A model generated the notes under the pieces. The model saw nothing but the letters and a program-made list of their open reading frames with translations, was not told the DNA's origin and made no database searches. Below, piece after piece: positions 1 through 33,955 of a stretch of DNA of 33,955 nt (position 1 is the first letter of the stretch; each line of letters starts with the position of its first letter). A program made the position numbers and the translations under genes. The stretch is from an uncultured Pirellulaceae bacterium (GTDB lineage: Bacteria; Planctomycetota; Planctomycetia; Pirellulales; Pirellulaceae), in contig CALFWL010000139.1 of the NCBI GenBank assembly GCA_937928215.1, positions 1 to 33,955 of the forward strand, read 5' to 3'.

Positions 1-28
1 TTGGGCGCCGTTCTCCTCCGATTGAATG

Positions 29-1696
29 TCAATCGAAATCGTGACTCTGCTCGAGATCGTTCTTGTGAACCGCATCAGCCACGGGCTTGACTTGCTGCAG
101 CAAACGCATGAGCGCTAGTGCCGCTTCGTTCTCTTCGGCCACCACGTCGCTGGCTCCTGCCTTTTTCAGCTTTTTCACATTGCTTTGATAGCGACAGCGA
201 ACCATCACTCGGCAGTGCAAGTTCATACCACGCGCGGCCTTTACAACTCGTAACGCCGCGTCGTCGTCGGGAACACAAACGACGACCAGTGCGACTTCGG
301 CCAGACCGGCTCGTCGGAGTACGGATTCATTCGTTGCGTCACCCGCCACGGTGCGAAATCCCTGTTGCGCGAATGAATGCAGATTGACCGGACTTAAATC
401 GATCATGCAAACGTCGTGGCCAAATGTTTCAAGCTGCGAGCCAACGCTGCCACCGATCGGCCCGGCTCCAATCACCACCGTGAGACGCTTGCCGCTGTTC
501 CAATGCTGACCGTGGACAGAGCGATCCTCTTCGTCCTCGTTCGAGCGAACAATTCGCAGGCCCCATTTCATCAAGGTCGGCGTCAGAACCAGCGAGCCAA
601 CTGCGATCGCCACGACTCGTTGGTAGTCCATCTCGCTCAGCACGGCAGCATCAACACCAAGCAGAACAAGCACGAAGGCAAATTCACCAACGTGAGCCAA
701 CCCGATCCCCATGCCCAACGCCGACCGAACCGGCAACCCTGTCAGTTTCAAAGCCACGGCAGCCGAGACCCCCTTCAATAGAATAATAGTTGGCAGGCCA
801 ATCATCAGTAACGCAGGCTCTTGCCACAACAACTTGGGATCAAAAATCAACCCAAGTCCCACAAAGAAGATTGCCGCAAACGTCTCGCGAAACGGTAACA
901 CCAACGCGTCAATCTGATGCGTCCAACGGTTGCCATTGAAAACCAAACCTGCTGCGAACGCGCCAACCGCCGGCGGCAAGCCCACTGAATACGCGGCCAA
1001 TGTGACTCCGCCCAATGAAACCAGCGTGAACAGCACCACCAATTCGCTGCTGCGATAATTCACGAACAGGGGGATGACCCACTCGGCCAACACGTGCCGC
1101 ATTCCGATCACAGCAACAATGAACGTCAGTGACACAAAGGCAAGCTTCGCAAACAAGATCGCCCCGACGGTTGACGTATCGCCGGTCAGTAGCGGAACGA
1201 GCAACAGTAGCGGCACCAAAGCGGCATCTTGGAACAACAGAATCCCGATCGATCGACGACCATGGGGAGTCTGGGCTTGCCCGTACTCGGTGAGCGCGCG
1301 AAATACCAGCACGGTTGAGCTGAACGCAATCGCGGACGAGATCAACAAAGCTGGCTGCCAGTTGTACCCAAAGCCAACCAACAGCGCTCCCAATGGCAGC
1401 GCGACCAACAACATCTGGGTCCCGCCACCGATCAAAAAGTTACTACCCAAGCGTTTGAGATCATCGATTGAAAACTCCAATCCAATCGAAAACAGCAACA
1501 GGAAGACGCCCATCTCCGCAAAATGAGCGAGCTGGTGTTCTTCATCTTGGACCCATCCCAACACACCGTGCCCAATGATTGCGCCAACGATGAGGTAGCC
1601 GATCAGAATCGACACATTAAGTCGGCGGCAAATCAAGGCTGACGCGAGCCCCGCCGCGAGCAGAACGATAAGGTCTTGGACGAGTGATAACGTCAT
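29..1696 (-). CDS. Kef-type monovalent cation:proton antiporter with C-terminal NAD-binding (TrkA-N) domain
   Basis: Integral membrane CPA2-family antiporter that exchanges K+ or Na+ for protons, 555 residues. Residues about 1-385 form a dozen or so hydrophobic segments with the family's early signatures (GYLIVGAIIGHGVLG and FLLLFSIGLEF near the N-terminus, then the VGAFAAGLVF and GEFAFVLVLLG regions). A Rossmann RCK-N domain follows at about 405-520, opening with the nucleotide-binding motif VIGAGPIGGSVG and containing AGDATNESVLRRAG. No TrkA-C domain follows, so regulation is probably by nucleotide binding alone, as in KefB/KefC. The ATG at 1696 begins directly with the first hydrophobic helix; no clear Shine-Dalgarno is visible. 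It is separated from lpdA by 500 bp and seems to be its own transcription unit. The exact ion cannot be told from sequence. Confidence 0.9.
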   Translation of the reverse strand: MTLSLVQDLIVLLAAGLASALICRRLNVSILIGYLIVGAIIGHGVLGWVQDEEHQLAHFAEMGVFLLLFSIGLEFSIDDLKRLGSNFLIGGGTQMLLVALPLGALLVGFGYNWQPALLISSAIAFSSTVLVFRALTEYGQAQTPHGRRSIGILLFQDAALVPLLLLVPLLTGDTSTVGAILFAKLAFVSLTFIVAVIGMRHVLAEWVIPLFVNYRSSELVVLFTLVSLGGVTLAAYSVGLPPAVGAFAAGLVFNGNRWTHQIDALVLPFRETFAAIFFVGLGLIFDPKLLWQEPALLMIGLPTIILLKGVSAAVALKLTGLPVRSALGMGIGLAHVGEFAFVLVLLGVDAAVLSEMDYQRVVAIAVGSLVLTPTLMKWGLRIVRSNEDEEDRSVHGQHWNSGKRLTVVIGAGPIGGSVGSQLETFGHDVCMIDLSPVNLHSFAQQGFRTVAGDATNESVLRRAGLAEVALVVVCVPDDDAALRVVKAARGMNLHCRVMVRCRYQSNVKKLKKAGASDVVAEENEAALALMRLLQQVKPVADAVHKNDLEQSHDFD

Positions 1697-2196
1697 TGCA
1701 GTTGGTTCAATTGCGGCATATTGACGTACTTGCTTTCGAACTTCCTACAGCGTTTCCATTGACCGCCGTTCACGCTGCCAACAATGAAGACTTATGGCAC
1801 TTCGGGGAATTTAACGGAATTTCGCCTGGGATGGGACTGCCACAGGACTTGCAGGCAGATAAATCACCGAATCGGCCTGATTCACTGCCCGTGCGACGCG
1901 AACACGATAAAACTGAACTCGGTAGTTGATGACTGGCAAGTCTTCAACCAAGAATCCAATGATTGGTGGCATGTCCCAGTCGACACACGCCTGCGCCCCA
2001 AGGAACTCGTTGTGGGTACGCTCGTTGCGGGAACGATCATTACACGTAGCAACCGAAAATGCCGGGGCTACCGTCACCCGGCAATAACGGCGAAGATTCC
2101 GACGAAGTTGCTGATATTCGCCACTGCATTCCCAGGAGGAGCATTTTTTCAGTTTCGAACCACCGGACGAGTTCGCTGTGAAATCTCTACACTCGC
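1697..2196. other. 500-bp gap without a confident gene; possible zinc-ribbon remnant
   Basis: Two overlapping open frames cover this interval (1784-2206 on + and 1811-2200 on -), but neither resembles a family I know and the minus frame overlaps the lpdA stop. In another minus frame, at about 1770-1940, a short stretch reads ACKSCGSPIPGEIP followed by PKCH and a stop, which resembles half of a zinc ribbon. That frame has no start codon before an upstream stop. The interval may be a decayed small gene or plain spacer and probably includes the antiporter promoter. Confidence 0.4.
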
Positions 2197-3588
2197 TCAA
2201 GTGTGAATGGCTCGACCTGAAACAGCCAGTGCGGCCTCGAGCATGATCTCTGACAGAGTCGGATGAGCGTGACAGCAGCGAGCCAAATCCTCGCTGGACG
2301 CGCCAAAATTCATCGCCACCGCAGCCTCGGCGATCAAGTCACCCGCGCGGGCACCAATGGCGTGCACGCCAATAATCCGATCCGTTTCAGCATCCGCAAG
2401 AATCTTGATCCGACCATCTGTTTCGCCAATCGTTCGAGCACGACCATTGGCACCATAAGGACAAACACCTTTGTTGTACTCGATGTTCGCTTCCTTCAAT
2501 TGCTCTTCGGTTCGTCCCACCGACGCAATTTCAGGATGCGTGTAGACCACTGCGGGAATCGTTTCGTAATTGACATGGCCGTAGCCGTTGACCAAACGCT
2601 CGACACACGCGATTCCCTCTTCGGATGCTTTGTGAGCCAACATGGCTCCCCCGATGCAATCGCCGATCGCGAAGACTCCAGTTGTCGAAGTTTGAAAGTG
2701 CTCATCCACTGAAACAAAGCCACGTTTGTCGGTTTGAACACCGATGTTTTCCAACCCGACACCTTTCGAATTCGGCACTCGCCCCGCAGACGCCAACACA
2801 CGATCGCACTCGATCGGATCTTCTCCCTTGCATTTTACAACGCACTTGCGTCCATCACGAGTCGCACTTTCAACCCACATGTTGGTGCGGAACTCGATGC
2901 CCTGTTTTTCGAATTCGCGGACAGCCAGTTTGCCAATTTCTTGGTCCATCCCCGCGAGCGGACGATCAGTTCCCTCAAGAACGATGACTTTTGAACCGAG
3001 GCGATTCCAAACCGATCCAAGCTCCAGACCGATATAGCCACCCCCGATTACGACCAAGGTTCTGGGCACGCTTGGCCATGACAACGCCGCCGTGCTGTCT
3101 CCGATCAGATCGCCATCCATTTCGATCCCAGGCAACTGCATCGGAGAGCTACCCGTCGCGATAATCGTGTTGGTCGCAGATATGGTTTCGCCGGATGAGA
3201 GTCGCACCGCACTACCACCATCAGCTGATTCAAGCGTACCTCGAGCGACAAACGCAGTGACTTTGTTTCGCTTTAGCAACATGTTAATGCCACCGGTTAG
3301 CGTATCCACGATCTTGGTTTTGCGGGCCATCATCTGGCCAAGATCAACGGTCAGCTTCGTGGCGGAAATCCCATGCTCCACCATGTTGTCGCGAGCCTCC
3401 ACCAGCATGTGACTCGACTCAAGCAACGCTTTACTGGGAATGCAACCGACTCGCAGACAAGTGCCTCCAAATTGTGGATTTTCATCCACGATGGCTGTCT
3501 TCAACCCCAACTGCGCCGCGCGGATCGCTGCGACATAGCCGCCCGGGCCGCCACCAAGAACAAGAAGATCGAACGTTTGATTGGCCAT
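2197..3588 (-). CDS. lpdA: Dihydrolipoyl dehydrogenase (E3)
   Basis: Flavoprotein that reoxidises the dihydrolipoamide on E2 and passes electrons to NAD+, completing 2-oxoglutarate (and possibly pyruvate or glycine) dehydrogenase cycles in the cytoplasm. 463 residues, normal for the family. An FAD-binding GGGPGG lies near residue 12. The redox-active disulfide is in GGTCLRVGCIPSK (Cys44, Cys49). The NAD-binding GGGYIGLELG is in the middle, and the second FAD motif FAIGDC lies before the dimer interface domain. The catalytic pair His442 and Glu447 sits in HAHPTLSE. It is the last gene of the E1-E2-E3 series, 140 bp after sucB, consistent with one operon. No good Shine-Dalgarno precedes the ATG. 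Confidence 0.96.
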   Translation of the reverse strand: MANQTFDLLVLGGGPGGYVAAIRAAQLGLKTAIVDENPQFGGTCLRVGCIPSKALLESSHMLVEARDNMVEHGISATKLTVDLGQMMARKTKIVDTLTGGINMLLKRNKVTAFVARGTLESADGGSAVRLSSGETISATNTIIATGSSPMQLPGIEMDGDLIGDSTAALSWPSVPRTLVVIGGGYIGLELGSVWNRLGSKVIVLEGTDRPLAGMDQEIGKLAVREFEKQGIEFRTNMWVESATRDGRKCVVKCKGEDPIECDRVLASAGRVPNSKGVGLENIGVQTDKRGFVSVDEHFQTSTTGVFAIGDCIGGAMLAHKASEEGIACVERLVNGYGHVNYETIPAVVYTHPEIASVGRTEEQLKEANIEYNKGVCPYGANGRARTIGETDGRIKILADAETDRIIGVHAIGARAGDLIAEAAVAMNFGASSEDLARCCHAHPTLSEIMLEAALAVSGRAIHT

Positions 3589-3728
3589 GGGGTTTGTTTC
3601 GAGCGTTGAGAAATTTCAGTGTGAAGATTCAATGTTGTGTCGTCAGAGGACAGTGCGGCCGCGCGAATTAGCGTTGCCCCAGTCGATGTCGCATGCGGTT
3701 CGACCCTATCGGTCTGCCGCCGGACGGA

Positions 3729-5198
3729 TCAAACTTCCAGGAACAGCCTTGCTGGCTCCTCAAGAACTTCCTTGATCGTTTTCAGGAAACCGACGGCTTC
3801 GCGACCATCCACGATGCGATGATCGTAAGTCAACGCGATGTACATCATCGGCCGGATGACCACTTGTCCGTTTTCAGCCACCGGACGGTCCTGAATCGTA
3901 TGCAGTCCAAGAATACCGCTTTGCGGCGGATTGACGATCGGGGTCGACAGTAACGACCCGTAGACTCCGCCATTGCTGATGGTAAACGTGCCGCCTTGCA
4001 AATCATCAGGCTTGAGCTTGTTCTCCTGAGCCAGCCCAGCAAACCGACCGATCGTACGCTCGACATCGGCAAAACTCATCCGTTCCACGTTTCGCAGCAC
4101 GGGAACAACCAACCCTTTGCCTCCACCGATCGCGATTCCGATATCGTGATAGTTTTTCATCACGACGCTCTTATCGCGAACTTCCGCGTTGATTGCCGGA
4201 AACCGCTTTAATCCTTCGACCGCCGCTTTGGCAAAGAACGACATGAACCCCAGCTTGACGCCATGCTTGGACTGAAACGCATCCTTGTACTTACCCCGAA
4301 GCTCCTTGACCGGGTGCATGTTGATTTCGTTAAACGTGGTCAACAGTGCCGCGGTTTGTTGAGCCTCCACCAATCGAGTCGCGATCGTGCGACGGATCAT
4401 GCTCATTGGAACAGCTCTGTCTTCCCGTTCTGGATGCTCAAGTCCGGATGCCCCCCAAACATCGGCGGCGGGTGCAGACGCGGGCTGTGACGGTCGCTGC
4501 TGGCTTTGCACTGGAGCGGCCTTCGCCTGCTCAGCAACGGGTGCAGGAACCGCGGTTGGCTTGGGCAATGTTGAATCGATTGGCCCCGGCGCGACGGCGT
4601 CCGCGTTCTTTTTTGGTGCGAATGAATCCGTATCTGCCTTCGGTCGGACGGATGAAGGCGCAACCGATCTTCCTCGTGAGCCCCCCGGCTGAAGGCCATG
4701 TTGCTGGATATAGTTTTGCACGTCCTCCTTGAGCAAACGGCCTCCCGGACCGCTCGCCGAAACCACACCCGCCGAAATCTGGTACTCAGCCAATAATCGC
4801 TCGGCCGCCGGCATGATCATTCCCGCCCCCGCACGATCCTCTTCATCGCCAGAGGGCGAAGAAGCGACTGCGGTCGCGTGAGGCGAAGAAGCAGATGATG
4901 AAGGATTCGGTTCACCCGCTGAGGCTGACTCACTGGCGGCGGTGACGGGTTTCGCCGTTGCACCGGCCGGGGCGAGTACGCACAGCACGTCGCCCACCTG
5001 AGCAAACTCGCCCGCTTGAACACGGATCTCCTGAAGCACGCCATCTTGCTCTGCTTCTAAAGTCTGAGACGCTTTCTCAGATTCGAGTTCAACGAGTTCT
5101 TCGTTTCGACTAACCGTGTCGCCAGGTTGCTTGAGCCAGCTTGCGACTTGCACTTCCTGGATGGACTCGCCAAATTCTGGAACCTTCAATTCAAACAT
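3729..5198 (-). CDS. sucB: 2-oxoglutarate dehydrogenase E2, dihydrolipoyl succinyltransferase
   Basis: Core acyltransferase of the 2-oxoglutarate dehydrogenase complex: it takes the succinyl group from E1 on a swinging lipoyl arm and transfers it to CoA. 489 residues. The single lipoyl domain (about 1-77) has the lipoylated lysine Lys42 in ELESEKASQ, where many homologues have ETDK. A long Ala/Pro/Ser-rich linker follows, then a peripheral subunit-binding domain (about 129-165, [12 protein letters not shown] and [11 protein letters not shown]), a second flexible linker, and the catalytic domain from about 255. The active-site HxxxDG is present as H460-RIV-D464-G in TYDHRIVDG. It lies 219 bp downstream of E1 and upstream of E3. 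The acyltransferase could serve another 2-oxoacid, but the adjacent E1 is clearly of the 2-oxoglutarate type. Confidence 0.95.
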
Positions 5199-5417
5199 GA
5201 TTTTCTCAGCTACGATAATTGGTTTTGATCGGGACGTGGAAAGACAGCGATCTGTGAGACTCGGCGGATGGAAAATCTCTATCCGCCAACATTCGATGAC
5301 AAGGTTTTACAGACAAAAAGGTTCGACTAAGCACTTGCCCAACAATATACTGCCAGATTTGATTTCATTTCGCTCGCGTAAAATCATGTTCATCTGGCAA
5401 CTTATGATTCGCAAGTG

Positions 5418-8336
5418 CTAACGCGAGGCCGAAATCGCTTGAGGGGCAGGGCCGTCTCCAGTTGCGGCGGCAAGCAGCTCTGCATGTTCCAGCTTGTGGG
5501 CATTTTTGGACCCAGTCGACGGACTGGCGGATTCGGGCCGAGTTATCCCATTCAATGGCCACTGTGCTCCCAACCCCAGTTCATCCCATTTGATCTTCAT
5601 GAAGTACCACGCCCCCATGTTTCGCGGCTCTTCCTGCACCCAGAACACGGGCGTGTCGGCGGGATATGATTCGATCGCCTCTCTAATTTCATCGATTGGC
5701 AGTGGATAAATCTGTTCGAGTCGAATGATCGCAAAGTCTGTTCGATCGGAATCCTGCCGATGCTTCATCAAGTCGACACCGATTTTTCCGGTCGTAAGCA
5801 GAATCCGCTTCGGTCGTGCTTCCCCTGTCACCGCCGTATCGGGAATCAAACGCCGGAATGTACCGGATTCAAAATCCTTCAGCGGCGACATGACCATCGG
5901 TTCACGCAACAAACTTTTGGGAGTGAAAACGATCAGCGGCTTTCGCCATTTTCGTTTCACTTGCCGTCTGAGCAGATGAAAATACTGAGCCGTCGTCGTC
6001 GGGTAAGTGATCTGCATATTATGTTCGGCCGCTGACGTCAGAAAGCGTTCGATACGAGCGCTACTGTGTTCCGGCCCGGCCCCCTCAAAGCCGTGAGGCA
6101 ACAACATGGTCAATCCACTGAGGCGACGCCACTTGTCCTCCGCACTACTGATGAACTGATCGACAATCACCTGAGCGGCATTGAAAAAGTCTCCGAACTG
6201 AGCCTCCCAGATCGTCAGGCTTTCCGGCATGTCCAAGCTGTACCCGTAATCGAAACCCAACACGCCCGCCTCGCTGAGCGGACTGTTGATGATGTCGACT
6301 TCTGCCTGATTTTCGGCCACGTGCTGCAACGGACACCACCGTTGACCAGTGGATTCGTCCGACACGATCGCATGACGCTGACTGAAGGTTCCTCGTCCGG
6401 AATCCTGCCCTGAAAATCGAATCGAGTGGCCCTCAATCGCAAGCGTCCCCAGCGCGGCCAACTCACCGGTAGCCCAATCGACCGGACGATCACCTTTCGC
6501 TGAATCCGCACGATTATCGTAAACTCGTTGCAGTTTGCGGCTCAGTTTGAAGCCCTCGGGCAACTCAGTCGCGCGACGGATCACGTAGGAAAGCTGACCG
6601 ATTGAAACTCCTGTATCGACATCGTCTTCAATTCGCTCCCGTCCCCCGGAGTAGTCATTCCAAATTCCTTCCAGCGTCTGGGTGTCGGGAACAAAATCCT
6701 GCATCTTTGCCGCGTCGAACTCAAACTGAAGTTTTTCGCCTCGAACGAACGCCAAGCGATTAGCTTCCTTCTCCGTCACGCCGCCCATTTTCAGCAACCG
6801 CTTCATGTAGCTATCGCGAATGGTGGGCAAACTATCGATCGTTTGATACATCAACGGCTGAGTGAACCGAGGCTCATCGCTTTCGTTGTGACCAAGTCGA
6901 CGATAACAGTACATGTCGATAACAACGTCACGTTGAAATTCTCGCCGGAACTCCATGGCCAGATTCACCACTTGCGCAACCGCTTCCGGATCTTCTCCGT
7001 TGACGTGAAAGATCGGAATCTGCAACATCTTGGCCACGTCGCTGGCGTAAGTCGATGAACGACTGTACTGTGGATCGGTCGTGAAACCGATTTGATTATT
7101 TACAATCACGTGCAACGTTCCGCCCACCTTGTAGCCTTCCAGTTGGCTCAGGTTCAACGTCTCCTGCACGACGCCCTCCCCCGCGAAAGCCGCGTCGCCG
7201 TGAATCAAAACCGCCATGAAACCGTCTCGATCCTTGTCGTCAGCTCGATCCTGCTTGGCACGGCAGCGTCCCAACACCACAGGATTGACGAACTCCAGAT
7301 GGCTGGGGTTGAAACACAACGAGATATGAATCTGCTTGCCCTTGCTGGTCACCCAATCGTTGCTGTACCCCAGGTGGTACAACACGTCACCGGCACCGCG
7401 ATTTTCATCGGGCTTCGGGTCGTTAAAACCCCAGAAGATATTCTGAGCCCGTTTCCCCATAATATTGGCCAGCACGTTCAAGCGGCCTCGGTGAGCCATC
7501 CCCAGCACGACTTCTTTGACTCCGTGGTCACCGGCTTTTTCGAGTGCCAAATCGAGCAGCGGGATCAGCGTTTCGGCTCCCTCCAGCGAGAACGTTTTCG
7601 CGCCGATGAATTTCTTCCGCATGAACTCTTCGAAAATAACGGCGTCGGTCAATCGAGTCAGAATTCGCATCTGCGTATTTCGATGCAACCTCATGCGATT
7701 CATGGATGACTCCATTCGTCGCACCAACCACTCGCGAACACTGCGATCGTCGATGTGCATGAACTGCGCGCCAATCGATCGGCAATACGTTTCGCGCAGC
7801 AGGCTGAGAATATCGTTCAGCGAACGAAAGTTGCGTCCCTCGACCGTGCGAGCCGAAAACTGGCGTTCAAGGTCGGTCGGCAGCAGGCCGTAAGACTCAA
7901 GGCTCAGCTCACTGTTTTCTTCACGTGGCCGACCGAGCGGATCGATGCGAGCCTCCAAGTGACCGCGAACGCGGAAGCCGCGAATCAACTGGTCGACTCG
8001 ATCCTGCAACTGAGCAACCGTGATGTGATCTTCACCATCAGACGAAGCCGGACCTCGCACGGTGCGGGCACCGCCATTGTCGGGGCCTCCGACTGGCGCT
8101 CCGTTGGTTGACACGCTGTTGTCGCCAACGGAATTCAACTGGTGACTTTGTTTCGCCGTTGCCTCGGTTGCAGAACCGGAAACACGCGGCAATTGCGCGA
8201 TATCAAAGGCCTGCGAGGAAGGATCGAAGGTCTCGAAAAACGTCTGCCATTCCGTCGGCAACGAGGCAGGGTCTTGTTGAAAATCCTCGTAGAGACTGTC
8301 GATGTAGTCTCGACTGAATACATTCATTTGAATCAT
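5418..8336 (-). CDS. sucA: 2-oxoglutarate dehydrogenase E1 component
   Basis: Thiamine-diphosphate enzyme that decarboxylates 2-oxoglutarate and loads succinyl onto E2 lipoate, the rate-setting TCA-cycle step. 972 residues from the ATG at 8336, slightly longer than the E. coli enzyme. The N-terminal segment (SLYEDFQQDPASLPTEW) is the E2-tethering region typical of this family. A linker rich in Ser/Asn/Gly follows. The ThDP region is seen in GMAHRGRLNVLANIMGK (about 279-295), GDAAFAGEG (about 377) and VNNQIGFTT (about 412). The C-terminal transketolase-like part includes LPHGFEGAGPEHSSAR and the VWVQEEPRNMGAW-type motif. A TTG two codons upstream and an ATG three codons downstream are alternative starts. 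It heads the E1-E2-E3 order and follows the selenoprotein gene by 172 bp. Confidence 0.96.
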   Translation of the reverse strand: MIQMNVFSRDYIDSLYEDFQQDPASLPTEWQTFFETFDPSSQAFDIAQLPRVSGSATEATAKQSHQLNSVGDNSVSTNGAPVGGPDNGGARTVRGPASSDGEDHITVAQLQDRVDQLIRGFRVRGHLEARIDPLGRPREENSELSLESYGLLPTDLERQFSARTVEGRNFRSLNDILSLLRETYCRSIGAQFMHIDDRSVREWLVRRMESSMNRMRLHRNTQMRILTRLTDAVIFEEFMRKKFIGAKTFSLEGAETLIPLLDLALEKAGDHGVKEVVLGMAHRGRLNVLANIMGKRAQNIFWGFNDPKPDENRGAGDVLYHLGYSNDWVTSKGKQIHISLCFNPSHLEFVNPVVLGRCRAKQDRADDKDRDGFMAVLIHGDAAFAGEGVVQETLNLSQLEGYKVGGTLHVIVNNQIGFTTDPQYSRSSTYASDVAKMLQIPIFHVNGEDPEAVAQVVNLAMEFRREFQRDVVIDMYCYRRLGHNESDEPRFTQPLMYQTIDSLPTIRDSYMKRLLKMGGVTEKEANRLAFVRGEKLQFEFDAAKMQDFVPDTQTLEGIWNDYSGGRERIEDDVDTGVSIGQLSYVIRRATELPEGFKLSRKLQRVYDNRADSAKGDRPVDWATGELAALGTLAIEGHSIRFSGQDSGRGTFSQRHAIVSDESTGQRWCPLQHVAENQAEVDIINSPLSEAGVLGFDYGYSLDMPESLTIWEAQFGDFFNAAQVIVDQFISSAEDKWRRLSGLTMLLPHGFEGAGPEHSSARIERFLTSAAEHNMQITYPTTTAQYFHLLRRQVKRKWRKPLIVFTPKSLLREPMVMSPLKDFESGTFRRLIPDTAVTGEARPKRILLTTGKIGVDLMKHRQDSDRTDFAIIRLEQIYPLPIDEIREAIESYPADTPVFWVQEEPRNMGAWYFMKIKWDELGLGAQWPLNGITRPESASPSTGSKNAHKLEHAELLAAATGDGPAPQAISASR

Positions 8337-8508
8337 TGCCAAACAGCATTGCGGAATCGCGAGCTACTTCCATTGAACCTGCGATGTCACTCTGTTGGTA
8401 CTGTATCGAAATGCCTACCGTGCGGCTATCGCCAACGAGCGAAAAACACTGGGAATTGCGGTTTTTTCGTTACTTCAACAAAACATCCGAAAACATCCGA
8501 CACCTCGA

Positions 8509-8853
8509 TCAAAATACGGATTCATACATCTGCTGATTGAAACCAACCACAAGCTGCTCTCCCAGCCTCAATGTCGGCGCACGCAGGTTCCCGGTTGGCC
8601 CCAGCACCAGTTTCAGCAACTGCTGTTCGGTCAGATCGTCATTGTTCAAATCGACCTCCACAACCTTCTTCCCTTTCGCCACACGCAGCGAGCTTAGCTG
8701 CTTCAGTAGCGTGATCGCTTCCTCGCGACCCCAGGTTTCCTTTTTGGCGTTGGTCTCGGATTTGGGCTCAAGCCCAGCGTTGGCAAGAAACTCTTGCGTT
8801 TTGATGCAGGTCTTTCAGCCGGGTCGGTGATAGCTCCAGTCGATGTCTGGCAT
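8509..8853 (-). CDS. ArsC-family/thioredoxin-fold selenoprotein with in-frame UGA (Sec13)
   Basis: The reading frame is open from the ATG at 8853 to the TGA at 8509-8511 except for one TGA at 8815-8817, codon 13. Translated through, the N-terminus is MPDIDWSYHRPG-U-KTC and the C-terminal part has the family block GPTGNLRAPTLRLGEQLVVGFN; total 114 residues, matching small ArsC-like proteins. The TGA lies exactly at the first position of the CxxC redox motif, giving UxxC, and the frame is intact on both sides. A strong Shine-Dalgarno GAGGAG (8862-8867 on the complement) is 8 nt from this ATG; another ATG two codons upstream is too close to it. A SECIS-like hairpin follows the UGA. RefSeq, as I recall, uses the product name 'ArsC family (seleno)protein' for such proteins. 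Substrate unknown; probably a thiol/selenol oxidoreductase rather than a proven arsenate reductase. The alternative is a pseudogene from a TGC/TGT-to-TGA change. Confidence 0.85.
8783..8797 (-). promoter_or_regulatory. Candidate bacterial SECIS element
   Basis: On the coding strand the sequence forms a perfect 6-bp stem, GCAAGA and UCUUGC, around the loop GUU. If the top A-U pair opens, the loop is AGUUU. The loop G is the 24th nucleotide after the UGA of codon 13, inside the spacing and loop rules known for bacterial SECIS elements (a G near the start of a small apical loop roughly 16-37 nt after UGA). This would recruit SelB with Sec-tRNA. No folding program was run. Confidence 0.7.
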
Positions 8854-8861
8854 TTGCATGG

Positions 8862-8867
8862 CTCCTC
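8862..8867 (-). promoter_or_regulatory. Shine-Dalgarno deciding the selenoprotein start
   Basis: GAGGAG on the minus strand ends 8 nt before the ATG at 8853 and only 2 nt before the ATG at 8859. It is one of the few strong ribosome sites in the window and supports translation of the UGA-containing frame. Confidence 0.75.
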
Positions 8868-8893
8868 GAATGCTGCGTTCGAATGATGGAAAC

Positions 8894-8921
8894 GGTGAGC
8901 AGGACGGGTTTTCGTCTCACC
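8894..8921. promoter_or_regulatory. Inverted repeat in the divergent promoter region
   Basis: GGTGAG (8894-8899) and CTCACC (8916-8921) are inverted around a 16-nt spacer that itself contains ACG and CGT, so a 9-pair interrupted hairpin is possible. It sits between the divergent selenoprotein and M48 protease genes, 41 bp upstream of the former. It could be an operator or a leader hairpin; no known binding site is recognised. Confidence 0.3.
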
Positions 8922-9047
8922 AGAACCCATAAAAATCAGGCGGGAAGTGACCGAGACGTTGTTCAACTTCGCTGCGAGCGCCTAAAATGTCGGGTAACAA
9001 AACGAAACAATGTTACATCCCCGCGATTCAGATTATCCGCTTTCAAC

Positions 9048-9887
9048 ATGAGCTACCATCCTCCCTCACGAACTCGCAGCAGTAATTTCAGCGGATTGAA
9101 GCTAAGGCTGATCATTGCTGCTGCGATCGTTCTGTTTTCCATCGTCAGCTATCTGGCCAAGGGCCAGATCAACCCTGTCACGGGCGAAAAGCAACGCGTT
9201 GACGATAGCGTCAGCGAGGAAATCATGATGGGCATTCAAGCTGCCCCCCAAATGGGTCAACCGTCTCGCGACAGACAGGCGGCCGCCCAGGTTCGGGAAG
9301 TCGGCGCTCGGCTCGTCAACCGACTGGACCAGCGGCTTCGAGAAAAAAGAATTGAGAATCCTTACCCGTTCGATTTCCACTTGCTTGCAGACCGCAACAC
9401 GGTCAATGCCTTCGCGCTTCCGGGTGGACAGGTATTTATCACCGAGGCACTTTTCCACCACCTAGAGGGCCATCCCGGACGAATCGCGGGGGTGCTGGGA
9501 CACGAAATCGGCCATGTCTTGGAACGCCACGGTTCAGAACGGATGGCGACGGGAGGATTCATCAAAGGGTTGGTCAGTGCCGCGGGCGTCGCAGGCGGAA
9601 GTTTTGAAACGGCCAACATGGCAGCCTACGCAGGTAATTTCTTGAGCATGAAATACGGCCGTGACGCCGAACTGGAATCCGACCGCTGGGGAATTGAATT
9701 GATGATGCTTGCTGGTTACAGCCCCGAACATCTGCTGACGGTCATGGACGTGCTGGAAAAAACGTCGGGCGGAGGCGGAACGCCGGAATTCATGAGCACT
9801 CACCCTCGCCCAGCCAACCGCCGGGAGTACATTCAATCAATCATCCGGGAAAAATTCCCCAACGGCTTACCGAGTGGACTGCATTGA
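9048..9887 (+). CDS. Membrane-anchored M48-family zinc metalloprotease
   Basis: Peptidase M48 (HtpX/BepA-like) expected to act in the periplasm or planctomycete paryphoplasm, degrading or refolding envelope proteins. 279 residues from the ATG at 9048; the frame is open further upstream (to 8883), but that extension lacks protein character and lies in the divergent promoter region. A single N-terminal membrane segment (about 20-37) follows a basic stretch. Zinc ligands are His152 and His156 of HEIGH, with Glu153 catalytic, and Glu198 in the ELESD motif as third ligand. The C-terminal STHPRPANR is typical of M48C proteases. Its stop codon overlaps the TTG start of the AMP nucleosidase (TTGA), so the two are probably co-translated. 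Confidence 0.9.
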   Translation: MSYHPPSRTRSSNFSGLKLRLIIAAAIVLFSIVSYLAKGQINPVTGEKQRVDDSVSEEIMMGIQAAPQMGQPSRDRQAAAQVREVGARLVNRLDQRLREKRIENPYPFDFHLLADRNTVNAFALPGGQVFITEALFHHLEGHPGRIAGVLGHEIGHVLERHGSERMATGGFIKGLVSAAGVAGGSFETANMAAYAGNFLSMKYGRDAELESDRWGIELMMLAGYSPEHLLTVMDVLEKTSGGGGTPEFMSTHPRPANRREYIQSIIREKFPNGLPSGLH

Positions 9888-10693
9888 ACGACTTGCCCGT
9901 ATCCGACAACCAGGATCAACCGATTGATCGACGCCAAATCGCCAGAGATTGGCTGCCTCGGTACACGGGCATGCCGCTGGAAGCGTTTGGCGACTACGTG
10001 CTGCTGACCAATTTTGATTATTACGTTCGCCAGTTCGCTTCACGATTCGGGTGCGAAATTCATGGCTACGGCAAACCGATGCAGGCGGCCACCAATCAGG
10101 ACGGCCTGACGATCATCAACTTCGGAATCGGTTCGGCCAACGCCGCCACGGTGATGGATTTGTTAAGTGCGAGACAACCGAAGGGCGTGCTGTTCTTGGG
10201 CAAATGCGGCGGGCTGAAGGACTCGACCGAAATCGGGAACTTCATCCTTCCGATCGCGGCCATTCGTGGCGAAGGAACCAGCGACGATTACCTGTTGCCG
10301 GCCGTGCCAGCGTTGCCTTCTTTCAAACTGCACAAGTTCGTTTCCGAGGGCCTGGTCCGGCGAAAACTCGAGTACCGTACAGGCGTCATCTACACGACGA
10401 ACCGCCGACTCTGGGAGCACGATTACGAATTCCGCCAACGCCTTCATGCGATGACCTGCATTGGTATCGATATGGAAACCGCGACCTTGTTCATCGTCGG
10501 ACACTACAACCAGATTTCTCGCGGCGCGCTCTTGTTAGTATCTGACGTTCCGACCACTCCCGAGGGAGTCAAAACGGAGGCATCGGACACCGCCGTCACT
10601 CAAAACTGGGTCGACCTGCATCTTGAAATCGGCATCGAAGCCATGTCTGACATCGGTGCGGGTGGTGAACCGATCCGCCATTTTCAGTATTGA
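9884..10693 (+). CDS. amn: AMP nucleosidase
   Basis: Hydrolyses AMP to adenine and ribose 5-phosphate in the cytoplasm, controlling adenylate pools. 269 residues, the short bacterial form without the extra N-terminal domain of the E. coli enzyme. Phosphorylase/nucleosidase-fold signatures are GIGSANAATVMD (81-92), FLGKCGGLKD (104-113), IDMETATLF near 195 (nucleoside ribose-binding Met-Glu), and LLVSDVP near 220 with the base-binding Asp. The only start compatible with the conserved N-terminus is TTG at 9884, inside the last codons of the M48 gene. No other good initiation codon exists before residue 30, so translational coupling is likely. A related purine phosphorylase is possible but less likely given the KCGGLKD motif. 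Confidence 0.88.
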   Translation: MNDLPVSDNQDQPIDRRQIARDWLPRYTGMPLEAFGDYVLLTNFDYYVRQFASRFGCEIHGYGKPMQAATNQDGLTIINFGIGSANAATVMDLLSARQPKGVLFLGKCGGLKDSTEIGNFILPIAAIRGEGTSDDYLLPAVPALPSFKLHKFVSEGLVRRKLEYRTGVIYTTNRRLWEHDYEFRQRLHAMTCIGIDMETATLFIVGHYNQISRGALLLVSDVPTTPEGVKTEASDTAVTQNWVDLHLEIGIEAMSDIGAGGEPIRHFQY

Positions 10694-11177
10694 CCAACAC
10701 ATGACATCGATTGTCACCCGTTGGAAGGATTGATCGGCAACATCCCCGGAACCGCATCTTGGCTTGCGACGGACTGTTGCACTCAGGTCACGGTTCGGCG
10801 GCTCAACAGGATCGACCTTGCCATACACTCGCAACCCATACACTCACAACCGCACCGCCAAAATGAGCAAACCGGGAAGAACGGGCAAACATCGAATTGG
10901 GAAATTTGTATTTTTTTCTTCAAAATTGGTCTGAAAACGGATATTGCAGGCACGATTCCACTTGACAGAGCTTTCAGACCCTTGCGAACGCGCCGAAGGT
11001 TCGCTACTTTGACAGGATCAAAAGTTTGGTGTCAACCCCCTGTCCAGAATCTTTCAAGACACCTTAGACGAAAATCGAATGCAATTCGATTAGCGGAAGT
11101 GTTGGAACGCTTCCCAATACAAAATCAAGTCCAATGGAAGGCTTGAGAAAAAGGAATTTACCAAAAGGGAATCCATC
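10694..11177 (+). promoter_or_regulatory. 484-bp leader/promoter region of csrA
   Basis: No protein is supported here. It holds a 15-bp tandem repeat (10821-10835 and 10836-10850, one mismatch), A/T-rich DNA at about 10898-10925, two TTGACA-like hexamers (10962-10967 and 11009-11014) without convincing partners, and the hairpin at 11073-11091. Several GGA triplets lie just before the csrA start, including in AAAAGGAATT, which is the core sequence bound by CsrA. Autoregulation is therefore possible but is inference. Confidence 0.45.
11073..11091 (+). promoter_or_regulatory. Perfect 8-bp hairpin in the csrA leader
   Basis: AATCGAAT and ATTCGATT pair around the loop GCA, about 87 nt before the csrA ATG. 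No U-run follows, so it does not look like an intrinsic terminator. It could be an operator palindrome or RNA structure. Confidence 0.45.
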
Positions 11178-11375
11178 ATGTTGGTATTAAGTCGAAAAAT
11201 CGGCGAACGGATCTGGATTGGCGATGAAATCGCCGTGACGGTCGTGCGCATCACCGGTGGCGGTGTGCGAATCGGGATCGAGGCACCGTCTGAAATGCCG
11301 GTCGTCCGAGAAGAGCTAAAACGAAAGCTGGAACAACAGCAGGCAGAAGCTACCAAGCCTTCTTTGCCTCGTTAG
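11178..11375 (+). CDS. csrA: Carbon storage regulator, RNA-binding translational regulator
   Basis: 65-residue homodimeric RNA-binding protein that binds GGA motifs in mRNA leaders to block or stabilise translation. The N-terminus MLVLSRKIGERIWIGDEI is the canonical first strand and RNA-binding edge. VRIGIEAPSEMPVVREEL holds the second RNA-binding region with the conserved Arg. The tail after residue 50 is a charged and Gln-rich extension typical of many bacteria. The ATG at 11178 follows AAAAGGGAATCC, an acceptable ribosome site. It is flanked by long gaps, so it is probably monocistronic. No fliW is seen in the window. Confidence 0.96.
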   Translation: MLVLSRKIGERIWIGDEIAVTVVRITGGGVRIGIEAPSEMPVVREELKRKLEQQQAEATKPSLPR

Positions 11376-11388
11376 TTCTTTTACCTTA

Positions 11389-11419
11389 TCTGCCCGAAGC
11401 TTTTGTCTGCCCGAAGCTT
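11389..11419. repeat. 14-bp direct repeat after csrA
   Basis: TCTGCCCGAAGCTT occurs at 11389-11402 and again at 11406-11419 with 3 nt between. It probably arose by local slippage. Each copy contains the palindrome AAGCTT. Confidence 0.6.
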
Positions 11420-11522
11420 GTTGATGCAAAGAGTCTATCGCGGAAGCAGAGATTGAAATCGGGCTCGGAAGCCGTTCAGGCAAGTTGTTGAATGCGGTCG
11501 GCTCCTACTTGCCCCGTTCGAA

Positions 11523-12482
11523 TCATTGCTGCTGATTCACGTCACCGAAAATGCCGTCCTTGTCTGCGACGTGCGCATCTTGAGTAATTACGATTTTCCC
11601 GGACCGTAAATCGACTCTCCGATCCGGCATCTGCCCAAGTGATCCGTGTTGTGTCACAAAACGAACCAATGCTGTCAACTTGTTCTGCGCCGAAGCTTCT
11701 CCGACCACTTCTTTTCCGGGCGCATTGCCCCAGACGACTTTCGTTCCGTTCTCTGGCCATAGTTCGAACGGGATCTCGGCTGCCGACATTTGACGACTCG
11801 ATCGCAGCGTCATCACGCGATAGATCCCCAATCGATCCGCTTCTGAACCGATCAAGCTGATGATTGCCGCGGCATCCACGATCCGCAGATCCGGCCACAC
11901 CGCCCATGGCCTGGCCATGCTGAAGCTTTGAGGATTGAAGACCGAGATTCGTGGCAATTTGAAGTGCTGAACCAGTTGAGGTGGCATGACCATCCCGTTT
12001 TGATCGACCGGCATCACTTGAGCCGTCTTGGTTCTGGCCCAACCGGGCACGTTGGTGTGGTTCAAAGTAACCATGCCCACAGGCCGCCGATAACGCAAGT
12101 CGATGTCCAGTCCGTCGGACGACTTACGAACCTGATCCACTTCCTCCACCCAACCGACCGACTTTAGTGTCATCGCCGTTCTTGCAACGACATCGGTGTC
12201 CAGGATGTTCGGAGGCGCCTGCCCTGCGGGAACCTCAAGCAGCAGTCGTTTTAAATCGATCCTTGCCCACGAGGGAGCAGGCGTGATTCGAACTCGATCT
12301 GCCGTCAACTGATAGTCTTGGACCGGGATCAAGCGGTGTTGATATCGTTCCCACAGGTTCAACGCGCCGACAATGGTCAACACAGTGATCAGCACAAACA
12401 ACGTTCCCGGATGCAGCAACGTCCCACGCAACGAGAAGTTGTTGATCAGCCGATCGAGTAAATCTTCGTTTCGTCTTGCCAT
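11523..12482 (-). CDS. FtsQ/DivIB-like cell-division protein
   Basis: 319-residue bitopic membrane protein. A short basic cytoplasmic tail is followed by one membrane helix (about 26-45, TLFVLITVLTIVGALNLW). The extracytoplasmic part resembles a POTRA plus beta domain: AMTLKSVGWVEEVDQVRK and LDIDLRYRRPVGMV match the typical 'WV..V.V.R..P..L.I...ER.PVA' pattern of FtsQ. The next gene upstream on the same strand is murB, the usual dcw-cluster context, supporting the call. FtsQ elsewhere links FtsLB to the FtsZ ring. FtsA and FtsZ are absent here, and planctomycetes as a group are known to lack FtsZ. The similarity is pattern-based, so a broader POTRA-type envelope protein remains possible. Confidence 0.68.
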   Translation of the reverse strand: MARRNEDLLDRLINNFSLRGTLLHPGTLFVLITVLTIVGALNLWERYQHRLIPVQDYQLTADRVRITPAPSWARIDLKRLLLEVPAGQAPPNILDTDVVARTAMTLKSVGWVEEVDQVRKSSDGLDIDLRYRRPVGMVTLNHTNVPGWARTKTAQVMPVDQNGMVMPPQLVQHFKLPRISVFNPQSFSMARPWAVWPDLRIVDAAAIISLIGSEADRLGIYRVMTLRSSRQMSAAEIPFELWPENGTKVVWGNAPGKEVVGEASAQNKLTALVRFVTQHGSLGQMPDRRVDLRSGKIVITQDAHVADKDGIFGDVNQQQ

Positions 12483-12754
12483 GGTCCCGACACTGGTTCA
12501 GACTCAGCCCGACAGTTCAAACACGGGGCGAATGGATGTATTATCGAACGATCACCGCACGACAGTTCGCCAAAGCCTGAACGGTCCACCCAGCCGGAAG
12601 GACCGTCACAAAACGGTATTACGTTGAACGCCCAAGCGGCTCAATGCCACGGAACTTACGATCAACGACGCAAACACTGAGCAGACACGAATACGCCTCT
12701 AACCGCCAACCGCTTCGTCAAAATTGGTGCGATTGGTGGCGAATATCTCTGGAA

Positions 12755-13633
12755 CTACCAAACCTGAATCGCGTCTTGGAGTTCGATCTCCAACCGATCG
12801 GCAACCTGCTGACGCACTTTCTTCATCAGCTCCAGCACTTGCTCGCTGGTCGCACCGGATTCGGCAACGAAGAAATTGGGATCACGATCGGAAACATGAA
12901 CCGGCCCAACCGATTCACCCGCCAGTCCGGCATCGGAAATCAACTTGCTGGCCGATTCGCCACCATGATCGCGAAACATGTACGCCGAGTTCTCGTCCGC
13001 GTCCGGTTGAGCGGCTCGACGCACGATCCACAGCTTCTGCATCCGTTTGGTCAACGAGTTTGCAGGTTCGGTCTCGAACTCGAATCGACCTTCGAGAATC
13101 GCAAGCTCCGTCAAACTGCTCTGGCGATAGGAAAACGAAAGCGAGTCAGAATCTCGCGTCGCAATCTGACCATCACGCGTCAAAACCGTCGCGCTGCGAA
13201 CCCAGCCACCAAAATCGACTCCGTGGTAGCCCGTGTTGTTGTGAAGCGCTCCACCGACCGTGCCCGGAATGCCAACCAGTTGTTCGGGACCGGAAAAACC
13301 CTCCCGCGCCGCCGTGGCAATAAAGTGCGACAGCTTCGCGCCGCCGCCGGCCGTCAACGAGTTTCCATCAACGGAAATTTGGCAAAACTCGGGAGCCGAC
13401 AGATGAATCACGCAACCTTGCACTCCTTCGCTGCGGACCAGCAAATTGGACCCGCCTCCCAGCAAGCGAACGGGAACCTGATCCTCAGCGCAGCGTTTGA
13501 CTAGCGCGATCAATTCATCTCGCGTCGTTGGCTCGGCAAAATATTGGGCCACCCCGCCCAATTTCAGGCTGGTATGAGCAGCCAGCGGTTCATTCTCGCG
13601 AACAATGTGCTCAAATCCGGTCGTCAGTGACAA
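12755..13633 (-). CDS. murB: UDP-N-acetylenolpyruvoylglucosamine reductase
   Basis: FAD enzyme reducing UDP-GlcNAc-enolpyruvate to UDP-MurNAc, the second committed step of peptidoglycan synthesis. 292 residues from a TTG at 13633, chosen because GAGGA lies 7 nt upstream and the family N-terminus (IVRENEPLAAHTSLKLGG) follows; the frame stays open to 13804, but that part runs into the repeat element. FAD-binding signatures are GGGSNLLV, GIPGTVGGALHNNTGYHG and FSYRQSS (substrate Tyr-Arg). The C-terminal ESASKLISDAGLAG and IELQDAIQVW (probable catalytic Glu) are present. Where most MurB proteins have G(S/C)xFKNP, this one reads SAYMFRDH, so the proton-donor Ser/Cys seems to be Tyr. It precedes the ftsQ-like gene by 272 bp. 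Confidence 0.9.
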   Translation of the reverse strand: MSLTTGFEHIVRENEPLAAHTSLKLGGVAQYFAEPTTRDELIALVKRCAEDQVPVRLLGGGSNLLVRSEGVQGCVIHLSAPEFCQISVDGNSLTAGGGAKLSHFIATAAREGFSGPEQLVGIPGTVGGALHNNTGYHGVDFGGWVRSATVLTRDGQIATRDSDSLSFSYRQSSLTELAILEGRFEFETEPANSLTKRMQKLWIVRRAAQPDADENSAYMFRDHGGESASKLISDAGLAGESVGPVHVSDRDPNFFVAESGATSEQVLELMKKVRQQVADRLEIELQDAIQVW

Positions 13634-13774
13634 AACAGTGTCCTCGCATGGGGGCGTTAAGAACCCACATGTTAGTAAATTTTTCCCGGACGGAACAGGT
13701 TTGAACAAAGCGGGAGAGACAAGGTGGGGATGGGCCGGACGAAGAAAGAAGGGCCGGGCGGAGAAAGGGTGGGG

Positions 13775-13935
13775 CGGACGGAGCCTTCCCCTCCCTAGAA
13801 TCATCGATCGGGAGAGTAAGGCTCCGCCCGCACTCGTTGGGATCGGAGAGCTTAAGGTTGAGTATCAGGTCGGACGGAGCCTTCCCCTCCCTAGTTTGTT
13901 AACATCCGTCGGGAGGACGCGGCTCCGCCCAAGCC
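13775..13935 (-). repeat. 96-bp repeat family, locus A (one full unit and two partial units)
   Basis: The hexadecamer CGGACGGAGCCTTCCC occurs at 13775 and again at 13871, exactly 96 bp apart. The bases between match, in reverse complement, the unit repeated at 18631-18918, including the ends GGCTCCG and CGGAGCC, the ATCGATCGGGAG block, and ACTCGTTGGGATCGGAG. A degenerate third unit (CATCCGTCGGGAGGACGCGGCTCCGCCC) follows to about 13935. It lies between the BatA-like gene and murB. Confidence 0.8.
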
Positions 13936-13978
13936 AAATCCAATGACACGCTTGAGCCAGCGATCGGGGCGGGCGGAG

Positions 13979-16417
13979 CTAACTTGAGCGATAGAACTGG
14001 TTCGCGATCAAATTTTCGACGGACATCGCGATCAACAGCATCAGCATCAGCAACGGGTAAAGTTCTTTTCCCCGGCGGTTGGTGCCCTGCTGGCGCTTGA
14101 TCTCTTCCTTTTGCTGCACGACCTGGTAACGATCGACTCCGAAAAACGTGTCCAAACGATCGGGCTCCAGCCGAGTCAAATCAGTCGCAGATGGATCAAG
14201 GCTGGTGCTGAATCCGCGCAGGGCGGGCCCGTTCAGTTGACCCTTCAACCGGTAATGCCCCGGTAGATCGGTAAATCGATACCGAATCGCTCCATCAATG
14301 GCGTTCACGGTCGCGGGTGATTGATCTTCGGCTGGAGTAAACACTCGATACGATTCCGGCCAGCGTCGCAGGTCGTTCTCAAACGAAGCAACTTCCCCCA
14401 CTTGAAGGTTCAATGAATCCGCATCGCCCGCCACGACATGCTGAGCAATCGCGCGAACCAGTAGCCACGCGGGCAAGGGCTTCCCCAAAAACAGCTCGTT
14501 CCAGATCGTCCGATCTTCCGACCACGCGGGCTCAGAGATCGGAGTCGTCATCGTCAAAATTCTACCGCCGCCGATCCGATGCTCCCACAAGGCAGCCTCG
14601 CGGTTCGAGTAACGTAACAAGACGCTGGCGGTCGAGACAAGTTGACCTTCTTCGGCTCCATTCGTTTTGCTCTGATCGCTCGAACGAGCCGTCGAACCCC
14701 AATGCAATTGAACCGGAAACCGATTCCATGGAATCCCTGTGTCCATGCGACGAAACGAACGGAACAGAGGATGAGCCAGATCGTTTTCGCGTGGACTGAG
14801 AAATACATCATCCGCGTCGCGCCACACTCGCGTCAAGGAAAACCCTAACGCTTGTTGAGCAACATCAGACTGAAAGGATGAGTGGATTGTTGGCCCATTT
14901 TTGGCGTTGCCGCCGAGGAACATCGCGACGCCACCGCCTCCGTTCGCATAGTTGATCAGGCGTTGCCAAGTGGCTTCGGTCATTGGCGGTGGATCGAGCA
15001 GAAAGATGGCTGCGTAGTCCGCATCGGTTTCGTTTGTTCGGGATTCGAACTGCTGCAACGTGATTTCCTCGCAGTCGTACCGAGCGGTCCCCAGTTCGAC
15101 CGATCGCGTTGGAGCAATCGTGCTGACCAAGTTAGTTGCGTTGACATCCGCCGGTGAAATCACCAACGCTCTCCACTGCGGGCTGACTTGAAAGGTGAAG
15201 TGTCGAACATCATCCACCGCCAGCGAATCGGAGCCAACAATTTCCGCTTGGCCGTGATACGTTCCCGGTTGCAAGTTCTGTTGAAATCGAAAACTGACGG
15301 CTGCGACGCCGTTTTCACGAACGTCAATCGCCGACTGCTGTTTCCACGCATCATCCGAATACACGGCGCGGCCATCACGCATGACCGGACGCGAGAGATC
15401 CGGCTGCTCGATGGACAAATTCACCGTCCGCTGCCCGGCGTCGCCGACACGATTGACTTCGGTGGAAACGACCAAACCGCCCGATTCAGTGATCTCGACA
15501 GCCGAAAGCTGCACAGGTGATAACGAATAATTCTCGACGCCAGCATTCCCCACGTCGACGACAATCACGTTGCCGGTTGAAACTCGGCTGATCTTTTGGC
15601 GCAACGATTGTGAAGCTTTTCCTTGCCAACTGGCAGCCGTCAAGTCGGTCAAGACATAAACTTCCTTGCGAGCCAGATCGGTTTGATCGAGCAACGTCAA
15701 TCCGTCATCCAATGTTTCCGGAATTCCGGAAGCGACATGATTGATGCTCAGCTTGCTGGCTCGCCGCTGAGCGGCTGCCGGATCCACAGAGAAAAATGGC
15801 TCGTCGTGGTCCGTCGCCAACACACAGACTCGGCTGTCGTCAGGAAACTGGCCAACCAACCACGACGCGATTTCCTGAGCCCGCTCCAGTCGCGTTTTGT
15901 TGTTCTGTCGGTAACTCATTCGCGGAGAAGTATCGATCAGTACGACCGCAGCGACTGGCGTTTGAACGTCTCCCAGCCCTGACGAAGATTCGCTGCCAAA
16001 CAAACTCCATGCCGACCAGCCGCCGTATCCGATCAGGCTCAACAGGACCGCTCCCAGAACCGACGCCAACACCATGTTCGAACGCTTGCCCAACAAGGTC
16101 GCTAGGAACCAGCCGCCGACGATCAAGCTGACCAACCCGATGCTACCCACCGTCAGCCAGTTCCCAAAATCTCGGGACGCAACAGCCGGTCCTGCCAGGG
16201 CTAGGGCTCCCAACGCCACCAGCAGGCAACGGAGCAATAACAACATCATGTGCCGCAACCGCATCCGTGACTTCGTCGAATGCTGTCGCTCTTGCAAAAA
16301 TCGCAGTGTCGGCAGGTCGACTCGTTTGGGTTTCGGCTGCATCAGAAAATGCAGAATCACAGGCACGGCTAGCAGGGCTCCGCCCAACCCGAGGATCATA
16401 AAATTCGTCCACGCCAT
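13979..16417 (-). CDS. BatA-like membrane protein with N-terminal double-transmembrane domain and vWA-like region
   Basis: 812 residues from the ATG at 16417, which has AGAGGG 8 nt upstream (an ATG nine codons earlier lacks one). The N-terminus (WTNFMILGLGGALLAVPVILHFL, then PKPKRVDLPTLRFL and a second helix LLLLRCLLVALGALALAGPA) is the BatA/aerotolerance N-terminal domain. Two further helices follow, then a von Willebrand A-like domain beginning AVVLIDTSPRMS. The metal site is degenerate: DTSPR replaces DxSxS. The middle holds Ig-like beta-rich segments and a ThuA/GATase-like region (AIFLLDPPPMTEATWQRLINY). A last membrane helix (LYPLLMLMLLIAMSVENLI) ends the protein. It follows the DUF58 gene on the same strand, the usual Bat/MoxR-locus pairing. 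Role probably in envelope protein assembly or stress; the exact function is unknown. Confidence 0.85.
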   Translation of the reverse strand: MAWTNFMILGLGGALLAVPVILHFLMQPKPKRVDLPTLRFLQERQHSTKSRMRLRHMMLLLLRCLLVALGALALAGPAVASRDFGNWLTVGSIGLVSLIVGGWFLATLLGKRSNMVLASVLGAVLLSLIGYGGWSAWSLFGSESSSGLGDVQTPVAAVVLIDTSPRMSYRQNNKTRLERAQEIASWLVGQFPDDSRVCVLATDHDEPFFSVDPAAAQRRASKLSINHVASGIPETLDDGLTLLDQTDLARKEVYVLTDLTAASWQGKASQSLRQKISRVSTGNVIVVDVGNAGVENYSLSPVQLSAVEITESGGLVVSTEVNRVGDAGQRTVNLSIEQPDLSRPVMRDGRAVYSDDAWKQQSAIDVRENGVAAVSFRFQQNLQPGTYHGQAEIVGSDSLAVDDVRHFTFQVSPQWRALVISPADVNATNLVSTIAPTRSVELGTARYDCEEITLQQFESRTNETDADYAAIFLLDPPPMTEATWQRLINYANGGGGVAMFLGGNAKNGPTIHSSFQSDVAQQALGFSLTRVWRDADDVFLSPRENDLAHPLFRSFRRMDTGIPWNRFPVQLHWGSTARSSDQSKTNGAEEGQLVSTASVLLRYSNREAALWEHRIGGGRILTMTTPISEPAWSEDRTIWNELFLGKPLPAWLLVRAIAQHVVAGDADSLNLQVGEVASFENDLRRWPESYRVFTPAEDQSPATVNAIDGAIRYRFTDLPGHYRLKGQLNGPALRGFSTSLDPSATDLTRLEPDRLDTFFGVDRYQVVQQKEEIKRQQGTNRRGKELYPLLMLMLLIAMSVENLIANQFYRSS

Positions 16418-16448
16418 CAGCAGAGCCCTCTGAACAAATGGCAAGTGC

Positions 16449-16528
16449 GGAATGCGGAGTGTGGAATTCTAAAAAGCGCGCGGGCAAACGCGTTGATTCC
16501 GCGTTCCCTGTTCCTCATTCCGCATTCC
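16449..16528. repeat. 10-bp inverted repeat between the DUF58 and BatA-like genes
   Basis: GGAATGCGGA (16449-16458) and TCCGCATTCC (16519-16528) are perfect inverted copies 60 bp apart. Flanking GGAAT/ATTCC motifs add partial symmetry. It may form a long hairpin in the intercistronic RNA or be a decayed small palindromic element. Confidence 0.5.
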
Positions 16529-16532
16529 ATCA

Positions 16533-17426
16533 TCATCCTCGCGCGCGACGGCTAAGCAGGTATTCCATCAACGCCTTATCGAACTGCATGCTGGTGTCCA
16601 AGGCGACGTAATCAAATCCGCCAGCCTGACTTTGCCGAGCAAGCGAGTCACGAAATTCCTTGATCCGCTGAACATAATCGGATCTAAATCCGTCCGAATC
16701 GACCTTCATTTCCTGATCGGTTTCTGGGTCTCGCATTTCATACATCCCGTTGAAGGGAAAGCTGACCTCGGCCTCATCGAGAACATGAAACAAAATGATG
16801 TCGTGACCTCCGTGCCGCAATCGATACAATGCGTTGAACATCGCGTCTTCATCGGACAGCAAATCCGAAAAGATCATGACCAGACTTCGCGTCTTCAGCA
16901 TCGCCGCGATCTGGCCCACGCTGTACCCAAAGTCTGTCGCTCCGGTGGGTTGAATTTTCGACAACAGGGACAGCACGTTTCCCAATTGCTTGCGATTGGA
17001 CCGTGGAGGCAGGCTTTCACGAACTTTATCGTTGAAGGTGATCAGCCCGACCGGATCCTGCTGCGAAACCATCAGGTACGCCAGTGCGGCGGCCAGGCAA
17101 ACGGCGTAGTCGAATTTGTTCAACGTTTGCTCGAACGTATACCCCATCGACTCGCTGAGATCCATCACCAGAAAGCCTGTCAGATTCGTTTCGGATTCGT
17201 ACTTGCGAGTGTAATACTTGTCGGTTTTCGCAAACACGTTCCAATCGATGTCGTTCGGATTGTCACCGGGCGAGTATTTTCGATGCTCGCTAAATTCGAC
17301 GCTGAAGCCGTGGAAGGGACTGGCGTGCAGGCCGTGCAGAAAACCGCGGACAACAAACTGAGCCCTCAGATCCAATCGCTTGATCTGGTTAACAACTTCC
17401 GGCTTGAGGTACTTTTCGACAGACAT
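16533..17426 (-). CDS. DUF58 domain protein (vWA-like)
   Basis: 297 residues starting at the ATG 17426 (MSVEKYLKPEVVNQIKRLDLRAQ); the open frame extends 23 codons further, but that part is not conserved in character. The family signature EFSEHRKYSPGDNPNDIDWNVFAKTDKYYTRKYESE is clear. A vWA-like domain follows with an intact MIDAS start DLSESM in FLVMDLSESMGY, and the C-terminus ends YLLSRRARG. DUF58 proteins usually sit beside a MoxR AAA ATPase and Bat-type membrane proteins and are thought to help assemble or mature complexes. Here the BatA-like partner is next, but no moxR gene is present in the window. Upstream is the RsbW-type kinase, 99 bp away. Confidence 0.92.
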   Translation of the reverse strand: MSVEKYLKPEVVNQIKRLDLRAQFVVRGFLHGLHASPFHGFSVEFSEHRKYSPGDNPNDIDWNVFAKTDKYYTRKYESETNLTGFLVMDLSESMGYTFEQTLNKFDYAVCLAAALAYLMVSQQDPVGLITFNDKVRESLPPRSNRKQLGNVLSLLSKIQPTGATDFGYSVGQIAAMLKTRSLVMIFSDLLSDEDAMFNALYRLRHGGHDIILFHVLDEAEVSFPFNGMYEMRDPETDQEMKVDSDGFRSDYVQRIKEFRDSLARQSQAGGFDYVALDTSMQFDKALMEYLLSRRARG

Positions 17427-17525
17427 TCGGGAGCTAAACGTTTTCAGAGCACAGGGACAGTTTGCAGGGATCGCCGGCAGATCTTCCTCGCACAAAAATT
17501 GTGCCCTGCCGAATGTCCATTGTCA

Positions 17526-17972
17526 TCATTTTCGTTTCCTGATCGTTAGCGAGTTCCCGGTAGCATTGTATTGCATCTCATCTGCAAAATTATCGATTAA
17601 CGCGAGTCCACGCCCTGAACAACGTTCTAGATTTTCTTCATCGGTTGGATCGGGCACTTTTTCGGGGTCAAACCCGTCACCTTCGTCCGTCACCGTGCCA
17701 ATGAAGTCGTCGCCGTTAACGCTCATTTGAACCAGCACCATTTTATCCGTCGAACATCGGTTGCCGTGTCGGATCGCGTTGATAATCGCCTCTTCCATGG
17801 CCATACGGATGCCAAAAATTTCGCGTTCGGCCCACCCGAAATCTTCGAGGGCATCGACAAGCGATTGCATCAGTTTTGCACAAATGTCAGGATTGCTGGG
17901 GATGTTTCGCTCCAGCATCCATGTCCGTGGCGGGTTAGTCATCAGTGGATTCGTGGCAATGGTGGCGAACAA
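17526..17972 (-). CDS. RsbW-type anti-sigma factor (serine kinase, HATPase fold)
   Basis: 148-residue GHKL-ATPase switch kinase. The N box is MEEAIINAIRHGN, the G1 box DEGDGFDP and the G2 box SGRGLALIDNFAD, all intact, so ATP binding is expected. Such proteins hold a sigma factor or other partner inactive and phosphorylate a STAS antagonist. The start is TTG at 17972, which lies 8 nt after the STAS stop with AGTAGGTG as a possible ribosome site; ATG at 17942 is an alternative giving 138 residues. The immediately upstream STAS gene is its likely antagonist. No sigma factor or PP2C phosphatase is encoded nearby. Confidence 0.9.
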   Translation of the reverse strand: MFATIATNPLMTNPPRTWMLERNIPSNPDICAKLMQSLVDALEDFGWAEREIFGIRMAMEEAIINAIRHGNRCSTDKMVLVQMSVNGDDFIGTVTDEGDGFDPEKVPDPTDEENLERCSGRGLALIDNFADEMQYNATGNSLTIRKRK

Positions 17973-17980
17973 ATCGACAC

Positions 17981-18337
17981 CTACTGAAGTGTCTTGATCG
18001 CAGTGGTCTGTTCGTCTTCGATGCGAAACACAGAATCAAGTTTCGTCAGGCTGAAGACATCGCGGACTTCCGGACGTAGATTGCTTAGCCGAAGCTGACC
18101 GCCTTGGGAGCGAATTCGTTTTTCGGCCACAAGCAGTTTGCTGACTGCCGCACTGGAAAAAAAGCTGACATTTTCAAAGTTGATCACGACACGGTCGTTA
18201 TCATCCCCGGAAATAGCATCCATCAACTCGCTTCCAAGTTGCTCAATTCGAGCCGCATCCATCATTCGCTCGTCAACAAATTTGACGACGGACACATCTT
18301 CCACGGTATCCGTCTCAATGCATTCGTACTGATCCAT
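17981..18337 (-). CDS. STAS-domain anti-anti-sigma factor
   Basis: 118 residues from the ATG at 18337, preceded by AAGGAA at a good distance; the frame extends 8 codons upstream. The fold follows SpoIIAA/RsbV: an N-terminal strand pair (VSVVKFVDERMMD), then VVINFENVSFFSSAAVSKLL, where the Ser-Ser pair aligns with the phosphorylated serine of DSSGL, then GGQLRLSNLRPEVRDVFSLTKLDSVF. When dephosphorylated it should bind the adjacent RsbW-like kinase and free its target. It heads the operon, with the tandem repeats and a long gap upstream. Confidence 0.92.
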   Translation of the reverse strand: MDQYECIETDTVEDVSVVKFVDERMMDAARIEQLGSELMDAISGDDNDRVVINFENVSFFSSAAVSKLLVAEKRIRSQGGQLRLSNLRPEVRDVFSLTKLDSVFRIEDEQTTAIKTLQ

Positions 18338-18361
18338 GATCAAGTTCCTTGAGGTAAACAT

Positions 18362-18630
18362 CTCGCCGCCTTGCGTTTCATTTTAGCACGAACGAACAGC
18401 CAGAGTAGCCGTGGCAGCTTTGGGTGAAGAAAGCTCCCTTGGCTCGAATTTTTCACGATGGCCACGTCGTACATTGGAGAACAAGAGGACAATTGTCCGA
18501 ATTGCTTGCCCAGCGAAGATCGAGGATGTTCGATAAGGATCGAGACAGTTTCATTGCCGTTTCCATCCGGCTGAGAAGCTCAAATCGAAAAAGGCTCCGG
18601 TTCAGCCGTTGTAGACGCGTTGTCATCAAG
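18362..18630. other. Gene-free spacer before the tandem repeats
   Basis: This interval upstream of the STAS gene shows no supportable gene. Open frames across it (18424-18990 on +, 18453-18941 on -) owe their length and repetitive peptides to the 96-bp repeats next to it. It should contain the promoter of the STAS-RsbW-DUF58 series. Confidence 0.5.
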
Positions 18631-18918
18631 GAGGGGAAGGCTCCGTCCGACCCGATACCCAAGCTTAAACACTCCAATCCCAATGAGTGCGGGCAGAGCC
18701 TTACGCTCCCGATCGATGTTTCCAGGGAGGGGAAGGCTCCGTCCGACCTGATACCCAAGCTCAAACGCTCCAATCCCAACGAGTGCGGGCGGAGCCTTAC
18801 ACTCCCGATCGATGTTTCCAAGGAGGGGAAGGCTCCGTCCGACCTGATACCCAAGCTTAAACGCTCCAATCCCAATGAGTGCGGGCAGAGCCTTACGCTC
18901 CCGATCGATGTTTCCGGG
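18631..18918 (+). repeat. 96-bp repeat family, locus B (three tandem units)
   Basis: GAGGGGAAGGCTCCGTCCGA starts at 18631, 18727 and 18823, an exact 96-bp period. Each unit ends with GTGCGGGC(A/G)GAGCCTTACRCTCCCGATCG-type sequence, so AAGGCTCCG at the left and CGGAGCCTT at the right make inverted ends. The units differ at only a few positions. A shortened fourth copy follows at about 18919-18942. The family matches locus A at 13775-13935 in opposite orientation. It lies between two genes on the minus strand. Confidence 0.92.
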
Positions 18919-18996
18919 AAGCCCGACCCGATACACTCCAACTGGCTTGGGCAGCACCGCGTCCGAGATCTTACACGCGGAATTCGCTGAACAAAG

Positions 18997-21900
18997 TCAC
19001 TGCTGAGGATTTACGCCCGGATCTTCCGTTTCGATTTCTCGTTCCGAACGTTGGATTTTATTCAGCAATTGTTTGTAGTTCGCCTCGGTTAGTTTCGCCG
19101 CCTTCTTCAAATCATCCGCTTCGGCAAACACTTCGGAAAGCTTCAGAATGGGCTCCATCCACGTTTGCAGCACGCGAAACTGGTTGCGAATAATGTCCAG
19201 AAAGATGTTGGGCACTTTGTTGATGACTTCGATCTGCTGCTTTTCGATTGGACTCGTCGTTGCAGCCTGAGTCCGGCCAACGTTCGCCGCAAGCCCTTCT
19301 CCGAACACGTTCTTCATATCACCAAGCGTTGCGTTCAAGCTGGCAAGCTCCGCAACGGCATGAGACACCTCCTTGATGGTCGTATTCTGGAACGTGCGGT
19401 CGGATTCTTCTTTTGAGTCCGCCAAACGGTTGACTCCGGCGTCGAGCGTCCGTTTGATATCACCCAAACCGGAAGTAAAAGTGCTCATCTGAGCGATGAT
19501 CTGGCCCAGTTGATTGTCTCCATCGACGCTGCCCAACAACAGGTTCCGCTCAAACGTGGACTTGATGCTGTGCCAACGTTCAAGCTCTTCATCGACCAGC
19601 GATCCCATCAGTTCCTTCAATTTCAGCAGGTTCGCTTCTGCTCCACTGGTCAAAGTCTGAGCCTGATTCTGATAGTGTGAATCAATGATCGTTCGCAGTT
19701 CGTCGTCGTTCACAATCGGCGCAATTTGTTCGGCGATCTTGTTCATGTCACGATACGAGCCCTGTAGTTTGAACGCCGGTTCGGTGCGATATTCGTCCGC
19801 CTGAGCCGCCGAGTCGATGTATTCGCGGTTAACATTCAACACAACATCACGTGCGACGATCAGCTTTTTCATTACCGAGACAAGCTCATTGATTTCTTCA
19901 ATCGAGTAGTTTCCCTCCAACGAGACACCGCCTGGATTATCCGACTGAGCCATCTTGATGACGCTATAAACATCATTCTGCGATCGACTGGCGAGTCGGC
20001 TCAGCGTCGAGTTGGACGTCAAGCAGTTTTCCAGATAGCTCAACTCAAACGAATCAGCACTGTCACCAATCACGTCACCAAGGTTGTACGTGTCGGCCCG
20101 AGAAGCAAGCATGTCAGGAATCTGGAACTTCTCGCCACTTTCTGTGTATGGGTTACCGGCCATCACCACGGCAACCTTGCGGCCTCGCAAATCATACGTT
20201 CTCGTGCGTCCGCCAAAGACACCCTCGATCCGCCGAGTCGCATCGCACAACGAAATGAACTTCTGTAGAAACTCGGGGTTGCAATGCTGGATGTCGTCAA
20301 CGTAAATCATCACGTTGTCGCCCATCTCCAACGCGAGATTCAGTTTCTGGATTTCCTCGCTGCTACTGGCGTTGGGCGCCTCGGCAGGATCTAGCGATGT
20401 CACTTGATGGCCAATGGCGGGTCCATTGATCTTCATGAACGTGATGCCAAGTCGGTTTGCAACGTACTCCATCAACGTCGTTTTTCCGTAACCCGGCGGT
20501 GAAATCAGCAGCAACATCCCCATCAGGTCGGTGCGTTTATTTTCACCCACGACGCCAATCTGCTTGGCGAGGTTGGCTCCAACCATCGGCAGGTAGGTGT
20601 CGTTGATCAATTGGTTGCGAACGAACGAAGTCAACACACGCGGCTTGAATTCGTCAAGCCGTAAAGAATCACGACGACGATCAAGCACGTCCTTTTTTGC
20701 ATGGACGTAAGCTTCATACCGTGGCACCGTCGTGTTGCGATAGTGCTCAAGCCGCGTCATGAACTCGTTGAAGTCGAGCGTGTACTGTTGGTCATCCACT
20801 CGCGGGTGATCGCCCAACAAGCCGGCAACGACACAGACGGAATCAATATCGATCACGTCGCCATCGCTTGGCAACGCCCCAACCAAAATCGCGGCGGCCT
20901 CTTCGACGTAACGCCGGTCCGCGTGGTCACGCTCTTGATCGACAAACGCTCGCACCCATTGGCAAGCCACTTCGAATCGATCCACCGGTGCCGTTTCTTG
21001 TCGCGAGGTCATCAACTGGAACTGATCATGAACTCGTTTTAATTCAAGATGACGGGTGAACGCGGAAACAATTTCCGTCGCTCCAGCAGATCGAACGAAC
21101 GGCCCTCTCGACCCGATTTGCTCGAACAGGTACTCCGCGACCGCATGCGGATTCGGACAGCTCTCACATTTGAGCGACACATCAGCAGCCAGCCGATCAA
21201 TGTACTGCTGGCGATCGTTCAGCGGCCCGAACAACTCGGCGGCAGCCCCCAAGCTTTGCAATTTTGCTTCCCATGAGTCGCGATCGTCGTGACTGGCAAA
21301 CGATTGCCAGTAGACGGCAGCCAACGATCGTGTTGCCGGTGAAAATCTCAACAGACCAAGCTGACCATCCAGTCGCAGTAAATTCTCTAAAATCAACGCC
21401 GCATCGTGATCGTGGACTCCCTTGATGTAGCCTTCTGTGTAACGAGCCGCCATGAATTTCTGAACTTCCGACAGCAAATCCTGACCGCTCTTTTGCGAAA
21501 GCTTATTCTCTGCCCCATTTGTGTTTCGCGATTCCAACAGCATCAGACAAGCCAGATACTCGGCGCGATAAACGTCTTCATTCTCGGAAACGAGGTGCTG
21601 GTCCCAAAGCTCGCGTGTCGAATTCAGTGTTTCATCAACGACGCGTTCGAAAAAATTCGTCCCCGAAAGATGAAAATACATCTGGCCGTCTTTGACGACG
21701 TTGGTCAGTTCGAGCGGCTGAGTATTCACGCTGAACTTGTGCGAGCCAAACTGGATAACGTCCTGTCCGTCGACGTACAGTTCGTTCCGATCTTTCAGCT
21801 GTCGAACCGTATCTTCGTGGATCGTCTTCAAGCGACTCTGAACATCGTCGACCTTGACCGATTCATCCAACTCGGCCAGTGAAGTGATGATGTCTCGCAC

Positions 21901-24300
21901 CTTGTCGATCATCAGGTCGGATGCGAAGTAGCTGTTGATCTGATCGATCGACTCAAAACCGGAAACTCGCGAACGAATGCCTCCCAGAATCCGTTCCGCT
22001 GCACTCATCAACGCCGTCGCGCGACGATTTCTTGCTTCGCCCAACTGAAGTTTCTTCGCATCAAACGCGCCATAGATCTCTTCGCGCTTCTCAGCCAACT
22101 GGATGATAAACTCGTCGAACTCTGCGAACTTACCTTCCAGTTCTTCGACTTGGACCATCATGCGAGTCAAATAGTCGTCGCACTTGACGGGCGAATCGCA
22201 CACGTCCAGATAATTCACGACGGCCTGGCTGATCAGTTTCAGCTGGCTATTGAATTCAGCCTTGCCCTCGACCGACATCAACGCTTGGTTTTGTTTTTTC
22301 AGTGCGGCTCGCGTCTGATTCAGGTCCGCGTAGATGGTTGAAATGTTGTCGATGATTCGAGTCCGCTGAGTCGCGTCGTCGATCTTCAAGTTGCTGACAA
22401 TTTCGATCAACATTTCCAATTGCGAAGCGCCTTCGACCAACTCTTCATCCAACGCCTTCGCCTCGACCGCTGTGGCCAACGAGTCAATCTGTTCTCGTTG
22501 GTCATGGACTCGATCCACATACGGTTCCAACGCCGATTCGGTCAGCAAAAAGTCGACGCAACGCTGCGAAAGCTTGTCCGAAGCCTCGGCAACTTGCGAC
22601 TCCAACTGCTCCACCGCGTCCGTGTCGACGTACTTCAACTCCTTAAGCGAGATCACTTGACCGCGAACGGTTCGAAGCGAAGAAAGAGCCACCACAAAGT
22701 CATCGATGTTGTCGTAACGTTTTGAATTCGCGGATCGAAGCGACTCGCGTGTCGCCGCGGCAGCGGTGTCAAACTGTTGCCGGGTGTTCTGGCGGACTCG
22801 CACCACTTTGTCGAACTCATCGATCGCCGCGGTAGCAGCCTCACGAATCGATGTCAGCGGCACAGCTAACTCAGACGCTCGTTCGTCCGTCAACCAGAAA
22901 AACGAATCCAGCATGTCGGTTGAGCGTTTGACGAGGTCGACGTACAGGTTCGCGTACGAATCGTCTTGGTCAATCAGATTCAGAATCTCATGCGATTCCG
23001 CCATCGCTCGGACAACTTCTCGATTGCCGATCTTGTACAGAAATGAATCGGTTTGCTGACCCGAGCTGACATCTTCGCCAACGTAAGGCGTCTGCCAGAT
23101 TTGGATCGCGTGGTGTTTGGCGGGCTCCAGATCGGACTTGTAGTAGATCAAATGCCCGTTTTCAAAAATCGAGAAGCCGTTGCAAACGATGGGCGTCGCG
23201 ACTTCTTGCCCAATCATGTTGTACGACAACAGAACGTGATGCCCCGAGTCGCGATTGTAGAACACGTACAGATAGTCTTCGCCATTAACGGAAGCGATCC
23301 GACGTTCGAACAACAAATCAGTCAGATTGTTATCGAAGGTTTTGTATTGCCCCGTTTGCAGGTAGTACCCGTTGCTGAAAATCAGACCGTGATCCTCAGG
23401 CAACAGCACGCAGGCATGAGCGATTGAATCGATCCGAGTGACGGTTCGTGTTTTCTCGTTGAAGACAAGATAGCGGAAGTCGTCCTCTTTGAAGGGCTTG
23501 ATCTTTAGCAGAATCAGATTGCCCACGATCGAGTAAAAAATATCCGCATCGTCGAGCGTTTGATCGGGCTCGTCGACATGTTCGGCATAGATGCCGCTGC
23601 CGTCGTCGGTGTTGTCCTCGACTTTGATGGTCAGATCGCCGCCAACCGTTTCGACAAATACTCGATCATGGATCGAGATATGTGGATGTTGCCCGGCGCG
23701 ATGCTGCTCACGCGTCGTCGCTACCCACTTGAAATCGTGCTGGTCTGGAAAAACAACTTCGTGATCGCTGCGGTTGTCAATGTATTTTAACGAATCGCCG
23801 TCGATCAGAAACTTGAACGACTTCGTATCGGTCGCCGCCTTGCCGATGCGGAACACCAGGTACAGATGCGGCCCGATCACGTGAAATTTTGCGAATTGAG
23901 TATCCTTGTAGTATTTGTACAAGGAATAAAACTCGTCCTCAAACGCACCGACTTGCAACAAGTCGAGTGGTTTGGCGTGCATCGAACCATCGCTAAACTC
24001 GAACACGCTGAAGACATCCGCCAGCTCGGTCCGAGTCTTCAGCCCCATATGCACGTTGTAGCCAAAGATAAACTGGTCACCGATCGGAACGATATCGCGA
24101 GGAGTGCAATTGTTCTCGGTGGTGATTCGTTGATTGGAGATCAACTCAGTTGCAATCGACCCGAACACGTCGCGCCGCTGTTCGTTCAACTGCCCCAAGC
24201 GAGTTCGAAGATCGTCCGCATGAGAACGCAGGCGATTGAGAATGATCTCGTACGTCCCCCGTTCAAGCGTGGGTTCTGAATTTGTTTCGGGTTCAGACAT
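18997..24300 (-). CDS. Giant coiled-coil AAA ATPase ('DNA repair ATPase' family) of the flotillin locus
   Basis: 1767 residues. Residues 1 to about 430 are beta-rich with repeated F/Y-hydrophobic strands (FIFGYNVHMGL, HLYLVFRIG, GNLILLKIKPF), resembling a propeller-like sensor. Residues about 440-850 are mostly helical coiled coil. Around 1270 lies Walker A, SPPGYGKTTLM; near 1333 Walker B, MIYVDDIQHC (Asp in place of the usual catalytic Glu); near 1380 a sensor-1-like VVMAGNPYTESG; then PDMLASRADTY. This resembles MoxR/dynein-type AAA modules. The C-terminal 250 residues are again coiled coil. It lies 182 bp downstream of the flotillin gene on the same strand. RefSeq labels such proteins 'DNA repair ATPase', but nothing seen here proves a repair role; acting on membrane-microdomain complexes fits the context better. 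Confidence 0.85.
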   Translation of the reverse strand: MSEPETNSEPTLERGTYEIILNRLRSHADDLRTRLGQLNEQRRDVFGSIATELISNQRITTENNCTPRDIVPIGDQFIFGYNVHMGLKTRTELADVFSVFEFSDGSMHAKPLDLLQVGAFEDEFYSLYKYYKDTQFAKFHVIGPHLYLVFRIGKAATDTKSFKFLIDGDSLKYIDNRSDHEVVFPDQHDFKWVATTREQHRAGQHPHISIHDRVFVETVGGDLTIKVEDNTDDGSGIYAEHVDEPDQTLDDADIFYSIVGNLILLKIKPFKEDDFRYLVFNEKTRTVTRIDSIAHACVLLPEDHGLIFSNGYYLQTGQYKTFDNNLTDLLFERRIASVNGEDYLYVFYNRDSGHHVLLSYNMIGQEVATPIVCNGFSIFENGHLIYYKSDLEPAKHHAIQIWQTPYVGEDVSSGQQTDSFLYKIGNREVVRAMAESHEILNLIDQDDSYANLYVDLVKRSTDMLDSFFWLTDERASELAVPLTSIREAATAAIDEFDKVVRVRQNTRQQFDTAAAATRESLRSANSKRYDNIDDFVVALSSLRTVRGQVISLKELKYVDTDAVEQLESQVAEASDKLSQRCVDFLLTESALEPYVDRVHDQREQIDSLATAVEAKALDEELVEGASQLEMLIEIVSNLKIDDATQRTRIIDNISTIYADLNQTRAALKKQNQALMSVEGKAEFNSQLKLISQAVVNYLDVCDSPVKCDDYLTRMMVQVEELEGKFAEFDEFIIQLAEKREEIYGAFDAKKLQLGEARNRRATALMSAAERILGGIRSRVSGFESIDQINSYFASDLMIDKVRDIITSLAELDESVKVDDVQSRLKTIHEDTVRQLKDRNELYVDGQDVIQFGSHKFSVNTQPLELTNVVKDGQMYFHLSGTNFFERVVDETLNSTRELWDQHLVSENEDVYRAEYLACLMLLESRNTNGAENKLSQKSGQDLLSEVQKFMAARYTEGYIKGVHDHDAALILENLLRLDGQLGLLRFSPATRSLAAVYWQSFASHDDRDSWEAKLQSLGAAAELFGPLNDRQQYIDRLAADVSLKCESCPNPHAVAEYLFEQIGSRGPFVRSAGATEIVSAFTRHLELKRVHDQFQLMTSRQETAPVDRFEVACQWVRAFVDQERDHADRRYVEEAAAILVGALPSDGDVIDIDSVCVVAGLLGDHPRVDDQQYTLDFNEFMTRLEHYRNTTVPRYEAYVHAKKDVLDRRRDSLRLDEFKPRVLTSFVRNQLINDTYLPMVGANLAKQIGVVGENKRTDLMGMLLLISPPGYGKTTLMEYVANRLGITFMKINGPAIGHQVTSLDPAEAPNASSSEEIQKLNLALEMGDNVMIYVDDIQHCNPEFLQKFISLCDATRRIEGVFGGRTRTYDLRGRKVAVVMAGNPYTESGEKFQIPDMLASRADTYNLGDVIGDSADSFELSYLENCLTSNSTLSRLASRSQNDVYSVIKMAQSDNPGGVSLEGNYSIEEINELVSVMKKLIVARDVVLNVNREYIDSAAQADEYRTEPAFKLQGSYRDMNKIAEQIAPIVNDDELRTIIDSHYQNQAQTLTSGAEANLLKLKELMGSLVDEELERWHSIKSTFERNLLLGSVDGDNQLGQIIAQMSTFTSGLGDIKRTLDAGVNRLADSKEESDRTFQNTTIKEVSHAVAELASLNATLGDMKNVFGEGLAANVGRTQAATTSPIEKQQIEVINKVPNIFLDIIRNQFRVLQTWMEPILKLSEVFAEADDLKKAAKLTEANYKQLLNKIQRSEREIETEDPGVNPQQ

Positions 24301-24482
24301 GAATCGAGTTTGCCGCGTAATTAAGATGAAAACCGGCGATCAGTTTTTCGTTTTTGGGAAAACAGTGTGCAGAAAAGCGTGTTCAGTGTGCGGTGCATCG
24401 CGAACCAGCAAGGTCTGTTGAACACGGCACCTGCCTTCCTAACACACTGCCATCCGATGCCTGAACACTTGCAGGAAACCGG

Positions 24483-26507
24483 CTATGATTTCGCGATCGC
24501 GCTCACGACCGTTCCGGCATTCTCAGTTGCCATCCCTGATCGCGTCGCCATCGACATCATCGATTGCAATTTTTTCAACTGACTTTCGTCGCTGGTCAAA
24601 CCCATCATCTGGCCGATCAAGGCAGCCACCGAAAGGTTCTTCAAGTCTTCGGACGACACACCAAACGTGTCGATCAAGTTTCCAATCTCGTCACGAAACT
24701 GCTGTGGATCGCCTGTAAAAAACGTGTCCTTCACATCGGAAAGCACGGCGCTCCCTTCGACCAGACGGTCGACCTGCTTGCCGGCCGTGATACTGCCAAC
24801 AATATTCTCGAAGAACTTGTTGTCGCCGCCCACAATCTCAACCTTGGCTGTCTTGAGTGACTCAGCCACCATCTCGGCTTGAGATTTGGCAATGTTTTGC
24901 TGAGCGGCAATCGCATGCAGTTCAATTTCTTTCTGCTTGTTCAGTCGCAGCTTGAACTCTTCATGTTCGCGCCCGACTCCGTCGAACAGTTTCATCGCTT
25001 CGGCTTTCTGAGTGATCCCTTTCGCGTCCGCATCGAATTTCAATTCAAGCACTTTCGCTTCTGCGGCACCTTCTTTTTCCAACGCCTCTGCTTTGGAAAG
25101 CGTCACTTGAGCTTCCGCCAATCCGAGTGCGGCGGCTTCAGCCTGAGTCGCCTCGGCCAGCATCTTTTTGGCTGACGTCTGCTTCTCGGCGGCTTCCAAT
25201 TCCGCGTTGGCCGTTACAACAATGCGTTCTGCATCAAGCAACGCAGCGCCTTTTTCGGCCTCGGCCTCTTTCACCTCTTTCACCAACGCACGCTGAGCCT
25301 GTTCTTCGGCTTCGCGAATGGCGACTTGCTTCTTACGGTCGGCGGCTGCAAACTCTCGGGTGTCCTTGATCTTCTCCTCTTCTTCAACGACGGTTCGTTC
25401 GACGGCGACCCGTTCCTTGATGACATCCTGAATATTCTTCTTTTCGACTTCGACCGCTTTTTCTTTGTCGATCTGAGCCAACGTCACGACGCGTTCACGC
25501 TCGGTGGCTTCAATGCCTTGATCCTTGGCGACACGCTCGGTTTCGACCGCGTCGGTTCGCTCTTTGCTTTTCGCTGCAACGATAATCGATCGCAGTTTGT
25601 TCTCTTCGGCTACTTGCAGCTCTTCCTCGGTTTGAATCCGAGCAGACTCGTGTCGCTTTCGCTCCTGCTCCTGAACAACCTTTGCTTCCGCTTCTTCTCG
25701 AGCTGTAATTTCCGCGATTTCACGAAGCTGTTTTTGCTCGGCCTCGGCCTGTTGACGCTCCAACGCGAGGATGGCTTCGCGAGCCTCCACGTCCTGCTTC
25801 TTGATCGTCTTCTCTTTTTCACGAGTGATATAATTCGCTCGCGTGACTTCTTCCGCGGTCAAGTCGGTGATCTTTTTGATACCTTCGGCGTCGAGAACGT
25901 TGTTCGGATTCAGTTTCTCAAGATCCGTCTGCTCCAGGTAGTCGATCGCCGCGTCATCCAGCACGTAACCGTTCAAATCCGTGCCGATAATGCGCAGAAT
26001 CTGCTCACGGAATTGTTCGCGAGAGTTGTACAGCTCAACAAAGTCGAACTGCTTACCGACCGTTTTCAACGCTTCTGAGAATTTCGGTTCAAACACGGTC
26101 CGCAAAGCGATCTCGTCGGAAGCACGAGCACATCCGAGAAACTGAGCGACGCGTTTGACATCGTCGACTTCTTTGTTGACTCGCACGAAGAACGCAACTT
26201 TGATATCAGCGCGAATGTTGTCCTTACAGATCAAGCCATCTTCGCCGCTGCGATCGATTTCGATTCGCTTGACCGAGATATCCATCATCTCCACGATGTG
26301 CAGGATGGGGATAATGATGGCCGAATCGAAACTGACCTTCGTGCCACCGTGACCGTTCTTGATCAGAGCCGACCCTTGAGGCACTTTGCGCAAGCACTTG
26401 ATGACCAACGCGAGGATGCCGGCGACAATAATCGCGCCGATCACAAGAATTGTGGCAATAAACCAGTAACCGAATCCGTTAGCTGCCAATAATGTGAAGC
26501 TATTCAT
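24483..26507 (-). CDS. Flotillin-like SPFH protein (YqiK family)
   Basis: Membrane-anchored scaffold of bacterial lipid microdomains, 674 residues from the ATG at 26507 (a GTG at 26516 is an alternative). One N-terminal membrane helix (about 10-35, GFGYWFIATILVIGAIIVAGILALVI) precedes the SPFH/Band-7 domain, with ALIKNGHGGTKVSFDSAIIIPILH and ADIKVAFFVRVNKEVDDVKRVAQFLG. From about 220 to 560 it is a long Glu/Ala/Lys-rich coiled coil, the usual flotillin domain. The C-terminus (about 570-674) is a helical tail. Its start overlaps the end of the YqiJ-like gene by 8 nt, implying translational coupling. YqiJ and YqiK are paired in enterobacteria in the same order. Confidence 0.94.
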   Translation of the reverse strand: MNSFTLLAANGFGYWFIATILVIGAIIVAGILALVIKCLRKVPQGSALIKNGHGGTKVSFDSAIIIPILHIVEMMDISVKRIEIDRSGEDGLICKDNIRADIKVAFFVRVNKEVDDVKRVAQFLGCARASDEIALRTVFEPKFSEALKTVGKQFDFVELYNSREQFREQILRIIGTDLNGYVLDDAAIDYLEQTDLEKLNPNNVLDAEGIKKITDLTAEEVTRANYITREKEKTIKKQDVEAREAILALERQQAEAEQKQLREIAEITAREEAEAKVVQEQERKRHESARIQTEEELQVAEENKLRSIIVAAKSKERTDAVETERVAKDQGIEATERERVVTLAQIDKEKAVEVEKKNIQDVIKERVAVERTVVEEEEKIKDTREFAAADRKKQVAIREAEEQAQRALVKEVKEAEAEKGAALLDAERIVVTANAELEAAEKQTSAKKMLAEATQAEAAALGLAEAQVTLSKAEALEKEGAAEAKVLELKFDADAKGITQKAEAMKLFDGVGREHEEFKLRLNKQKEIELHAIAAQQNIAKSQAEMVAESLKTAKVEIVGGDNKFFENIVGSITAGKQVDRLVEGSAVLSDVKDTFFTGDPQQFRDEIGNLIDTFGVSSEDLKNLSVAALIGQMMGLTSDESQLKKLQSMMSMATRSGMATENAGTVVSAIAKS

Positions 26508-27246
26508 TGAGTCCACTCTCTAACCTGGTGTGTTCAACTAAAAATGTGCCGTCGTCTCTGTTGTATGACATCACTCTTGCGAGGTCCGACTTCGCCAATG
26601 TCTGGCCCGGTCGAGTTCTCACGTTCAATACAATTTCGGGCTCGTCGCCGCGTTTAATTTCAATTTGACCAAAGGTCTCCGTTACTTCGCTGGTGGTAAC
26701 GCGTCCGGTCAGTCCCAGCAGTTCGTCGCGCGTCTTGTTTTCTGGTGGTGGTTTACGAAATAAAATTGCCACCGGCATCATCGAGTACCGCAACATCACC
26801 AAACTGACGAATACATTCGGCAAGAACCACGCCGCCGCGATCAGGAAACTCTGATTTGGATTGGTGTAATGATTGGTCACAATCGTCACCATCCATAGAT
26901 AAAAAACCAAGAACGAGGCAACTATCACGATTGGGATTTCGGCCAAGTAAAAATATTCGAACACCGACCGCATGAAGCTATCGCCGCCGGTCGTGCTGCT
27001 TCCGCTGCCCACCTGCGTTTGAGGCGCGCCGTCAATGCTACCGCCATCCAAATCAACATCCGCGTCGATGCCCGGATCGATATCCAGTCCGACATCCACG
27101 TCCGCATCCAGATCCAGACCAATATCGATCGCGTCCATCCCGACAACGCCCGCGATGACCATCAACCAATACAGCAACATGCCTACCAGCAGCACCGTTA
27201 CTGGAAAGTTGACGTAATTGACGGTCTCTTGAAGGAATTCGATCAT
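26500..27246 (-). CDS. YqiJ-like (OB-fold, NfeD-related) membrane protein
   Basis: 248 residues. A first hydrophobic helix (about 15-37, VTVLLVGMLLYWLMVIAGVVG) is followed by a very Asp-rich stretch (about 38-70, alternating Asp with hydrophobic residues), then two helices (VVASFLVFYLWMVTIV and SFLIAAAWFLPNVFVSLVMLRY). A C-terminal beta domain from about 160 (ELLGLTGRVTTSEVTETFGQIEIKRGDEPEIVLNVRT) has the OB-like pattern of YqiJ/NfeD proteins. These are partners of SPFH/flotillin proteins. It is the first gene of the three-gene unit and its TAG stop lies inside the flotillin start region. The Asp-rich segment is unusual and could bind Ca2+. Confidence 0.88.
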   Translation of the reverse strand: MIEFLQETVNYVNFPVTVLLVGMLLYWLMVIAGVVGMDAIDIGLDLDADVDVGLDIDPGIDADVDLDGGSIDGAPQTQVGSGSSTTGGDSFMRSVFEYFYLAEIPIVIVASFLVFYLWMVTIVTNHYTNPNQSFLIAAAWFLPNVFVSLVMLRYSMMPVAILFRKPPPENKTRDELLGLTGRVTTSEVTETFGQIEIKRGDEPEIVLNVRTRPGQTLAKSDLARVMSYNRDDGTFLVEHTRLESGLNE

Positions 27247-27921
27247 TGCGAGTTACCGGATGCAGGAACGTAAATGGCTTTCAAAGATGTTTTTTACAAT
27301 CTTGAAGCCAAGTCCCGTACTGGGCATCGAAAACTGATTGCCTCTCTGTCTATGAGTTGATGGATTGATGAGTTCGTGAGGATTGATGAGTTCGTGAAAT
27401 AGTAAGCGACAAACAAAGGATTCGCTCACGTGCAGATACTTTGAAGTTGCGTTATCTTGCCTGCATTATCTTGTCTAGAACTTTTGGTTGGGGCTGACTG
27501 CGGTGTAGCGTAGCTTACGTTGTTCCACACTGTGCACAATCGCGGAAATTCTTCCATCCGAAATGCCCTTGGCCAGCAATTTCCGACCGAAGCCGGTGTT
27601 CTGACAACTGTCGGGTTAGCATGACAATCGCTCACTATTCGCGTCTTCCGGGCCAATATTGGTCGAGAAATCCACGCTGCCGGTCGTTTCGATCGAATGT
27701 CGGCTGACTCGCGAAATCGGCTCAGTCGTTACAGATAGTTAAAAACGATCCGAAATCACCAGCCCTTACGGAATCGGTGGAACTTAAGCGGTTCCGAGCG
27801 AAACTCGAGCCTAACTTCAAGGAACGGTTCAGCGCGCACTGCGAAAACGCCCTCGCCCGAGCCGATAAATCCGCCCTCCTTCCTCTCCCTTACATTCGCC
27901 GAATCTTCGTTTGGCAACACC
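27247..27921. other. 675-bp divergent intergenic region
   Basis: Between the divergently transcribed yqiJ-like and HD-GYP genes. No convincing gene: the open frames at 27426-27656 and 27756-28025 (both -) lack family character. One minus frame at about 27469-27612 reads protein-like (GFGRKLLAKGISDGRIS, VHSVEQRKLRY) to a stop but has no ATG, so it may be a gene remnant. An 18-bp tandem duplication is at 27362-27397. Promoters for both flanking genes are expected here. Confidence 0.45.
27362..27397. repeat. 18-bp perfect tandem duplication
   Basis: GGATTGATGAGTTCGTGA occurs twice back to back (27362-27379 and 27380-27397). It lies 115 bp upstream of the yqiJ-like start, where it could add a regulator site or be slippage. 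Confidence 0.85.
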
Positions 27922-29364
27922 ATGAAGTTCAGCTCGCATTGGCATTTGTTCACCCTGCTCGCGTTCGCCCAAAGTATGTTGGTACTCTTGGGAATCGTGT
28001 ACCTGTTCAATTGGTTTGAATCCACAGAGACGGAAGCGGTTCGCTATAACTCAATGGAGAGCACACAGGCAACCGTGTCGCAGATTTGCAGTGCCTTTCA
28101 ATCGATCCCTCGAGATACGGGCAGCTCAAACGGACAAGACCATCATGACTCTGTTGATCGGTTTCGCCGCGCATCTTCCGGCTTCAAACCGGTTCGAGAC
28201 AGCTTCGCCTGTTTCGTCGGAGCGACCGACGGCAAGGTTCTTTACCAGAGAAACCAACCGGACGAAGTCGTGAGTGTTCCCCTAGGAACTATTCCGTTTC
28301 GTCCGATTTCCAGTGCGGGAAAAAAGTCGTCGCTAGTCGAATTTTTTGACAACCACTCGGACGTTAACACAGTATCTGGTTTGTTGATAATCAAGGGACA
28401 GTACTGGCTTGGGTCGGCGCGTCGATTGAAGCAGGAAAACGCCATCGTCATGGTGTTGCAAAACGAATCGGCCCGAATGCATCAACGAATGGTTACGTTC
28501 AGTCAGAAACGAACACGGACTTTACTCTGGGCGTTACTGCTCAGCTTTATCGCGATCACTGTCCCAATCATTGGATTGCATCATGTGGATGATCAACTAC
28601 GAGCAACCAACGATAACCTAGAACGTCAGGCAACGCACAACGAACGTGAACTGGTGCGGACACGTAACGCAGTCATTTTCGGCCTTGCGAAACTGGCGGA
28701 GTCTCGGGACAACGATACGGGCGAGCACTTGGATCGTATTCGAAAGTATGTGGAGATTCTCAGCTGCGATCTGGCTGATCGCTTTCAGGATATCGATGAT
28801 GAATTCACTCGCAATATTTCGTTAGCTTCGTCGCTGCACGACATCGGAAAGGTCGGCATCCCAGATTCGATTCTGCTCAAACCAGGTCGGCTGACGCCGG
28901 AAGAACGTAGCGTGATGCAGATCCACACGGTCATCGGAGGTGAATGCCTCGACGCGATTCACGCTCGGCTTGGCAACAACCCATTCATGCACATGGCTCG
29001 CCAGATCGCTTATTACCACCACGAGCGATGGGACGGAAATGGTTACCCTCATCAGTTGAAAGAGGATAACATTCCGTTGGTCGCTCGAATCGTTGCGGTC
29101 GCAGACGTATACGACGCGTTGACCAGCAAACGACCTTACAAACGCGCCATGAGCCACCTAGAAAGCCGAGCCATCGTCGTGGCGGGTTCTGGCAGTCAGT
29201 TCGATCCGGAAGTGGTTGCCGCGTTCATGCGTCACGAGCACGAATTTGAAGCGATCTCACTGGGGCAGCAAGCACTCACGAATGAACAGGCGACCAGCCG
29301 CTTCGTCAAACTACATCAAATGGCAAACGCCACCGAAACGAGCGAAGCAAAGGTTTCTGGCTGA
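27922..29364 (+). CDS. Membrane sensor HD-GYP cyclic-di-GMP phosphodiesterase
   Basis: 480 residues. An N-terminal membrane helix (about 8-33), an extracytoplasmic sensor region (about 35-195), a second helix (about 198-218, LLWALLLSFIAITVPIIGL), a short coiled coil, then an HD-GYP domain. The catalytic set is complete: HDIGKVGIPD at about 306 (metal-binding His-Asp), LKPGRLTPEE, HTVIGGECL, and HHERWDGNGYP at about 366 (the GYP loop), plus ADVYDALTSKRPYK and SGSQFDPEVV. It should hydrolyse c-di-GMP in response to an envelope signal, affecting attachment versus motility. No receiver domain is present. It is divergent from the flotillin operon. Confidence 0.93.
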   Translation: MKFSSHWHLFTLLAFAQSMLVLLGIVYLFNWFESTETEAVRYNSMESTQATVSQICSAFQSIPRDTGSSNGQDHHDSVDRFRRASSGFKPVRDSFACFVGATDGKVLYQRNQPDEVVSVPLGTIPFRPISSAGKKSSLVEFFDNHSDVNTVSGLLIIKGQYWLGSARRLKQENAIVMVLQNESARMHQRMVTFSQKRTRTLLWALLLSFIAITVPIIGLHHVDDQLRATNDNLERQATHNERELVRTRNAVIFGLAKLAESRDNDTGEHLDRIRKYVEILSCDLADRFQDIDDEFTRNISLASSLHDIGKVGIPDSILLKPGRLTPEERSVMQIHTVIGGECLDAIHARLGNNPFMHMARQIAYYHHERWDGNGYPHQLKEDNIPLVARIVAVADVYDALTSKRPYKRAMSHLESRAIVVAGSGSQFDPEVVAAFMRHEHEFEAISLGQQALTNEQATSRFVKLHQMANATETSEAKVSG

Positions 29365-29534
29365 TCGAGCTTTCCGGGCTGGCAATCGACAGACGGATTC
29401 AGAAATGAACTCGGAATTGAATTCGGCAACCCGCTGCCGCACCATCTGTCGAACCACCACGCGGTTGCACTCGCGCCCGTAAAGGCTACAACAAAGTGAT
29501 CTCGCTGAGCACTTTGTACCTGTGGTTCGATTTT

Positions 29535-30821
29535 ATGAATGTCTCATTGTTTTCTTTCGCGCGGTTTGCGTGCCCGGTCGCGATCACCTTATTACTGAAC
29601 CTCACCGTTGCTGCCGATGATTGGCCCAACTGGCGAGGCCCGAACCACGACGACAAGTCTGTCGAAACCGGACTGATGCAGACCTGGCCTGACGGCGGTC
29701 CTGAAAAAGTCTGGCAGGTTGACTCAGGCGGCTTGGGGTACGCCGGATTTTCGGTGGTCGACGATCGACTGTACACTTTGGGACAGGAAGACGACGCTCA
29801 GTTTGCGCTCTGTTTAGACGCTACGTCAGGAGAAACCATTTGGAAGGTTACTCTTGGTGAAGGATTTGACAGCGATTGGGGAGGCGGACCTCGCAGCACT
29901 CCCTCGATTGTTGACGACGTTGGGTACTTCTTGACTGCCAAGGGAGATCTAGCCTGCTTGAAAATCGCGGATGGCACGAGTGTCTGGTCGGTAAAACTAA
30001 GCGACTTCGGAGGCAACGTGCCTTTTTGGGGTTACTCGGAATCGCCGTTGATCGACGAGGGAAAAGTGATTTGCACGCCCGGCGGATCGGAGGGAACGCT
30101 ACTCGCGTTGGACGCGGCGTCGGGTAAAAAAGTCTGGCAGTCGCAGCCGGTCACCAAGCCGATGGATAATGGAAAACCGTCCGCCCCCGCGAAAGCTCAT
30201 TACTCGTCCGTGTTGCCCATCACGTTCAATGGTCAACGCCAATACGTGCAGCTGACCGAACTGGCTGTCGTTGGCCTTGCGGCGGAGGACGGTTCACTAC
30301 TTTGGCAGTCGGAATGGCCTGGGCGAGTCGCCGTGATTCCGAGCCCGATTTTTGACGACGGCAAAGTTTACGTCACCAGCGGGTACGGCATCGGGTCCAA
30401 GTTGATCGAACTGAACGGCAACGCGGATCCTCCGGTCAAGTGGCGGAACCGCATCATGAAAAACCACCACGGTGGCGTTATTCAGGTCGGCGACTTCTAT
30501 TACGGTCACAGCGACAAGGCAGGACTGACGTGCCAGAGCCAGGAAACGGGTGAACGAGTCTGGAACACGAAGAAGATCAAAAAGGGTGCCATCGGCTACG
30601 CGGACGGACTCTTTTACTATCTGCAAGAGTCGGACGGGCGCGTGCTGTTGGTCCATGCCGACGAAAACAAGCCTGCCGTCAAGGGGCATTTCACGTTGGA
30701 GCCTCAGTCGGATCGCCGCAAACCGAAGGGGAAGATTTGGACTCATCCTGTAATCTCAAACGGGCGAATGTTTCTGCGCGATCAAGAAATCATTTACTGC
30801 TATGACATCGCCCAAAAATAG
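29535..30821 (+). CDS. Exported PQQ-type beta-propeller repeat protein
   Basis: 428 residues from the ATG at 29535, which gives a clean signal peptide (FARFACPVAITLLLNLTVAA) with predicted cleavage before DDWPNWRGP; a GTG at 29496 would add 13 residues. Repeated quinoprotein-like blades are seen, for example LCLDATSGETIWKV, CLKIADGTSVWSVKL, LALDAASGKKVWQSQ and VVGLAAEDGSLLWQSEW. DWPNWRGPNHDD at the mature N-terminus is a hallmark of a family greatly expanded in planctomycetes. These proteins often act as scaffolds like BamB rather than PQQ enzymes; no dehydrogenase active-site residues are evident. It follows the HD-GYP gene by 170 bp. Confidence 0.88.
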   Translation: MNVSLFSFARFACPVAITLLLNLTVAADDWPNWRGPNHDDKSVETGLMQTWPDGGPEKVWQVDSGGLGYAGFSVVDDRLYTLGQEDDAQFALCLDATSGETIWKVTLGEGFDSDWGGGPRSTPSIVDDVGYFLTAKGDLACLKIADGTSVWSVKLSDFGGNVPFWGYSESPLIDEGKVICTPGGSEGTLLALDAASGKKVWQSQPVTKPMDNGKPSAPAKAHYSSVLPITFNGQRQYVQLTELAVVGLAAEDGSLLWQSEWPGRVAVIPSPIFDDGKVYVTSGYGIGSKLIELNGNADPPVKWRNRIMKNHHGGVIQVGDFYYGHSDKAGLTCQSQETGERVWNTKKIKKGAIGYADGLFYYLQESDGRVLLVHADENKPAVKGHFTLEPQSDRRKPKGKIWTHPVISNGRMFLRDQEIIYCYDIAQK

Positions 30822-30938
30822 CACAACGTGGCAAAGGATTAGTGACTCTGAAAATCATCAGGGACCGCCTAGGATTGAATCTGATTCAATATAATTCGAA
30901 TTCGCCTTTTTGCCTGACGTGATCAGGAAGCCAACACG

Positions 30939-31553
30939 ATGTCAACTTTTGTTCTTGTTCTGGGCACACACAACGCCAAGAAACGACGCGAGCTGGAATT
31001 ATTGCTCTCGCCGTACAACGTGCTGTTGAAAAGCTTAGCGGACCTGCCGGACTCGATCGAGGTTGAAGAGACCGGCACGACATTTGAGGAAAACGCAACG
31101 CTCAAGGCGGTCGAGCAAGCCAAACATCTTGGCCAGTGGGTGTTGGGAGAAGACAGTGGCCTGAGCGTGGAAGCCTTGGACGGAGCGCCTGGAGTTTACT
31201 CGGCTCGGTTCTCCGGACCCGATGCAACGGACCAAACGAACAACGCGTTACTGCTTGAGAAATTACAAGGCGTCCCGCTGGAAAAGCGCACTGCTTGGTA
31301 CACATGTCACATGACGCTTTCTGATCCAGACGGCAACGTCCACGTCCAATGCCAGCAACGTTGCTATGGCAGAATCTTGTTGGAGCAACATGGCTCGGGC
31401 GGGTTTGGTTACGACCCGATGTTTGAAATTCCCGAGTACCACCAAACGTTTGGTCAATTGGGTGACGCCGTGAAGTCTGCGCTCAGCCACCGCGCCCGCG
31501 CGAACCGCGAATTCGTGCCTCAGTTGCTGAAAATCATCAACCAAAGGCGATGA
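30939..31553 (+). CDS. rdgB: XTP/dITP pyrophosphatase (non-canonical purine NTP pyrophosphatase)
   Basis: House-cleaning enzyme hydrolysing dITP, XTP and ITP to monophosphates, preventing their entry into DNA or RNA. 204 residues, normal for the RdgB/HAM1 family. Motifs in order: GTHNAKKRREL (9-19), EETGTTFEENATLKA, GEDSGLSVEALDGAPGVYSARFSG (metal and active-site Asp), GSGGFGYDPMFEIPEYHQTFGQL, and the C-terminal SHRARANRE. The ATG at 30939 has AGGAAG nearby upstream. It is convergent with holB, 37 bp between the two stops. Confidence 0.96.
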   Translation: MSTFVLVLGTHNAKKRRELELLLSPYNVLLKSLADLPDSIEVEETGTTFEENATLKAVEQAKHLGQWVLGEDSGLSVEALDGAPGVYSARFSGPDATDQTNNALLLEKLQGVPLEKRTAWYTCHMTLSDPDGNVHVQCQQRCYGRILLEQHGSGGFGYDPMFEIPEYHQTFGQLGDAVKSALSHRARANREFVPQLLKIINQRR

Positions 31554-31590
31554 CCCTCCAATTGTGATTCCGTGAACCCGTCCGAGTAAA

Positions 31591-32679
31591 TCAAACCAAC
31601 TCGACGCCACGAATCAATCGGCTCAAGTCTCGCAGCCACGCATCGACCGCGTTCGCTGGACTGACGTTGGCGACAATCTGCTGTTGAAAATCTCCGCAGC
31701 GGTGAATGCAAAGCCCGCATCGCTCGGCCAGCTCCTCTAACGACAAGTCATTGAAGCTTTCGATCAGCCTGACGACTGCATCGTTCATGATCGGATCGGA
31801 TTGGTGACCGTCAACAAGGCTGTCGGTAGAAGCAAGAAAACTCTGTCGATAAAACTCGATCGCCAGGTCGCCAATCGTTGCCAACCGGGCTCGTTTCGCA
31901 GCCCCATCTTTGCCTGCGGCATCCACGAACCCGATCACCGTTTTGGCAAACGTATTGCATTGAGGATCCAATTCGGTCAGGTACGAATACAACTGCTTGC
32001 GAAACTCGTAAACTTCCGAATCTGAAAGCTGGACGGCCATGGTCACACTGCCGCCAGACGCGGCAGCCAGATCCTCGACCGGAAAATCAGACTCCAGATC
32101 GCTTAAGCGATGAAGCAATGTTCCAACCTGATCATTCTGCAACGGATTGAAACGAACCACCTGACTCCTAGAAACGATGGTCGACAATTGACGCTGCTCG
32201 CTGGTTCCGACCAACATCAGCAATGACTTTGGCGGAGGCTCTTCCAACGTCTTCAGCAAGCAGTTGGCGCTCTCTTGGTTCAGAAAGTCCGCGTCGTCAA
32301 TAATCGCGATCTTGCGACCGCCCATGAACGGCTTGAGCCCAATGTCGTGGCACAGTCCGGTCTGACGCCGATGTTCACGATCACCAATGAACGTTTCGAC
32401 CGGGATAAACGCCTTGTCAGCCGGTTTGGAAATCAGGATCAAGTCTGGATGACTTCGCGCTGCGACCTGCTGACACGATGGGCAAGTGCCGCATGCCTCG
32501 ACCGTTTCCGGCGGGTTGGTTTGGCACAATAACGCTTGAGCCAGCTTGATCGCAAAGGTGTGCTTGCCAACGCCTGGCGGTCCGACAAACAGATACGTGC
32601 TGGCCAATCGGTTTCGTTGGACACTGCGGCGAAATCGATCGATCGCGTTCTCATGGCCCAGTAAATCATCCCAAGGCAT
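31591..32679 (-). CDS. holB: DNA polymerase III delta-prime subunit
   Basis: Clamp-loader AAA subunit that helps load the beta sliding clamp. 362 residues. Walker A is GPPGVGKHT (33-41). The zinc module has four cysteines, Cys52, Cys63, Cys66 and Cys69 (CGTCPSC). Walker B-like IAIIDDADFLNQESANCLLKTLEEPP and the arginine finger SRSQVVRF follow. An intact P-loop differs from E. coli delta-prime, which does not bind ATP, and is closer to DnaX-like homologues, but the length and partner gene fit HolB. Its ATG overlaps the tmk stop as TAATG, and tmk-holB is a common bacterial pairing. Confidence 0.92.
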   Translation of the reverse strand: MPWDDLLGHENAIDRFRRSVQRNRLASTYLFVGPPGVGKHTFAIKLAQALLCQTNPPETVEACGTCPSCQQVAARSHPDLILISKPADKAFIPVETFIGDREHRRQTGLCHDIGLKPFMGGRKIAIIDDADFLNQESANCLLKTLEEPPPKSLLMLVGTSEQRQLSTIVSRSQVVRFNPLQNDQVGTLLHRLSDLESDFPVEDLAAASGGSVTMAVQLSDSEVYEFRKQLYSYLTELDPQCNTFAKTVIGFVDAAGKDGAAKRARLATIGDLAIEFYRQSFLASTDSLVDGHQSDPIMNDAVVRLIESFNDLSLEELAERCGLCIHRCGDFQQQIVANVSPANAVDAWLRDLSRLIRGVELV

Positions 32680-33302
32680 TACCGAGCCTCCCGCCGGGAG
32701 TCCATCACTTGCTGAGCCGTCATCTGAATTTGCTTGGCGACATCGTCCGGTTCGGCCATCGCATCAATGACGAAAACTTGGTCCGGAAACCGTTTCGCTT
32801 CGGTCAAAAAACCATCTCGAACTTTTTGCATGTACTCGGTCCCTCGAGACTCCATTCGATCGAGCGACTCGCCCAACCGCGTCATGGCTGCGTCCACCGG
32901 AAGATCAAGGACGAACGTCGCGTCGGGCATCAATCCACCGGTCGCGACTCGATTAACCTGCCAGATCGATTCCGGATCGAGGTCAGCGGCATGCCCTTGG
33001 TACACGACGGTCGACCACAGATAACGATCAAGGACAACATTTTTATTTGCAGCAAGAGCCGGCTTGATGATTTCTTCAACCAACTGGGTCCGAGCGGCAG
33101 TGAAGAGCATCATCTCGGTTCGCATGTGAATCGGCATCGAGTGTTTTGCCAACAGGATCGAGCGAAGTTTTTCTCCGACTTGCGTGCTTCCCGGGTCGGC
33201 ACACGTAACGACCGGGCGTCCCGACAATTCGAGCCACTCGTTGAATCGAGCAAGCTGAGTCGATTTCCCCGCACCGTCGATTCCTTCAAATACAAAAAAC
33301 AT
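32679..33302 (-). CDS. tmk: Thymidylate kinase
   Basis: Phosphorylates dTMP to dTDP with ATP. 207 residues. The P-loop is EGIDGAGKST (6-15). The dTMP-binding DRY is at 92-94. The LID region has RMESRGTEYMQKVRDGF. The loop after strand 2 reads DPGSTQVGEKLR where most bacteria have EPGGTxxGExLR, a modest divergence. It overlaps holB by 1 nt (TAATG) and lies 57 bp after the partial gene at the window end, so the three are probably one operon. Confidence 0.95.
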   Translation of the reverse strand: MFFVFEGIDGAGKSTQLARFNEWLELSGRPVVTCADPGSTQVGEKLRSILLAKHSMPIHMRTEMMLFTAARTQLVEEIIKPALAANKNVVLDRYLWSTVVYQGHAADLDPESIWQVNRVATGGLMPDATFVLDLPVDAAMTRLGESLDRMESRGTEYMQKVRDGFLTEAKRFPDQVFVIDAMAEPDDVAKQIQMTAQQVMDSRREAR

Positions 33303-33359
33303 AGAGGCTACAGAGGGGCTGGGTACGGTTGGTCGGCAGCAGGTCGAAGAAGGCGGAAG

Positions 33360-33955
33360 CTACTTTTGGGTCTCTGGCTGGCTGGCCGATGCAGAAGCTC
33401 CATCGCCCGCTTCGTCTTCAACTGCTTCGTCTTCAACTGCTTCGTCTTCAACTGCTTCATCCTCGGCTGCTTCATTATCACTTGGGTCGTCTTCCGCTAC
33501 GTCCATTTCCTCTGCCGCGTTCTTGTTCGTCGTTTTTTCACTCACAGCATCAGGCCGATCATTTTCTGCGCTGTCAGCAGGCACCTCTTCATCGTCCGAT
33601 TCGCGCCCGGAACGCTCTTCTTCTAACTGTTCGGAGGTCGGCAAATTATCCGGCTCTCCCTGAGACGCTCGATAGTCAATAAATTCCTGCATGGGAAAAT
33701 CATCGGGCCACCGGCGGTTGGTGATATCGAGCATTTCTTTAAGCTCCCCCATCGAGTCAACCAGATCGTCAGCAAAAACGCCAACTCTCAAGTCAGGATG
33801 CTTCTTCATGACGCCGTTCCATTGCTCGAACGCGTCCAAGTACAACGAGATCGCACCTTTCCGAGTGATCGATTTGTCACCAGTTTTGAAGTCAACATTA
33901 AATTCATCGTCATAAATCGATCGGCGGCGCATTTGCTCGGCATCGTAAAGCGCCT
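33360..33955 (-). CDS. C-terminal part of an uncharacterised protein with acidic repeat tail
   Basis: The frame is open to the right edge of the window (ALYDAEQ precedes the first internal Met at 33932), so the true start is outside and only the last 197 or so residues are seen. The visible part has helical, charged character (ISLYLDAFEQWNGVMKKHPDL, DDLVDSMGELKEMLDITNRRWPDDFPMQEFIDYR). The C-terminal 90 residues are low-complexity and acidic, with AVEDE repeated. I do not recognise a domain. Such proteins in planctomycetes are often annotated as hypothetical membrane or secreted proteins. It is likely transcribed with tmk and holB. Confidence 0.75.
   Translation of the reverse strand, partial: ALYDAEQMRRRSIYDDEFNVDFKTGDKSITRKGAISLYLDAFEQWNGVMKKHPDLRVGVFADDLVDSMGELKEMLDITNRRWPDDFPMQEFIDYRASQGEPDNLPTSEQLEEERSGRESDDEEVPADSAENDRPDAVSEKTTNKNAAEEMDVAEDDPSDNEAAEDEAVEDEAVEDEAVEDEAGDGASASASQPETQK
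33411..33470 (-). repeat. 15-bp tandem repeat inside the acidic tail
   Basis: TTCGTCTTCAACTGC (+ strand) occurs three times at 33411-33455 followed by a degenerate fourth copy to 33470. On the coding strand it encodes AVEDE. The repeat is in frame, so copy-number change would only alter tail length. Confidence 0.85.

Follow-up and report, generated by a model that had tools for sequence, protein, structure and literature searches.

A predicted UxxC selenoprotein of the ArsC/Spx superfamily, with an in-frame UGA and a SECIS-like hairpin, in an uncultured Pirellulaceae bacterium

Selenoproteins related to ArsC are already catalogued. A table of a 2008 ocean survey holds the entry "Arsenate reductase 2, UxxC", with 42 in the first count column, as well as an "Arsenate reductase (ArsC) 1, UxxS" selenoprotein (PMC2398784, in the part available), and the accessible portion of a 2026 review lists an "Arsenate reductase-like protein, NF041106, UxxC" that it credits to that survey (PMC13188914). 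The same protein type is listed in the available part of a third source (PMC9312934), and the tables of a fourth include ArsC-like selenoproteins in deltaproteobacteria (PMC1794560). Selenocysteine (Sec) genes and selenoproteins have been described in two planctomycetes, in a paper whose available text carries "ArsC" only in the reference list (PMC4807772); two others make no mention of ArsC, planctomycetes or arsenate reductase (PMC5029168, PMC12013277). We found no cellular role for the family in the parts available of the first five of these sources or in literature searches. Because the family is already catalogued, with a curated NCBIfam model (NF041106) and a place in the review, the novelty of the gene described here is low: it is new only as a sequence, and is a well-supported further member of a known selenoprotein family, not a new kind.

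The gene lies in a 33,955-nucleotide contig of an uncultured Pirellulaceae bacterium (CALFWL010000139.1), the whole of which is referred to as the window. An earlier note on this DNA had described a 114-codon frame broken by one TGA. We recovered the frame on the minus strand, which the note had left unstated, running from 8853 to 8509 with its terminal stop included. It translates as MPDIDWSYHRPG*KTCIKTQEFLANAG...MYESVF*, or in full MPDIDWSYHRPG*KTCIKTQEFLANAGLEPKSETNAKKETWGREEAITLLKQLSSLRVAKGKKVVEVDLNNDDLTEQQLLKLVLGPTGNLRAPTLRLGEQLVVGFNQQMYESVF*, with both TGAs written as asterisks. The sole internal stop is the TGA of codon 13 (minus strand, 8817-8815), just where the note had placed it, in the motif RPG-U-KTC; the partner cysteine of the UxxC motif is codon 16 (TGC; minus strand, 8808-8806). 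A Shine-Dalgarno-like GAGGAG (minus strand, 8867-8862) precedes the ATG by 8 nt and stands only 2 nt from an alternative ATG two codons upstream. The plus strand of 8509-8853 holds nothing but overlapping mechanical open reading frames (ORFs). The terminal stop (8511-8509) is also a TGA and, given that the other TGA has a conserved hairpin behind it (see below), the same gene has both kinds. At the place of the terminal TGA in the window gene and its nearest relative (genome G020, locus L035), most members have an extra Gly codon, and TGA is the terminal stop in 4 of 28 genes of the 60-genome set introduced below.

Read through the internal TGA, the protein scored 132.2 bits (1e-38; cut-off 85) against NF041106, "ArsC family (seleno)protein" or ArsC_rel_Se_1, with residues 4-110 aligned to positions 1-107 of the 107 in the model, and it also passed the Pfam ArsC profile (30.6 bits; cut-off 24). 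NF041106 calls for U or C at the first position of UxxC, and the gene has its TGA at codon 13 and a Cys at codon 16; we saw no difference in kind from this family, in which the same site is TGA or Cys. The scores bear out the proposal that an ArsC-family frame carries UGA at the first position of its CxxC motif. The ArsC superfamily fold is shared with arsenate reductase (glutaredoxin), whose profile TIGR00014 gave 17.8 bits (cut-off 106.05), and TIGR01617 (Spx/MgsR) gave 37.6 bits (cut-off 75.05); strict membership in either group was rejected on these scores. Spx (PDB 3ihq, 3gfk and 1z3e) resembles the window protein in the place of the CxxC, the ArsC/Spx fold and the length, whereas the window protein has Sec for the first Cys, an R-A-P rather than an R-R-P loop and scores below the Spx cut-offs. 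The UxxS selenoprotein in the table of the ocean survey (PMC2398784) likewise has the ArsC superfamily fold, the window protein being UxxC, and the YffB/arsC-related proteins (PDB 1rw1 and 2kok) are distant in sequence (E values of 7.1e-5 and 4e-4). The label "ArsC-like" used in the note thus stands at the level of the superfamily but not in the sense of an arsenate reductase, as both profile and fold are closer to Spx and its relatives. In an alignment of 46 proteins, chosen from among the loci collected, eleven positions are invariant when U is counted as C (Y8, R10, U/C13, C16, G61, G85, P86, L90, R91, P93 and G104).

Among the 60 nearest genomes, the window's own included, 29 have the family, and 28 of these show a single in-frame TGA, in each case at the matching codon. 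One of the 28 (genome G022) is a match truncated where its contig ends, with a score under the cut-off; the single Cys form, in genome G050, has TGC at the Sec position. Wider sampling of the phylum (244 genomes) gave 64 matches in 63 genomes, 55 with one in-frame TGA and 9 free of stops. In genome G093 (contigs C5 and C12), a copy with TGA occurs together with one that has no stop, a natural Sec/Cys pair for comparison. In a public genome collection, the best 80 of at least 581 loci comprised 79 with TGA and 1 with TGT (78 found by script and 2 read separately), in a set that overlaps the 60 genomes. Relatives therefore have either Cys or U at this site, as had been predicted. The closest of these 80 loci, from another uncultured Pirellulaceae (CALFUT010000023.1), is 75% identical, and a further public locus belongs to a Mariniblastus sp. 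(JAPKBL010000001.1). The TGA form also occurs in a complete genome, that of Planctomycetes bacterium K23_9 (CP036526). Record titles among the 80 name Mariniblastus, Pirellulaceae, Acidobacteria, Methylomirabilota and others, though certain metagenome-bin titles, such as Klebsiella pneumoniae, seem untrustworthy. Between the window gene and six chosen relatives, dN after the TGA was 0.15-0.38, with dS not estimable in any of the six comparisons (returned as -1 and read as saturated); the low dN beside an inestimable dS indicates that the segment past the TGA is maintained as protein. A tree of the Sec and Cys forms (57 rows, 111 columns, many forks unresolved) implied 4 changes between them, 2 forced by starred branches, and leaves their direction unsettled. 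In one relative (PBCP01000073.1, locus L180), a TAG interrupts the frame again, five codons past the Sec TGA and just ahead of an intact hairpin; it is either a decayed copy or a sequence error.

Starting 17 bases past the TGA, within the coding frame, is a hairpin that could serve as the SECIS element (GCAAGAGUUUCUUGC, or GCAAGA-GUU-UCUUGC; minus strand, 8797-8783). The available text of the 2026 review models the bacterial SECIS with a stem of 4-16 bp, a loop of 3-9 nt, a UGA-to-loop distance of 16-37 nt, a G in the first two loop positions and an energy of at most -7.5 kcal/mol (PMC13188914). The window hairpin fits the geometry read either as 6 bp with the loop GUU at 23 nt from the UGA or as 5 bp with the loop AGUUU at 22 nt. 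Its folding energy is -5 kcal/mol bare, -6.1 over 43 nt, which falls short of the -7.5 in the model, and, with a larger outer stem, -9.1 over the 48 nt after the TGA; as 74 of 200 shuffles folded at least as well as -6.1 over 43 nt, the energy is ordinary in its context, and we set it aside as uninformative. We tabulated codons in 25 Sec genes with mutual identities below 90%, 2 of the 27 full-length genes having been dropped (>90%) and the cut gene of locus L037 and the Cys form excluded. The third positions of the hairpin codons are nearly frozen (ACG in 22/22, CAA in 23/25, GAG in 24/24, TTT in 22/25 and CTT in 25/25), and synonymous codon use at most other conserved residues is near expectation; codons 8 (GGC, 20/25) and 10 (AAG, 18/20) of the same table, which lie by the TGA and outside the hairpin, are biased too. 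The Cys-form gene of G050 has no such hairpin at this place.

Pairing in the stem is likewise conserved. Across 40 of the 49 Sec sequences (37 distinct), 92.8% of the stem is paired, the outer pair being GC in 29, CG in 6, UA in 1 and UG in 1, and in other families the stem is changed on both sides. The covariation score was 0.248 at the true pairing, with both sides changed in 12 cells, a count that is biased toward structure and says nothing of the nine sequences left out of the alignment. Sliding the 3' partners by -2 as a control gave a score of 0.242 and 15 both-side changes, with only 64.9% of the cells pairing, and RNAalifold kept 4 pairs, one of them with both-side changes. The nine sequences left out (L096, L103, L104, L105, L108, L109, L110, L112 and L113) showed no hairpin of the GCAAGA/UCUUGC type at this place and seem to form a GC-rich stem instead, which may be another kind of SECIS in the family.

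The earlier note had reasoned that a genuine selenoprotein gene would need SelA, SelB, SelC and SelD in the same organism, and the genome (4.15 Mb in 247 contigs, 92% complete) largely supplies them. It has one tRNA-Sec above the cut-off (71.1 bits; tRNA-SeC(tca) by ARAGORN), selA (570.8 bits) and selD (261.6 bits), the last inside a 737-residue frame whose N-terminal part looks NADH dehydrogenase-like. The first 292 residues of SelB, 78% identical to the SelB of a relative, are encoded up to the end of contig C177 (locus L081, genome G000, 3-878), and the same search of the genome did not find the remainder. Counted under stricter filters (E up to 1e-9), as in both 60-genome samples, tRNA-Sec occurs in 26 of the 28 TGA-form genomes of the first sample, the two others being 80% and 71% complete, in the sole Cys genome and in 13 of the 31 genomes that lack the gene, so the machinery is not for genes of the window type alone. 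A second sample of 60 genomes, picked from the 244- and 60-genome sets, had tRNA-Sec in 29 of 30 TGA-only genomes (24 of the 54 such genomes were left out), in the one genome with both forms, in 2 of 9 Cys-only genomes and in 1 of the 20 listed genomes without the gene, outside of which lie 161 more. The presence of tRNA-Sec tracks the TGA form. Genome G029 (99% complete) has the TGA-form gene (L036, 1489-1839), the hairpin and tRNA-Sec, and our searches of it found no clear selA or selB, only one partial match to PF03841 (42.6 bits, profile positions 108-231 of 367) that is no clear SelA; either the assembly has a gap or the machinery was lost while the gene remains.

The surroundings of the gene are uninformative as to function. 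It is flanked by a divergent M48 peptidase gene on one side and, on the downstream side, by a same-strand ORF of 974 aa that we take to be 2-oxoglutarate dehydrogenase E1. We clustered by blastp the ORFs in the flanks of 58 loci, up to 1.5 kb on each side and less at contig ends. The first of the 25 largest clusters is the gene itself, and the others found in more than 8 loci (27, 16 and 9) represent its antisense shadows. True neighbors are common to at most 8 of the 58 loci, all of one subclade, and therefore genomic context gives no function. Elsewhere in the window, a 96-bp unit is repeated three times in tandem at 18630-18919 (93% matches); the repeat is open in several frames, and a similar peptide occurs in the mechanical ORF at 13605-13946. 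The minus strand at 18997-27246 encodes a 1767-aa DUF3686/AAA protein and, ahead of it, a frame of 677 aa that looks like a flotillin and one of 248 aa that resembles a membrane protein, both without a Pfam match at E 0.001.

The frame is kept on both sides of a conserved TGA, a conserved hairpin follows in frame, and the genome has Sec machinery. Judged from these sequence features, the product of the gene is almost certainly an NF041106-family selenoprotein of 114 residues with a thioredoxin fold; the UGA of codon 13 would be read as Sec by means of the hairpin, and the Sec would belong to a UxxC redox pair. By the established biology of Sec insertion, SelB carrying Sec-tRNA would bind GCAAGA-GUU-UCUUGC and codon 13 would be decoded as Sec, while the terminal TGA, with no such hairpin, would still stop translation; if selenium were absent, translation would stop after 12 residues. 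Sec13 and Cys16, located immediately ahead of and within the first long helix, would then make up a selenenyl-sulfide pair in the place of the CxxC of Spx or glutaredoxin. As an enzyme, the protein would use the Sec selenolate to attack a disulfide or an oxidized thiol, with Cys16 resolving the intermediate.

An interrupted frame known from an assembly alone, and a fragmented one at that (247 contigs), could also be the Cys form, made to look interrupted by an error in sequencing or assembly, or a pseudogene decaying behind a premature stop. We reject this reading, which has practically no chance of being correct, because independent assemblies show this TGA repeatedly (28 of the 29 matches of the 60-genome set and 79 of the best 80 of at least 581 public loci), dN after the TGA is low even if dS could not be estimated, and the downstream hairpin codons are nearly frozen. 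Nor is it at all probable that the UGA is read as some other residue, whether by recoding of the whole code or by SECIS-independent read-through. Nothing specific favors this, except that an open frame under one chosen code is compatible with other readings of UGA. Against it, a Sec-type tRNA (tca), selA, part of selB and selD are all in the genome, and homologues swap the TGA for Cys codons, with 7 of the 9 Cys-only genomes tested lacking tRNA-Sec. TGA also ends the gene itself and 12 of 20 long ORFs selected in the window, a weak argument because table 11 ORFs end there by construction.

What the selenoprotein does is a separate matter. One reading is that of an arsenate reductase proper that uses selenocysteine, and this we regard as very unlikely: the TIGR00014 score is far under its cut-off, the best profile matches are mostly Spx, and no neighboring gene is common beyond subclades among the 58 loci. 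In addition, the residue before the loop proline is Ala in at least 90% of the 46 aligned members (R-A-P), in place of the R-R-P of the aligned Spx chains. In E. coli ArsC, the Arg before this proline serves arsenate. In another putative role, the protein would be a stand-alone Sec version of an Spx-type redox regulator rather than an enzyme, its selenenyl-sulfide sensing peroxide or thiol stress and controlling a partner, possibly RNA polymerase, to which it would bind. Such a switch seems unlikely. As the putative function of the window protein, we prefer a thiol oxidoreductase of the Spx/glutaredoxin-like type to a genuine arsenate reductase.

Read as a selenoprotein gene of the NF041106 family, the locus is a clean and checkable case of a gene that would be lost or cut short by plain table 11 gene calling, and selenium use is thereby shown for the planctomycete genus of the window. 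The family is common across the phylum, where 63 of the 244 sampled genomes (about a quarter) have it, and its substrate is a testable question. The case itself changes no picture.
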